Assembly: GCF_008369165.1 (NCBI RefSeq)
Contig: NZ_VOBA01000001.1
Span: 2,039,630-2,103,629 of the forward strand
Direction: 5' to 3'
From: Dietzia sp. ANT_WB102
Lineage (GTDB): Bacteria; Actinomycetota; Actinomycetes; Mycobacteriales; Mycobacteriaceae
Length of the DNA stretch: 64,000 nt
Shown here one piece after another: positions 1 through 64,000 of this stretch (the first letter of the stretch is position 1; the number at the start of each line of letters is the position of its first letter). Made by a program: the position numbers and the translations under genes. Under the pieces are notes generated by a model. That model saw only the letters and a list, made by a program, of their open reading frames with translations. It was not told the DNA's origin and did no database searches.

Positions 1-1004
1 GCGAGATCCGGGACGGTTGGCTGTACGGACGAGGCACCGTCGACATGAAGAACATGATCGGCATGATGCTCGCGGTGATCCGGCACTATAAGCGTGAGGG
101 CATCGTGCCGCGGCGTCCCCTACTGCTCGCGTTCTTCGCAGACGAAGAGGCCGCCGGGATCATGGGCGCCAAGTGGGTGGTCCGTGAGCGACCTGAGATC
201 TTCGACGGGATGACCCAGGCGCTCAGCGAGGTCGGCGGCTGGTCAGTCCCCGTGGCCGGGCGTCGGCTCTACCCGATCGCTGTCGCAGAGAAAGGTGTTG
301 CCTGGGCCAGGGTGACAGCGCACGGGACCGCCGCCCACGCATCGCGGCCGACACGGGACAACGCCGTGGCCGCGATCGCGGGCGCCGTGCACCGGGTGGC
401 CGGACTCGACTTTCCAGTGGAGCCGACCGAGGCAAACACCGCGCTCGCCTCGGCGGTCGGCCGGATCGCCGGACGCAGCGGCGAGGTCGCCGACCTGCCG
501 GACCAACTCGAGGTTCTCGGGCACTTCGGGCCCCTGGTGGCAGCTTCGCTGTCCCACACTGCTTCCCCGACGGTGCTGTCTGCCGGGTACAAGACCAATG
601 TCATCCCTACCGAGGCGCACGCGGAGATCGACTGCCGTGTGCTCCCCGGCGGCGAGGACACCTTCCGTGCCGATATTGAACGTGTACTCGGACCCGACGT
701 CGGGGTGGAGTGGATCTGGGAGCCTCCGATCGCTGCGCCGGCCGACGCCCCGCTGATCGAGGTGATCCGGGCCGCGGTTCGCGAATCGGACCCCGGCGCC
801 CTCGTGGTGCCTTATCTCCTCCCCGCGAGCACGGACAACAAACACCTCGCCCCATTGGGGATCGACGGCTACGGCTTCGTGCCGCTGCGTGTTCCCGATG
901 AGTTCGACGTCTTCGGTCATTTCCACGCCGTCGACGAGCGGGTACCGGTCGACGCCCTACACTTCGGGGCCGACGTGCTCGCCCACGTGCTCCGTTCCGC
1001 GTGA
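1..1004 (+). CDS. M20 family metallopeptidase, 5' end missing
   Basis: The reading frame is already open at base 3, so the true start lies before the window. The visible part begins just before the family motif GRGTVDMK, whose Asp is a metal ligand. It continues with FADEEAAG (general-base Glu and metal-binding Glu), the dimerisation-lid segment AEIDCRVLPGG, and near the end FGHFHAVDERVP, which carries the last metal-binding His. This fits an M20 amidohydrolase (ArgE/DapE/CPG2-like, two zinc ions) that cleaves small peptides or N-acyl amino acids in the cytoplasm. The exact substrate cannot be read from the sequence. The stop codon overlaps the start of the following MFS transporter gene by four bases (GTGA), so the two are probably translated together. 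Confident on family, not on substrate. Confidence 0.9.
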   Translation, partial: EIRDGWLYGRGTVDMKNMIGMMLAVIRHYKREGIVPRRPLLLAFFADEEAAGIMGAKWVVRERPEIFDGMTQALSEVGGWSVPVAGRRLYPIAVAEKGVAWARVTAHGTAAHASRPTRDNAVAAIAGAVHRVAGLDFPVEPTEANTALASAVGRIAGRSGEVADLPDQLEVLGHFGPLVAASLSHTASPTVLSAGYKTNVIPTEAHAEIDCRVLPGGEDTFRADIERVLGPDVGVEWIWEPPIAAPADAPLIEVIRAAVRESDPGALVVPYLLPASTDNKHLAPLGIDGYGFVPLRVPDEFDVFGHFHAVDERVPVDALHFGADVLAHVLRSA

Positions 1005-2236
1005 GGGGCGCGCTTACCGGCAGCCCAAACCCGGAGCCCCGCACCCGCCTGCCCGCAGACGTCTGGGTCCTGGTCGCGGCCGCTTTCGCCGTAGCGATCG
1101 GCTACGGGCTCGTCGCTCCCGTCCTACCCCAGTTCGCCCGTAGCTTTGATGTCTCGGTGACGGCGGCGTCGGTCATCGTCAGCGCGTTCGCGTTCTTCCG
1201 GCTGGTGTTCGCGCCCGCCGGTGGATTCCTCGTCGACAAGCTGGGGGAGCGCTGGGTCTACATGACCGGCCTGCTGATCGTGGTGGTGTCCACGTTGGCA
1301 ACGGGTTTGGCGCAGAACTATTGGCAGTTGCTGGTATTCCGTGGGCTCGGTGGGCTTGGGTCGACCATGTTCACGATCTCCGCCATGGCCCTACTCACGA
1401 GGCTGTCACCGCCCGGCGCTCGGGGCCGGATCGCCGGGCTGTATGCCACCGCATTCCTCATCGGCAATATCGGAGGACCGGTGCTGGGTGGGTTGTTGGC
1501 GGGGTTCGGCATGCGAATACCGTTCTTCGTCTACGCGGGCACACTGTTGGTCGCGACCGGCGTGGTGGCGGTCTTCCTCAGAGGTGGCCGTCGACCTTCT
1601 CCCGAGGACGGGGCCTCCGAGCAGAAGCCTTTACTCGTGGGTGAGGCGTTACGCCACAGCGGGTACCGCGCCGCGCTCATCTCCAGTTTTGTCAACGGGT
1701 GGGCCTCGTTCGGCGTCCGGGTCGCGATCATCCCGCTGTTCGCCGCGGCCACCTTCGATGCAGGCGCCGGAATCGCGGGTACCGCGCTCGCCTCGTTTGC
1801 GGTGGGTACCGCATCGGTGATCTCCTTCGCGGGATGGCTGTCGGACCGCTACGGGCGACGCCCGATGGTGATCCTCGGCCTGACCATCTCCGGCACCACC
1901 ACCCTCATCCTGGGTTGGTGTGACACCGTTCCGCTATTGGTGGCGGCCTCGATCATCGCTGGTGCAGGCGCGGGCATCCTCAACCCGTCGCAGCAGGCTG
2001 CGGTCGCGGATGTGATCGGTGCCGACCGGGCGGGCGGAAAGGTCCTCGCCACCTTCCAGATGGCCAGCGACTCCGGTGCGATCCTCGGTCCGGTGATCGT
2101 GGGTCTCGTGGTGGACCTGATGAGCTACAAGGCGGGCTTCGCGGTGTCAGGCGCGCTACTCCTGATGGCTACCGTCCCGTGGATAGTCGCCAAGGAGACC
2201 CACGAGTCCACGAACCGCGCGACCGTGGGGGAGTGA
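1001..2236 (+). CDS. MFS transporter (12-TM type)
   Basis: A 411-residue major facilitator superfamily membrane protein. Hydrophobic segments fill the length after a short cytoplasmic N-terminus. The MFS motif A occurs twice, once per six-helix half: GGFLVDKLGERW at about residue 68 and GWLSDRYGRRPM at about residue 278. This is the usual duplicated DHA1-like layout, and the length is normal. The GTG start overlaps the peptidase stop, which suggests joint expression and possibly a shared purpose, for example export or uptake of an amino acid derivative; that link is inference. The substrate is unknown. A non-coding gap of 55 bases separates it from the helicase gene downstream. Confidence 0.88.
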   Translation: MRGALTGSPNPEPRTRLPADVWVLVAAAFAVAIGYGLVAPVLPQFARSFDVSVTAASVIVSAFAFFRLVFAPAGGFLVDKLGERWVYMTGLLIVVVSTLATGLAQNYWQLLVFRGLGGLGSTMFTISAMALLTRLSPPGARGRIAGLYATAFLIGNIGGPVLGGLLAGFGMRIPFFVYAGTLLVATGVVAVFLRGGRRPSPEDGASEQKPLLVGEALRHSGYRAALISSFVNGWASFGVRVAIIPLFAAATFDAGAGIAGTALASFAVGTASVISFAGWLSDRYGRRPMVILGLTISGTTTLILGWCDTVPLLVAASIIAGAGAGILNPSQQAAVADVIGADRAGGKVLATFQMASDSGAILGPVIVGLVVDLMSYKAGFAVSGALLLMATVPWIVAKETHESTNRATVGE

Positions 2237-2275
2237 CCAGTGCAAGCCGTGTCGCTCATCAGCACACCTACGCCG

Positions 2276-2281
2276 TAGAAT
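2276..2281 (+). promoter_or_regulatory. Candidate -10 box TAGAAT for the DEAD-box helicase gene
   Basis: TAGAAT lies ten bases before the ATG at 2292 and matches the actinobacterial TANNNT -10 pattern. No convincing -35 or Shine-Dalgarno is visible. The transcript would have an untranslated leader of only a few bases. Confidence 0.45.
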
Positions 2282-2291
2282 GTAAAACCTC

Positions 2292-4349
2292 ATGGACAAC
2301 AACGACGAGGACCGTACCGCCACTGCCGGCGACGAGGTCGACACCGACGCCAGCACGCCCGAGCCAGCCGCCAGCACTCCCGAGCCAGCTGCCCCCGCTC
2401 CGGAACCTGCTACTCCCGCTCCGGAACACACCGGCACCGCCGCGTCCACGGACAGTGGCGAGGACGAGCCCGACGTGACCTTCGCCGACATGGGGCTCGC
2501 CCCAGCCGTCGCGCAGGCGGTCAGGGACGTGGGGTACGAGGTCCCCTCCGCCATCCAGGCCGCGACGATCCCCCTGGTCCTCGAGGGCCGTGACGTGGTC
2601 GGGCTGGCGCAGACCGGTACGGGTAAAACGGCTGCGTTCGCGCTTCCCATCCTCTCCCTGATCGACCCGTCGCTGAAGAAGCCACAGGCTCTCATCCTGG
2701 CTCCGACCCGTGAACTCGCCCTCCAGGTGGCGGAGGCCTGTGTCACGTACTCGGCTAACATGCCCCAAGTGAACGTGCTGCCCATCTACGGCGGGCAGGC
2801 CTACGGCATCCAGTTGTCGGGGCTCCGGCGCGGGGCACAGATCATCGTCGGCACCCCCGGCCGTGTGATCGACCACCTCAAGAAGGGCACGCTCGACCTA
2901 TCGGGCCTGCGGCACCTCGTCCTGGACGAGGCCGACGAGATGCTCGCGATGGGATTCCAGGAGGATGTCGAACGGATCCTGTCCGACACCCCGGAGACGA
3001 CTCAGGTCGCCCTGTTCTCCGCCACGATGCCCGCCGCGATCCGTAGGATCTCGCAGAAGTACCTCACCAACCCGACAGAGGTGAAGGTCGCATCAAAGAC
3101 GTCGACGGCGCCAACAATTCAGCAGCGTTACGTTCTGGTCAACCATCGTGACAAGCTCGACGCGCTGACGCGGATCTTCGAGGTTGAGGACTTCGACGCG
3201 ATGATCCTGTTCGTTCGCACCAAATCCGCGACCGAAGAATTGGCGGAGCGACTCCGTGCCCGGGGGTTCTCTGCGGCGCCAATCAACGGCGACATCCCGC
3301 AGAACCTTCGTGAACGCACGATCGAGGCGCTGAAGGACGGTCGCACGGACATCCTGGTAGCGACCGACGTCGCCGCCCGGGGTCTCGACGTCCCGCGGAT
3401 CAGCCACGTCGTCAACTACGACATCCCGCACGACACGGAGTCGTACATCCACCGCATCGGCCGTACCGGTCGTGCCGGCAGGAGTGGTCAGGCCCTACTT
3501 TTCGTCACCCCGCGCGAGCGCCGACTCCTCTCACAGATCGAGCGCGCCACCCGTCAGCCGCTTACCGAGATCCAGCTCCCGAGTGTGGACGACGTCAACG
3601 AGATGCGGATGGCGAAGTTCGCCCAGTCGATCACCGAGAGTCTCGACGACCCGAGCATCGCGCTGTTCCGCCGGCTGGTGGAGGAGTATGCCTCCGAGCA
3701 TTCGGTCTCGATGGCCGATATCGCGGCCGCACTGGCGACCCAGTCGCGGAACTCGGACGACTTTCTCATGCGCGAACCCGAGCGCCCGCAGCGCCGCGAC
3801 GACCGCAGAGACGATCGCCGGGAACGCCCGTCGAGGGACTTCTCCGACGGGCCCCGCCCGTCGCGCTCGGGGAAGAACATGTCCCAATACCGGATCGCCG
3901 TCGGTAAGCGGAACAACGTCAAGCCCGGGTCGATAATGGGCGCTCTGGCCAATGAGGCCGGGCTCCGCGGCGGCGATATCGGGCGCATTTCGATCCGGTT
4001 CGACCACTCGATCGTCGAATTGCCAGCGGATCTCCCCGCGGACCAGCTCAACTCGATGAAGGGAATCCGGGTGGGTGGTTCCGAGATCGACATCCGTCCC
4101 GATTCGGGTGCACCATCGGGTCGTCCGTCGTCTTTCCGAGATGATCGGGGCGGCAAGCCGCGCGGTGGAGGGCATCGTCGCGAGGACCGCGGTGACCGTG
4201 GCGACCGTGGAGACCGGTTCAACGACAGGGGGCGCGGTGACCATCGCGACGACAGGCGTGACGACCGCGGAAGCTTCCGTCGTGAGGACGACGACCGTCG
4301 CGGTGGCGGGTTCCGCGGTCGCTCCGGTGGGGGTTCGGACCGTCACTGA
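2292..4349 (+). CDS. deaD: DEAD-box ATP-dependent RNA helicase (DeaD/CsdA-like)
   Basis: A 685-residue RNA helicase expected to remodel ribosomal or messenger RNA. Residues 1-60 are a low-complexity Pro/Ala/Glu tail with repeated TPEPA units. The catalytic core follows with Q-motif region FADMGL (about 62), motif I AQTGTGKT (about 106), motif II DEAD (about 212), motif III SAT (about 243) and motif VI HRIGRTGR (about 387). A DbpA-type RNA-binding domain is seen around 531 (YRIAVGKRNNVKPGSI). The C-terminus from about 620 is an Arg/Gly/Asp-rich RGG-like tail. This order is that of CsdA/DeaD helicases. The ATG start is supported by a nearby TAGAAT -10 box. Its stop abuts the stop of the convergent HNH gene with no space between them. 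Confidence 0.93.
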   Translation: MDNNDEDRTATAGDEVDTDASTPEPAASTPEPAAPAPEPATPAPEHTGTAASTDSGEDEPDVTFADMGLAPAVAQAVRDVGYEVPSAIQAATIPLVLEGRDVVGLAQTGTGKTAAFALPILSLIDPSLKKPQALILAPTRELALQVAEACVTYSANMPQVNVLPIYGGQAYGIQLSGLRRGAQIIVGTPGRVIDHLKKGTLDLSGLRHLVLDEADEMLAMGFQEDVERILSDTPETTQVALFSATMPAAIRRISQKYLTNPTEVKVASKTSTAPTIQQRYVLVNHRDKLDALTRIFEVEDFDAMILFVRTKSATEELAERLRARGFSAAPINGDIPQNLRERTIEALKDGRTDILVATDVAARGLDVPRISHVVNYDIPHDTESYIHRIGRTGRAGRSGQALLFVTPRERRLLSQIERATRQPLTEIQLPSVDDVNEMRMAKFAQSITESLDDPSIALFRRLVEEYASEHSVSMADIAAALATQSRNSDDFLMREPERPQRRDDRRDDRRERPSRDFSDGPRPSRSGKNMSQYRIAVGKRNNVKPGSIMGALANEAGLRGGDIGRISIRFDHSIVELPADLPADQLNSMKGIRVGGSEIDIRPDSGAPSGRPSSFRDDRGGKPRGGGHRREDRGDRGDRGDRFNDRGRGDHRDDRRDDRGSFRREDDDRRGGGFRGRSGGGSDRH

Positions 4350-5195
4350 TCAGCGGCCCTGGGGTCCAGACGGACACCGCCGTGCCGCGCCTGCGAGCAC
4401 CTCGTGATCGGCCCTGGTCACGGGCAGGCCGTAAGCGACGGCGGCGGTCAGGTACCGGGAAGCGTAGAAGCAGTGACGACGGGGGTCCGGAGGTAACCAG
4501 TCCGCCGGCGTCGAGTCACTCTTGCCGGTGTTGACCGCGGCGCTGACGGCGAGGAGATTGCGATCGACGTCGTTGGCGAACGCCGCACGGCGCCACGCAG
4601 GCCACGCCCACGCCCCGAGATCCCACGCCGCCGACAGCGGGTAGACGTGGTCGACGTGGATACTGCGCAACCCCGCGGTGCCCGCGTCAATCACCTTGCC
4701 GGTATACGGGTCGGTCAGGATTCCGCCGGACACCTCGCACGCGCCCCCGGGCGCCCGCGTGCCGCCGGCAAGGTCGCGGGCCAGGACATCGTGGCGGGTC
4801 GAGCACCCGTTCCCTGACCCAGGGGCACCGGTGGCGTCACTCCAGGCTGGCCCAAACACGCAGGCGGACGCGCCCGAGCAATCCCGCTCGTATCCCGGAG
4901 CGGGGTTTCGATAGTCCACCACGTCGACTGCGTCGAGCAGAGCGACTACCGCCCCCCGCGGTGGGCTGCCTGGTACCGAACCACGAGGGTGTCCCAGCCA
5001 CACCACGCCGGCCAGCACCACGAGCACGGTCGACATCAGCGCGAGTGCACGAGGAGCGATAGGGGGCACGACGCGGCTTACCGCTGGGGCGCACAACCGG
5101 ACGCGGGGTATGCGGATCACGGATTGAGTCTGAACGCCGGGAGCGCCGAGGCCCACCCGTAGCGGCGTCGTCGCGACGCGACTGTGGAGAGGCAC
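4350..5195 (-). CDS. Membrane-anchored or secreted HNH endonuclease family protein (DUF1524-like)
   Basis: A predicted nuclease of up to 281 residues. The C-terminal half carries the DUF1524/HNH signature: HVDHVYPLSAAWDLGA (His, Asp, His), then NDVDRNLLAVSAAVNTGKSD and a final CFYASRYL segment. The N-terminal part has one hydrophobic stretch (ALMSTVLVVLAGVVWLG, about residues 52-68) followed by a Pro/Gly-rich linker, consistent with a signal anchor placing the nuclease outside the membrane. The start is uncertain: ATG 5195, GTG near 5120 or ATG near 5036 are all possible. Family members in actinobacteria are common small exported proteins of unproven role, perhaps in nutrient scavenging from DNA. 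It is divergent from the SNF2 gene, with about 70 bases between them. Confidence 0.8.
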   Translation of the reverse strand: MPLHSRVATTPLRVGLGAPGVQTQSVIRIPRVRLCAPAVSRVVPPIAPRALALMSTVLVVLAGVVWLGHPRGSVPGSPPRGAVVALLDAVDVVDYRNPAPGYERDCSGASACVFGPAWSDATGAPGSGNGCSTRHDVLARDLAGGTRAPGGACEVSGGILTDPYTGKVIDAGTAGLRSIHVDHVYPLSAAWDLGAWAWPAWRRAAFANDVDRNLLAVSAAVNTGKSDSTPADWLPPDPRRHCFYASRYLTAAVAYGLPVTRADHEVLAGAARRCPSGPQGR

Positions 5196-5266
5196 GCCCC
5201 TGTGGATAGCGACGCAGTCCTCGGACGGGGGACGCCCGGCCTACTGTCGGACCGGCGTGCTTACAT

Positions 5267-8158
5267 GTGGGCGTGACCCCGACTGCCGAACCCCGACTGC
5301 ACGCCGTGTGGCAATCCGGGGTCGTCGGACTCTGGTGTGAGACGGGACTGCGCAGGCCGGGTTCGATCGCTCCGGCTGCCTCCGTCACAGCTGTGGGGCG
5401 TGCGGGAGCTCCACCGGACGTGGTCCGGTCACTCGAGCAGTACTCACTGACGCACCGGATCGGAGTCCGTGTCCCGGTGGAGGGCAGGGTTCGGGCGGCG
5501 ACCGTGCCCGGTATCCGGGTCTCGGTCGGAGCCGCGGTCGACCTGTGCGGGATGCTCGACACTGATGATCACTGGGTCGGGCCCGGGTTGCGTGCATTTG
5601 CGGTTCTCTCGTTAGGTGTGGCCGCTTTCGTACGCGCCGGCCACGTCGTGCCTCTCGTCGGTCGTTCCGAGGGCGGGTGGGAAGCGTCCTGGGCCCTCGC
5701 GCGGTCGCCTGTGGTGTCCGCATGGATCGCCGAGAGCCTGTCTCGGTGTCACGGACTGGTGGCGAGCCGTGAGGACCTCGACAGGCTTATCGCCGCGTTG
5801 GCCGATTGCCACGCCCGGATGGCCCTCGCATCTCTTGCAGGGGATAGGCGGAGCGAACTGGGCACCGCGCTGATCAGCGGCGGGGTCGTGGCATCGGGAG
5901 GTCAGGCTTTGGCTGACGCCGTCAACGAGTTCGGCCGAGCGGCGGCGGCGCGGGACGTCGAGGTGGTGTTCCGGATCGTCGAGCCGTCGGGCGATGACGG
6001 AGTCGGTCGGAGTGATATCTACGACGAGACCGGGAGTGGCGCGGCCGGGGAGAGTCTGTGGCGGTTGGAGGTCCTCGTGCGCACTGGTACCGATTCGCTT
6101 CGGCCATTCACCGAACTGCCCGATTCGTCCGCCGTCGGTGACGCCGTGCGCGATGTCGTCGACAGGGCGGTCCGATCGTGGTCACCGCTCGGGCGCGCCG
6201 TTACTTTCGCTGAGAGCCCGGACCTGCTGCTGCCCACCGAGCTGGTGGTCCAGTTGGTCGACGAGGGCGTGGAGTCTCTGCGGGGCAGGGGAATCGAGGT
6301 CCTGCTGCCGAGAGCGTGGACCAGGGTGAGGACCGCGGTGCGGCTCGCGGTGAGGGAACCCGGCACGGAGAACATCGACTCCGGTCGCCGCCTGGGCCTC
6401 GACCAACTGGCGGATGTGGACTGGGAGATGGTCGTTGACGACATCCCAATTGACGCAGCAGAGGCACAAATGCTTCTCGATGCGGCTTCCGACCTGGTCA
6501 AGCTCCGAGGGCAATGGGTTCGGGCGGATCCGGGAGCGCTCCGTCGGGCTGCCCGCTTCCTCGCCGCGAGGCGGGGAGGTCGGGTCACGGCCCCCAGCCT
6601 CGTCGCCGCCCTGATGTCCGAAGAGGGGGAGGGAGTAGAAATCGAGGCTCCCACGACTCTCGACTGGGTGCCGTCGTCGTCGATCCGGGTCGACCTGCCA
6701 TCCTGGTTCGGCGCCACGCTACGTCCCTATCAAGTGGAGGGGGTGCGTTGGCTGGCCGCGCTGTCCAGCGCGGATGTCGGTGCCGTTCTGGCAGATGATA
6801 TGGGCCTCGGCAAGACTATGCAGGTGCTCGCACTGACCGCCTCCGAGTACTCGCGGGGCCGGACCGGCCCCACCTTGGTCGTAGCTCCGCTGACCCTGGT
6901 AGCCACCTGGGCACGGGAGTCGGCGACGTTCGCCCCGGAATTGCGGGTCCACGTCCACCACGGCCCGGAACGGGAACGGGGCGCCGACGCGGTCGCACTA
7001 CTCGGAGCTGCCGATCTCGTCCTGACCTCGTACGGCACCGCGACCCGGGACGCCGAGCTCCTTGCACAGGTGGCATGGCGACGCCTAGTCGCTGACGAGG
7101 CACAGACTGTCAAGAATCCCACCACCTCGGTGGCGCGGGCGGTGTCGGCGATCCCGGCAGACCACCGGATTGCGCTGACCGGGACACCGGTCGAGAACCG
7201 ACTGGACGAACTGCGAGCAGTGCTGGACTTCGCCAATCCGGGGATGATGGGCTCGGCGAGCACGTTCCGCGCGCGGTTCGCGGTTCCCATCGAGTCCCAC
7301 CGCGACGAGGCTGCGGCCTCGAGGTTGCGGGCATTGGCGGCCCCGTTCGTACTTCGCCGCCTCAAGTCCGACCCCAGGGTCGTCGCCGATCTGCCGGAGA
7401 AGCAGCACATCAGGGTGGATGCGCCCCTGACCCGTGAGCAGGCGACCCTGTACCGGGCGGTCGTCGAGGACATGATGGAGCAGGTCAAGGAATCCGAGGG
7501 AGCCGCCCGTAAGGGCGCCATCCTATCGGGACTGACCGCCCTGAAACAGGTGTGCAACCATCCCGCCCACTACCTCGGGGACGGCTCGGCACTCCTTCGC
7601 GGCGGCCGCCACCGCTCAGGCAAGCTCGCCGCTCTGGACGAGGTCCTCACTGAGATCATCGACGCGGGGGAGAAGGTCCTGCTGTTCACCCAGTACCGGG
7701 CGTTCGGCGATCTCATCCTGCCGCTACTCGAGCGGCGCGCTGCCACAGCGGTGCCGTTCCTCCACGGCGGTGTCACGGCCGCCGGGCGTGCACAGATGGT
7801 CGAGGAGTTCCAAGCACCGCACGGCCCTCCGGTGATGCTTGCGTCGCTACGCGCGGGTGGGACCGGCCTGACCCTTACCCAGGCGAACCATGTGGTTCAC
7901 CTGGATCGCTGGTGGAACCCGGCAGTGGAGAACCAGGCGACCGATCGGGTCCACCGCATCGGCCAGACGCGGGTGGTGCAGGTGCGTACGTTGGTCGCTC
8001 CGGGGACGGTCGAAGACCGAATCGACGAACTTCTCGAGGCCAAGCGGGATCTCGCCGAGCTGACCCTGGGCCCGATGGCCGGCGCGCTGACCGAGTTGGC
8101 GGACGCAGACCTCGCCGCGCTCGTCGAGCTCACCGACGAGGGGCGGGACGAACTATGA
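5267..8158 (+). CDS. SNF2/RapA-family DEAD/DEAH-like ATPase
   Basis: A 963-residue SNF2 superfamily ATPase, expected to translocate on double-stranded DNA and move or strip bound proteins. The first 330 residues show no motif I recognise. Around 390-450 there is a segment resembling the SNF2-helicase-associated domain (DWEMVVDDIPIDAAEA...). The ATPase core holds motif I DDMGLGKT (about 511), motif II as DEAQ (about 611), motif III LTGTP (about 640), and in the second lobe QATDRVHRIGQTR (about 892), all in the usual order. GTG 5267 is taken as start; GTG 5273 is equally possible. Its stop overlaps the SWIM gene start by four bases (ATGA). Mycobacterial HelZ-type proteins have the same layout. 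It is the first gene of a four-gene cassette. Confidence 0.92.
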   Translation: MGVTPTAEPRLHAVWQSGVVGLWCETGLRRPGSIAPAASVTAVGRAGAPPDVVRSLEQYSLTHRIGVRVPVEGRVRAATVPGIRVSVGAAVDLCGMLDTDDHWVGPGLRAFAVLSLGVAAFVRAGHVVPLVGRSEGGWEASWALARSPVVSAWIAESLSRCHGLVASREDLDRLIAALADCHARMALASLAGDRRSELGTALISGGVVASGGQALADAVNEFGRAAAARDVEVVFRIVEPSGDDGVGRSDIYDETGSGAAGESLWRLEVLVRTGTDSLRPFTELPDSSAVGDAVRDVVDRAVRSWSPLGRAVTFAESPDLLLPTELVVQLVDEGVESLRGRGIEVLLPRAWTRVRTAVRLAVREPGTENIDSGRRLGLDQLADVDWEMVVDDIPIDAAEAQMLLDAASDLVKLRGQWVRADPGALRRAARFLAARRGGRVTAPSLVAALMSEEGEGVEIEAPTTLDWVPSSSIRVDLPSWFGATLRPYQVEGVRWLAALSSADVGAVLADDMGLGKTMQVLALTASEYSRGRTGPTLVVAPLTLVATWARESATFAPELRVHVHHGPERERGADAVALLGAADLVLTSYGTATRDAELLAQVAWRRLVADEAQTVKNPTTSVARAVSAIPADHRIALTGTPVENRLDELRAVLDFANPGMMGSASTFRARFAVPIESHRDEAAASRLRALAAPFVLRRLKSDPRVVADLPEKQHIRVDAPLTREQATLYRAVVEDMMEQVKESEGAARKGAILSGLTALKQVCNHPAHYLGDGSALLRGGRHRSGKLAALDEVLTEIIDAGEKVLLFTQYRAFGDLILPLLERRAATAVPFLHGGVTAAGRAQMVEEFQAPHGPPVMLASLRAGGTGLTLTQANHVVHLDRWWNPAVENQATDRVHRIGQTRVVQVRTLVAPGTVEDRIDELLEAKRDLAELTLGPMAGALTELADADLAALVELTDEGRDEL

Positions 8159-8910
8159 GCGGCTCGACCGGAATCCCGGCCAGGTCGCGGGCCGGCCAGT
8201 TCGGCTCGCACATGTGGAGCAGGCGGTGGGCGAGTGACATCGAGTCCGGCATCTCCCGTGGTGACGTATACATGGCCCGCAAGGAGGCCCGTAACCACAA
8301 GGTTCTCTCCCTGGACCACTCGGGGCGGTCGGTCAGGTGTGACGTCGCCGGGAGCAGGCCCGCGCCCTTTACAGTCGAGTTCACGTTCGCACCGCTCGAC
8401 GGCACGGATTCGGATGCCTTGCGGACCGCTCTCAGGCGGGAGGAGCACGGAGTTCTCGGTGCCTTGGCAGGGGACTTCTCCGACACCGTCGGATTTCTGC
8501 TGTTGCCGGCAGTCCATGGTGCGACCGCTTTTTCCTGCCACTGTCCGGTCCAGCCAGGCCCCTGCCGACACGTTCTGGCGGCGGCCTACATCATGGTCGA
8601 GTGGTGGGACGCCCGGCCGGAGGTGATGTTCGCGCTGCGGGGCCTGCGGCCCGAACAACTCGGCGCCGTCCTCCGCGGCGACGGCGACGACGACGAGATG
8701 TCCGTTGACGTGGAGGAGGCACTGTGGGGTCGGGACCCGATCCTGCCGGCCTTGCCGTCCCCTGTGCCAGCGGGTCTCGAGGACCTGCTGGACGCGCCCG
8801 TCACCCGGAGATTCGCTGCCGCGGCGACGAACGACCCGCTCGAACAACTGCGGGTGGTAGCGGACCTCGAGGACTTCCTCGACGCATTTAGCAGGTACCG
8901 ACCGAGATGA
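8155..8910 (+). CDS. SWIM zinc finger protein
   Basis: A 251-residue protein with a SWIM zinc-binding motif, CxCx(n)CxH, seen as SCHCPVQPGPCRHVLAA around residues 127-143. SWIM domains are found in bacterial partners of SNF2 ATPases and are thought to bind DNA or protein. No catalytic motif is visible. The rest is mixed alpha/beta with an acidic run (GDGDDDE) at about residue 178. The start ATG 8155 is chosen because it overlaps the SNF2 stop (ATGA); the same frame stays open upstream only as an overlap with the SNF2 gene. Its own stop overlaps the next gene by four bases. SNF2-SWIM pairing is widespread in actinobacteria, so a functional complex is a fair inference. Confidence 0.88.
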   Translation: MSGSTGIPARSRAGQFGSHMWSRRWASDIESGISRGDVYMARKEARNHKVLSLDHSGRSVRCDVAGSRPAPFTVEFTFAPLDGTDSDALRTALRREEHGVLGALAGDFSDTVGFLLLPAVHGATAFSCHCPVQPGPCRHVLAAAYIMVEWWDARPEVMFALRGLRPEQLGAVLRGDGDDDEMSVDVEEALWGRDPILPALPSPVPAGLEDLLDAPVTRRFAAAATNDPLEQLRVVADLEDFLDAFSRYRPR

Positions 8911-10142
8911 GTCGCACCTCCGCTGGGGAACGTGTCGGACCCGCGACCTACGATGCGGCCATGACCAACCCACGGGACGAGGAGACCATCCGATTCCTCC
9001 ACTCGGCCGACTGGCAGCTCGGGATGACCCGGCGGTTCCTCGGCGATGAATCCCAGGCCGTCTTCACTGCCGATAGGCTCGCGGCCGTAGACGCGCTCGG
9101 TAAGCTCGCCGAGCGGCACGGCACGCAGTTCGTGGTGGTCGCGGGTGACGTCTTCGAGGACAACGCGGTACCCCGATCGGTGGTACTTCGAGCAGTGGAA
9201 GCCTTGGCTGCCTTCCCGGTGCCGGTACTGGTGCTGCCGGGCAACCACGACCCATTGGACGTGTCCTCGGTATTCCGGTGCAGGGACTTTTCTCCGGCAC
9301 TCGAAGGCGGTGCAGTCGTTGTCCTCGACGGTTCGGGCCCGGTCGAGGTCGTTCCCGGCGTCGAGGTGGTCGGCGTCCCCTGGACCTCCAAACGGCCCGA
9401 CCCCTCACGATTGCCAGCACTACTGGCCTCGCTCGATCCCACTGACGGGGTTCGCATCCTCGTTGCGCACGGTGGCACCGACGAGATTTATGGAGGGCAC
9501 TCACCGTCGGTGGAGGCGATCGCCGTGTCCACGTTGGAGGAGGCTATCGACTCCGAGCGTCTGGACTATGTGGCCCTCGGGGACCGGCACTCGGTCACCC
9601 GGGTGGGCACCGGCGGGAGGATCTGGTTCTCGGGAAGTCCGGAGACCACTGACTTCGACGACGTCGAAAAGGACTCCGGGAATGTCCTGCTCGTCGAACT
9701 CGATCGACGTGCCGCATCCGGGCACAGGGGCTCCTGTGAGGTCACGCCCTTGCGGACCGGACGATGGTCCTTCCTTGCCGTGGACGCGCAAATCGACACG
9801 GACGGTGACCTCGATTCCCTCGCCGAGAGAATCGAGACCGTGCAGGACAAGCCGCGCACCGTGCTCAAACTCGGGCTCACCGGAACCGTGGGGGTGGCCT
9901 TGCGCGCGAGGATCGACGATCTGCTGGAGACCTGGGACGCCGTGTTCGCATCCGCATACCTGCGCGAGTCCCGCACCCACCTCGTCGTGCGAGCCGACGA
10001 CTCCGACTTCACAAACCTCGTGGACGGGTACGCGGGGCGCGCGGTGGGCGACCTCGTCGATATGGCAGCCACCGGCGGGGCCGATGCCGAGGACGCCGGG
10101 CACGCCCTCAGCCTGTTATATCGGCTCGTGGACGGGGGATGA
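8907..10142 (+). CDS. SbcD/Mre11/YhaO-like metallophosphoesterase (putative DNA exonuclease)
   Basis: A 411-residue calcineurin-like phosphoesterase of the Mre11/SbcD class. Motifs in order: SADWQLG (about 32, in place of the usual DxH), GDVFED (about 80), GNHDP (about 110), AHGG (about 187) and LGDRHS (about 224). The first motif has Gln where SbcD has His, so one metal ligand differs from classical enzymes. After the catalytic domain (to about 250) a capping and C-terminal region follows, as expected for a protein that docks on an ABC-type ATPase. ATG 8907 overlaps the SWIM stop; ATG 8961 is an alternative that would remove 18 residues. The partner ATPase starts two bases after this stop codon. 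Likely cytoplasmic DNA-end processing. Confidence 0.88.
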   Translation: MSRTSAGERVGPATYDAAMTNPRDEETIRFLHSADWQLGMTRRFLGDESQAVFTADRLAAVDALGKLAERHGTQFVVVAGDVFEDNAVPRSVVLRAVEALAAFPVPVLVLPGNHDPLDVSSVFRCRDFSPALEGGAVVVLDGSGPVEVVPGVEVVGVPWTSKRPDPSRLPALLASLDPTDGVRILVAHGGTDEIYGGHSPSVEAIAVSTLEEAIDSERLDYVALGDRHSVTRVGTGGRIWFSGSPETTDFDDVEKDSGNVLLVELDRRAASGHRGSCEVTPLRTGRWSFLAVDAQIDTDGDLDSLAERIETVQDKPRTVLKLGLTGTVGVALRARIDDLLETWDAVFASAYLRESRTHLVVRADDSDFTNLVDGYAGRAVGDLVDMAATGGADAEDAGHALSLLYRLVDGG

Positions 10143-10143
10143 G

Positions 10144-12780
10144 ATGATTTTGCACCGACTGAAGATCGAGGACTTCCGCGGGGTGGTGCGGGAGGAGGTG
10201 GACCTGCCGCCACGAGGGGTGCTCGTGATCGAGGGGCCCAACGAGTCGGGAAAAACCAGCCTGATGGACGCATTGGAGATGCTGCTTGAGCACAAAGCCT
10301 CGTCCGGGCGAGCCGAGATCAAGGCTGCCAGCCCAGTGGGCAGGGACGTGCCCGTGGTGGTGGAGGCGGAGTTCACCGTCGACGGTGAACGAATGCGGTA
10401 TCGCAAGGAGTTCGTCCGAGGTAAACGGACCTCCCTCGAGTTCCCGGGCTCGGCGCGTACGGCGTTGGCGGGCGACGACGCCCATGACTATGTCCGCGAC
10501 GTGCTGGACCGCCAGGTTGACCGCTCGCTGTGGCGGGCCCTACGCATAGCCCAGGACGAGCCGCTGGGTCAGGTCGACGCATCCAAGGGGATGGACTCCC
10601 TCCGGCGCGCGCTGGACGCGGCGGCCGGCGGTGAGGACCCCACCGGTGACGACTCGCTGGTGGAGCGCGTCGCTGAGGAGCGTAATCGTTATCTGACGTC
10701 GCGACGGGGTGAACCCACCGGCGATCTGGCGCGTTCAGAAGCTCGTCTCACCGAGGCCCGGGCTGCGCTCTCCGACGCGCGAGCGCGGCACGCAGAACTC
10801 GATGCAGCTGTGGCGGACCATGAGGTCCAGTCGTCTGTCCACCGCGCAAGGCTGGAGTCGCTGGATTCACTTGATGCGGAAGTCACGAGGCTCGAGGCCG
10901 CGGGTCGTGCCGTTGCAGAACTCCGGGGCGCCTGTGCTTCCGCGGACGCCGAGGTCGACCGCGCGGTAGCCGCTCACGACGCAGTGCTCCGCGAACAGCG
11001 GGAGCGCCGCGGCCTTGTCGACAGGGCGTCGACCGAACAGCGGAGAGAGTCGGATCTGCGGGCGGAGGCGACGATGGCCGCCGAGAGACTCGAGCCGGCC
11101 CAGGAGCGGGCCAGGCGCTCGCGGACCGAACTGGACGCCGCAGAGGAGCGCGTCACTCGGGCGCGTATGCAGCTTGATGCCTTACGCGCGGTTGAGGAGC
11201 GCGACCGCAGGCGTGCGGACCTCGAGCATTTGGATCGACTCCTGGAGACTCTGACCTCGGTGGGTGAGGAGCTCCGCCGTAAGGAGGCGGAGCTCTCCGA
11301 GGTCGACGTCGCCGACGGCGCGGCCGAGGTCATCCGTCGCGCGGACGATGCGCTACGGGAAGCCGTCGTCCGGTCCGCGGCCAGCGCACCACGGGTAGAG
11401 ATCGCCGGCGAGGGCGAGTTCCGGGTAGGTGGGGAAGGCCTCGATGCCTCTACCGGGTGGACGCAGGAGATTATCGAAGACACGGTCTTCGAAGTTGGAA
11501 CGGTGACTCTGACCGTTGTCCCAGCAGGTGACACTGATGCCGTCCGTCGCGAGGAGAAGGCCGCGCGCGCCCATTTGGACCACCTACTCGCGGCACTGGG
11601 CGTGGAGTCATCCGCCGACGCCGAGCGCCGCGCCCGTCGTGCGGAAGCGCTGCGTGCCGAGATCGAGGCCTTGCGTCGCCGTCGAGCGGACCTGCTCGGC
11701 GATGACACCGCCGAGGACCTCTACGCGAGGCGGGACGACCTTCGCTCCTCGACCCTGGCCGAGGACTCCCCGTTTCGGCGGGAGGAAGAAGGCGGGGCGG
11801 ACGAGGCCCCCCATGAGGGACCGGCAGATCCGGCGAGCGAAGCCGCCTCAGCGGAAGCCGCACTCGTCCGCTGCCGGGCGGAAGACCGCGCCGCGTCCGC
11901 CGAGGCAGAGACACTCCGGACGGAATACGCGACTCGCATTGCGCTGGCGGACGAGGCGGCCCACCGACTCAGCGAGTGCAATGCGGCGCTGACGGCCGCG
12001 CGAGATGCCGTGCCTGACCTCAAGCTGGATGAGTCGCTGGAGCAGGCGCGTGTCCGGGCCGAGGCCGCCCGCGAGAAGGCACGACAGGCGAAGACGAGGC
12101 TGGGCGAGGCGCTCGCTGACGCCCCGCCCAGCCTGCTGGAGAACGCTCGGGCTTCGCATGCTGCGTTGGCCGCCGAGGAACGCGAGTCGGCGGCAGCCGT
12201 CGCCACTGCGTTGGGCAGGGTCAACGCGATTGGCGACCAAGGGCGGCTCGACGGCGTCGCTGCCGCCGAGCGTGAACTGGAGGCGGCAGAGAGGGAGAAC
12301 GCAGCGCTGTGGCGCCGTGCCCGTGCGGCGGATCTGCTTTACCGAACCCTCGCGGCCCGTCGATCGGAAGCCCTGCTTGCCTACCAGGCACCGTTCCACC
12401 GCGCGGTCGTCGAACTCGGCTCTCTCGTCTACGGACGTGACTTCGACGTCCGTCTCGGGGAGGACCTGACCATCCTGTCGAGGCGGGTCGGTGACGTCAC
12501 CGTAGATTACGAATCGCTGTCCGGCGGTGCCAGGGAGCAGTTGGCGGTGATAGTGAGGATCGCGTGTGCGCGGCTTGTCGGCGACAACGGCGTTCCGGTA
12601 TTCCTCGACGACACGATGGGGTACACCGACCCGTCCCGCCGACTCACCATGGGCGCAGTCATCGCAGCTGCGGCTGCAACGTCACAGGTGATCGTTCTCA
12701 CCTGCGATCGCGCACGGTTCGCGGGCATCGGAGGCGCCCACACTCACGTCATGCAGAGAACCGGTGCGGGCCGAGAGTGA
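10144..12780 (+). CDS. SbcC/Rad50/YhaN-like ABC ATPase with long coiled coil
   Basis: An 878-residue SMC-like ATPase. Walker A is GPNESGKT at about 29-36. The ABC signature LSGGAREQ is at about 792, directly followed by Walker B VFLDD at about 819. Between them lie two long Ala/Glu/Arg-rich coiled-coil arms (about 190-400 and 470-750). No CxxC zinc hook is present at the apex. Instead, about 410-470 looks like a small beta-rich module (RVEIAGEGEFRVGGEG). The start ATG 10144 is chosen because the protein then begins with the typical N-terminus MILHRLKIEDFRG; the frame is also open upstream, but only antisense to sense with the phosphoesterase gene. It probably forms a two-protein nuclease complex with the upstream phosphoesterase. 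Confidence 0.9.
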   Translation: MILHRLKIEDFRGVVREEVDLPPRGVLVIEGPNESGKTSLMDALEMLLEHKASSGRAEIKAASPVGRDVPVVVEAEFTVDGERMRYRKEFVRGKRTSLEFPGSARTALAGDDAHDYVRDVLDRQVDRSLWRALRIAQDEPLGQVDASKGMDSLRRALDAAAGGEDPTGDDSLVERVAEERNRYLTSRRGEPTGDLARSEARLTEARAALSDARARHAELDAAVADHEVQSSVHRARLESLDSLDAEVTRLEAAGRAVAELRGACASADAEVDRAVAAHDAVLREQRERRGLVDRASTEQRRESDLRAEATMAAERLEPAQERARRSRTELDAAEERVTRARMQLDALRAVEERDRRRADLEHLDRLLETLTSVGEELRRKEAELSEVDVADGAAEVIRRADDALREAVVRSAASAPRVEIAGEGEFRVGGEGLDASTGWTQEIIEDTVFEVGTVTLTVVPAGDTDAVRREEKAARAHLDHLLAALGVESSADAERRARRAEALRAEIEALRRRRADLLGDDTAEDLYARRDDLRSSTLAEDSPFRREEEGGADEAPHEGPADPASEAASAEAALVRCRAEDRAASAEAETLRTEYATRIALADEAAHRLSECNAALTAARDAVPDLKLDESLEQARVRAEAAREKARQAKTRLGEALADAPPSLLENARASHAALAAEERESAAAVATALGRVNAIGDQGRLDGVAAAERELEAAERENAALWRRARAADLLYRTLAARRSEALLAYQAPFHRAVVELGSLVYGRDFDVRLGEDLTILSRRVGDVTVDYESLSGGAREQLAVIVRIACARLVGDNGVPVFLDDTMGYTDPSRRLTMGAVIAAAAATSQVIVLTCDRARFAGIGGAHTHVMQRTGAGRE

Positions 12781-12839
12781 ACAACGTCAACGGCAGAAGG
12801 TCTTCGCGCGGTGGTGGAGGAGGGGCTGAAAAAGGCGTC

Positions 12840-12854
12840 GTGCTGTAATAGCAC
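12840..12854. promoter_or_regulatory. Palindromic operator GTGCT-N5-AGCAC over a -10 box
   Basis: A perfect inverted repeat GTGCT/AGCAC with a five-base spacer ends one base before the MarR start codon. The spacer region contains TGTAAT (12844-12849), a good -10 box six bases before the ATG. A repressor bound here would block the promoter. Self-control by the MarR protein is the simplest reading, but unproven. Confidence 0.55.
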
Positions 12855-12855
12855 C

Positions 12856-13335
12856 ATGACAGAGACACGCTGGTTGAGCGATGACGAGCAGCGCATGTGG
12901 CGGCGGTATCGGGATGTCAACCAACTTCTCGAACTCGCGATGGAACGCCAGCTTCAGCGAGACGCCTCGATGTCTCAGTCCGATTACTCAGTTCTGGTGA
13001 GCCTCAGTGAGGCTGACCGCGCTGGATTGCGGGCTCGCGAACTCGGCGCAGACCTCGGCTGGGACCGGAGTCGGGTATCACATCAGGTCAGACGTATGGA
13101 GGGCCGCGGTCTCGTGGCCAAGGGGGAGTGCCCGGAAGACGGCCGTGGAACCGTTGTCACCCTGACAGAGGCGGGTGCCCAGGCGATCGCGGCAGTGGCC
13201 CCGAAGCACGTGGAAAAGGTGCGAGAGTTGTTCATCGACGTGCTCACCGAGCATGAAGTGCACATGCTGACGGACATCTACGAGCGGATCGTCGACCGCA
13301 TCGGGGCGGTGGACGGAATCACCCGGCCGAGTTGA
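12856..13335 (+). CDS. MarR family transcriptional regulator
   Basis: A 159-residue winged-helix regulator of the MarR type. The helix-turn-helix and wing are seen as LRARELGADLGWDRSRVSHQVRRMEGRGLVAKGECPEDGRG, followed by VTLTEAGAQAI, in the standard order and at the standard position. N- and C-terminal helices would form the dimer interface. Start ATG 12856 gives the usual family length; an in-frame GTG at 12811 would add 15 residues with no family support. The ATG lies six bases after a TGTAAT -10 box within a short palindrome, so the mRNA is probably leaderless and self-regulated. Its ligand and other targets are unknown. The stop is followed at once by a strong hairpin. Confidence 0.88.
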   Translation: MTETRWLSDDEQRMWRRYRDVNQLLELAMERQLQRDASMSQSDYSVLVSLSEADRAGLRARELGADLGWDRSRVSHQVRRMEGRGLVAKGECPEDGRGTVVTLTEAGAQAIAAVAPKHVEKVRELFIDVLTEHEVHMLTDIYERIVDRIGAVDGITRPS

Positions 13336-13348
13336 CCCGGCGACCGAA

Positions 13349-13390
13349 ATACGAGAAGGGCCCAGGCATTCGCCCGGGCCCTTCTCGTAT
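13349..13390. terminator. Bidirectional hairpin terminator
   Basis: A perfect 15 bp stem (ATACGAGAAGGGCCC at 13349-13363 and its complement at 13376-13390). After one mismatch it extends by three more pairs around the loop ATTC. It sits between the MarR gene stop (13335) and the 3' end of the minus-strand tRNA (13397) and can serve both. No long U tract follows, as is common in actinobacteria. Confidence 0.75.
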
Positions 13391-13396
13391 ATCTAG

Positions 13397-13469
13397 TGCC
13401 CCCGAAGGGAATCGAACCCCTGACCTTTGGTACCGGAAACCAACGCTCTATCCCCTGAGCTACGAGGGC
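13397..13469 (-). tRNA. tRNA-Arg (anticodon CCG)
   Basis: A 73-base cloverleaf read on the minus strand. The acceptor stem GCCCTCG pairs with CGGGGGC (one T-G pair). The D arm is GCTC/GAGC. The anticodon stem TTGGT/ACCAA encloses loop TTCCGGT, giving anticodon CCG for CGG codons. The T arm is AGGGG-TTCGATT-CCCTT. The discriminator base is A and CCA is not encoded. It lies divergently upstream of argS, which charges it. Confidence 0.95.
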
Positions 13470-13503
13470 GGGATACCGACCCCAGGGGCCGGAGGCCGGT
13501 CCA

Positions 13504-13509
13504 ACAATA
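13504..13509 (-). promoter_or_regulatory. Candidate -10 box for tRNA-Arg
   Basis: Read on the minus strand, TATTGT lies 34 bases upstream of the mature tRNA 5' end, a usual distance for a short 5' leader removed by RNase P. No clear -35 was identified, so this is tentative. Confidence 0.35.
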
Positions 13510-13647
13510 GCCACGCGTAAGCGGGCTCCGTTCGAACAGCGAGACTGATCGTAGCATCGGCTGTCGGGTGGGACCGCATCGGGCCCGAGGGTGCCCGCGC
13601 AGACCGCTTCGGCAGACGTCCGATTCCCCCCTCGACGTGCCGACACC

Positions 13648-13653
13648 TAGGAT
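13648..13653 (+). promoter_or_regulatory. -10 box TAGGAT of the argS operon
   Basis: TAGGAT sits eight bases before the argS GTG start. There is no Shine-Dalgarno in between, so the argS-lysA-hom-thrC-thrB transcript is probably leaderless. Confidence 0.55.
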
Positions 13654-13661
13654 ACGAAGAC

Positions 13662-15314
13662 GTGACTCCCGCCGATCTCGCCGTCGTTATCCGCGCAGCC
13701 CTCATCTCCGTTCTCGCCGAGCGCGGGGCCGACACATCGGTCGTTCCGGAGACGGTGACGGTCGAGCGACCCCGCAACCCCGAACACGGGGACTACGCGA
13801 CGAATATCGCCCTCCAGCTGGCCAAGAAGGTCGGCTTGGCGCCCCGCGACCTGGCGCAGGATCTCGCGACCGCATTGAGCGCTGGCCCGGGAGTGGCATC
13901 GGCGGAGATCGCCGGACCGGGATTCCTCAATATCCGTCTCGACTCAGGAGCCCAGGGGTCGCTGGTTGCGACGGTGCTGAACAGTGGCGAGACATATGGC
14001 ACCGGGGACGCGATGGCCGGGCGCCGGGTGAATCTCGAGTTCGTCTCCGCGAACCCCACCGGCCCGATCCACCTGGGGGGCACCCGTTGGGCGGCGGTCG
14101 GTGACGCGCTGGGCCGGGTGCTCGAAGCCTCCGGGGCTCAGGTCACCCGCGAGTACTACTTCAACGACCACGGCTCGCAGATCGACCGCTTTAGTCGCTC
14201 GCTGGTCGCAGCGGCCCGCGGAGAGGTGACGCCGGAGGACGGGTACGCCGGGGCGTACATCCAGGACATCGCGTCGAACGTGCTCGCCGATCATCCAGAC
14301 GTTTTGGACAAACCGGAGGCCGAGGCCCTGGAGACGTTCCGATCTGCCGGCGTGGATCTGATGTTCACTCACATCAAGAACTCGCTAGCCGAGTTCGGGA
14401 CCGTCTTCGACGTCTACACCCACGAGAACTCGATGTTCACGTCCGGCGCGGTGGACCGTGCGATCGAGACGCTGAAGGGGAACGGGAACCTGTACGAGTC
14501 CGACGGCGCCTGGTGGCTCCGATCCACTGCGTTCGGGGACGACAAGGACCGCGTCGTGCTCAAGTCTGATGGTGACGCTGCCTACATCGCCGGGGACATC
14601 GCCTACTTCCTCGATAAACGCGAGCGCGGATTCGATCTGTGTATCTACATGTTGGGTGCAGATCACCACGGATACATCGCCCGGCTCAAGGCGGCGGCAG
14701 CCGCCCTGGGCGACGACCCGGCGACGATCGAGGTCCTGATCGGTCAGATGGTCAACCTCGTCCGGGACGGCGCTCCGATCAAGATGAGCAAGCGAGCGGG
14801 CACAGTCATCACTCTCGATGATCTCGTCGACGCGATCGGAGTGGACGCCGCACGGTACGCGTTGATCCGGTCCTCGGTCGACCAGACCATGGACATCGAC
14901 CTGGAACTGTGGACGTCGGCGACAAACGATAATCCCGTCTTCTACGTGCAGTACGCGCACGCGCGCCTCTGCTCCTTGGCCCGCAACGCTGCAGACCTGG
15001 GGGTCACCACAGAGGGGGCGGACCTTTCCCTGCTCATCGAGGACAGGGAGGGTGCGCTGATCCGCACCATCGGCGAGTTCCCTCGAGTTGTCGCCAGCGC
15101 CGCGGACTTGCGCGAGCCCCACCGGGTCGCGCGGTACCTCGAGGAACTAGCCGCCGCCTACCACCGCTTCTATGACACTTGTCGGGTCCTCCCGATGGGC
15201 GATGAGGAGCCGGGCCCGCTGCACGCGGCCCGACTCGCGCTGAGCACGGCAACCCGGCAGACCCTCGCCAACGGCCTGCGCATGATCGGCGTCACCGCAC
15301 CGGAGAAGATGTGA
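13662..15314 (+). CDS. argS: Arginyl-tRNA synthetase
   Basis: A 550-residue class I aminoacyl-tRNA synthetase that attaches arginine to tRNA-Arg. The ATP-binding HIGH-type motif appears in [12 protein letters not shown] (about 135) and the KMSKS-type motif as KMSKRAGT (about 374). The N-terminal Add-1 domain (first 100 residues) and the C-terminal DALR anticodon-binding domain ([15 protein letters not shown] onward) are both present, and the length is standard. The GTG start lies eight bases downstream of a TAGGAT -10 box. Its stop overlaps the lysA start (GTGA). The gene heads a five-gene chain of amino-acid genes, the same order known in mycobacteria. A tRNA-Arg gene is divergent just upstream. 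Confidence 0.97.
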
Positions 15315-16729
15315 GCGCGCACCCCGCCGGGGCTCGCCACGAGGTCGCGCACGCGCCGGGTATCGGTGAACAGCCCGTCGACGCTGACGACATGATGGCC
15401 CTGGCCCCGTCCGTGTGGCCCCGGGGTGCCGAGCGCCGCGACGACGGTGTGGTCGAGTTCGCTGGCGTGACCGCGAGTGAACTCGCATCGCAGTTCGGGA
15501 CTCCACTGTTCGTGATCGATGAGGACGATTTCCGCTCTCGCTGCCGCGAGATGGCGGCGGCGTTCGGTGCGGCGGAGCGAGTCCACTACGCGTCCAAGGC
15601 TTTCCTGAGCACGGAAATCGCTCGCTGGGTCGCCGAGGAGGGATTGGGTTTGGACGTCGCCTCGGGCGGTGAACTCGCGATCGCTCTGAAGGCCGGGTTC
15701 CCGACCGAGCGGATCACTGTCCACGGCAACAACAAGTCGGCGGACGAGCTGCGACTCGCCGTGCGCAGTGGCGTCGCGCACATAGTGATCGATGCGATGT
15801 CGGAGATTGAGCTGCTCGACAGGATCGCCGGCGAGGAGGGCGTCGTCCAGGATGTCTTCATCCGGGTCACGGTGGGCGTCGAAGCTCACACCCACGAGTT
15901 CATCGCGACCGCCCACGAGGACCAGAAGTTCGGCTTCTCGCTCGCGGGAGGCGCGGCGATGCAGGCAGTGCACGCGGTGTTTAACGCGCCGAACATCCGG
16001 CTGACCGGACTGCATAGCCACATCGGCTCCCAGATCTTCGATATCGACGGGTTCGAACTCGCTGCGCGCCGGGTGATCGGTCTCCTGCGAGACATCGTCG
16101 ACGAGTTCGGGACTGAGCGAACCGCCCAACTCGACCACCTCGATCTCGGAGGCGGTCTCGGCATCAGCTACGTTCCGTCGGACGATCCACCGCCGGTGGC
16201 CCAACTGGCGGCGGCACTCAGGGAGATCGTTGAGGGGTTCGCCAGGGACGCCGGGCTCGTACCTCCGACCCTCGTTGTCGAACCTGGTCGCGCCATCGCC
16301 GGCCCGGGAACGGTGACCCTGTACGAGGTGGGCGTGGTCAAGGACGTCCAGCTGGCGGGCGGGGAGAGCAGGCGCTACGTCAGCGTCGACGGGGGGATGA
16401 GCGACAACATTCGTACGGCTCTGTACGACGCCGTCTATGACGCCCGACTCGTAGGACGCTCCTCGGGCGCCGACCCGGTTCTGTCCAGGTTGGTCGGTAA
16501 GCACTGCGAGAGCGGCGACGTCGTCGTCCGAGACTTGTGGATGCCGGAGGACATCGGCGGCGGCGACCTGGTGGCCGTTGCGGCGACGGGAGCGTACTGC
16601 TATTCCATGTCGAGTCGCTACAACATGATCGGGCGCCCCGCCGTGGTGGCAGTGCGCGACGGGCGGGCACGATTGGTGCTGCGCCGTGAGACCCTGGACG
16701 ATCTGACGAGCCTGGAGGTGGGACAGTGA
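15311..16729 (+). CDS. lysA: Diaminopimelate decarboxylase
   Basis: A 472-residue PLP enzyme that converts meso-diaminopimelate to L-lysine, the last step of lysine synthesis. The PLP-binding lysine lies in YASKAF (about 93). HSHIGSQ (about 234), GGGLGISY (about 280) and EPGRAI (about 322) are alanine-racemase-fold motifs, and CESGD (about 398) contributes the active-site Cys from the other subunit. The first 40 residues are an extension typical of actinobacterial LysA. GTG start and stop codons overlap argS before and hom after by four bases each. This suggests tight co-translation with the threonine pathway, which shares the aspartate-semialdehyde precursor. Confidence 0.97.
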
Positions 16730-18078
16730 GCGACGCATCCGCGTCAGGCGTGCGACCCGTGGGGGTGGCGGTGCTCGGGATGGGTACCGTCGGAACCGAG
16801 GTCATCCGCTATATGACAGAGAACGCCGACGCACTGGCGGCCCGCATCGGCGCGCCACTGGCACTGCGTGGTGTGGCGGTCCGCGATCTCAGCCGGGATC
16901 GCGGGCTCGACCCGGACCTGCTCACCGCCGACCCGTCGTCATTGGTGTCCCGCGACGACGTCGATATCGTCGTGGAACTCATGGGCGGAATCGATGTACC
17001 GCGTCCACTCCTGCTCGAAGCACTGCGCCACGGTAAGGCCGTGGTGACGGCCAACAAGGCCCTACTGGCGGAGTACACGGACGAGCTGGCGGCGATGGCC
17101 GACTCAACCCACACCGACCTGTATTTCGAGGCGGCGGTGGCCGGTGCGATCCCGGTGATCGGCCCGCTGCGACGATCGATGGCCGGGGACCAAGTGGAAC
17201 GCGTGGTGGGTATCGTCAACGGCACCACCAACTACATCCTGTCCGAGATGGGGTCGACCGGCGCCGACTACTCGGAGACCCTCGCCGAGGCGTCTCGTCT
17301 CGGGTACGCCGAGGCCGATCCCACGGCTGATGTCGAGGGATACGACGCCGCCGCCAAGGCTGCGATCCTCGCCTCCATCGCGTTCCACAGCCGGGTCACG
17401 GCCGGGGACGTGTACCGCGAGGGGATCTCGCGGATCTCACCGGACGATTTCGAGTCCGCTCGCGATATGGACTGCACTATCAAGTTGCTGGCGATCTGCG
17501 AGAAGCTCACCCAGTCCGACGGGACCGAGGCCGTCTCCGCGCGCGTCTACCCGGCACTGTTGCCCACCAGCCACCCGTTGGCGACGGTGAACGGGGCGTT
17601 CAACGCCGTCGTCGTCGAGGCGGAGGCCGCCGGACGACTCATGTTCTACGGGCAAGGCGCCGGGGGATCACCGACCGCGTCCGCGGTACTGGGAGACATG
17701 GTCGCCGCCGCCCGAAACAAGGTCGGTGCCGGCCGCGCTCCGGGTGAGTCCACGTACGCCGCCCTGCCGGTGGCGTCGATGGATGAGATCTCCACGCGGT
17801 ACCACGTGCGCATGCGGGTCGCCGACAAGCCGGGCGTCCTCGCAATGGTCGCCGCCGAGTTCTCGCGACACGGCGTGTCCATCGCGCAGGTCCGACAGAC
17901 CGAGGTCGAGGTACCGGAGTCCGAGCTAGACGATGTGGAGCCCACCGCCGAGCTCACGGTACTGACCCACCGCGCTTCCGAACGCGCTCTCTCCGACACC
18001 GTGGCCGCGCTGTCGGACCAGGACGCCGTCACGGCCATCACCAGCGTCATCCGTCTCGAGGGAGTAGACACCGAATGA
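16726..18078 (+). CDS. hom: Homoserine dehydrogenase
   Basis: A 450-residue NAD(P)-dependent enzyme that reduces aspartate semialdehyde to homoserine. The Rossmann motif [11 protein letters not shown] is at about 15. The catalytic region includes [11 protein letters not shown] (about 165) and [19 protein letters not shown] (about 200), with the conserved Asp and Lys. A C-terminal ACT domain (about 358-440, starting [15 protein letters not shown]) is the expected site of threonine feedback inhibition. The length matches monofunctional actinobacterial enzymes with no aspartokinase domain. It overlaps lysA and thrC by four bases on either side. Confidence 0.97.
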
Positions 18079-19157
18079 GCAACACCCACCAGCCCGTGCA
18101 TATCAGGTGGCCAGGCCTAATCGAGGCCTACCGGGACCGTCTCCCGATCGGTGACGACTGGGAGCCGGTCACGCTCTACGAGGGCGGGACCCCGCTCATT
18201 CGCGCGACGCACCTCTCCGCGGTCACCGGTTGTGAGGTGTACCTCAAGGTCGAGGGCCTCAACCCGACCGGTTCTTTCAAGGACCGCGGCATGACCATGG
18301 CGGTAACGGACGCGAAGGCGCGTGGCCAGAAGGCCGTCCTCTGCGCCTCCACCGGCAACACGTCGGCCTCGGCTGCCGCCTATGCCACCCGGGCCGGTAT
18401 GGGCTGCGCAGTGCTCATCCCGCAGGGCAAGATCGCCGCCGGCAAGCTCGCCCAGGCCGTGATGCACGGAGCCACCATCATTCAGGTCGACGGCAACTTC
18501 GACGACTGCCTGGAGTTGGCGCGAAAGACCACCGCCACCTACGGCGAGATCGGATTGGTCAACTCGGTCAACCCGGTACGGATCGAGGGCCAGAAAACCG
18601 CGGCGTTCGAGATCGTCGACGTTCTCGGCCGTGCACCCGACCTGCACTTCCTACCCGTCGGCAATGCAGGCAACATCACCGCCTACTGGAAGGGCTACAC
18701 CGAGTACCACGCCGACGGCGTCATCTCGTCCCGACCGCGGATGATGGGCGTGCAGGCCGCCGGCGCCGCACCGCTCGTCGACGGCGCTCCCGTCAAGAAC
18801 CCCGAGACCATCGCCACCGCCATCCGAATCGGTGCCCCGGCCTCGTGGGACGGCGCGATGACCGCCCGCGACGAGTCCGGTGGGACGATCCGCAAACGCA
18901 CCGACGACCAGATTCTCGAGGCATACCGAACGGTCGCGGGTAAGGACGGCGTCTACGTTGAGCCCGCTTCAGCGGCGTCCGTGGCGGGGCTGCTCGACGC
19001 GCATGCCAATGGCGAGCTCGAGGCCGGACAGACCATCGTCTGCACGGTGACCGGTAATGGCCTGAAGGACCCGGACACCGCCCTGCTCGGGATGCCCGAG
19101 ATCGAGCCGATCCCGGTGGATCCGTCGGCGGTCGCAGGCGCCCTCGGCCTCCAGTGA
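18075..19157 (+). CDS. thrC: Threonine synthase
   Basis: A 360-residue PLP enzyme that converts O-phosphohomoserine to threonine. The PLP lysine is in [12 protein letters not shown] (about 63-74); the phosphate-binding loop is seen in [16 protein letters not shown] (about 194). The size and motifs are those of the short, plant/archaeal-like class used by actinobacteria rather than the long E. coli ThrC. The ATG start overlaps the hom stop, and the stop overlaps thrB (GTGA). Order hom-thrC-thrB is the mycobacterial arrangement. Confidence 0.97.
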
Positions 19158-20116
19158 GCGACGTGAACGGACCCGGCCCGGAGGTCTTCGGCAGTTCCGG
19201 CGGGCGCATCCTGCCGGTGGGGCGCACGGTCACGGTCGAGGTGCCGGCGTCGAGCGCCAACCTGGGGCCGGGTTTCGACGCCCTTGGTGTTGCACTTGGC
19301 CTGTACGACTCCATCACTGTGACCACTATCGAGTCCGGCCTCGAGCTCGAGGTGTCGGGGGAGGGCGCCGGTCAGGTACCCGAGGACGCCTCGCACCTGG
19401 TCGCCAAGGCGGTCGAGGCCGGGCTACGGGCCGGCGGTGTGGGGGTGCCCGGCGTGCGGATCTCCTGCCGCAACGCCATCCCGCACTCGCGGGGTCTCGG
19501 ATCGTCGGCGTCCGCCGCGGTAGGGGGATTGGTCGCCGCGAACGGGCTGATGGGCGGGGTGCTGTCCGATGAGCACCTGGTCCAGCTGTCGAGCGAGTTC
19601 GAGGGACACCCGGACAATGCCGCGGCAAGCGTCCTCGGCGGTGTCGTGGTGTCGTGGACGGAACGTTCGGAAACCGGCGTGCACTACCACGGGGTTCGTA
19701 TGAAGGTGGATCCCGCGATCGTCGCCACAGTATTGGTACCGTCCGAGACGTCGTCCACCGCGCAGACGCGGGGTTTGCTCCCGGCCACGGTTCCGCACGA
19801 GGATGCGGCCTTCAACGCCAGCCGGGCTGCACTGATGTCGGTCGCGCTGGCGGCTCACCCCGAGTACCTTCTGGCTGCGACCGAGGATCGGCTGCACCAG
19901 TCCTATAGGGCCCCGGCCCTGGTGGCCACGACCGAGTGGGTCACCCGTCTGCGAGAGCTGGGGCTGGCGGCGACGGTCTCCGGAGCCGGCCCGACCGTGC
20001 TGGTGTTGGGTACCGACGGTTTGCCGGCGGACCTGCGCGGGCACGCAGAGGAGCAGGGGTGGACGGTGCTAGATCTGCATATCGCGGACGGCGCCCGAGT
20101 TGTGGCGATGGACTGA
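19154..20116 (+). CDS. thrB: Homoserine kinase
   Basis: A 320-residue GHMP kinase that phosphorylates homoserine, supplying the ThrC substrate. GHMP motif 1 appears as [15 protein letters not shown] (about 33-47) and the phosphate-binding motif 2 as [10 protein letters not shown] (about 112-121). The C-terminal motif region [15 protein letters not shown] (about 274) is also present. The first 30 residues are a short extension. It is the last gene of the five-gene overlapping chain that begins with argS. About 70 bases without an obvious hairpin separate it from the convergent acyl-CoA ligase gene. Confidence 0.97.
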
Positions 20117-20187
20117 CCTCCGGGTCGTGACTGACGCCACCTGGACTTTCTGGGCCGCGTATCGTCTGCCCGCGCCGCGCCGAGGGG

Positions 20188-21843
20188 TCAGCCCGGCGCA
20201 CCGGGGGCGATAGTCGTGACCTCGTAGTCGCCCGCGGCGTGGCGGGCACGGATCGTGATCTTGTCGAACTTGCCTACCGTGGTCTGGGGGACGTGGTCGA
20301 CGAACGCCCAGTGGTCCGGGCGTTTCCAGGTGTCCACGATGCCCTCCAAGCCTTCCCAGAGCGCGCGGGCGGTCACGGTCGTCCCGGTCTTGAGCTGAAC
20401 CAGCACCAGCGGTCGGTTTCCCCAGCGTTCGTCCGGCACGCCCACCACAGCCGCGTCCGCGACGCGGTCGTCGAGCAGGATCGCGTGTTCGAGTTCCACT
20501 GTGGAGATCAGCTCGCCCCCGGAGGCGATAATGTCGTCTACCCGGTCCACCACGTCGAGATAACCCTTGGGGGAGATGCTCGCCACATCACCGGTACGCA
20601 GCCAGCCGTCGACGAACCGATCGGAGGCCTCGTCGCCAAGGTACCGGGCGGTCACCCATGGACCCCGTATCTGTAGTTCTCCGACGGACCACCCGTCGTT
20701 GGGCTGGACTCGTACGCCGTCGATGATGCGGGCCTCCACTCCGGCGGGGAATCGTCCCTGGCCGAGGATCTGCGCGCGCCGGCGGGTGGCCGAGGAGTGG
20801 GGGTCGGGGCGCGCGTACGCCGCGATGGGACTGGACTCGGTGAGCCCGTATGCCTGCATGATGGTGACCCCGTGGCGCTCGACGAATGCGTCGAACAGGG
20901 CCTCCGAGACGGGGGAGCCTCCGACGAGCACCTCGCTGAGATGGCTGATCGGCTGTGGGTGACTCTCCAGGTGCCGAAGGAGTCGTTGAAGGGTGGCCGG
21001 AGTGGTGGCCAGCTTGTTAGGTCGATACGTGCGGAGGAGTTCGGCCATGTCGTGCCCGGTGCTCATGACGCGACCCGGGCGAGGTCGGGCCGTGATGAGG
21101 CTGGCACCGGTCATTAACGCGGCGTAGGGCAGACCCCAGGCCATGACGTGGTACATCGGCACGGTCGTCAGGACGGTGTCGCCGCTGCGTAGGGCGGCGC
21201 TCTCGGCCATGGCCATCTGCATCGAGTGGAGCCAGATGGAGCGGTGGGTGTATGCCACGCCCTTGGAGGCGCCGGTGGTGCCGGAGGTATAGGCGATCAC
21301 CGCGGCGGAACGTTCGTCGAGTGCTGGCCACGGGTAGGTGGTGGGCCGGGCGTCAAGGATGGATTCGAGTGCGTGGACCTCGGCGTCGATGTCGACGAGG
21401 TCGGGGACCAGCTGACTGTCGATGACGACGAGATGGCGCAGTGAATCGACCTGTGCGACCACAGGGAGCACGGAGGGGAGTAGTTCGGGGTCCACCAACG
21501 CGACGCGCACCCGGTTCTCGCTCAACACCGTGATCATGAACTCCGGTGAACGGAGGGTGTTGACCGGCAGGGCCACGGCGCCCATCGCGGGGATGGCGAA
21601 CATCGCCTCGACGACCTCGGTGCGACTGCCCGAAAGGATGCCTACGACGTCACCGGCCCGCACCCCGAGCTCGGCGAGCGCGTGCGCGGTTGCCGCCGCA
21701 CGCGAGGCCACGACGTCGTACCGTGCGGGTCTGGGTTCCATGTCGCCGACGAACCCGGTGATGGTGGAATCGCCGTGTCGTTCGGCCGCGTGCTCGAGGA
21801 TCCTGGACACGAGAAGTGGCGTGTCCAGCATTGTTCCGAACAC
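20188..21843 (-). CDS. Acyl-CoA synthetase (AMP-forming, FadD-type)
   Basis: An ATP-dependent acyl-CoA ligase of about 551 residues that activates a fatty acid through an acyl-adenylate. The P-loop is AYTSGTTGASKG (about 183). The adenylation motifs HGVTIMQAYGLTESSP and GWLRTGDVASISPKGYL are present, and the C-terminal lysine is in TTVGKFDKITIR. GTG 21843 is preferred: GGAGG stands five bases before it, and the resulting N-terminus VFGTMLDTPL aligns with that of medium/long-chain FadD proteins. ATG 21831 and ATG 21975 are alternatives. The gene sits between thrB and rho, where mycobacteria have none, so it looks like a lineage-specific insertion. Chain-length preference is unknown. Confidence 0.9.
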   Translation of the reverse strand: MFGTMLDTPLLVSRILEHAAERHGDSTITGFVGDMEPRPARYDVVASRAAATAHALAELGVRAGDVVGILSGSRTEVVEAMFAIPAMGAVALPVNTLRSPEFMITVLSENRVRVALVDPELLPSVLPVVAQVDSLRHLVVIDSQLVPDLVDIDAEVHALESILDARPTTYPWPALDERSAAVIAYTSGTTGASKGVAYTHRSIWLHSMQMAMAESAALRSGDTVLTTVPMYHVMAWGLPYAALMTGASLITARPRPGRVMSTGHDMAELLRTYRPNKLATTPATLQRLLRHLESHPQPISHLSEVLVGGSPVSEALFDAFVERHGVTIMQAYGLTESSPIAAYARPDPHSSATRRRAQILGQGRFPAGVEARIIDGVRVQPNDGWSVGELQIRGPWVTARYLGDEASDRFVDGWLRTGDVASISPKGYLDVVDRVDDIIASGGELISTVELEHAILLDDRVADAAVVGVPDERWGNRPLVLVQLKTGTTVTARALWEGLEGIVDTWKRPDHWAFVDHVPQTTVGKFDKITIRARHAAGDYEVTTIAPGAPG

Positions 21844-22281
21844 GGTCACCTCCGGGGTCGAGTGGGCCCTTGTCGTGGGGTGTACGTTACCGCCCGCGCT
21901 CAGCGCGGCGGGCGACAGTCGCGACTCGCGGTAGGGGAACTGCGCGAGATCGGCCACCTGGTAGTATGGTGTCACTTAGCCACGGGCGCCCGGTCGTCCC
22001 ATCATTCCGTGTTCTTGCGCGAAGCCCCCTCTGTAGTAGGTCGGTGTCGCGGGAGTCGGTTTCGTTGGGAGCGGTCCAACGGTGAGTGGCGTACAGGGAT
22101 CCCCCTGTTGAGCGGTTTTTCCCTCACGAGGATCCCCCTCAGACGAAAGATCCGTGTCCGGCCCGGTTGCCGCCACGGAAGGCCGTAGCGGCCACCCCGG
22201 GACGCCGAGTCCGCTTCCCGGACACCTGCTCGATGCGAGGCGGCGTAGACCGCCCCGGCCCCGGGCCCAGAAAGGATCCCC
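21844..22281. other. Divergent intergenic region and long rho leader
   Basis: This 438-base stretch holds no gene I can support. Near 21962-21970 the plus strand has overlapping TAGTAT and TATGGT boxes that could start a rho transcript with a leader of about 300 bases. The leader contains GGATCCCCCT at 22097-22106 and 22130-22139 and again GGATCCCC at 22274-22281, just before the rho start. A GC-rich stretch (22251-22270) precedes the AAAGGA ribosome site. Confidence 0.4.
21962..21970 (+). promoter_or_regulatory. Candidate rho promoter -10 region
   Basis: TAGTAT (21962-21967) overlaps TATGGT (21965-21970); both fit TANNNT. A start near 21977 would give a leader of about 300 bases, as is typical of autoregulated rho genes. 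No -35 is clear. Confidence 0.35.
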
Positions 22282-24369
22282 GTGACCTCGACGGACACCA
22301 CTTCCACGCCAGCGCAGGGCGCCTCGCTCTCCGCGATGCGCCTGACCGATCTCAAGTCGCTTGCCCAGCAGATGGGCCTCAAAGGCCTTTCAGGCAAGCG
22401 AAAGGGCGATCTCGTCGCGATGATCGAGGGCGCCCGGGGCGGCCGGGCCGCTCCGGCACGTGAAGCCGCCCCGAAATCAGAACTTTCGGGGCAGAGTGCG
22501 CCTGCGGCGAAGTCAGAGTCGGCGGGGCGCACCGAGGCCGACCAGAAGACGGAGCCGGCTCCCCAGAACGAGCCGGCTCCCCAGAACGAGCCGGCCTCGC
22601 GAGAGGCGTCCGGACGAAGCGGCGAGACTGCCCCACACCGCGGGTCCGGCCGACGGGTCAGCGACGACACTGTGGGCGCTGACAGGCCACGCGACGGTGC
22701 GGACAAGCCTCGTGGGGGGGCCGACGACTCCAACCCGGACCGGTCCGGCGGCGACGATGGTTCGCGGGACGACGGGCGCGGCCAGGGGGACCGGTCGCGC
22801 CGCGATGACGGTAACGGTGGTGGACAGCGCCAGGGTCGTAACCAGCAGGGGCGCGATCAGCAGGGCGGTCGCAGCCGTGAACAGCAGGGTGGCCGCAACG
22901 ATCAAGGCAACCAGGGCGGCCGCAACCAGGGCGGCCGTGACGACCAGGGCAACCAGGGCGGCCGCAACCAGGGCGGCCGTGACGACCAGGGCAACCAGGG
23001 CGGCCGCAACCAGGGCGGCCGTGACGATCAGGGCGACGGCGGCGACAGCGGTCCCCGCGGTGACGGCCAGAACCGGGATGACGACGGCGGCGGTCGCGGT
23101 CGTCGCAGCCGACGCCGTCGCGAGCGCAACCGCGGTGGGGGCCGACCAGTCGAAGGCGAGACCGAGGTGCGGGAGGACGACGTCCTTCAGCCGGTCGCGG
23201 GCATTCTCGACGTTCTGGACAACTACGCGTTCGTCCGCACGTCCGGCTACCTGGCGGGGACCAACGATGTCTACGTTTCGATGAACATGATCCGTCGACA
23301 CGGCCTGCGTCGTGGAGACGCTGTCACCGGCGCGGTGAAGATGCCCCGCGACGGTCAGAGCGACGGCCAGGGCGGCGGGCAGGGTGGTGGCCAGGGCGGC
23401 GGCAAGAATCGCCAGAAGTTCAACCCTCTGGTCCGCATCGACACGGTCAACGGCGGTCCGGTGGACCAGTTGCGTAACCGTCCGGACTTCTCCAAGCTCA
23501 CCCCGCTCTACCCCAATCAGCGACTGCGGCTCGAGACCGAGAAGAACATCATCTCCACCCGCGTGATCGATCTCATCATGCCGATCGGCAAGGGACAGCG
23601 CGCCCTCATCGTGTCGCCGCCCAAGGCCGGTAAGACCACGATCCTGCAGAACATCGCGAACGCCATCGCGATCAACAACCCGGAATGCCACCTCATGGTC
23701 GTCCTCGTCGACGAGCGGCCGGAGGAGGTCACCGATATGCAGAGATCGGTGAAGGGGGAGGTCATCGCCTCGACCTTCGACCGCCCGCCGTCAGACCACA
23801 CGCAGGTCGCCGAGCTGGCCATCGAGCGCGCCAAGCGACTGGTCGAGATGGGGCAGGACGTCGTCGTCCTCCTCGACTCCATCACGCGACTAGGTCGCGC
23901 ATACAACAACTCTTCGCCTGCGTCAGGGCGGATCCTGTCCGGCGGTGTTGACTCGACGGCCCTGTATCCGCCCAAGAGATTCCTCGGAGCAGCCCGCAAC
24001 ATCGAGAACGGCGGCTCGCTGACGATCATCGCCACGGCGATGGTCGAAACCGGTTCAGCCGGTGACACGGTGATCTTCGAGGAGTTCAAGGGCACCGGCA
24101 ACGCCGAACTCAAACTGGACCGACGCATCGCCGAGCGGCGCGTCTTCCCAGCAGTCGACGTGGGACCGTCCGGCACCCGAAAGGAAGAGCTACTCATGAG
24201 CCCCGAAGAGGCGGGCATCATGCACAAGCTCCGTCGAGTCCTGTCGGGACTGGACTCGCACCAGGCCATCGACCTGCTCATGTCGCAGTTGCGCAAGACC
24301 AATACCAACTACGAATTCCTGCTGCAGGTGGCGAAGACGACGCCCACTCTGCCTCAGGACGAGGAGTGA
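22282..24369 (+). CDS. rho: Transcription termination factor Rho
   Basis: A 695-residue hexameric RNA-dependent ATPase that ends transcription. The N-terminus ([17 protein letters not shown]) is the Rho N-terminal helical domain. It is followed by about 220 residues of Gly/Arg/Asp/Asn/Gln-rich disordered sequence, the insertion typical of actinobacterial Rho. The RNA-binding OB fold starts near 300 ([17 protein letters not shown]). Walker A is [12 protein letters not shown] (about 445), Walker B includes [16 protein letters not shown], and the R-loop follows. E. coli Rho is about 419 residues; the extra length is the insertion. A 42-base unit is repeated three times inside it. GTG start after AAAGGA. 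The stop overlaps prfA; no rpmE lies between. Confidence 0.97.
22906..23031 (+). repeat. Tandem repeat, 3 x 42 bp, inside rho
   Basis: Three head-to-tail copies (22906-22947, 22948-22989, 22990-23031), almost identical; the third differs by a single C to T near its end. Each encodes 14 residues, [14 protein letters not shown], in the disordered arm of Rho. The unit length is a multiple of three, so copy-number change would keep the frame. Confidence 0.92.
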
Positions 24370-25451
24370 GCGGGAGCGCCGGACGTTCGCCGTCATCGAT
24401 CGACGACGTCCTCGCCGAGTACGCAGGCCTCGAGGCGCAATTGTCTGACCCGGCGCTGCACGAGGACGCCGCTGCTGCCAGGCGGGTCGGCAAGAGGTTC
24501 GCTGAACTCACCCCGATCGTGCAGTGCCATCGCGCGCTCGTCTCCACCCGCGATGACGCCGCCGCGGCCGAGGAGTTGGCCGACGACGACTCTTCGTTCG
24601 CGCAGGAGGCAGAGCGATTGGAAATCCAGGCCGCCGAACTCGAAACCCGCCTCGCGGACCTTCTGGCGCCGCGCGATCCACACGACGCTGACGACGTCGT
24701 CATGGAGATCAAGTCGGGGGAGGGCGGCGAGGAATCAGCCCTGTTCGCCGCCGACCTGGCCCGCATGTACACCCGATACGCAGAGAAGCACGGGTGGGTC
24801 GTCGAGGTCCTCGGTCTGACCGAGTCCGACCTCGGCGGATATAAGGATGCCTCGTTCTCCATCCGCTCCCGCCAGCCGTCCCGCGACGGGGTGTGGTCCC
24901 GCCTCAAGTTCGAGGGCGGGGTCCACCGGGTCCAGCGGGTGCCGGTCACCGAGTCTCAGGGCCGTGTACACACCTCGGCAGCCGGCGTACTCGTCTACCC
25001 CGAGCCCGAGGACGTGGGCCCGATCCAGATCGATGATTCCGACCTGCGCATCGACGTCTACCGGTCGTCAGGAAAAGGCGGGCAGGGCGTAAACACCACC
25101 GACTCGGCGGTGCGGATCACCCACCTGCCCACGGGCACGGTCGTCACGTGTCAGAACGAGCGCAGTCAGTTGCAGAACAAGCAACGCGCGATGCAGGTCC
25201 TGGCGGCTCGGCTCCAGGCCGCCGCCGAGGAAGCGGCCAGCGCGGAGGCGTCGGAGGGCCGCGCGACCCAGGTGCGGACCGTCGACCGCTCGGAACGCAT
25301 CCGCACGTACAACTTTCCCGAGAACCGCATCGCAGACCACCGGGTGGGTTTCAAGGCGCACAACCTCGACTCGGTTCTCGATGGGGACCTCGACGCGGTG
25401 CTGGAGGCGCTCGCCGCAGAAGAACGACGGCGCCGCATGGAAGAGGCGTAG
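24366..25451 (+). CDS. prfA: Peptide chain release factor 1
   Basis: A 361-residue class I release factor that reads UAA and UAG stop codons. The stop-codon-reading tripeptide is PVT in [13 protein letters not shown] (about 191), as in RF1 rather than the SPF of RF2. The GGQ motif that triggers peptide release is in [14 protein letters not shown] (about 237). The helical N-terminal domain and normal length support RF1. The start overlaps the rho stop by four bases. In mycobacteria rpmE separates these two genes; here it does not. The downstream prmC product methylates the GGQ glutamine. Confidence 0.97.
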
Positions 25452-25454
25452 GCC

Positions 25455-26399
25455 GTGAACCCGCGCCCGGTCCCCGTCGCGGGGGTCGTACGCTCGGCCG
25501 CCCGGACGCTGAGCGCGGCGGGCGTGGATTCCGCGCACGTCGAGGCCCAACTCGTCTGCGCCCATGTTCTCGGTATCGACCGCAGCCGACTCATGTTCGC
25601 CGATGACGTCGACGCCGCCGCGGTGTCCGAGATCGAACAGCTCGTCGCCGCACGCGCCCGCGACCGGACGCCGCTCCAATACCTGCTCGGGAGGGCGGTG
25701 ACGGGGCGGCTCGAGTTGGCTGTGGGGCCCGGCGTGTTCATCCCACGGCCGGAGACCGAATTGCTCGCCGAGTGGATACTCGCGGCCCTGCCCGCGCCCG
25801 GCGACGGGCCCGGCCCAGTCGTGGTAGACCTCTGCGCCGGAAGCGGCACCCTCGCGCTGGAGATTGCCCACGCCCGACCCGACGCCCACGTCCACGCAGT
25901 GGAATTGCATGACGCCGCGCTGAGCTGGCTGCGTCGCAACGCCGACGAGCGCGCCGCCGCGGGGGACACCCCGATCGAGGTTCACCACACCGACGCCACT
26001 GACCCCCGAGCGCTCCCACACCTGCGGGATCGGGCTGCCGCCGTGGTATCGAATCCGCCATACATCCCGTTCACTGATGATCTGCCCGCCGACGTGCTCA
26101 TGCACGAGCCGGCCACCGCGTTGTTCGGTGGTGGTGACGGTCTCGCCGTCGTCACCCCCCTCGTCGACGTCGCCGCGGCACTCCTCGCCCCGGGGGGTCA
26201 CCTCGCCGTCGAGCACGACGACACCACCGGCCCTGCGGTCGCCGCGGTCGTGTCGGCGCAAGGGGCCTTCGGTACCGTGGAGCAGCACACCGACCTCGCC
26301 GGCCGACCACGGTTCGTCACCGCGACCCGATTCGACGCGGGCCACGGTGACGACGACGGCGAGGTCGTCACGACAGCCCGGAAGGGGATCACCCGGTGA
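25455..26399 (+). CDS. prmC: Release factor glutamine N5-methyltransferase
   Basis: A 314-residue SAM-dependent enzyme that methylates the Gln of the GGQ motif in release factors. SAM-binding motif I reads VVVDLCAGSGTLALEIA (about 118). The substrate-binding NPPY is in VVSNPPYIPF (about 201). The N-terminal helical domain (first 95 residues) is that of HemK/PrmC. GTG start three bases after prfA, which encodes its substrate; this pairing is conserved across bacteria. The stop overlaps tsaC by four bases. Confidence 0.96.
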   Translation: MNPRPVPVAGVVRSAARTLSAAGVDSAHVEAQLVCAHVLGIDRSRLMFADDVDAAAVSEIEQLVAARARDRTPLQYLLGRAVTGRLELAVGPGVFIPRPETELLAEWILAALPAPGDGPGPVVVDLCAGSGTLALEIAHARPDAHVHAVELHDAALSWLRRNADERAAAGDTPIEVHHTDATDPRALPHLRDRAAAVVSNPPYIPFTDDLPADVLMHEPATALFGGGDGLAVVTPLVDVAAALLAPGGHLAVEHDDTTGPAVAAVVSAQGAFGTVEQHTDLAGRPRFVTATRFDAGHGDDDGEVVTTARKGITR

Positions 26400-27049
26400 C
26401 CATCACCTACGACTGCACCGAGGACACCGGCCGCGAGGTCGGCCTCAGCTCCGCGGCCGGCGCACTGCGCGCGGGACGGCTGGTCGTGACCCCCACGGAC
26501 ACGCTCTACGGCATCGCCGCCGATGCGTTCGACCCGGACGCTGTTAACCTCCTGCTCTCCGCCAAGCGCCGCGGCCCCGATATGCCGGTGCCGGTCCTGG
26601 TGGGGTCGTGGGAGACCATCGACGGCCTGGTCGTGAGCACCCCGGCCGCCGGTCGCGACCTCATCCGTGCCTTCTGGCCGGGCGGGCTGAGCCTCATCGT
26701 CCACCAGGCGCCGTCTCTGGGGTGGAACCTCGGCCACACCCAGGGAACGGTGATGCTCCGCATGCCGCTCCACCCCGTCGCCATCGAGCTCCTGCGGGAC
26801 GTCGGGCCGCTCGCGGTCTCGAGCGCCAACGTCTCCGGCCAGTCGCCCGCCACGACGGCCGCCCAGGCTCGCGAGCAGCTCGGAGATTCGGTGGCGGTCT
26901 ACCTCGACGGCGGGCCCTGTGCGATCGGGCAGCCCTCGACGATCGTCGACCTCACCGGTCCCGGCCCGCGCATCGTCCGCGAGGGAGCGGTGACCGCCGA
27001 GCGCGTCGGAGAGGTCCTCGGCGTCGAGCCCGCGGCCCTGCGAGGCTGA
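26396..27049 (+). CDS. tsaC: L-threonylcarbamoyladenylate synthase (Sua5/YciO/YrdC family)
   Basis: A 217-residue YrdC-fold protein, the first enzyme of t6A37 tRNA modification, making threonylcarbamoyl-AMP from threonine, bicarbonate and ATP. The family signature is seen in VVTPTDTLYGIAADAF (about 30), followed by KRRGPDMPVPVLV, TVMLRMPLHP and SSANVSGQSP (about 142). Length fits the short TsaC form without the Sua5 C-terminal domain. It overlaps prmC by four bases. Mycobacteria have the same gene in the same place before wecA. Confidence 0.93.
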   Translation: MTITYDCTEDTGREVGLSSAAGALRAGRLVVTPTDTLYGIAADAFDPDAVNLLLSAKRRGPDMPVPVLVGSWETIDGLVVSTPAAGRDLIRAFWPGGLSLIVHQAPSLGWNLGHTQGTVMLRMPLHPVAIELLRDVGPLAVSSANVSGQSPATTAAQAREQLGDSVAVYLDGGPCAIGQPSTIVDLTGPGPRIVREGAVTAERVGEVLGVEPAALRG

Positions 27050-27052
27050 GCT

Positions 27053-28213
27053 GTGGGCGTCGGGATCCCGTTCCGGGAGCTCCTGCTCATCGCAGTCACC
27101 GCCGGCCTCGTCACCTTCGTCGTCACCGGGCTGGTCAGGGGAGTGGCACCCGCGATCGGCGGGTTGGCATATCCGCGTGAGCGAGACGTTCACGTGGTCC
27201 CCACCCCTCGGCTTGGCGGGGTGGGCATCTTCACCGGGATGCTCGTCGCCGTCTACCTGGCCGCCCAGCTGCCAGCACTGAACCGAGCCTTCCCGCCCTT
27301 CGCCCCCGACGTCGAGGCCACCATCGTCGCCGGCGGCGTCATCGTGCTGGTCGGGATCGTCGACGACATCCTCGGGCTCGGAGCGGTCACCAAACTCGCC
27401 GGTCAGGCAGCAGCGGCTGGCGTCCTGGTGGCCATGGGCGTGTCCTGGACCTTGCTGTACATCCCATTCGGGGACGGCAACATCCTCGTGCTCGACCAGC
27501 TTCAGGCGGGACTGCTGACCGTGGTCTTCACGCTGACGATCGTCAACGCGATGAACTTCGTGGACGGACTCGACGGCCTCGCGGCCGGGCTGGGAACAAT
27601 CGCCGCCACGGCGATCTGTGTGTTCTCCGTGGGGATCATGCTCGACCAGGGTGGGACCGTCGGGGCATACCCACCGGCCCTGGTCACCGCGGTCCTTGCC
27701 GGCGCTCTCATCGGCTTCCTACCCCACAACTTCCAGCCCGCCCGGATTTTCATGGGCGACTCGGGGTCGATGCTCATCGGGCTGGTGCTCGCGGCCGCCT
27801 CGACCAGCGCATCAGGAAAAATCTCGCAGAGCCTCTACGGGCCCCAGGACATGATCGTCCTGCTCTCGCCCGTGATCGTGGTCGCGGCGGCGATGTTCGT
27901 GCCGATGCTCGACCTGGTCATGGCCGTGGTCCGTCGCGTCGGGGCTGGCCGAAGCCCTTTCGCCCCCGACAAGATGCACCTGCACCACCGTCTCCTCGCG
28001 TTGGGACACTCCCACCGGAGGGTCGCATTGGTCATCTACGCGTGGGTCTCCCTCATTGCGTTCGGGGCAGTCGGAGCGACGATGCTGCCCACCGAGGTGA
28101 TCGTCCCCCTGGTCGGGGCGGGCCTCATCTCCGTCCTGGCCGCGACGCTCGTGCCCCGGTTGCGTAACTCCCGGGCCGAGGACCACTCGGGGGAAAAACG
28201 GAGCCCCCGCTAG
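27053..28213 (+). CDS. wecA: Undecaprenyl-phosphate N-acetylglucosaminyl-1-phosphate transferase
   Basis: A 386-residue polytopic membrane enzyme of the MraY/WecA family. It transfers GlcNAc-1-P from UDP-GlcNAc to a polyprenyl phosphate. In mycolata this starts the linker that joins arabinogalactan to peptidoglycan. Visible motifs are VGIVDDILGLG (the DDxxD-type Mg site, about 100), NAMNFVDGLDGLAAG (about 163), FMGDSGSMLIG (about 233) and the cytoplasmic HLHHRLLALGHSHR (about 305). About ten membrane segments are visible. GTG start four bases after tsaC. Its TAG stop is also the first part of the -10 box of the next gene. Confidence 0.93.
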   Translation: MGVGIPFRELLLIAVTAGLVTFVVTGLVRGVAPAIGGLAYPRERDVHVVPTPRLGGVGIFTGMLVAVYLAAQLPALNRAFPPFAPDVEATIVAGGVIVLVGIVDDILGLGAVTKLAGQAAAAGVLVAMGVSWTLLYIPFGDGNILVLDQLQAGLLTVVFTLTIVNAMNFVDGLDGLAAGLGTIAATAICVFSVGIMLDQGGTVGAYPPALVTAVLAGALIGFLPHNFQPARIFMGDSGSMLIGLVLAAASTSASGKISQSLYGPQDMIVLLSPVIVVAAAMFVPMLDLVMAVVRRVGAGRSPFAPDKMHLHHRLLALGHSHRRVALVIYAWVSLIAFGAVGATMLPTEVIVPLVGAGLISVLAATLVPRLRNSRAEDHSGEKRSPR

Positions 28214-28216
28214 GCT
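28211..28216 (+). promoter_or_regulatory. -10 box TAGGCT of the AtpI-like gene
   Basis: TAGGCT lies seven bases before the ATG at 28224, so the transcript would be leaderless. Its first three bases are the wecA stop codon. No Shine-Dalgarno is present between box and start. Confidence 0.5.
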
Positions 28217-28223
28217 GCACGGC

Positions 28224-28670
28224 ATGACCGATGCTCCCACCCCCACAGACCAGACCGCCGAGAGTCCGCACACCGCAGCGCTCCGCAGGGCCGTCCGACT
28301 CGGCACCCTGGTACTCGCGATGCTCGCGGTGGTCAGCGCGGTGGTGTGGATCCTCATCGATGGCGTGCCGGGCCTGTGGGGAGCACTCATGGGTGCCGCG
28401 ATCGGTGGAGCGTTCGTCCTCACGACGGCGATAGTCGTGATCGCCACCGCGCGCTCGGCGCCCCAGACCACCGCAGCGGTCCTGTTGGGGACCTGGTTGC
28501 TCAAGCTGGTCGTGGCGATCGGCGTGGTCGCCGCGTTGGACCGATTCGACTTCTACTCCCGACCGGCCCTGGCGGTCACCATCATCGCCGCGCTCATCGT
28601 GGTCTTGGCAGGGGAGACGTGGGCGATCCTCAAGACAAGGGCCCCCTATGTGGAACCCACCACGCCCTGA
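28224..28670 (+). CDS. AtpI-like membrane protein
   Basis: A small 148-residue membrane protein with a soluble N-terminus of about 25 residues and four hydrophobic segments (about 30-48, 52-73, 83-103 and 112-133). Sequence similarity cannot be judged by eye beyond this. The position directly before atpB is that of atpI-type genes, whose products help assemble the c-ring or supply magnesium. It has its own likely leaderless promoter overlapping the wecA stop codon. A non-coding gap of about 190 bases follows before atpB. Confidence 0.8.
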   Translation: MTDAPTPTDQTAESPHTAALRRAVRLGTLVLAMLAVVSAVVWILIDGVPGLWGALMGAAIGGAFVLTTAIVVIATARSAPQTTAAVLLGTWLLKLVVAIGVVAALDRFDFYSRPALAVTIIAALIVVLAGETWAILKTRAPYVEPTTP

Positions 28671-28707
28671 TTGGTCCCCCTGCCGTGGCGTACCGAGACC
28701 GGGGTGT

Positions 28708-28713
28708 TATCCT
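28708..28713 (+). promoter_or_regulatory. Candidate -10 box TATCCT of the atp operon
   Basis: TATCCT stands 146 bases before the presumed atpB start and is the best TANNNT match in the gap. It would give a structured, GC-rich leader of about 140 bases. Tentative. Confidence 0.3.
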
Positions 28714-28846
28714 CTAGGACGGTGAGACGAGCACGTCACCGGGCTGCCACGTGGCTTGATGGTGATCGCGCACTGACCCGATCCGGCCGCGACATCCGGG
28801 CCAATTCGTACCGAACGCGCTGGGGCGCCTGACGCCCGACACGACC

Positions 28847-28853
28847 AGGGGAG
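28847..28853 (+). promoter_or_regulatory. Shine-Dalgarno that decides the atpB start
   Basis: AGGGGAG ends six bases before CTG at 28860 in the atpB frame. No ATG, GTG or TTG occurs in that frame between the stop codon at 28830 and TTG 28941, so this site points to a CTG start. Confidence 0.6.
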
Positions 28854-28859
28854 AACACA

Positions 28860-29666
28860 CTGAGTACCACGCTTCTGGCCTTCAAAGGCGAGTTCCATCC
28901 CCCGAACATCGATAGGGAGTTCTTCCCTACCACCCAGTGGTTGACGGGCTTCGCCGGTGACGGCTTCGTGCTTGACCGACTGATGCTCGTCCGTCTGCTC
29001 ATGTCGGTCGTGCTCCTGGCCTTCTTCGTCATCGCGATGCGGAACCCGAAACTGGTACCGCGCGGGGTGCAGAATGTTGCCGAGATCTGCCTCGACTTCG
29101 TCCGGGTCCACGTCTCGGAGGAGATCCTCGGCAAGGAGCAGGGACGACGCTTCCTGCCGATCATCGCCACGATCTTCTTCGCGGTGCTGGCGATGAACCT
29201 GCCCACCGTCATTCCGGGTCTGAACGTCTCACCGAACGCACGGATCGGTTTCCCGCTGGTCCTCGCTCTGCTGGGATATGTGACCTTCATCTATGCCGGT
29301 TCCCGCCGTTACGGTTTCGCCCGGTTCATCAAGGCGAGCGTCGTGATCCCCAATCTGCCGCCGGCCCTGCACCTGCTCGTGGTGCCGATCGAACTGGTCT
29401 CGACCTTCATCCTCCGCCCGGCCACGCTGACAATCCGTCTCATGGCCAACATGCTCGCTGGCCACCTGATCATCGTTCTTCTCTTCAGTGCGTCGAACTT
29501 CTTCTTCTGGCAGCTGAACGGCTGGACCATCCTGTCCGCCGGCATCTCCGCGCTGTCGATCGTGTTCACGCTGTTCGAGCTCCTGGTGATCTTCTTGCAG
29601 GCATACATCTTCGCTTTGCTGGTCGCCGTCTACATCGACAGTGCGCTCCACGCGGAGAACCACTAG
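28860..29666 (+). CDS. atpB: F1Fo ATP synthase subunit a
   Basis: A 268-residue membrane subunit that forms the proton half-channels of Fo. Five to six hydrophobic helices are visible. The essential Arg lies in LTIRLMANMLAGH (about 195), and the final helix includes FLQAYIFALLVAVY. I place the start at CTG 28860, preceded by AGGGGAG at six bases. This gives an N-terminus (STTLLAFKGEFHPPN) like that of related actinobacterial AtpB proteins. The first ordinary start codon in frame, TTG 28941, would remove 27 residues and has no good ribosome site. A CTG start is unusual and should be tested. First gene of atpBEFHAGDC. Confidence 0.93.
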   Translation: MSTTLLAFKGEFHPPNIDREFFPTTQWLTGFAGDGFVLDRLMLVRLLMSVVLLAFFVIAMRNPKLVPRGVQNVAEICLDFVRVHVSEEILGKEQGRRFLPIIATIFFAVLAMNLPTVIPGLNVSPNARIGFPLVLALLGYVTFIYAGSRRYGFARFIKASVVIPNLPPALHLLVVPIELVSTFILRPATLTIRLMANMLAGHLIIVLLFSASNFFFWQLNGWTILSAGISALSIVFTLFELLVIFLQAYIFALLVAVYIDSALHAENH

Positions 29667-29754
29667 AACCCGGGCCTTCCGGCCTGACACGACCACCTGT
29701 CAACCAGACAACCCACGTCCGACCGGTGCGGAATCACCCGCGCCGGCCATCTGA

Positions 29755-30006
<252 letters not shown>

Positions 30007-30037
30007 TCGCGACACACCGACCTCTTAGGGACGCACC

Positions 30038-30610
30038 ATGAACAACGTCATCGCCTTCTTGGCGGCCGAGGGGGAGTCACTCCCCTTGGAGGACAGCCCC
30101 AACCCGCTCATTCCTCCGCTGTATGACATCGTCTGGTCGCTCATCCCGCTCGCCGTCATCCTGTGGCTGTTCTGGAAGTTCATCCTTCCGAAGTTCCAGC
30201 AGGTTCTCGATGAGCGAGAGGAGCGAATCGAGGGTGGTCTGCGACGTGCCGAGCAGACCCAGGCCGAGGCGAAGGAAGAGCTCGCCAAGTACAAGGCGCA
30301 GCTCGCCGAGGCGCGCAGCGAAGCGGCCAAGATCCGCGACGACGCGCGAGCCCAGGGCCAGCAGATCCTCGCGGACATGAAGGCCGAGGCCCAGTCGGAG
30401 AGCGACCGGATCGTCGCTGCGGGCAGCCAGCAACTGGCGGCCCAGCGTCAGCAGATCATCACCGAGCTCCGCAGTGATCTCGGTCGGCAGTCCGTCGACC
30501 TGGCCGAGCGGCTCATGGGTGAGCAGCTGTCGGATTCGGTCCGCCGTTCCGGCACCATCGACCGCTTTCTGGCAGACCTCGACCGGGTCCCCGGCGCGGG
30601 CAAGAACTAA
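30038..30610 (+). CDS. atpF: F1Fo ATP synthase subunit b
   Basis: A 190-residue subunit of the peripheral stalk. One N-terminal membrane helix (about 33-50, [17 protein letters not shown]) is followed by a long charged helix rich in Glu, Arg, Ala and Gln ([22 protein letters not shown]...). That helix would form the parallel b dimer reaching up to F1. There is an extra 30 residues before the membrane helix, as in related actinobacteria. Subunit delta is a separate gene here, whereas mycobacteria fuse a second b subunit to delta. Confidence 0.95.
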
Positions 30611-30625
30611 AGGGAAGTGGAGTCC

Positions 30626-31444
30626 ATGCACGCAGCGAGTCGCGACGCGCTCGACCAGACCCGTGACGACCTGAAGTCTGCGCTGGCCGCCAACCCGGCT
30701 GGTGGCGCCACCGGCGCCAAGGTGGGCCAGGAACTCTTTCAGATCGTCGACGTCCTCGAGGACAACCGGTCACTCCGGGTCGCCGTGGCCGATACGTCGG
30801 CCTCGGTGGAAGCCCGGCAGGATCTGGTCCGCGGGGTATTCGGGTGGAAGGTCGATCAGGCCACGCTCGACCTGCTACTCGCTGCGGTGGGCCGGGATTG
30901 GTCGAATCCGCGCGAGCTGCGGCAGGGACTGATCCTGCTCGGCCGTGAGGCGCTCCTGCGCTCGGCTGAGGAGCAGGGTCAACTCCAGACAGTCGAGGAC
31001 GAACTGTTTCGGCTTGGCCGCATCATCGCAGGTAACCCGGAGTTCGAGCAGGCCTTGGCCGACCGGAACTCCGAGTCCAGCGCCAAGCGCGGACTGCTCG
31101 CCCAGGTGCTCTACGGCAAGGTCACCGCGGTGACCGAGGCCCTGGCGTCGCAGACCATCGGCCGGCCTGCCGGTATGCCGGCGGACGACATCATGGAGAT
31201 CTCCCGCCAGGCTGCGGAACTTCGCGGTCGCGCTGTAGCCGTGGTGACGAGCGCAGAGACGCTCTCCGAACAGCAGGCCCGCGAGCTGCGTGACCGACTC
31301 GCGTCGATCTACGGTCGCGAGATCGCCATCCACAACGACGTCGATCCCGGCCTTCTCGGCGGGGTCGTGGTCCGAGTGGGCGACGAGGTCATCGACGGCA
31401 GCGTGGCGGGACGGTTGGACGCGATGCGTCGCACCCTCCGCTGA
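30626..31444 (+). CDS. atpH: F1Fo ATP synthase subunit delta
   Basis: A 272-residue stalk subunit that links the b subunits to the top of F1. The C-terminal signature ([39 protein letters not shown]) is clear. The protein is about 90 residues longer than the 177-residue E. coli delta, as is usual in the Corynebacteriales. ATG 30626 is preferred over GTG 30617 because it yields the family N-terminus MHAASRDAL. The gene begins 15 bases after atpF. A 106-base gap then separates it from atpA and holds a possible internal promoter. Confidence 0.94.
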
Positions 31445-31514
31445 CCGGTCCCACCGGTCGTACGATGAGCTGCGACTCGGCCGTGTTCCAGCGGTAGTGG
31501 CTCACTCACACACC

Positions 31515-31520
31515 TATAAA
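31515..31520 (+). promoter_or_regulatory. Possible internal promoter box before atpA
   Basis: TATAAA in an AT-richer patch about 31 bases before the atpA start. It could be the -10 box of an internal promoter that boosts the F1 genes. No matching -35 is evident, so this is weak. Confidence 0.25.
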
Positions 31521-31550
31521 GCACATCCCGACTTTGAGAGCAGGAATGAC

Positions 31551-33191
31551 ATGGCGGAGTTGACGATCTCCTCCGATGAGATCCGCAGCGCGATTGCGAA
31601 CTACACCTCAACTGTTTCGACCGACGCGACCAAGGAAGAAGTCGGCCACGTCGTCGACACCAGTGACGGTATCGCGCACGTCAGTGGCCTTCCTTCGGCG
31701 ATGGCGAACGAGTTGCTGGAGTTCCCGGGCGGCATCCTCGGCGTGGCACTGAACCTTGAGGACCGGGAGATCGGCGCCGTTATCCTCGGAAACTTCGAGG
31801 AGATCGCGCAAGGCCAGGAAGTCCGCCGCACAGGCGACGTTCTCTCTGTGCCCGTCGGTGACGGCTTCCTCGGCCGCGTCGTCAACCCGCTCGGCCAGCC
31901 GATCGACGGTCTCGGCGACATCGAGCCCGAGGGGACCCGCGCTCTCGAGTTGCAGGCGCCCTCCGTCCTCGAACGCCAGCCCGTCGAGGAGCCGATGCAG
32001 ACCGGCATCAAGGCGATCGACGCGATGACGCCGATCGGCCGCGGTCAGCGTCAGTTGATCATCGGTGACCGCAAGACGGGCAAGACCGCCGTCTGCATTG
32101 ACGCCATCCTCAACCAGAAGGCCAACTGGGAGTCGGGTGACAAGACCAAGCAACTGCGGTGCATCTACGTCGCCATCGGACAGAAGGGCTCCACGATCGC
32201 GGGTGTCAAGGCCACCCTCGAGGAGCACGGCGCGATGGAATACACCACCATCGTCGCGGCGCCTGCCTCCGATTCCGCCGGCTTCAAGTGGCTCGCGCCG
32301 TTCACCGGTTCGGCCATCGGCCAGCACTGGATGTACCAAGGGAACCACGTGCTGGTGGTCTTCGACGACCTGTCAAAGCAGGCCGACGCGTACCGTGCGA
32401 TCTCCCTCCTGCTGCGTCGTCCGCCGGGCCGCGAGGCCTACCCGGGTGACGTCTTCTACCTGCACTCCCGGCTGCTCGAGCGGTGCGCCAAGCTCTCTGA
32501 CGAAATGGGCGGTGGTTCATTGACCGGACTGCCGATCATCGAGACCAAGGCGAACGACGTCTCCGCGTTTATCCCCACCAACGTCATCTCCATTACCGAC
32601 GGACAGGTCTTCCTCGAGTCCGACCTGTTCAACCGTGGTGTGCGTCCCGCCGTCAACGTCGGTATCTCGGTCTCCCGAGTCGGCGGCGCCGCCCAGACCA
32701 AGGGTATGAAAAAGGTCTCCGGTTCGCTGCGTCTGGACCTTGCCGCCTACCGCGACCTCGAGTCGTTCGCGACCTTCGCCTCGGACCTGGACGCCGCGTC
32801 GAAGGCCCAGCTCGAGCGCGGGCAGCGCCTGGTCGAGATCCTCAAGCAGGACCAGAACTCGCCGGTCGCCGTGGAGGACCAGATCGTCTCGATCTACCTC
32901 GCGGGTGAGGGCTACTACGACACCGTCCCGGTGGAGGACGTCCGCCGCTTCGAGAATGAGCTCCTCGAGCACCTGCACCACGCCGCGTCGGACGTGTTCT
33001 CGCAGATCGCCGGGGGTGGCGCGCTCTCGGACGAATCAAAGTCCACCCTCGAGACCAAGACCAACGAGTTCAAGGAGGGCTTCGTGACCTCCGATGGCTC
33101 CAGCGTGGTCAACGAGCCCGCGCCCGAGCCGCTCTCCGAGGACGAGATCGATCGGGAGACACTCACGGTCACCAAGAAGAAGAAGGCCTGA
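31551..33191 (+). CDS. atpA: F1Fo ATP synthase subunit alpha
   Basis: A 546-residue non-catalytic nucleotide-binding subunit of F1. The P-loop is GDRKTGKTA (about 173) and the family signature [17 protein letters not shown] is near 366. The arginine finger lies in that same region. The last 30 or so residues ([27 protein letters not shown]) form a C-terminal extension beyond the E. coli length of 513, like the mycobacterial extension that restrains ATP hydrolysis. ATG 31551 is chosen: an AGGA site stands before it and the N-terminus [15 protein letters not shown] matches the family. The frame is open further upstream, but that stretch overlaps atpH. Confidence 0.97.
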
Positions 33192-33245
33192 GGCCTGCGA
33201 TGACAGCCATCCGACACTCGGGCGAGAGGAGCGTGATCTGAGACC

Positions 33246-34232
33246 ATGGCGAATTTGCGTGAATTGCGCGACCGCATCAAGTCCGTCAACTCGACCAAGA
33301 AGATCACCAAGGCCCAGGAGCTCATCGCGACGTCGCAGATCTCCAAAGCACAGGCGCGGGTCGCGGCGGCCAAACCCTTCGCGGACCAGATCACCGCGAT
33401 TCTGACCGACCTGGCTAGCGCGTCGTCGATCCAGCACCGCATGCTCAACGAGCCCGAGGACGCCAAGCGTTCCGCGGTGCTTGTCGTGACCTCCGACCGC
33501 GGTATGGCCGGCGGGTACAACCACAACGTCCTCAAGGAAGCCGCGGAACTTATCGCTTTCCTCGAGGGTGAGGGCCGTGAGGTCGACATCTACGTCCTGG
33601 GCAACAAGGGCATCGTGTACTACACGTTCCGTGAGATCGCCCTCGCCGGTTCTTGGCATGGGCACTCCCAGAAGCCCGACTACCAGGAGGCCCGTCCGGC
33701 GTTCCATTTGCTGTCGACCGCATTCGCTGTCGGCGGGGAGGGGACGTTCGACGCTGCCGAATTCCTCGGTGAGAACTACGAGGGCGACACCACACGTCAC
33801 GGCGTGGATGAGGTGCACATCGTCTACACCCAGTTCGTGTCCATGCTGACCCAGACACCGAGGGCACGCCGTCTGGCACCGATCGAGACCCAGGTCGAGA
33901 TCGAAGAGCTGGACCTTGGCGAGGACATGCTCGACACCTCGAAGACGGATTTCAAGCCCGAGGTCACATTCGAGCCCGACGCGGATACCCTGCTCGACAA
34001 CCTCCTCCCGAGGTACATGTCGACTCGGGCGTTCGCTGCGCTGCTCGAATCGGCGGCATCGGAATCGGCGGCGCGTCGTACGGCCATGAAGTCCGCGACG
34101 GACAACGCGACCGAATTGGTAGAGGGCCTTAGCCGTGAGGCGAATCAGGCCCGCCAGGCACAGATCACCCAGGAAATCAGCGAGATCGTCGGCGGCGCCG
34201 GTGCGCTCGCCGCGAGCGCAGGAAGTGACTAG
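33246..34232 (+). CDS. atpG: F1Fo ATP synthase subunit gamma
   Basis: A 328-residue central shaft that turns inside the alpha-beta ring. The N-terminal helix (ANLRELRDRIKSVNSTKKITKAQELI) and the C-terminal helix (ARRTAMKSATDNATELVEGL, then NQARQAQITQEISEIVGGAGAL) make the coiled-coil shaft; both ends are typical. The middle is longer than in E. coli (287 residues), with extra acidic residues around 205-240 (QVEIEELDLGEDML). It begins 54 bases after atpA and ends three bases before atpD. Confidence 0.96.
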   Translation: MANLRELRDRIKSVNSTKKITKAQELIATSQISKAQARVAAAKPFADQITAILTDLASASSIQHRMLNEPEDAKRSAVLVVTSDRGMAGGYNHNVLKEAAELIAFLEGEGREVDIYVLGNKGIVYYTFREIALAGSWHGHSQKPDYQEARPAFHLLSTAFAVGGEGTFDAAEFLGENYEGDTTRHGVDEVHIVYTQFVSMLTQTPRARRLAPIETQVEIEELDLGEDMLDTSKTDFKPEVTFEPDADTLLDNLLPRYMSTRAFAALLESAASESAARRTAMKSATDNATELVEGLSREANQARQAQITQEISEIVGGAGALAASAGSD

Positions 34233-35684
<1,452 letters not shown>

Positions 35685-35693
35685 CCGTAGACA

Positions 35694-36065
35694 ATGGCTG
35701 ACATCGAAGTCGAGTTCGTCACGGTCGAACAACGATTCTGGTCGGGTACCGCGTCGATGGTGGTCGCCAAGACCACCGAGGGCGAGATCGGTATCCAGGC
35801 CGGTCACGAACCGCTGCTCGGAGAACTGGACACCGGTGGAACCGTGACCGTCTACACCGACGAGGGCAAGAAGGTTGCCGCAGTCCGGGGTGGCTTTATC
35901 TCGGTAACGGCGAAAAAGGTGAGTATCCTGGGCGAAGCTGCGGAATGGTCGGATGTCATCGACCGCGCCGCAGCCGAACGCGCGCTGTCTGAGGCCGGCG
36001 ACGACGTCCGTGCTGCGGCCACCGCACGCGGCCGCCTCCGGGCTATCGAGAAGGCCGGCGCCTAG
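35694..36065 (+). CDS. atpC: F1Fo ATP synthase subunit epsilon
   Basis: A 123-residue subunit at the foot of the shaft. The N-terminal beta-sandwich is clear (VEFVTVEQRFWSGTASMVVAKTTEGEIGIQAGHEPLLGEL). The C-terminal helices are short (AERALSEAGDDVRAAATARGRLRAIEKA), as in mycobacteria, where epsilon is a weak inhibitor of ATP hydrolysis. It ends the atpBEFHAGDC set and lies about 50 bases before the DUF2550 gene. Confidence 0.95.
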   Translation: MADIEVEFVTVEQRFWSGTASMVVAKTTEGEIGIQAGHEPLLGELDTGGTVTVYTDEGKKVAAVRGGFISVTAKKVSILGEAAEWSDVIDRAAAERALSEAGDDVRAAATARGRLRAIEKAGA

Positions 36066-36121
36066 CACGACCACGGTCCGCGCGTCATCCACGCCGCGGC
36101 CGCCGGAAGGGGTTGAGCAGA

Positions 36122-36571
36122 TTGACGGCTCCCATCGGGATCATTCTCGGTGTCGTCATCGTGCTTGTCCTCGTTCCGGTGGCCGCGGCCGTGGTGTATC
36201 GGCTGGTTTTTGTCCGTCGGAATTCCACCTCCGTTCTCCTTCGCAGAGGGGGCGAGAGCACGTGGGACTACGGCGCCGTCCGCTACTCGGAGACCGAGGT
36301 GGCCTTCTATCGGCTACTGAGCGTGAAGTTCGGTGCGGACCTGCGCTTGGACCGACGCGGACTGATCCTGGGCCCAAGGCGGCAGCCGACGGGCGCGGAA
36401 CTCGACGTCGCCGAGGAGGGGGAGGTGATCGTGACGTTTCGTGGGCACGATCGCCGTAACCGGCCGGTCGAAGGAGAACTCTGCGTCGCACCCGCCAAAC
36501 TCACCGGGATGCTCGCCTGGGTGGAGGCCTGCTCAACCGAGCAGATCCGCCCCCGGCGCCCCCACCGCTGA
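36122..36571 (+). CDS. DUF2550 family membrane-anchored protein
   Basis: About 149 residues. One N-terminal membrane helix ([28 protein letters not shown]) is followed by a basic cytoplasmic or wall-facing domain ([26 protein letters not shown]) of mostly beta character. Proteins of this DUF2550 type follow atpC throughout the mycolic-acid-containing actinobacteria; the function is unknown. TTG 36122 is chosen, nine bases after AAGGGG; TTG 36113 would touch that site and is less likely. Conserved linkage to the ATP synthase hints at co-expression but not at a subunit role. Confidence 0.82.
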
Positions 36572-36618
36572 CTCCCGGGACACCGTGCCGGGCCAGCGCC
36601 CTATCCAGGAGGAACCCG

Positions 36619-37299
36619 TTGCGTCTCGTCGTTGCCACGTGCCAGGTGGACTACGTGGGCCGCCTCACGGCGCACCTGCCGATGGCCCCGCGGCTGTTGC
36701 TGGTCAAGGCTGATGGCTCGGTCAGCGTCCACGCTGATGACCGGGCCTACAAGCCACTGAACTGGATGACCCCGCCCTGTTCGCTGACCGAGCAGGATCA
36801 TCCGGAGAACCCGGGCCAGCGGCTCTGGGTCGTGGAGAACAAGGCGGGCGAGCAGCTCCGGATCACCGTCGCCGAGGTCCACCACGACAGCCACCACGAG
36901 CTGGGAGTCGACCCGGGCCTGGTGAAGGACGGCGTCGAGGCTCACCTGCAGGAGCTACTCGCTGAACACATCGAGACACTCGGCCAGGGCTACAGCCTCG
37001 TCCGGCGGGAGTACATGACCGCGATCGGCCCGGTCGACATCCTGGGGCGTGACGCGGAGGGTACGACCGTCGCGGTCGAGATCAAACGCCGCGGAGAGAT
37101 CGACGGCGTCGAGCAATTGACCCGATACCTGGAACTGTTGAACCGAGATCCCCTACTCGCGCCGGTCAGCGGAATCTTCGCCGCACAGATCATCAAACCC
37201 CAGGCGCGCACCCTCGCCGAGGACCGGGGTATCCGCTGCGTGACGCTGGACTATGACTCGTTGCGCGGTATCGAATCCACCGATCTCCGACTTTTCTGA
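36619..37299 (+). CDS. nucS: Mismatch-specific endonuclease NucS/EndoMS
   Basis: A 226-residue nuclease that cuts both strands at mismatches and replaces MutSL repair in many actinobacteria. The N-terminal DNA-binding and dimerisation half is followed by a RecB-like catalytic core: GPVDILGRD (about 140, catalytic Asp) and [17 protein letters not shown] (about 150-167, the E-x-K pair). The protein ends in DLRLF, matching the C-terminal beta-clamp-binding tail reported for this family. TTG start six bases after AGGAGG. Same place, just downstream of the ATP synthase, as in mycobacteria. Confidence 0.93.
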
Positions 37300-37311
37300 C
37301 GGCGGTTCCCG

Positions 37312-37614
37312 ATGCCCAGACGACACCGACGAGGGGAGCAGAGAAGCCCGCTGCCGCGGCGCGACGGGCTCGGGGGATCGACGCTTGAATCGGGGCCCGC
37401 CGGCGACTCCGACTCTTACCACGTAAGGAGGATCCCCGCCGCCAGGGCGAACAGGGATTACCGGTGTCCGGGGTGCGACCACCCCGTGATGGCAGGAACC
37501 GCGCATGTCGTCGCGTGGCCAGATCGGCCACGCGGCGAGGAGGAGCGCCGTCACTGGCACGCCGGATGCTGGTCCGGTCGTAGACGCCGCGGTCTCACCC
37601 GTCGGTGGAGCTGA
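37312..37614 (+). CDS. Small zinc-binding-type protein of unknown function
   Basis: A 100-residue basic protein. The first 45 residues are Arg/Ser/Gly-rich and look unstructured. The second part, YRCPGCDHPVMAGTAHVV then ERRHWHAGCW, has a CxxC pair, several His and a final HxxC, which could hold one zinc ion. I recognise similar small proteins next to actinobacterial nucS but know no function for them. ATG starts 12 bases after the nucS stop, so they share a transcript. Its 3' end overlaps the convergent DivIVA-like gene by 20 bases. Confidence 0.72.
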   Translation: MPRRHRRGEQRSPLPRRDGLGGSTLESGPAGDSDSYHVRRIPAARANRDYRCPGCDHPVMAGTAHVVAWPDRPRGEEERRHWHAGCWSGRRRRGLTRRWS

Positions 37615-38473
37615 GATCCGGTTCCTCCGGCAGGTCGAAGCTCTCGTCCTCGTGACGCCCCGGGAGTGGTTCGAGCCTCGCCCGCGTGGCAGCGAGATCG
37701 TCGAGCACACGCTCGCGTAGCGCCCGCAATTCGGTTACGTGCGTCCGAGCCCTAAAAATCAGGCGATCCGCGCGGACGCGGGCGTCGTCCACTATCTGAC
37801 GTGCGCTCTCCGCTGCCTCCCGGCGGGTGGACTCCGCTGCGGTCAAAGACGCCTCGCGCCGCTCGGCCTCCTCCTGTAGCGCCGCGTTCCGGCGCAGATT
37901 CGAGGCGAGCCGGTGGTCTTCGTCGATCTGGCTGCGTCGGCGCTCGGCTTGACTGTCCAAACTCTCGGCCGCGCGTTCGGCTGCGAGGACGATCTCCCGT
38001 GCCCGGGCGCGGGCGGCGGACAGCACGGACTCGCGTTCGGAGCGGATCGCTTCGGCACGACTGCGAACCCCGCTCAACTCCGTCGCAGCGGACTCCCGTA
38101 ACCGCCATGCCTCCTCCTCCGCCTCGGCGCGGATCCGGTCGGCGGCGGCATGCGCGGAATCGCGGATGGACTCGGCTTCGGCAGTAGCCAGCGCGAGCAT
38201 CGTCGACAGCCTGTCGGACATCTGTTCGCTGGTGACGGGCGCTCGACCGAGGTCGGCGACCCTGGTCTCAAGCTCGGCCACCCGCGAGCGTTCCCGGTCT
38301 GCTTCCGCAGTGGCCCGCTCGGCCCGCTCGACGGCGGCGTCCCTGTCTGCCCGCAGCAGCCCCGTCTCCGTCTCGAGACGCGTGAGGGCGTCCATCACCT
38401 GCTCACGGTCGAATCCCCTGCGCACCACCGCGAACGGTTCGGCGGCGTTGGATGAGATGTGCATGCTCGACAT
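37595..38473 (-). CDS. DivIVA-like coiled-coil protein
   Basis: A 292-residue protein. An N-terminal segment (PFAVVRRGFDREQVMDALTRL, residues 13-33) resembles the DivIVA lipid-binding start, where the F-x-R-GYD/GFD pattern is typical. Almost all of the remainder (35-265) is a charged Ala/Arg/Glu coiled coil. The tail is acidic (DESFDLPEEPDLSS). Such proteins bind curved membrane or organise pole and septum growth; its own role is not known. ATG 38473 lies six bases downstream of TAGGGT (minus strand) and after GAGGA. It ends 20 bases inside the convergent small zinc protein gene. Confidence 0.83.
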   Translation of the reverse strand: MSSMHISSNAAEPFAVVRRGFDREQVMDALTRLETETGLLRADRDAAVERAERATAEADRERSRVAELETRVADLGRAPVTSEQMSDRLSTMLALATAEAESIRDSAHAAADRIRAEAEEEAWRLRESAATELSGVRSRAEAIRSERESVLSAARARAREIVLAAERAAESLDSQAERRRSQIDEDHRLASNLRRNAALQEEAERREASLTAAESTRREAAESARQIVDDARVRADRLIFRARTHVTELRALRERVLDDLAATRARLEPLPGRHEDESFDLPEEPDLSSTDG

Positions 38474-38479
38474 GTCCTC

Positions 38480-38485
38480 ACCCTA
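38480..38485 (-). promoter_or_regulatory. -10 box TAGGGT of the DivIVA-like gene
   Basis: On the minus strand TAGGGT is six bases before the ATG at 38473. The spacer GAGGAC could also serve as a ribosome site if transcription began further up. Confidence 0.45.
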
Positions 38486-38507
38486 GCGGCGTACGCCGGA
38501 CGCGCGA

Positions 38508-38978
38508 CTAGGCCTGAGCGTCGGAGGGTTCGACCAACTCTAGGAGTACGCCGCCCGCGTCCTTGGGATGGACGAAGTTGATTCGAGAGTTCGCGGTGCC
38601 CGTCTTGGGAGCCGGGTAGAGAACCCTGACGCCCCGGCCGGTGAGGTGAGCGACGATCGCATCGATGTCGGTGACGCGGACGGCCATCTGCTGGATGCCA
38701 GGGCCGTTGCGGTCGATGAACTTAGCGATGGTGGAGGACTCGTCGAGGGGCGCGAGAACCTGGAGGAGAGCGCTACCCTCCGGGCGGCCGGGGGAGCCGA
38801 GCATGGCCTCGCGGACGCCCTGTTCCTCATTGACCTCCTCGTGGAGGTTCTCCATTCCCAGGTTGTCCCGGTACCACGCGATCGCGGCGTCGAAGTCAGG
38901 GACCGCGACTCCGACGTGGTCGATCGCCACGACGAGTTCGGAGGGCAGAAGGGGCTGGCCGGCTGGGGTAGTGGTCAT
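38508..38978 (-). CDS. mce: Methylmalonyl-CoA epimerase
   Basis: A 156-residue vicinal-oxygen-chelate enzyme that interconverts (2R)- and (2S)-methylmalonyl-CoA in propionate metabolism. Metal-site motifs are IDHVGVAV (about 19, His), GIQQMAVRV (about 94) and GVLLELVEP (about 146, Glu), in two paired beta-alpha-beta-beta-beta units. ATG 38978 is chosen because it gives the family length and lies seven bases after TAGCGT on the minus strand; the frame continues upstream only into the promoter region. It is divergent from the thiolase gene, as in related genera, and both act on short acyl-CoAs. Confidence 0.92.
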   Translation of the reverse strand: MTTTPAGQPLLPSELVVAIDHVGVAVPDFDAAIAWYRDNLGMENLHEEVNEEQGVREAMLGSPGRPEGSALLQVLAPLDESSTIAKFIDRNGPGIQQMAVRVTDIDAIVAHLTGRGVRVLYPAPKTGTANSRINFVHPKDAGGVLLELVEPSDAQA

Positions 38979-38985
38979 GCCTACC

Positions 38986-38991
38986 ACGCTA
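38986..38991 (-). promoter_or_regulatory. -10 box TAGCGT of the epimerase gene
   Basis: Minus-strand TAGCGT seven bases before the epimerase ATG, with no Shine-Dalgarno between; a leaderless start is likely. Confidence 0.5.
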
Positions 38992-39054
38992 GTCGGTCCG
39001 CTCGCGCGGTAGTTTGGCGAGTACTGTCTTATCCCCTCCATTGGAAGGTGTCTC

Positions 39055-40254
39055 ATGACCGCCGACCCCACCCGTACCGTCATCGTCTCCGGTGCCCGCA
39101 CCCCCTTCGGCCGCCTGCAGGGCGGGTTGTCCTCACTGACCGCTCCGGAGCTGGGCGGCATCGCGATCCGTGGAGCCCTCGAACGGGGAGGGGTGTCCCC
39201 GGAGGCTGTCGACCAGGTGATCATGGGGCAGGTGCTCGCGGCCGGGAACGGCCAGATGCCCGCCCGTCAGGCTTCGCTGGCCGGCGGGATCCCGGCGCGC
39301 GTCGACGCGCTGAGCATCAACAAGATGTGCCTGTCCGGGATGACCGCGATCGCATTGGCGGATCAGGCTATCCGCTCCGGGTACTCCGAGGTCGTCGTCG
39401 CCGGCGGTCAGGAGTCGATGTCCCAGGCTCCCCACCTGTTGCCCAAGAGCCGTGCCGGGTATAAGTACGGCTCGATCGAGGTCCTTGACCACATGGCGTA
39501 CGACGGCCTCCACGATGTTCCGACCGACCAGCCGATGGGTGCGCTCACCGAGGCGCGCAACGTTGAACTGGAGATCACCCGTGAGCACCAGGACGAGTTC
39601 GCGGCAACCTCGCACCAGCGGGCGGCGGCCGCCGCCGCAGAGGGGCGTTTTGCCGACGAGATCGTGCCCGTGACGGTCAAGGGCCGCAAGGGCGACACCG
39701 TCGTGGAGAACGACGAGGGCGTGCGCGCCGACTCGACCCCCGAGTCAATGGCGAAGCTGAAGCCGGCGTTCGCCAAGAACGGGACCATCACCGCCGGATC
39801 CTCGTCCCAGATCTCCGACGGCGCATCCGCCGTCATCGTCACCTCCGCCGCGCGCGCCGAGGCAGAGGGCTGGCCGGTGCTCGCTGAGATCGTCGCGTAC
39901 GGCACTGTCGCCGGCCCGGATTCGACGCTGCAGCACCAGCCCGCCGATGCGGTGCTGGACGCATGCAAGCGGGCGGGCGTCGAGGTTTCCGACATCGACC
40001 TGTTCGAGTTCAACGAGGCATTCGCCTCGGTCGGGCTGCATTCGACCCGCATGCTCGGCCTGAGCCCGGACAAGGTCAACGTCAACGGTGGCGCGATCTC
40101 GATCGGACACCCGATCGGGGTGTCCGGCACCCGAGTCGTTCTGACCCTGGCCCTCGAGCTCGCGCGCCGTGGCGGAGGACTCGGAGCGGCCGCACTCTGT
40201 GGTGGTGGCGGTCAGGGCGACGCCATGATCATCCGGGTGCCCGCAGCCGGCTGA
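39055..40254 (+). CDS. Acetyl-CoA C-acetyltransferase (thiolase)
   Basis: A 399-residue thiolase that joins two acetyl-CoA to acetoacetyl-CoA or runs the reverse. The nucleophile Cys is in [10 protein letters not shown] (about 91). [16 protein letters not shown] (about 345) holds the catalytic His and [11 protein letters not shown] (about 381) the second Cys. The length and motifs fit FadA/AtoB-type biosynthetic thiolases. ATG follows GGAAGGTG. It is divergent from the epimerase gene and followed after 35 bases by the YbbN-like gene. The mycobacterial counterpart in this place is named fadA4. Confidence 0.95.
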
Positions 40255-40289
40255 CACCCCGGCTCGCCTGTCGTGGCAGGATCGGAGTC

Positions 40290-41234
40290 GTGACAAGACC
40301 AGGTAACCGACCCCCGTCCGCCGCCGAGCAGAAACTCGCCGCGTCGCTCGCAGGCGCCGTCGATCTGTCCGGTCTGAAGAACCGTGCAGAGACCCGCCGG
40401 GGCGCGACCGACACCGGTCGCGCCCCGGGGCAGGGTGGCCCACCGCCCGGCGGCAGCCCGGCGGTCCTGGTGGAGGTGGACGAGGCCTCCTTCGAGCAGG
40501 AGGTCCTGGTGCGGTCTGGCCAGGTTCCGGTGCTCCTCGAGCTGACCTCGAAGCGGGCTCCGACCGCGTTGACGAGCCTGCTGGATGCGTTGGCCATGGA
40601 GGCCGGTGGGCAGTGGGTCCATGCGACGGTGGACGTGGACGCCTCCCCGGGCATCGCGCAGGCGCTCCAAGCGCGCGCGGTACCGACCGTCTATGCCGTT
40701 GCGGCGGGCCGCCCGCTCGCCGACTTCGAGGGTGAGCAGCCGGAGGAGGCGCTCCGTCAGTGGATCGCAGCAGTGCTCCGGGCGACTGAGGGAAAGCTGA
40801 GCGGCCCCGAACCGGAGGCTGGCGACGCAGACCCGGAGGAGCCATCTGACCTCGAGCGCGACGCAGCCGAGGACGCGCTCGCCGAGGGTGATCTGGCGTC
40901 CGCCGAAGAGCGTTTCACCGCGCTCGTGGAATCCCGACCTGGAGAGCACTCCTTGGTGGAGGCACTGCGCTACGTCGAAGCCGCCCGCCGCGTGTCGGAG
41001 GCGACCGATCTTGGCGACGGGTCCGTCCCCGAGGCGTTGCGGGCGGCCGACGGCGCCCTCGTGGGCGGGGAACACGAAGCCGCGTACATGACTCTCATTG
41101 ACGCGGTCCGGGCCCACAGCGGCGATGACCGCGCTACCCTCCGGGCTCGGCTTCTCGAGCTGCTCGAGGCGCTACCAGTGGACGACCCGCGGGTCCTGGC
41201 CGCCCGCCGGGATCTCGCGAGCGCGCTGTACTGA
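40290..41234 (+). CDS. YbbN/CnoX-like thioredoxin-fold protein with TPR-like C-terminus
   Basis: A 314-residue protein. After a 60-residue flexible leader there is a thioredoxin-like domain (about 65-165; VLVEVDEASFEQEVLV, then VPTVYAVAAGRPLADFEG). The usual CxxC is missing: that spot reads ELTSKRAPTAL, so it cannot do disulfide chemistry in the classical way. The C-terminal 140 residues are helical with TPR-like pairs (AEDALAEGDLASAEERF). YbbN/CnoX proteins are holdase chaperones that pass clients to GroEL or DnaK. GTG 40290 is chosen; the frame is open upstream only inside the thiolase gene. Mycobacteria have the same gene here. Confidence 0.87.
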   Translation: MTRPGNRPPSAAEQKLAASLAGAVDLSGLKNRAETRRGATDTGRAPGQGGPPPGGSPAVLVEVDEASFEQEVLVRSGQVPVLLELTSKRAPTALTSLLDALAMEAGGQWVHATVDVDASPGIAQALQARAVPTVYAVAAGRPLADFEGEQPEEALRQWIAAVLRATEGKLSGPEPEAGDADPEEPSDLERDAAEDALAEGDLASAEERFTALVESRPGEHSLVEALRYVEAARRVSEATDLGDGSVPEALRAADGALVGGEHEAAYMTLIDAVRAHSGDDRATLRARLLELLEALPVDDPRVLAARRDLASALY

Positions 41235-41242
41235 GTCATTCC

Positions 41243-41261
41243 GGCGCCCACGAGAGGCGCC
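41243..41261. terminator. Small hairpin between convergent genes
   Basis: GGCGCC at 41243-41248 and again at 41256-41261 can pair around a seven-base loop. It lies between the stops of the YbbN-like gene and glgB. The stem is short and there is no U tract, so it is a weak terminator candidate. Confidence 0.3.
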
Positions 41262-41279
41262 CGATGCCTCAGTGTTCCG

Positions 41280-43616
41280 TCAACGCGTCTCCACCGTCTG
41301 GTCCGCGTCCGTCTGCCGGAACCAGACGGTGGCGCGGGGGCCGACCGTGATCGCCGCCGAGTAGGGCCGCCCGTGGTGGGGGACCGGCTCAGCGTGCAGG
41401 CCGCCGAGGTTGCCCATACCCGACCCCTCGTACACCTCGGCGTCGGTGTTGAGGATCTCTTCCCAGTAACCGTCCCCGGGGAGCCCGATCCGGTAGTCGC
41501 CGAGGGCGGCACCGGAGAAGTTCACCACGCACGCCACGGTGTTTCCGGCGTGGTCCGTTCGGAGGAACGACAGCGTGTTGTGGGCGGCGTCGTTGGCATC
41601 GATCCACGAAAAGCCGGACGGATCGTCATCGAGCGACCACAGGCCTGGATTGTCGGCGTATCGCGCGTTGAGGTCCCGCACGCAGGCGAGAATGCCGCGG
41701 TGGTACTCGCCCTCCCAGCCTTCGAGATTTTCCCATGTGACGCCCTTGTCGGCGTCCCACTCGGTGGTCTGCCCAAACTCCATTCCCTGGAAGAGAAGTT
41801 TCTTTCCGGGGTGCGCCCACATGTAGGCGTACAGGCTGCGTATGCCGGCTGCCCGGTCCCACGAGGAGCCAGGCATACGTTCCCACATCGAGCCCTTGCC
41901 GTGGACCACCTCGTCGTGGCTCAGTGGCAGGACGAAACGCTCGCTCCACGCGTACATCATCGAGAAAGTGATCTCGCCGTGGTGGAACCCGCGGTAGATC
42001 GGATCGAGGCCCACGTAGCGCAGCGTGTCGTTCATCCAGCCCATGTTCCACTTCATGGAAAAGCCGAGGCCACCGGTGTAGGTGGGCGCGGTGACACCGC
42101 CCCATGACGTGGACTCCTCGGCCACTGTGAGGAATCCGGGGTGCTCGCGACGCACGGTCGCGTTGACCTCCTGGAGGAACGAGATGGCCTCGAGGTTCTC
42201 TCGCCCGCCGTGAATGTTGGGGGTCCACTGGCCCTCCTCGCGGGAGTAGTCCAGGTAGAGCATCGAGGCCACGGCGTCCACGCGGAGGCCGTCGACGTGG
42301 AACTCCTCGGCCCAGTACAGGGCATTGGCGACGAGGAAGTTGCGAACCTCGTGACGGCCGAAGTCGAAGACATACGTGCCCCAGTCGGGCTGCTCCCCCC
42401 GGCGGGGGTCGGCGTGCTCGTAGAGCGGGGTGCCGTCGAAGCGGCCGAGGGACCACTCGTCCTTGGGGAAGTGCGCGGGTACCCAGTCCACCAGGACGGC
42501 GATGCCGCGCGAGTGCAGGTGATCGATCACATAGCGCAGGTCGTCCGGGGAGCCGAATCGGCTGGTCGGAGCGAAATAGGAGGAGACCTGGTAACCCCAG
42601 GAGCCGCCGAAGGGATGCTCGGCGACGGGCATCAACTCCACATGCGTGAATCCGGTCTCGGTGATGTAGTCGGCGAGCTGGTGTGCGAACTCGCGGTAGT
42701 CGAGTCCTGGCCGCCAGGAACCGACGTGGACCTCGAGGACTGTCATCGGGGAGCGCGAGTGGTCCCGGGTCGCGCGGGCGGCGATCCACTCGTCGTCGTT
42801 CCACTCGTAGCCGGAAGTAAACACCTTGGACCCGGTAGCGGGGGGCACCTCGGTGGCCACCGCCATCGGGTCCGCGTGGTCGATGGTCCGGCCGTCGGCG
42901 CCTCGGACGCAGTACTTGTACACGGAACCGTCGCCGACGCCGGGGACGAACAGTTCCCAGACCCCGGATGAACCGATCGAGCGCATGGGCAGCGCGATGG
43001 GGTTCCATCCACAGAAATCGCCGACGACGCTCATTCCGCGGGCGTTGGGCGCCCATACCGCGAAGGAGGTGCCCGTCACCGGGCCGCCGGGGGTGTCGTA
43101 GGTGCGCACGTGGGCGCCGAGCACGTCCCACAGGCGTTCGTGGCGGCCCTCGCCGATGAGGTGTAGGTCAACCTCGCCGAGGGTGGGTAGGAAGCGGTAG
43201 CCGTCCGCGACGGTGCGGGTATGACCGTCGGGGTAGCGGACGAGGTAGCGGTAGTCCGGCACGTCCGCCTCGGGTACCGCGGCGTGGAAAAGTCCGTCAC
43301 CGAGGGGGCTCATCGGTACGGTGCGTTCCCCGAACATGATCTCGACGCCCACTGCGCCCGGCTGGACGGTTCGCACGACGGATCCGTCACCGTCGCGGTG
43401 CGCACCGTAGACGGAGTGCGGGTCGTGGTGGGTCCCCGACCTGAGCTGGCCGAGTACGTCGTGGGGGATCGGCGTGGGTTCCGACTGGTCGGGTTCCGGG
43501 TCCGAAGTGGGGGCCGGTATCGATGACGACGGCGACGACGACGAGGTTTGCTCCGGCCGGGGCCGGTCTGTTGAGCGGTCCTTCTTCTTGTGCTTTGCCA
43601 TGGCCGTTCGCCTCAT
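41280..43616 (-). CDS. glgB: 1,4-alpha-glucan branching enzyme
   Basis: A 778-residue GH13 enzyme that adds alpha-1,6 branches to glycogen-like glucan. The first 55 residues are a Lys/Ser/Pro-rich linker. Two beta-sandwich (CBM48-type) modules precede the barrel. The nucleophile Asp is in [14 protein letters not shown] (about 445), the acid/base Glu in [11 protein letters not shown] (about 497), and the third Asp in [11 protein letters not shown] (about 560). It overlaps the glgE stop by four bases (ATGA), although ATG 43601 is an equally good start. In mycobacteria GlgB and GlgE act together in one maltosyl-phosphate-driven route. Confidence 0.95.
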
Positions 43617-45631
43617 TCCACGGTGTGCGTGCGGTAGGACAGTTCGACCCTACGTGCTTCGTCGCACGGCGGGATGGCGATGATGTGGGCGACGGCGGTC
43701 CACGGCTCGAGCCGGACGTAGTTGCTCGACCCCCAGTGGAACTCCGATCCCGACACCTCGTCGCGCACGCTGAATCGGGCGTCGTCGTCGTAGCCGAGGG
43801 CCGCCATGTCGAGACGGAGGGTGCCCTCCTGGACGCCGAGGGAGTCCAGGGAGACCACCGTGAGGACGCAGTCTCCGCTAGCCGGGTCGATTTTCGAATA
43901 GGCGATGATCTGGTCGTTGTCCACGTCGTGGAACTGCAGGGTGCGCAGTTGTTGCAGCGCGGGGTGCTCGCGGCGGATCCGGTTGAGGGTGCGGAGCCAG
44001 GGAGCAAGCGACTGGCCGGCGGCCTCCGCGGCGGCGAAGTCGCGGGGGCGGAGCTCATACTTCTCCGAGTCGAGGTACTCCTCACTGCCGTCGGCGACGG
44101 GCTGCCACTCGTAGAGTTCGAAGCCGGAGTACACGCCCCATGAGGGGGAGAGCGTCGCGGCGAGGACCGCCCGGATCGCGAACATCGCGGGCCCGCCACG
44201 TTGGAGCGACTCGTGAAGAATATCCGGGGTGTTGGTGAACATGTTGGGTCGAGCCTCGTCGACGTGGGCCAGCAGTTGCTCGCAGAATTCCACCAGCTCG
44301 GCCTTCGTGGTTTTCCACGTGAAGTAGGTGTACGACTGCGAGAAGCCCCGCTTGGCCAAGCCGAACAGTCGGGCCGGTCGGGTGAAGGCCTCGGCGAGGA
44401 ACAACACGTCCGGTTCGGTCCGCTTGACCTCGCTGATGAGGCGGTTCCAGAAGTCGGCCGGCTTGGTGTGCGGATTGTCCACCCGGAAGATCCGCACCCC
44501 GAGCGACGTCCACAGTCGGACGACGCGCAGCACCTCGGCGTAGATGCCCTCTGGGTCGTTGTCGAAGTTGACCGGGTAGATGTCCTGGTACTTCTTGGGC
44601 GGGTTCTCGGCGTAGGCGATGTGTCCGTCGGGCAGCACGGTGAACCACTCGGGGTGCTCGGCGGCCCACGGATGGTCGGGAGCGCACTGCAGCGCGAGAT
44701 CCAGCGCGACCTCGACGCCGCGCGTGTTCGCGTAAGCCACCAGGTCGTGGAAATCTTCGACGGTGCCGAGGTCGGGGTGAACCGCGTCGTGTCCGCCCTC
44801 GGCCGATCCGATCGCCCACGGGGAGCCGACATCGCCGGGTTCGGGGGTGAGCGTGTTGTTCCGGCCCTTGCGGTTGATTTTGCCGATGGGGTGGATCGGG
44901 GGGAGGTACACCACGTCGAACCCGAGGTCCGCCGCGTGGTCGACATAGGAGCGGGAGGTCTCGAACGTGCCGTGGACGGGGCGGCCGTCCTCCCCCCATC
45001 CACCCGTGGAACGAGGGAAGAACTCGTACCAGGAACTGAACTGCGCCTCGCGTCGGTCCACCCACACGCGGTGTGTCTGGCCGACGGTCACCATTTCGCG
45101 CACGGGGTCGGCTGCCAGCGCTGCGGCGACCTCGTCCGACAGCGCCGGGGAGGTCCGGACGGTCGCGTCGCCGGAGCCGCGCAACGCGGCGGCGGCTGCG
45201 GTCAGCAGTTCGGCTCTGTCGACGGCGCCGGCGACGGCCGCCCGGGCGACCGCGGCGTCGAACACTCTGGCGCCCAGCTCGAACTCGTTGCCCAGCTCAC
45301 CTGAGTCCTGGCCTGCAGCCATCTTCTTGACTATCCCGCTCCGCCAGGTCGCGAAGGGGTCGGACCACGCCTCCACTCGGAACGACCACATTCCGGACAC
45401 GTCGGTGGGGAGCAGCGCGTGGAAGGTATCCGGCTCGATGCCGGGCACCATCGTCGCCCGGGAGGAGGCGCCGCCGGGCCGGCGGACCACCAGGCTCACG
45501 GACAGGGCGTCGTGGCCCTCGCGCCACACGATCGCGGAGACGGGCAGGATTTCCCCGACAACGGACTTGGACGGGAACCTCCCGCAGGAGACGAGGGGGC
45601 GGACCTCATCGATGGCCAGACGGTCGTTCAC
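43613..45631 (-). CDS. glgE: Alpha-1,4-glucan:maltose-1-phosphate maltosyltransferase
   Basis: A 672-residue GH13 enzyme that extends alpha-glucan using maltose-1-phosphate. The N-terminal domain begins [21 protein letters not shown], as in known GlgE proteins. The nucleophile Asp is in [12 protein letters not shown] (about 383), the acid/base Glu in [10 protein letters not shown] (about 413), and the substrate-binding region includes the [13 protein letters not shown] stretch. GTG 45631 is chosen because GAGGAG stands seven bases before it; the frame is open further upstream but without family support. It is followed directly by glgB. GlgE is a validated drug target in tuberculosis. Confidence 0.96.
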
Positions 45632-45779
45632 GTCGGTGCTCCTCTCGGCGGGTGGACACCGCGGTGGTGGCGTCACCCCCACGACGCTAGCGAAAACGGG
45701 CCGATCCTTCAGGCTCGACGCCTCCCGTTCACCTGCGCGGCCGTGTTCCTCTCCACCCGCCACCGCGATACGCGGTTAG

Positions 45780-46631
45780 ATGGGCGCCGTGAGCACCCTG
45801 ATCGACAGCGACCCCGACCTCGTCCTCGACCTCCGAGATGTCTCGCTCCGGCGTGACGGCAAGACCCTCGTGGGGCCACTCACCTGGCAGGTGGAATTGG
45901 ATGAGAGGTGGGTGGTGCTCGGCCCCAACGGCGCTGGTAAGACCTCGTTGCTGCGGATCGCCTCGGCGTTGGAGTACCCGAGCACCGGGACTGCCGTGGT
46001 CCTCGGAGAGCAGCTGGGGCGGACGGAGGTGACCGAACTGCGCAGCCGGGTGGGTCTGTCGTCGGTCGCCGTCGCCGGCCGCATTCCCGGTGACGAGGTG
46101 GTGCAGGACCTGGTCATCTCCGCCGGGTACGCAGTGCTCGGGCGGTGGCGAGAGAAGTACGACCCGCAGGATTTCGAGCGTGCCGCCGACACCCTCGAGT
46201 CGATCGGTGCCGAGCACCTGGCCGAGCGCACGTGGGGAACTCTCTCCGAGGGGGAACGCAAACGTGTGCTCATCGCGCGCGCCATGATGACCGACCCAGA
46301 GTTGCTATTGCTGGACGAGCCGGGCGCAGGATTGGACCTGGGCGGCCGGGAGGACCTCGTCGCCCGCCTCGAGGACATGGCTATGGACCCGGATGCTCCC
46401 GCAACGGTCTTGGTGACCCACCATGTGGAGGAGATCCCCCCGGGTTTCACCCACGCCATGCTGCTGGCGGAGGGCGAGGTCGCCGCGATGGGGCTAATCG
46501 ACGAGGTGATCACCTCCGACAACCTCAGCAGCGCCTTCGCCCAGTCGATCGTGGTGGACTCCATCGATGGACGCTTTTTCGCACGCCGTGCCCGCCGCCC
46601 CGGCCGGCACCGGCGGGCCGCACGGGCATGA
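45780..46631 (+). CDS. ABC transporter-type ATP-binding protein
   Basis: A 283-residue ATPase with Walker A GPNGAGKTS (about 52), the signature LSEGERKRVLIARAM (about 154) and Walker B LLLLDEPGAGLDLGG (about 176), followed by the H-loop VTHHVEEIP. It resembles single-domain ATPases of the ModF/YlmA group, encoded without a permease nearby, so it may act outside transport. The last 20 residues are Arg-rich (RRARRPGRHRRAARA). ATG 45780 and GTG 45789 are both possible starts. Its stop overlaps the Nudix start by four bases. Divergent from glgE. Confidence 0.88.
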   Translation: MGAVSTLIDSDPDLVLDLRDVSLRRDGKTLVGPLTWQVELDERWVVLGPNGAGKTSLLRIASALEYPSTGTAVVLGEQLGRTEVTELRSRVGLSSVAVAGRIPGDEVVQDLVISAGYAVLGRWREKYDPQDFERAADTLESIGAEHLAERTWGTLSEGERKRVLIARAMMTDPELLLLDEPGAGLDLGGREDLVARLEDMAMDPDAPATVLVTHHVEEIPPGFTHAMLLAEGEVAAMGLIDEVITSDNLSSAFAQSIVVDSIDGRFFARRARRPGRHRRAARA

Positions 46632-47404
46632 CCGGTACGCCGGGGCGCGAGGCTCCCGCGACGACCCCGCCGGAGACCGTGCCGGTCCGCGAGGCCGCCA
46701 CGGTCGCCCTCATCCGCGACGCGCGGGTCGGAGGTGGAGTCGAGGTTTTCCTGCAGCACCGGGTGTCGACCATGCAGTTCGCCCCCGGCATGTCGGTTTT
46801 TCCCGGCGGCGGCGTCGAGCCGCGGGACTACCACGCCACCCGCTTCTGGCGCGGGCCCGCGCCGGAGTGGTGGGCTGAGCGGTTCGGCGTCGACCCCGAT
46901 CGCGCCGCCGCGGCCGTGCGCGGTGTCGCGCGCGAACTGTTCGAGGAGACCGGGGTGTTGCTCGCCGAGCCGGAGGCCGGGTCGAGAGCCCGGACCGTCA
47001 CCACCGCAGGTGTTACACCGGTTGATCTGCCGGGTCCGGACGAGCGGCGGGCGCTCGATGCGGGGGAGGGGGACCTGGACTCGTTGCTCACCGCGCACGA
47101 CTTGGTGTTGTCCGCGCATCTGCTCCGCCCGTGGGACCGATGGACCACCCCGGTCGGGCCCCCTCGCCGCTACGACACCCTGTTTTTCGTCGCGGCCCTA
47201 CCCGACGGAATGGAACCGGACGGTGGGACGACCGAGGCGCGCGCGACGGAGTGGATTCGCGCCGATGACGCCGCACAGGCCGGGATCCTCGGCCGGCTGG
47301 GGATGCTGCGCCCGACCCTCGACGTGCTGTCCGACCTTGCGGGAGCCGCCGATGTCGCCGAGGTCCTCGACACCGCCCGGGCAATCACCCCAGGCGGCAA
47401 CTAG
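46628..47404 (+). CDS. Nudix hydrolase with expanded Nudix box
   Basis: A 258-residue hydrolase likely to cut a nucleoside diphosphate derivative or coenzyme A. The Nudix Glu residues are in RELFEETGVLL, but the preceding PGGGVEP is some 40 residues away, instead of the compact 23-residue box. Such an insert occurs in the NUDT7/NUDT19-like group that acts on acyl-CoA or related substrates; assignment to that group is only inference. ATG 46628 overlaps the ABC ATPase stop (ATGA). The TAG stop serves as the first three bases of the -10 box for the next gene. Confidence 0.87.
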   Translation: MTGTPGREAPATTPPETVPVREAATVALIRDARVGGGVEVFLQHRVSTMQFAPGMSVFPGGGVEPRDYHATRFWRGPAPEWWAERFGVDPDRAAAAVRGVARELFEETGVLLAEPEAGSRARTVTTAGVTPVDLPGPDERRALDAGEGDLDSLLTAHDLVLSAHLLRPWDRWTTPVGPPRRYDTLFFVAALPDGMEPDGGTTEARATEWIRADDAAQAGILGRLGMLRPTLDVLSDLAGAADVAEVLDTARAITPGGN

Positions 47405-47407
47405 CGT
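47402..47407 (+). promoter_or_regulatory. -10 box TAGCGT of the methyltransferase gene
   Basis: TAGCGT lies six bases before GTG 47414. Its TAG is the stop codon of the Nudix gene. A leaderless transcript is likely. Confidence 0.5.
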
Positions 47408-47413
47408 GACGGC

Positions 47414-48661
47414 GTGACTCTCGACGACCTGGAGTTCCTGTGCACCGACGCCGGACGCGACCTGCTCGACCTCGCCGCCGGCCTGGACTGGTCGCGAGCG
47501 CACCAGGTGGCCTCGACCGCGGCCGTCCGCCGGGCCGACCCCGTGCACGCCGCGGCGGCGATCGACGTGGTCACCGCCCGGGCCCGCGCCCGCGGCCGGA
47601 TCCGCGGCGGCGAGGCAATGCTGCTCACCGACGAGGCGGTCCAGCAGGCCACCGCGTGGCCGGTCGCGGCGCTGCGCGCGCAGCGGCTGTCCGGCCGCGC
47701 CGTCCACGATGTCACCTGCTCCGTAGGCGCCGACCTGGGCGAGCTGGTGCGCACCGCAGATCGGGTGATCGGGTCGGACCTCGACCCGCTGCGCGCGCGG
47801 ATGGCCGCGCTCAACGTGCCGGACGCGCTCGTATGCGTGGCCGACGCGCTCGCCCCGCCCAGTCGCGACGCCGTCCTGGTGGCCGATCCGGCGCGCCGCA
47901 CCGGCGGCCGCCGCGTCCACGACCCGGCCCGGCTCAGCCCGCCGCTACCCGATCTGCTCGCCACCGCCACCGACCGGGATCACGTCATCAAGTGCGCCCC
48001 CGGCCTCGACACCTCGGTGCTCGCGCACTCCGGAGAGGTGGAGCTTGTCTCGCTGGACGGGTCGGTACGGGAGGCGTGCCTGTGGTCGTCGGGCTTGTCC
48101 GCGGGGGTGCGCCGCCGCGCCACTGTGGTGCGAACGACCACCGATGACAGGCCCGGACCGTGGGGTCCGCCGCGACTGGTCTCCGACGGCGTCGCGGTAC
48201 ACGTGGAAGAGGTGACCGACGGCGACGACGATGAGGTCGACGCCCACGGGGAGCCGGACCGATTCATCGTGGATCCCGACGGGGCGGTCGTCCGGGCCGG
48301 GCTGGTGCGGCACTGGGCCCTCCGGCACGGGCTTCGTCAGCTCGACCCGCGGATCGCCCACCTGACTGGCCCGCGGATACCGGATGGCTACACCGGGTTC
48401 GAAGTGCTGGAGAGGTGCCGACTCGACCGCAAGCAGCTGCGCCGGGCCCTGCGCCAGCGCGACTGCGGATCGCTGGAGATCCTCGTCCGCGGCGTCGACA
48501 CCGACCCCGACGTGCTGCGGCGCTCACTCGCGCTCAGCGGGTCACAGCCGCTCGCCCTGGTCGTCACCCGCATCGGAAGCTCCGCGGCGGTGTTCGTGTG
48601 CGGGCCGCGCACCGGCCGCACGGATACCGAGCACCTCACTACTGCTCACTCGAAGACATAG
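47414..48661 (+). CDS. Class I SAM-dependent methyltransferase with THUMP-like C-terminus
   Basis: A 415-residue protein. A Rossmann methyltransferase core is visible in VHDVTCSVGADLGELV (about 97, SAM-binding loop), VIGSDLDPLRARMAALN (about 116) and AVLVADPARRTGG (about 154; DPAR resembles the DPPY-type motif IV). The last 80 residues (GFEVLERCRLDRKQLRRALRQRDCG...) fit the THUMP-like domain found at the end of a family of actinobacterial methyltransferases. The target, probably a structured RNA, is not known. GTG start with a -10 box six bases before it. Its 3' end overlaps the convergent lipoprotein gene by 16 bases. Confidence 0.85.
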   Translation: MTLDDLEFLCTDAGRDLLDLAAGLDWSRAHQVASTAAVRRADPVHAAAAIDVVTARARARGRIRGGEAMLLTDEAVQQATAWPVAALRAQRLSGRAVHDVTCSVGADLGELVRTADRVIGSDLDPLRARMAALNVPDALVCVADALAPPSRDAVLVADPARRTGGRRVHDPARLSPPLPDLLATATDRDHVIKCAPGLDTSVLAHSGEVELVSLDGSVREACLWSSGLSAGVRRRATVVRTTTDDRPGPWGPPRLVSDGVAVHVEEVTDGDDDEVDAHGEPDRFIVDPDGAVVRAGLVRHWALRHGLRQLDPRIAHLTGPRIPDGYTGFEVLERCRLDRKQLRRALRQRDCGSLEILVRGVDTDPDVLRRSLALSGSQPLALVVTRIGSSAAVFVCGPRTGRTDTEHLTTAHSKT

Positions 48662-50004
48662 ACCGCGCCCACCGCGGTCGTCAGCGTGATCCTGCCGTCC
48701 GAGTCGACGCTGAGCCCCGAGACCGGTCCCGTCGCCCCGGGCACCTCGACTCGGTGCAGGGTGGAACCGTCGGTGCCATCGAGCAGGTGGACAGCGATCC
48801 CGTGTTCGTTCGCCGGGTCGCCCGATCGAACCGCCACGAGCACCCGCCCGTCCGGGGTCGCGGCGGGGTTGGTGAGCTGCTGCAGGTCGTCCCGGCGCCA
48901 GACCACCCGGCCGGTTCCGTCCCCCGAGGCCACGGCCACGACGGGCGCCGGGCCGGAGTCGTCGTCGTGCTCGTCGTCGGGGCCCCTCCACACGGTCGTC
49001 GTGCGACCGCCGCTGACCAGGGTGCCGTCGGGCAGCAGAGCGGGGGGAGTGTCCGGTCGGAAGCCAATCGGTGCGGACCACAGGTCCGCACCGTCGGACG
49101 TGGAGTACGCGTTCAGGGTGCCGTCCTCGGCGTGGACGTACACCTCGTCGTGGTCGTTCGACAGCACCACCGGCACGCCCGACCTTCCGCCCGGCAGGGG
49201 CGCGCGCCACAGCACCTCCAGCGCGGTGAACTCACCGGGGTTCAGGTGTATCGCGACCAACTCCGGGTCGTCGACACCCGGCGTCCACGCCGTGAGGTAG
49301 GCGGTGGCCGTGTCGGTGTCCACGGCGGCTGGGGCGGGCACAGGGCACCCGCGCTCGCCGATTGCGCACCACGGGATCCCGTACGCCGGGTCGTCAGTGT
49401 TGACGTCCCCGGCGATCCGAAGTTCTGGCGTCACGTCCAGACCGGTGTGGGCGTTGACCACCCGCGCCACCCCCAGGTGCGACACGAGTAGGAGGTTGCG
49501 CTCGTCGAGCAACGTCACGGTGGTGGGGACCCCGCGGGTCGCGGCGGACCACCGGGTCTCGCCGTCGGCTGATAGCGCCCCGACCCCGCCGTGCATCGGC
49601 ACGAACAGTGACCCGCGCCCGTCGACAGTCGCGGTGATCCGGGGGCCGTCTGTCGCCAGGCGCAAGCACCAACGCTTGCGGCCGTCGTCGGCCGTCAGCG
49701 CGAAGAGATTGCACCCGCGCTCGGAAATTGTCGCCTGGAAGGAGGAACCTATGCCGTCCGAGGAGGCCACACCTACGGCGGGCGCTCCCAATGATCGCGA
49801 CCACAACAGCTCCGGGGCGTCCGTGACCGTGGAGTGCGCGCGCCCGGAGTTCGGTGGGCCACCCGCGACCGAGGACCAGCTCGCGGCCTGGCCCAATCGG
49901 GCGTCGCCGCTCTCGGTGGCCGAGGCGCACCCGACGAGCACCCCCGCCGCGAGCGCGACGGCGACCAGGGTCCGCGCGGTGCGCGGAGTCGATGCCGGTG
50001 CCAC
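48646..50004 (-). CDS. Beta-propeller (PQQ-like) lipoprotein
   Basis: About 452 residues. The N-terminus (TARTLVAVALAAGVLVGCASA) is a signal peptide with a lipobox LVGC, so the mature protein would be lipid-anchored on the outer face of the membrane. The rest is made of repeated beta strands with motifs such as ADDGRKRWCLRLA, GRGSLFVPMHGGVGALSADGETRW and SDGADLWSAP, the style of PQQ/YncE-like propeller blades. No catalytic motif is seen; a binding or scaffold role is likely. GTG 50004 gives a normal signal peptide; the frame is open up to ATG 50187, which would add 61 residues of no family type. Confidence 0.82.
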   Translation of the reverse strand: MAPASTPRTARTLVAVALAAGVLVGCASATESGDARLGQAASWSSVAGGPPNSGRAHSTVTDAPELLWSRSLGAPAVGVASSDGIGSSFQATISERGCNLFALTADDGRKRWCLRLATDGPRITATVDGRGSLFVPMHGGVGALSADGETRWSAATRGVPTTVTLLDERNLLLVSHLGVARVVNAHTGLDVTPELRIAGDVNTDDPAYGIPWCAIGERGCPVPAPAAVDTDTATAYLTAWTPGVDDPELVAIHLNPGEFTALEVLWRAPLPGGRSGVPVVLSNDHDEVYVHAEDGTLNAYSTSDGADLWSAPIGFRPDTPPALLPDGTLVSGGRTTTVWRGPDDEHDDDSGPAPVVAVASGDGTGRVVWRRDDLQQLTNPAATPDGRVLVAVRSGDPANEHGIAVHLLDGTDGSTLHRVEVPGATGPVSGLSVDSDGRITLTTAVGAVYVFE

Positions 50005-50125
50005 AGGTACCCCCGTCGAGTCGAAACAGTCTGCACAGAGAGTAGTCGGAGGCGCGCTGCTGCCCGGACGGGCAGTGCTCTGGAGCCCACGGGCAGCAGG
50101 GGTACGGACGGGGGAACGACAGGTC

Positions 50126-50141
50126 GCGGAGTGCACTCCGC
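50126..50141. promoter_or_regulatory. 16 bp perfect palindrome, candidate operator
   Basis: GCGGAGTGCACTCCGC is its own complement. It lies in the divergent gap between the lipoprotein gene and the acyl-CoA synthetase gene, three bases upstream of TAGCGT (50145-50150), a likely -10 box. A dimeric repressor, for example of the TetR type, would block that promoter. Confidence 0.5.
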
Positions 50142-50144
50142 CGC

Positions 50145-50150
50145 TAGCGT
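50145..50150 (+). promoter_or_regulatory. Candidate -10 box of the acyl-CoA synthetase gene
   Basis: TAGCGT, 42 bases before the ATG at 50193, directly after the palindrome. It would leave a leader of about 35 bases. Confidence 0.35.
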
Positions 50151-50192
50151 GACGGCCATCACCCTTGGCCACGAGAGGCGGACACACTTCCG

Positions 50193-51824
50193 ATGACAGC
50201 GAACTCCGGACTCGACACCGCGCTCACCCCGCTGAGCTTCCTCGAGAAAGCCGCCCGAGTTTCACCCGAGGCGACCGCGGTCGTCGACGGTCCGCGCCGC
50301 CAGACCTACGCAGAGTTCGCGGACCGGGCCACTCGGTTGGCCGCCCTGCTGAAAGTGCGCGGCGTCGCTCGCGGCGACCGCGTGGGCGTGTTGGCGCCCA
50401 ACTCGGCCGAGGCGTTGCTCGCGCAGTTCGCCGTTCCGCTCGCCGGTGGCGCCGTGGTTGCCCTCAACACCCGACTGGCGCCGGCGGAGATCGCCTACAT
50501 CGTCGAGCACGCCGGGATCGCGGTGCTCATCGCCGACGCCGAACTCCTGGCAGGGTTGGGCGACGAGGTCCCCGAGGCGCTGCAGCTCATCCTGGTCGCC
50601 CCCGACGCGGACGGCACCCAGCCCGACCCGGCGAGGTTCGGCCCGCGCGCCGAGGCCCTCGAGGAGGGCCTTGCGTCCGCCTCCCCGCAGCCAGTGCGGT
50701 GGACCGTCGACGACGAGGACGCCGTCATCGCGGTCAACTACACGTCCGGCACCACCGGCAGGCCCAAGGGCGTCATGTACACGCACCGGGGCGCTTATCT
50801 CAACGCCTTCGGCGAGATCATCACGCAGGGACTGGACGCCGACTCGAAGTACCTGTGGACGCTCCCAATGTTCCACTGCAACGGCTGGTGCACCACCTGG
50901 GCCCTGACCGGTGCCAGGGGGACCCACGTGTGCCTGCGCGCCGTCCGTGGGGACGAGATCTGGAGACTGTTCGACGACGAGGGGATCAATCGGCTGGCCG
51001 GTGCACCCGCCGTGCTGTCCACCATCGCGGATGACCCGGCAGCCCGGCCGATCGAAGGGATCCGCATGGTCACCGCCGGGGCCCCGCCCTCGCCGACCAT
51101 CCTTCGTCGCTTCGAGGACCTTGGCATCGACGTTACCCAGGTGTACGGACTGACCGAGACCTACGGTCCGTTTACCGTATGCACCCCGCAGCCGAGGTGG
51201 GCCGAACTAGATCCTGACGAGCGGGCCGCGCTCAAGTCGCGCCAGGGCGTGGCGATGCTACACGCCGACACCGTCCGTGTCGTCGAACGCACTTCGCCCG
51301 GCGAGACCCAACTCATCGACGTCCCCGCCGACGGCGTGACCATGGGCGAGGTCGTGATGACAGGCAATGGCGTGATGAAGGGCTACTTCGGCGACCCGGA
51401 AGCCACGGCCACCGCGTTCGCCGGGGGCTGGTTCCACTCGGGCGACTTGGGAGTAATGCACTCAGACGGCTACGTGCAACTGCTCGACCGGGCCAAGGAT
51501 GTGGTGGTCTCCGGCGGCGAGAACATCTCCACAATCGAGGTCGAGCAGGCGATCGCCTCCCACCCTGACGTGGTGGACTGCGCCGTGGTCTCCATGCCGG
51601 ATGAGAAGTGGGGCGAGAGACCCAAAGCGTACGTGGTGGTCAGGCCGGGCTCCGAGCTCGATGAGCAGGGCGTGATCGAACACTGCCGTACCAAGATCGC
51701 CCGGTACAAGGTTCCGGGCGCCGTCGAGCTGACCGAGGCGCTGCCACGGACATCGACGGGGAAGGTGCGCAAGAACGAACTTCGCGACGCGGCGTGGTCC
51801 GGCTGGGACAAGCGCATCAACTGA
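50193..51824 (+). CDS. Acyl-CoA synthetase (AMP-forming)
   Basis: A 543-residue acyl-adenylate-forming ligase. The P-loop is NYTSGTTGRPKG (about 187), the adenylation motif QVYGLTETYGPF (about 314), the hinge region GWFHSGDLGVMHSDGYVQLLDR (about 412), and the catalytic Lys in PRTSTGKVRKNEL (about 524). The pattern HCNGWCTTW (about 229) is typical of the short/medium-chain group that includes plant-like acyl-activating enzymes; exact substrate unknown. ATG start, promoter and palindrome upstream. It lies just before the etfBA genes, whose products take electrons from acyl-CoA dehydrogenases, so a fatty-acid degradation role fits. Confidence 0.93.
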   Translation: MTANSGLDTALTPLSFLEKAARVSPEATAVVDGPRRQTYAEFADRATRLAALLKVRGVARGDRVGVLAPNSAEALLAQFAVPLAGGAVVALNTRLAPAEIAYIVEHAGIAVLIADAELLAGLGDEVPEALQLILVAPDADGTQPDPARFGPRAEALEEGLASASPQPVRWTVDDEDAVIAVNYTSGTTGRPKGVMYTHRGAYLNAFGEIITQGLDADSKYLWTLPMFHCNGWCTTWALTGARGTHVCLRAVRGDEIWRLFDDEGINRLAGAPAVLSTIADDPAARPIEGIRMVTAGAPPSPTILRRFEDLGIDVTQVYGLTETYGPFTVCTPQPRWAELDPDERAALKSRQGVAMLHADTVRVVERTSPGETQLIDVPADGVTMGEVVMTGNGVMKGYFGDPEATATAFAGGWFHSGDLGVMHSDGYVQLLDRAKDVVVSGGENISTIEVEQAIASHPDVVDCAVVSMPDEKWGERPKAYVVVRPGSELDEQGVIEHCRTKIARYKVPGAVELTEALPRTSTGKVRKNELRDAAWSGWDKRIN

Positions 51825-51866
51825 CTGCCGACCGCCCCGCCACCGTCACCGCGGTCACGGCCACGT

Positions 51867-51890
51867 TATTGTGTGTGGCAGGACCACAAT
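51867..51890 (+). promoter_or_regulatory. etf promoter with inverted repeat
   Basis: TATTGT (51867-51872) is a good -10 box. It sits in one arm of the repeat ATTGTG (51868-51873) / CACAAT (51885-51890), eleven bases apart. An inner pair TGTGG/CCACA is also possible. The site may be an operator or a short hairpin near the transcript start. Confidence 0.4.
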
Positions 51891-51954
51891 CCGGTGCGCC
51901 CGGTCTTGACGGGAGCGCACCCCGCCCCGACTCGCAGGAGGTCGACGCAGGCCC

Positions 51955-52740
51955 ATGACGAACATCGTCGTACTGATCAAGCAGGTTCCCGACACCTATT
52001 CCGAGCGCAAGCTCTCGGACGGGGACTACACCCTGGACCGCGAGGCCGCGGACGCGGTACTGGACGAGATCAACGAAAAGGCCGTCGAGCAGGCACTCCA
52101 GATCAAGGAGGCAGGCGGTGGCGAGGTGACCGTCCTGTGTGCCGGTCCGGACCGCGCCACCGAGGCCATCCGCAAGGCACTGTCCATGGGCGCCGACAAG
52201 GCCGTCCACCTCAACGACGAGGCCCTCCACGGCTCCGACGTCGTCCAGACCTCGTGGGCCCTTGCCAACGTCCTGGGCACCATCGAGGGCACCGAGCTGG
52301 TCATCGCCGGCAACGAGGCCACCGACGGCCGCATGGGGGCGGTCCCGGCCATCATCGCCGAGTACCTCGGTCTTCCCCAGCTGACGCATATGCGCACCCT
52401 GGAGGTCGTCGACGGCGTCGCTAAGGGCGAGCGCGAGACCGACGAAGGCATCTTCGAGGTCGAGGCCCCGCTGCCGTGCGTCGTCTCCGTCGGCGAGAAG
52501 ATCAACGAGCCGCGCTTCCCGTCCTTCAAGGGCATCATGGCCGCCAAGAAGAAGCCGGTCGAGACGCTCACGCTGGCCGATGCGAACGTCGAGCCCGCCC
52601 AGGTGGGCAAGGACAACGCCGCCTCCACCGTGACCGCCTCCAGCCCCAAGCCGCCGCGCGCCGCCGGCGAGAAGGTCGTCGACGAGGGAGAGGGCGGCAA
52701 CGACGTCGCCAAGTACCTCGTGGCGCAGAAGCTCATCTGA
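51955..52740 (+). CDS. etfB: Electron transfer flavoprotein subunit beta
   Basis: A 261-residue subunit that binds AMP and helps carry electrons from acyl-CoA dehydrogenases to the quinone pool. The N-terminus NIVVLIKQVPDTYSE and the central region (GNEATDGRMGAVPAIIAEYLGLPQ, about 118) are family signatures. ATG start after an AGGAGG site at a rather long spacing. Upstream is a promoter with an inverted repeat. It is followed by etfA 52 bases later, with its own AAGGAGAA site. Mycobacteria carry the same pair as fixA-fixB. Confidence 0.96.
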   Translation: MTNIVVLIKQVPDTYSERKLSDGDYTLDREAADAVLDEINEKAVEQALQIKEAGGGEVTVLCAGPDRATEAIRKALSMGADKAVHLNDEALHGSDVVQTSWALANVLGTIEGTELVIAGNEATDGRMGAVPAIIAEYLGLPQLTHMRTLEVVDGVAKGERETDEGIFEVEAPLPCVVSVGEKINEPRFPSFKGIMAAKKKPVETLTLADANVEPAQVGKDNAASTVTASSPKPPRAAGEKVVDEGEGGNDVAKYLVAQKLI

Positions 52741-52792
52741 CGCGAGCTCACCCCGACCGACTCATTCCAGTCTTTTTCAAGGAGAATCCACC

Positions 52793-53743
52793 ATGGCTGA
52801 AGTCCTCGTCGCGGTCGAGCACGTCGACGGCGAACTCAAGAAGGTTTCCCTCGAGCTGCTGACCGCCGCTCGAGCGCTCGGCGAGCCCTCCGCCGTCGTG
52901 TTCGGTGACACCGGCACCGCCGCTGCGCTCACCGACGCACTCAAGGAGGGCGGCGCGGAGAAGATCTACGTCGCCGAGGGCGACGCGGTCCAGAATTACC
53001 TCGTCACCCCCAAGGTCGACGTGTTGGCCGGCCTGGCGGAGCAGGGGGCGGCCGCAATCGTTCTGGCCGCCACGTTCGAAGGTAAGGAGGTGGCGGGCCG
53101 TCTCGCGGCCCGCACCGGCTCCGGCGTGCTGTGCGACGTCATCGAGATCCGCCAGGACGGCTCGGCTGTCCACTCGATCTTCGGTGGCGCCTTCACTGTC
53201 GACGCGACCGTCTCCGGCGACACCCCGATCTACACGCTGCGTCCGGGCTCCGTCGAGGCCGCCCCGACCGCCGGCGCAGGTGAGGTCGTCGAGGTTCAGG
53301 TGCCCGAGCCCGAGAACGCGGCCAAGGTCATCTCGCGCAACCCGATCGTCGGTGGTGATCGCCCCGAGCTCACCGAGGCGACCGTCGTCGTCGCCGGTGG
53401 CCGCGGTGTCGGCTCGGCCGAGAAGTTCGAGGAGGTCGTCGAGCCCCTCGCCGACTCGCTCAAGGGTGCCGTCGGCGCGTCGCGCGCGGCCGTCGACTCG
53501 GGTTACTACCCGGGGCAGTTCCAGGTCGGCCAGACCGGGAAGACCGTGTCGCCGCAGCTGTACATCGCCCTGGGCATTTCGGGCGCTATCCAGCACCGCG
53601 CCGGAATGCAGACGTCCAAGACCATCGTGGCGGTGAACAAGGACGAGGAAGCCCCGATCTTCGAGATCGCGGACTACGGCATTGTCGGCGACCTGTTCAA
53701 CGTCGCCCCGCAGCTCACCGAGGCCATCAACGCCCGTAAATGA
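52793..53743 (+). CDS. etfA: Electron transfer flavoprotein subunit alpha
   Basis: A 316-residue FAD-binding partner of EtfB. The N-terminal half is the Rossmann-like ETF domain (EVLVAVEHVDGELKKVS). The FAD-binding C-terminal signature is clear: YYPGQFQVGQTGKTVSPQ, then LYIALGISGAIQHRAGMQ and VAVNKDEEAPIFEIADYGIVGD (about 240-305). ATG after AAGGAGAATCCACC. The gene is followed by a strong 15 bp hairpin that probably ends the etfBA transcript. Confidence 0.97.
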   Translation: MAEVLVAVEHVDGELKKVSLELLTAARALGEPSAVVFGDTGTAAALTDALKEGGAEKIYVAEGDAVQNYLVTPKVDVLAGLAEQGAAAIVLAATFEGKEVAGRLAARTGSGVLCDVIEIRQDGSAVHSIFGGAFTVDATVSGDTPIYTLRPGSVEAAPTAGAGEVVEVQVPEPENAAKVISRNPIVGGDRPELTEATVVVAGGRGVGSAEKFEEVVEPLADSLKGAVGASRAAVDSGYYPGQFQVGQTGKTVSPQLYIALGISGAIQHRAGMQTSKTIVAVNKDEEAPIFEIADYGIVGDLFNVAPQLTEAINARK

Positions 53744-53774
53744 GTCCGGACGCCCCCGCGTCCACCAGCATTTC

Positions 53775-53809
53775 CCGGACCCCGGCACCCCTGCGGTGCC
53801 GGGGTCCGG
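53775..53809 (+). terminator. Strong hairpin after etfA
   Basis: A perfect 15 bp stem, CCGGACCCCGGCACC (53775-53789) with its complement (53795-53809), around loop CCTGC. It lies 31 bases after the etfA stop and before iscS. No U run follows. Most likely an intrinsic-type terminator of the etf operon. Confidence 0.7.
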
Positions 53810-53837
53810 CACGTTCGGGCGTATCCTTGGTTGCGAT

Positions 53838-55034
53838 ATGCCCACCACCCGCTCCGTGCACTATCTGGACCACGCCGCGACCACCCCGATGCGTGCGGCG
53901 GCCGTAGCCGCCTACACCGAGGCGGCCTCCGCGGTCGGCAACGCGTCCTCGCTCCACGGCTCCGGGCGCCGCGCCCGCCGCCGCGTCGAGGAAGCCCGCG
54001 AATCACTCGCGCACCATCTCGGCTGCCGGCCGTCCGAGGTGGTGTTCACCTCCGGCGGAACGGAATCCGACAACCTCGCGGTACTCGGGCAAGCGGGTGC
54101 CTCGAGCGGGAAAGTGGTGGCCGTCGGCGCGACCGAACACCACTCCGTCCTCGACGCGGCGGCGCACCTGGCCACCGATGGAGGAGGGCGAAAGGACGTC
54201 CGAGTCCTACCTGTGGATTCGCGCGGCGCCGTAACCGCAGGCACGGTTCGAGACCTCGCCGACGAACTCGGCTCGCGACTTGCCCTCGTCGCGACCATGC
54301 TCGGCAACAACGAGATCGGCACCCTCACTGACGTCGCGGGGGTGGCAGCACCCGCCCGGTCCGTCGGGGCGGCCGTTCATACCGACGCGGTCCAGGCCGT
54401 CGGGCACGTCACCGTCGATTTCTCCGCGCTCGGGGTGACCTCCCTCAGCCTCTCCGCCCACAAGTTTGGCGGGCCGCTCGGTGTGGGCGCCCTGCTTCTC
54501 GATCGGGGTGCAGCCTGCCTGCCGATCGGGTACGGCGGCGGGCAGGAGCGCGACCTCCGATCCGGCTCCGTGGACGTACCCGGGGTAGTCGCGATGGCCG
54601 CCGCACTGGAGGAGGCGGTCCGTGACATGGAGTCCGAGGCCCTCCGCCTGAGCCGGCTGCGCGACCGGCTCGTGGCCGGTGTATTGGCAGAGGTTCCCGG
54701 CGCGATTGCGAACGGCGGTGGGGAGCGACTGCCCGGGATAGCCAACCTCACGTTCCCCGGATGTTCCGGGGAGTCGCTCATCCTGTTGCTCGACGCCGCC
54801 GGGATCGAATGCTCTACCGGGTCGGCCTGCACCGCGGGCGTCGCCGAGCCAAGCCATGTCCTGTTGGCCCTCGGTGCCGACGAGGCCGCCGCCAGGAGCA
54901 GCCTGCGACTCAGCCTGGGCCACACCACGACCGAGGCCGACGTCGACGCCGCCATCGCCGCTCTCGGGCCCGCGGCCGACCGTGCCCGCGTCGCCGGTCT
55001 CGGACTGGTCCGAACCGGGGTGGCCGCGTCATGA
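53838..55034 (+). CDS. iscS: Cysteine desulfurase (NifS/IscS family)
   Basis: A 398-residue PLP enzyme that takes sulfur from cysteine. The N-terminus [17 protein letters not shown] (about 75), the PLP lysine in [10 protein letters not shown] (about 211) and the catalytic Cys loop STGSACTAG (about 320) are all in place. ATG 53838 is chosen; TATCCT lies ten bases before it, and the longer upstream frame would run through the terminator hairpin. The stop overlaps the mnmA start by four bases. Together with MnmA it supplies sulfur for tRNA 2-thiouridine; it may also serve other sulfur pathways. Confidence 0.94.
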
Positions 55035-56161
55035 GGGTCCTCGCCGCCATGAGCGGGGGAGTGGATTCCGCCGTCGCGGCCGCCCGGGCGGTCGCTGCCG
55101 GTCATGACGTCGTGGGTGTTCACCTCGCTCTCAGCGCCGACCCGGCAACTCTCCGCACCGGCTCACGGGGATGCTGCTCGCGGGAGGACGCGGGGGATGC
55201 CCGTCGTGTCGCGGACCTGCTGGGCATCCCGTTCTACGTCTGGGATTTTGCCGAACGTTTCCGGGCCGATGTGATCGACGATTTCGTCGAGTCCTACGCC
55301 CGCGGCGAGACACCCAACCCCTGCCTGCGGTGCAATGAGCGCATCAAATTCGAGGCACTCCTTGAGCGGGGCATGGCGCTCGGTTTCGATGCTGTCGCCA
55401 CCGGCCACTACGCGCGGTTGTCAACGGAGGAACTGTTCGATGGCTCCCGCCGGCCAGTCCTGCGTCGCGCAGTGGACGCCGCCAAGGACCAGTCGTATGT
55501 GCTCGGCGTGCTGACCCCTCAGCAGCTCGCGCACTCGATGTTCCCGCTAGGCGATTCACTTAAATCACAGATCCGCGCTGAAGCAGAGGCCGCCGGACTG
55601 CCGGTTGCCTCCAAACCGGACAGTCACGACATCTGCTTCATCCCCTCGGGCGACACTCGTGCATTTCTCGGCGCACGTATCGGCATGCGTCCCGGAGCGG
55701 TCGTCGACGCCGACACGGGTGACGAGGTCGGGCGCCACGAGGGCGTCCACGGGTTCACCATCGGGCAGCGGAAGGGCCTGGGAGTCCAGGGCCCCGCCGC
55801 GGACGGCCGCCCCCGCTACGTCACCGCGATCGACGCCGACTCCGGCACTGTGACGGTCGGTGGCGAGGACCATCTGTATTCGAGTGCGATAACCGCCACC
55901 TCGCCCTATTGGCTCGTCGACGATGACATCCGCGACACCGACTGCCTAGTGCAGATCCGCGCTCACGGTGAGGCGACCCCGGGCCACGTCCGCCGTCTCG
56001 GCGACGGACCGGACTCCCGACTCGAGATCACGCTCGACGAGCCGATTCGCGGCGTCGCCCCGGGGCAGGCCGCCGTGCTGTACCGGCGCGAACTGGATGG
56101 CGACCGCGTACTGGGCAGCGGCACCATCTCCGCGTCCCGTCCGGCCGCCGAGACCGCGTGA
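55031..56161 (+). CDS. mnmA: tRNA-specific 2-thiouridylase
   Basis: A 376-residue enzyme that makes 2-thiouridine at the wobble position of tRNAs for Lys, Glu and Gln. The PP-loop SGGVDSA (about 8-14) binds ATP. The catalytic Cys pair is in [12 protein letters not shown] (about 97) and [10 protein letters not shown] (about 201). The GxHxGL-type barrel follows ([12 protein letters not shown]). ATG 55031 overlaps iscS. The longer open frame upstream is only an overlap with iscS. The stop overlaps the MetE-like gene by four bases. Confidence 0.96.
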
Positions 56162-57240
56162 CGCCGGTGGGGCCGTCCAGTACCGGTCCCGGTCCCATGC
56201 CGGGCACCGACCCACGCGAAGCGGCGCGGGTGGTCATGGGGGAATGCCACGCCCTGCCGTTCCTGCCCGAGTTGCCGGATCGCGGCACCGGAGCGGACCA
56301 GATCGGCCGCACGCTGGCGATGCTCGCGGACCTGCCGGTCGACGTTTCGCCGCGGGGTTGGCGACTCGCAGACTCCCCGGGGCGCCTAGCCCGTCGGGCC
56401 GCCGACTTCCTCGACCGAGACGGGGACGCCCTCGAGGAGGCCAACGAGCAGGCCCGGGATCCCGAGGTGGATCGCACTACTGGCTCTCGTCGGCTGCAGG
56501 TCCGTGTCGTTGGCCCGTGGTCGCTCGCCGCCGGGGTCGAGCTCCCCGGCGGGTTTCCCGTCCTCAGCGACCGCGGCGCCCGGCGAGACCTGGCCGCGTC
56601 CCTTGCGGAGGGCGCGAGCGCGCGAGCCGGGCGGCTGTCGGGTCGGATGGGAGCAAGCGCTCGCATCCTGCTGGACGAGCCCCTGCTCTGGCACGTCGCG
56701 GCCGGGACTATCCACTCGCCCAGTCGCCTCGACCCGATCGCAGCCGTCCCGCCTGATCAACTCGCCCTGTCGCTCTGCCGGTTCGGCGATGCGCTCCGCG
56801 ACGCTGGCGCCGCCGAGGTCCTGATTCGGGTCCCGGTCACATCCGACCCCGGGGCGCCCCCGGTCTGGTCGGTCGTCGCCGACACCCCGCGCGGCGAGAC
56901 GCCCGTCGATGGGGTGTGCCTGGAGGCCGCGCCGCTGCACTTGGCACAGTCTCACGCTGCACTCGATGCTGCCGGGACCGTGCTCGGCGACGGCCGGATC
57001 CTCCATCTGGAGGGACTGCCCGGCACCGAACGCCCGCCGCGCACCGTGACGGAGGCGGAGCACGCCGCTGTCGGTGTGCTGGCACTGCTCGACCGGCTGA
57101 GCGCGCCCAGGTATTCGAGCTTGGACCGGGTGGTTCTCTCGCCGACCATCGAGCAGACCGTCTCCGGTGCGCCCCAGGCCACCGCCGCCCTCCGCGGTGC
57201 CCGGCTCGTGGGCGAGACCGCTCCGCGGATAGCCGAGTAG
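56158..57240 (+). CDS. MetE C-terminal-domain-like / UROD-fold protein of unclear function
   Basis: A 360-residue protein whose start ([27 protein letters not shown]), [13 protein letters not shown] (about 117) and later [11 protein letters not shown] (about 173) resemble the C-terminal barrel of cobalamin-independent methionine synthase. Databases often give it that name. However, the HxC zinc pair needed to activate homocysteine is not seen, and the usual 750-residue two-domain form is absent. I would not call it a methionine synthase. It overlaps mnmA by four bases and is conserved in this place before ligA in mycobacteria, so a link to tRNA thiolation or sulfur transfer is possible. Confidence 0.8.
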
Positions 57241-57254
57241 CCGGCGGCGCCGCG

Positions 57255-60190
<2,936 letters not shown>

Positions 60191-60411
60191 CGCCCATGGT
60201 CCAGTTCCCTTGGCCGTTGAACGTCTGAGGTGGTGTCGGTCTGGCGCTCACGGTCGGGGTCTCCCTTCGCAGTCTGCTCAGGAGTCCGTTGGAACCCCGC
60301 GACAGCGTTGCTCTCCGGGCTGGCCGCCGTATGGTCGCGGAGGAGTGGGCCCCGGCGCTGACCGTCACCGGATCCGGGGCGTGTACCGGGGTGAGGGAAG
60401 GGGGCGGCGGA

Positions 60412-61071
60412 TCAGCTTGCGTGGAGGGAGCGCAGGATCCCGGTGAGGTACCCGATCCGGGCGATCTCGGACGGTCGGAACGAGGGACCTCCCGGGCGGC
60501 CCACCACGAGGACGTGCCCCGAGCTCAACGGCGCGGCCGCGAGAGCGGTGTCCATGGAAATCCATTCCGCCGGCACGTCGTCGTCGTCATCCAGTGCGGT
60601 GGCCCGGTCGAGGCCGCGCAGGACGCTCACCTCGCCGCCTTCCCACATCGGCGCAGATTCGCCACGCGCGACCAACCGACACCCCGCGTCCCCGGTCGCT
60701 TCCACCACCAAGGCCCAACCGACACGTAACACGGCGGGGAGCTCGTCGGCGAGCATCCGTGCGGCCCGGGCTCCCGCGCCAGCGGCGGCGACGGCGTCGA
60801 TGAGCTCGAGCTCCCGGTGGGCGTCGAGGATCCCGCCGAACGGGCGCAGCGAGTCGACGACGACTCCGTCCAGCTTCTCGGCGGCGGTGATGAGGGCGTC
60901 CGGGAAAGTGCCGTGGGGGACCTCCACCACGATGTCGTCCACGGCCACGCCGTCGAAACGGTCGACCACATCGAGACTGACGATGTCCGCGTCTACTGTC
61001 CCCAGCGCCACGGCGAGGGACCCGAGACTGCCCGGGCGGTCGGGCAGCATGACACGGAGCAGATAAGACAT
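60412..61071 (-). CDS. ACT domain-containing protein
   Basis: A 219-residue protein. The N-terminal ACT domain is clear (YLLRVMLPDRPGSLGSLAVALGTVDADIVSLDVV, residues 3-36), a fold that usually binds amino acids. The C-terminal part (about 95-215) looks like a GAF-type or unknown domain (WALVVEATGDAGCRLVARGES and HVLVVGRPGGPSFRPSEIARIGYLTGIL). ATG 61071 gives the family start MSYLLRV; ATG 61080 is an alternative. A mycobacterial homologue sits between ligA and gatC in the same way. Function unknown; a regulatory role is only inference. Divergent from gatC. Confidence 0.86.
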   Translation of the reverse strand: MSYLLRVMLPDRPGSLGSLAVALGTVDADIVSLDVVDRFDGVAVDDIVVEVPHGTFPDALITAAEKLDGVVVDSLRPFGGILDAHRELELIDAVAAAGAGARAARMLADELPAVLRVGWALVVEATGDAGCRLVARGESAPMWEGGEVSVLRGLDRATALDDDDDVPAEWISMDTALAAAPLSSGHVLVVGRPGGPSFRPSEIARIGYLTGILRSLHAS

Positions 61072-61104
61072 GACGCCCATTGTGCCGCACCCATTCGTGC
61101 TGAC

Positions 61105-61110
61105 TAGGCT
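61105..61110 (+). promoter_or_regulatory. Candidate -10 box of gatCA
   Basis: TAGGCT lies 38 bases before the gatC GTG. Unlike other genes here it would leave a short leader carrying an AAAGGGG ribosome site. Confidence 0.4.
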
Positions 61111-61148
61111 GAGCCGGTACTGACCACGTCACGGAAAGGGGCAGGCAC

Positions 61149-61448
61149 GTGACCTCGATCTCACGCGGGGACGTCGCGCATCTGGCCAGGCTCTCCCGCC
61201 TGGAACTGAGCGACTCCGAGCTGGATTCGTTCGCACAGCAGCTCACCGACATCCTCGACCACGTGCAGGCGGTGTCGGAGGTCGCCGCAGAGGACGTGCC
61301 GGCGATGACCCACCCCACCGCGATCACCAACGTGTACCGGGAGGACGTGGTCACCCCGGGACTCACTCCGGAGCAGGCGCTTGACCAGGCCCCGGCGGCC
61401 GACGCGCAGCGATTCGAGGTTCCGCAGATCCTGGGGGAGGACGCATGA
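61149..61448 (+). CDS. gatC: Glutamyl/aspartyl-tRNA amidotransferase subunit C
   Basis: A 99-residue small subunit that wraps around GatA and joins it to GatB, in the complex that turns Glu-tRNA-Gln or Asp-tRNA-Asn into the amidated form. The start ([21 protein letters not shown]) and end ([11 protein letters not shown]) are the family ends. GTG follows AAAGGGG. Its stop overlaps gatA by four bases (ATGA). gatB is not in the window. Confidence 0.95.
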
Positions 61449-62899
61449 CCGAGCTCACCACCGCCACCGCAGCCGAGTTGGCCGGCCGGATCGCCGCGCG
61501 GGAGGTGTCCTCGGAGGAGGTCACCCAGGCGCACCTGAACCGGATCGACGAGGTCGACGGCGAGATCAACGCTTTCCTCCACGTGGGTGCCGACGAGGCA
61601 CTTCGAGCGGCCCGGGATGTCGACTCCCGACTGGCTGCCGGCGAGGAGCTCGGCCCGCTGGCCGGCGTTCCGATCGCCCTCAAGGACGTCTTCACCACCA
61701 CGGACGCGCCCACTACCTGCGGTTCCCGGATACTCGAGGGCTACCGCTCCCCGTATGACGCGACGGTCACGGCGAGGCTGCGTGAGGCGGGCATCCCGAT
61801 CCTCGGCAAAACCAACATGGACGAGTTCGCCATGGGGTCCTCGACCGAGAACTCCGCCTACGGCCCCACCCGCAACCCGTGGGACCCGAGCCGGACGCCC
61901 GGTGGATCCGGGGGTGGATCGGCAGCGGCTCTGGCGTCGCACCAGGCCCCGATCGCCATCGGCACCGACACCGGCGGTTCGATCCGCCAGCCCGCCGCGC
62001 TCACGGCGACGGTCGGAGTCAAGCCGACCTACGGGACCGTCTCGCGCTACGGACTCGTCGCCTGCGCGTCGTCCCTCGATCAGGGCGGGCCCTGTGGCCG
62101 CACCGTCGAGGACACCGCGCTGCTGCACCAGGTGATCGCCGGCCACGACCCGCGCGACTCCACCAGCCTCGACGTGCCGATGCCCGACGTCGTCGCCGCG
62201 GCACGTGATGGCGCGAAAGGCGATCTGACGGGATTGCGGGTCGGCGTGGTTACCGAATTCTCCGGCGAGGGTTACCAGCCCGGCGTCGAGGAGTCGTTCC
62301 GCGCCGCTGTGGACACCCTGCGTGACCTGGGTGCCGAGATCGTCGAGGTCTCGTGCCCCACCTTCCGCTACGCGTTGCCAGCCTATTACCTCATCCTGCC
62401 GTCCGAAGTCTCGAGCAACCTCGCGCGCTTCGATGCGATGCGCTATGGCCTTCGGACGGGCAATGGATCTGCCGACCAGGTCATGGCAGCCAGTCGTGAG
62501 GCTGGCTTCGGCTCCGAGGTCAAGCGGCGGATCATGCTTGGCACCTACGCACTGTCTGCCGGGTACTACGACGAGTTCTACGGTCAGGCGCAGAAGGTGC
62601 GCACACTTATCGCGCGCGACTTCGAGGCGGCCTACGAGAAGGTCGACGTCCTCGTCTCGCCGACCACCCCGACAACCGCGTTCCCGCTCGGGTCGAAGGT
62701 CGAGGACCCGGTCGCGATGTACCAGTTCGATCTGTGCACGCTCCCGCTCAACCTCGCCGGGCACTGCGGGATGTCCGTTCCTTCCGGGCTCGTCGATGGT
62801 CTGCCCGCCGGTCTGCAGATCATGGCCCCGGCGCTCGCCGACGACCGTCTGTACCGGGTCGGGGCGGCTTACGAGGTTGCGAGAGGTGCGATAGCGTGA
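61445..62899 (+). CDS. gatA: Glutamyl/aspartyl-tRNA amidotransferase subunit A
   Basis: A 484-residue amidase that frees ammonia from glutamine for tRNA amidation. The Ser-cisSer-Lys triad is visible: Lys in PIALKDVF (about 81), cis-Ser in [11 protein letters not shown] (about 156) and Ser in [12 protein letters not shown] (about 179). The length is normal. The start overlaps gatC and the stop overlaps an MFS efflux gene by four bases (GTGA). In mycobacteria pfkA follows gatA, so the transporter is a local difference. Confidence 0.97.
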
Positions 62900-64000
62900 C
62901 GGACGTCCCCGAGCGGGACTCGTGGAAGGCCCTCGCGGCCCTTGTCGTCGGGTTCTTCATGATCCTGGTGGACCAGACGATCGTCGCGGTTGCCACCGAG
63001 GCCTTTGTCACCCAACTCGGCGCAACGACCAACCAGGTCATCTGGGTGACCAGCGCGTATCTGCTGGCCTACGTCGTACCATTGTTATTCACTGGCCGGC
63101 TGGGTGACCAGATCGGTCCCCGCACGGTGGCGATCGCCGGGCTTGTGGTGTTCACCGGTGCCTCACTGTGGTGCGGGTTGGCCCCCAACATTGAGATGCT
63201 CATCGTTGCGCGGGTGTTCCAGGGGTTCGGTGCGGCGTTACTCACCCCGCAGTCGCTCAGTGTCATCACCCGCGTGTTCGCTCCCGCGCGTCGAGGCGCG
63301 GCTATGGGCGTCTGGGGGGCGGTCGCCGGCATCGCCTCCGTTGTCGGGCCGGTTTTCGGCGGAGTGTTGATCGACGCGTTCAACTGGCGCTGGATCTTCT
63401 TCGTCAACATCCCGTTCGGCATCCTCGCAGTGGTCCTGGTGTGGCTCTGGGTGCCGGTGCTCGAGACCAGGTCCCGTTCTTACGACATTCCTGGGATCGT
63501 CCTGTCGGCACTCGGAATGTTCCTGCTGGTGTTCGGGATCCAACAGGGCGAAGAACACGGTTGGGGCGGCATCACCGCCGTGTTGATCGTGGCAGGCGTG
63601 GTGGGGCTTACCGTGTTCGTGTGGTGGCAATCGCGCGTACGCACCGAACCGCTCGTACCCCTACGACTGTTCCGTGACCGCAACTTCTCGATCGGTAACT
63701 TCGGTGTCTCGACGATCGGCTTCGTCACCGCCGGCACGATGGTCCCGCTCATGTTCTATCTTCAGGGTGTCAAGGAGCTCAACCCGACCCGCGCGGGACT
63801 GATGCTGCTGCCGATGGCCCTGATCGGCGGGCTCCTGGCGCCCGTGGTGGGTCGCTGGGCAGATCGTCTCGACCCACGGATCTTCACCGGAGTCGGCTAC
63901 TTCTCGTTCGCTATCTCCCTGTTCTGGTTGGCCTTGGTGATGGACTCCCACACCTCCATCCCGGTTCTGTTGGGACCGATCGCCCTCATGGGTGTCGCGA
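62896..64000 (+). CDS. MFS efflux transporter of the DHA2 (14-TM) type, 3' end missing
   Basis: GTG 62896 opens a frame that stays open to the window end (368 residues seen). The first helix carries the DHA2 sequence [17 protein letters not shown]; then [25 protein letters not shown] (motif A), [17 protein letters not shown] (motif B), and [21 protein letters not shown] (motif C of exporters). At least ten membrane helices are visible, in the style of EmrB/QacA drug pumps. The substrate is unknown. The start overlaps the gatA stop by four bases, so it would be co-translated with gatA. Confidence 0.9.

Follow-up and report, generated by a model that had tools for sequence, protein, structure and literature searches.

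Do the SNF2, SWIM, SbcD-like and SbcC-like genes that stand side by side in Dietzia sp. ANT_WB102 work together, and do they repair DNA or defend the cell against foreign DNA? An earlier note on the window (the whole stretch of 64,000 nucleotides that was analysed) had proposed that the four products act as one machine in repair or in defence. We give an even chance to the reading that the locus is a DNA-damage-inducible repair operon, in which a variant nuclease does the work of SbcCD and the SNF2-SWIM pair clears or moves proteins on DNA.

The window contains four open reading frames on the forward strand (5267-8158, 8155-8910, 8907-10142 and 10144-12780). As opened, these frames share an ATGA at the SNF2/SWIM (8155-8158) and SWIM/SbcD (8907-8910) junctions, and a single base, 10143, separates SbcD from SbcC. 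The genes, their strand, the one-base gap and the SNF2/SWIM overlap were all as previously described. The second four-base overlap of that description is probably an artefact of the start of the reading frame, because the most likely start of SbcD, judged by comparison of sequences, is ATG 8961, which puts 50 bases between the two genes; the gap is of similar length, 49-61 bases, at nine of the 13 Dietzia loci. For SNF2, the start that is invariant across 13 Dietzia sequences is GTG 5273 and not 5267.

Table 1. Features of the four-gene locus and of the elements before its two gene pairs, in positions of the window.
Feature	Position	Strand	Details
Promoter-like element before SNF2	5245-5266	+	TGTCGGAC (5245-5252), 8 bases, TTACAT (5261-5266), 6 bases to GTG 5273
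SNF2-family translocase with N-terminal DUF3670 accessory region	5273-8158	+	ORF opens at GTG 5267; invariant start GTG 5273
SWIM zinc-finger protein, 251 aa	8155-8910	+	ligands C128, C130, C137 and H139, at about 8536-8571
Promoter-like element before SbcD	8933-8954	+	TGTCGGAC (8933-8940), 8 bases, TACGAT (8949-8954), 6 bases to ATG 8961
Variant SbcD/Mre11-type phosphoesterase	8961-10142	+	ORF opens at ATG 8907; likely start ATG 8961
Variant SbcC/Rad50-type ATPase, 878 aa	10144-12780	+	SMC_N/AAA_23 domains; motif counts from 60 sequences
SbcC motifs	Walker A about 10234-10260; signature about 12517-12543; Walker B with DD about 12595-12630	+	CxxC zinc hook absent
Beta-rich segment at the SbcC coiled-coil apex, where Rad50 has its zinc hook	11392-11520	+	AlphaFold2 strands, residues 417-459

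Domain matches and invariant motifs bear out the identities that had been assigned to the four products, namely an SNF2 translocase, a SWIM protein, an Mre11-type phosphoesterase and a Rad50-type ATPase. The SNF2 gene matches the Pfam domains SNF2-rel_dom (219.7 bits), DUF3670 (97.3 bits) and Helicase_C (65.4 bits), its motor motifs are intact in 61 sequences, and the closest solved structure is that of the Sulfolobus SNF2/Rad54 protein (1z63). The SWIM protein of the window scores 15.7 bits against Pfam SWIM, under the cut-off of 19.6, and its predicted structure is weak (mean pLDDT 59.6) and offers no hint of partners; six of seven family members match the same Pfam domain (best 2e-5), and all 61 homologues keep the CxCx6CxH motif unchanged. 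The SNF2 motor and its CxCxnCxH partner are adjacent in all loci read, and SWIM-associated SWI2/SNF2 ATPases are a recognised class (PMC5512222). The best NCBIfam model for the SNF2 protein is the SCO1167/SCO6262 SNF2 helicase family (NF058637), with 648.3 bits, below the family cut-off of 1200 bits. Pairs of this kind (actinobacterial SNF2-SWIM, SsoRad54 type) likewise have an adjoining SWIM partner, whereas the pair in the window is additionally joined to SbcD-SbcC. On the other side of SNF2 lies a divergent gene of the HNH/GmrSD_C type (4350-5195, reverse strand), whose product appears to have a membrane segment at its N-terminus; the gene stays beside SNF2-SWIM in Dietzia, in the Corynebacterium-like groups and in several other genera, even without SbcD-SbcC.

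The last two genes had been likened to SbcCD; this holds at the level of the family, and the altered metal ligands, the absent zinc hook and the replacement of canonical SbcCD had been missed. SbcD has a Metallophos domain and SbcD-type matches, with a TIGR00619 score of 51.9 bits that is below the cut-off of 77.65, and SbcC matches SMC_N, AAA_23 and AAA_27 in Pfam. Alignment to solved SbcD and Mre11 proteins showed glutamine for histidine in motif I (HTADWQLG vs HTSDWHLG; Q at about 9015) and aspartate for the first histidine of GHxH in the last motif (ALGDRH vs ALGHIH; D at about 9582), where the canonical SbcD proteins of E. coli and Thermotoga have DWHLG and ALGHIH. The glutamine is present in 58 of 60 SbcD sequences and the aspartate in all 60, as are the other metal ligands (D, D, N, H, H). 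All 60 SbcC partners lack the CxxC zinc hook. Walker A, the LSGG signature and Walker B are present, the last ending in DD and not in DE, and the AlphaFold2 model has long coiled coils and a small beta-rich segment at their apex (local confidence moderate, overall pTM 0.31). The variant pair thus has the two-gene arrangement of SbcCD and Mre11-Rad50, with a phosphoesterase and a coiled-coil ABC ATPase, Walker A, the signature and most of the metal ligands; it differs from them in having DxQ for DxH, GDxH for GHxH, DD for DE and no hook. The altered ligands could mean a reduced or a different nuclease activity.

The same variant family, with a damage-type promoter and no adjoining SNF2-SWIM, is found in the Mycobacterium-like genus g50, whose pair is presumably of the Rv1277-Rv1278 type. 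The AAA_27 match of SbcC agrees with the likeness to B. subtilis YhaO-YhaN drawn in the earlier note; YhaO-YhaN is an SbcCD-like pair that is not known to have SNF2-SWIM neighbours. Three proteobacterial SbcD-SbcC pairs in plasmid-collection records (L191, L193 and L194; Sphingomonas, Geminicoccaceae and Variovorax) also carry the DxQ/GDxH, hookless and DD signature, and that of Sphingomonas has a SIR2 gene and a restriction enzyme of type ISP in its vicinity. No relatives of the window SbcC were found among phage records.

To learn how far the four genes travel together, we surveyed 201 genomes of the GTDB family Mycobacteriaceae by profile searches with the SbcD and SWIM proteins, and found the SbcD variant in 81 and the SWIM protein in 174. 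The order SNF2-SWIM-SbcD-SbcC on one strand is present in all 47 genomes of four genera: Dietzia (g1, 16 genomes), g3 (15), g4 (two) and g51 (14; neighbourhoods read in ten and judged by coordinates in four). We infer that g3 and g4 are Corynebacterium-like, as g50 is Mycobacterium-like; g51 is taken to be Tsukamurella because it matches a record named as Tsukamurella, in which the genes stand in this order and kgd lies upstream. The possibility raised beforehand that the four families are adjacent only here can accordingly be set aside. The other one, that the pairs are usually far apart and inherited independently, does not hold in these four genera; in the rest of the survey the pairs stand apart or by themselves. 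Both pairs are present but apart in g8, g10 and g12 (17 genomes), the SbcD-SbcC pair is found without SWIM in g50, g7 and g37 (17 genomes), and the SWIM protein without the variant SbcD in 110 of the 201 genomes, often with the divergent HNH gene upstream of SNF2. The two pairs are functional modules able to live apart in related genera. The one machine first proposed finds partial support, in that all four genes make up a single conserved unit in Dietzia, the Corynebacterium-like groups and Tsukamurella, where their products may act together; an obligate four-part machine across the family is contradicted, since the pairs are separable. Outside the family, in a class-wide sample of 297 genomes, the variant SbcD is rare (four genomes) and SWIM relatives are common.

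Where the pairs are linked, their arrangement is tight and goes beyond chance. We read 40 complete linked loci from the four genera, and the genes are contiguous in every one, with a spacing of -8 to +15 between SNF2 and SWIM in 38 and of -4 to +9 between SbcD and SbcC in 39, the exception being a mis-chosen start. The distance between SWIM and SbcD ranges from an overlap to about 120 bases, and reaches 761-778 bases in three g51 loci. In a Tsukamurella record (L190), a gap of this size between SWIM and SbcD holds a PIN-domain (toxin-antitoxin-like) gene at 8542-8922. Despite its label of plasmid 17, this record carries a kgd-type gene and looks chromosomal. A deep Dietzia branch (locus L031, genome G012) has kept the whole locus, with cassette proteins 33-50% identical to those of the window and an ArgS 77% identical, and these identities indicate that the cassette evolves fast. 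Between SbcC and argS lies a MarR-type regulator (12811-13335, forward strand), present at this place in the Dietzia loci that were read and in several of the Corynebacterium-like loci, which may be a relative of RosR.

A single clade of the linked SNF2 genes was rejected by the AU test (p 2.5e-8), and the SNF2 of g51 groups with those of the unlinked g8, g10, g12 and g39. Either the four-gene unit is therefore ancestral and fell apart in sister genera, or it arose twice; the flanking genes do not decide between the two.

The distribution of canonical SbcCD in the same 201 genomes provides the strongest functional evidence of this analysis. Counting as canonical every TIGR00619 match over the cut-off of 77.65 bits and as variant the proteins found by the profile search, we obtained 81 genomes with the variant SbcD, 118 with the canonical one, two with neither and none with both, for about 48 with both expected if the two were independent. 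Related genomes are non-independent draws, and more weight than the raw counts is carried by the number of genera and by the split within genus g8, in which seven genomes have the variant and seven the canonical SbcD. No canonical SbcD was found elsewhere in the genome of Dietzia sp. ANT_WB102. Because the two forms never coexist, the variant pair very probably replaces SbcCD and does its work. Dietzia, Tsukamurella and the Corynebacterium-like and Mycobacterium-like groups appear to be without canonical SbcCD, a distinct variant filling the slot genome by genome. The survey also illustrates the extent of change that the Mre11 metal site and the Rad50 hook can undergo while the pair stays in use.

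Upstream of SNF2 and of SbcD we detected two promoter-like elements that share their geometry, including an identical spacing to the start codon, as expected of leaderless transcripts, and both are kept in most of 13 Dietzia with constant spacing. A pattern built from these two sites, TGTCGG-N10-TNNNAT-N6-RTG, has two sites in the 3.28-Mb genome, exactly at the SNF2 and SbcD starts, and the reversed control pattern has none. Since the pattern was built from them, recovering these two sites is no evidence; the evidence lies instead in their likeness and identical spacing at two separate starts, together with their conservation. Co-regulation of SNF2-SWIM and SbcD-SbcC is, on this comparison of sequences, well supported.

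The elements resemble the mycobacterial LexA-independent DNA-damage promoter, tTGTCRgtg-8 nt-TannnT, the type of promoter (P1) from which recA transcription depends on PafBC (PMC5656591). An element of this kind stands before the variant SbcD in eight genera: it has 10-12 of the 12 positions of the mycobacterial consensus in all genomes read of g7, g8, g12, g37, g50 and g51, and 8-10 of 12 in most of Dietzia and of g10, while 0.7-2% of random stretches of 260 bases reach at least 10 of 12. The Corynebacterium-like g3 and g4 showed none before SbcD. Before SNF2, most Dietzia have eight of 12 positions. Of the other genera read, about half have a similar start-proximal element before SNF2, including unlinked SNF2 genes in several of them, against a background of 0.16% per start codon; the score, taken as the best of several start codons, is thereby somewhat inflated. 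The variant SbcD-SbcC pair probably belongs to the LexA-independent damage response. For Dietzia, damage control is argued by analogy, because its elements deviate from the consensus: that of SNF2 is without the TA of the -10, and both have AC for TG in the -35. By this analogy, DNA damage appears to induce all four genes together. Additionally, the window has one further start-proximal near match with the same leaderless geometry, TGTCGGAG-N8-TACGGT (57948-57978, reverse strand), which ends six bases before the start of a DnaQ-type exonuclease gene (PRK07942; 57255-57950, reverse strand) next to ligA.

In the repair operon that we favour, damage would activate LexA-independent promoters of the P1/PafBC type before SNF2 and SbcD, judging from the promoter sequences, and both pairs would be made together. 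The variant SbcD-SbcC would serve as the SbcCD-type nuclease of the cell in place of canonical SbcCD, a step that the distribution strongly supports, and, by analogy with the canonical pair, it would trim hairpins and DNA ends blocked by protein, the SbcC head giving ATP-driven opening. The SNF2-SWIM pair, from the biology of its family, would translocate on double-stranded DNA and strip or shift the proteins bound to it, which would give the nuclease, or repair enzymes acting later, access to the damage. What was observed is the gene arrangement, its conservation, the substitutions, the mutual exclusion and the shared promoter element; we infer the damage induction in Dietzia, the action on hairpins and blocked ends and the clearing of proteins by SNF2-SWIM. 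More tentatively, the products may form a damage-inducible complex that takes the place of SbcCD, in which an Mre11-Rad50-like nuclease, hookless and with a re-engineered metal site, is fed by the SWIM-SNF2 remodeller; this would be a bacterial counterpart of end resection assisted by a remodeller. The parts are of known kinds; a search of open-licence papers found no description of the cassette as a four-gene unit, nor of the substitutions or of the replacement of SbcCD. The tie to SNF2-SWIM in several genera makes it possible to test directly whether a bacterial remodeller works with a nuclease of the Mre11-Rad50 kind.

The main rival to the repair operon is that the locus comprises two independent housekeeping repair modules, which have both kept the neighbourhood of an ancestor (kgd-deaD...argS) and belong to one damage regulon but never act on the same substrate, their adjacency being inherited and not functional. 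Both pairs do occupy this chromosomal neighbourhood in many genera, and SNF2-SWIM coexists with canonical SbcCD in other genomes. One pair does not predict the other either, and a positive co-occurrence by presence alone was rejected: the SWIM protein and the variant SbcD are both present in 64 genomes, for about 70 expected. However, the tight spacing of the four genes has outlasted strong sequence divergence, even where MarR, argS and other neighbours moved in Corynebacterium-like loci, and both halves carry matching promoter elements in Dietzia. We regard two independent modules as a serious possibility, although a less probable one than the operon.

Defence against phages or plasmids, in which SNF2 would sense or move on foreign DNA and the nuclease pair degrade it, was the second function envisaged in the earlier note, and we find it unlikely. 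In PADLOC the SNF2 core matches the models of ZorD, DpdE and DrmD, and SbcC has weak matches to defence ATPases; moreover, related variant pairs occur on proteobacterial plasmids, one of them beside the restriction enzyme and SIR2 gene mentioned above. These matches, however, are limited to common motor or ATPase cores: only the SNF2 motor core is in common with Zorya, Dpd and DISARM, the cassette is without ZorA/ZorB, a methylase and the other genes of these systems, no complete known system is present, and PADLOC gave no Zorya matches in the other cassette genes or the two flanking genes. Defence is also less likely because the locus is vertically inherited and is present in every genome of the four genera, at a fixed site beside housekeeping genes. 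This location, the damage-type promoter and the perfect exclusion of canonical SbcCD favour repair.

Still more improbable is that the variant SbcD has lost efficient nuclease activity, so that the pair tethers DNA or clamps onto its ends while SNF2-SWIM plays the active part, as DxQ and GDxH at the metal positions and the absent hook might suggest, for the remaining ligands are invariant in 60 of 60 sequences, Q and D can bind metal, the same substitutions in the three proteobacterial relatives look like selection for a different working site and not like decay, and the variant replaces canonical SbcCD genome by genome.

A simple role of the cassette as a substitute for RecBCD was also considered and rejected, as the cassette-bearing, Tsukamurella-like g51 has RecC and the genomes checked contain PDDEXK pairs of the AdnAB type. 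None of the 16 Dietzia genomes has RecC, and neither do the Corynebacterium-like groups. The genome of Dietzia sp. ANT_WB102 itself carries two adjoining AdnAB-type PDDEXK pairs, at C1:487695-492031 and C2:185829-189883.
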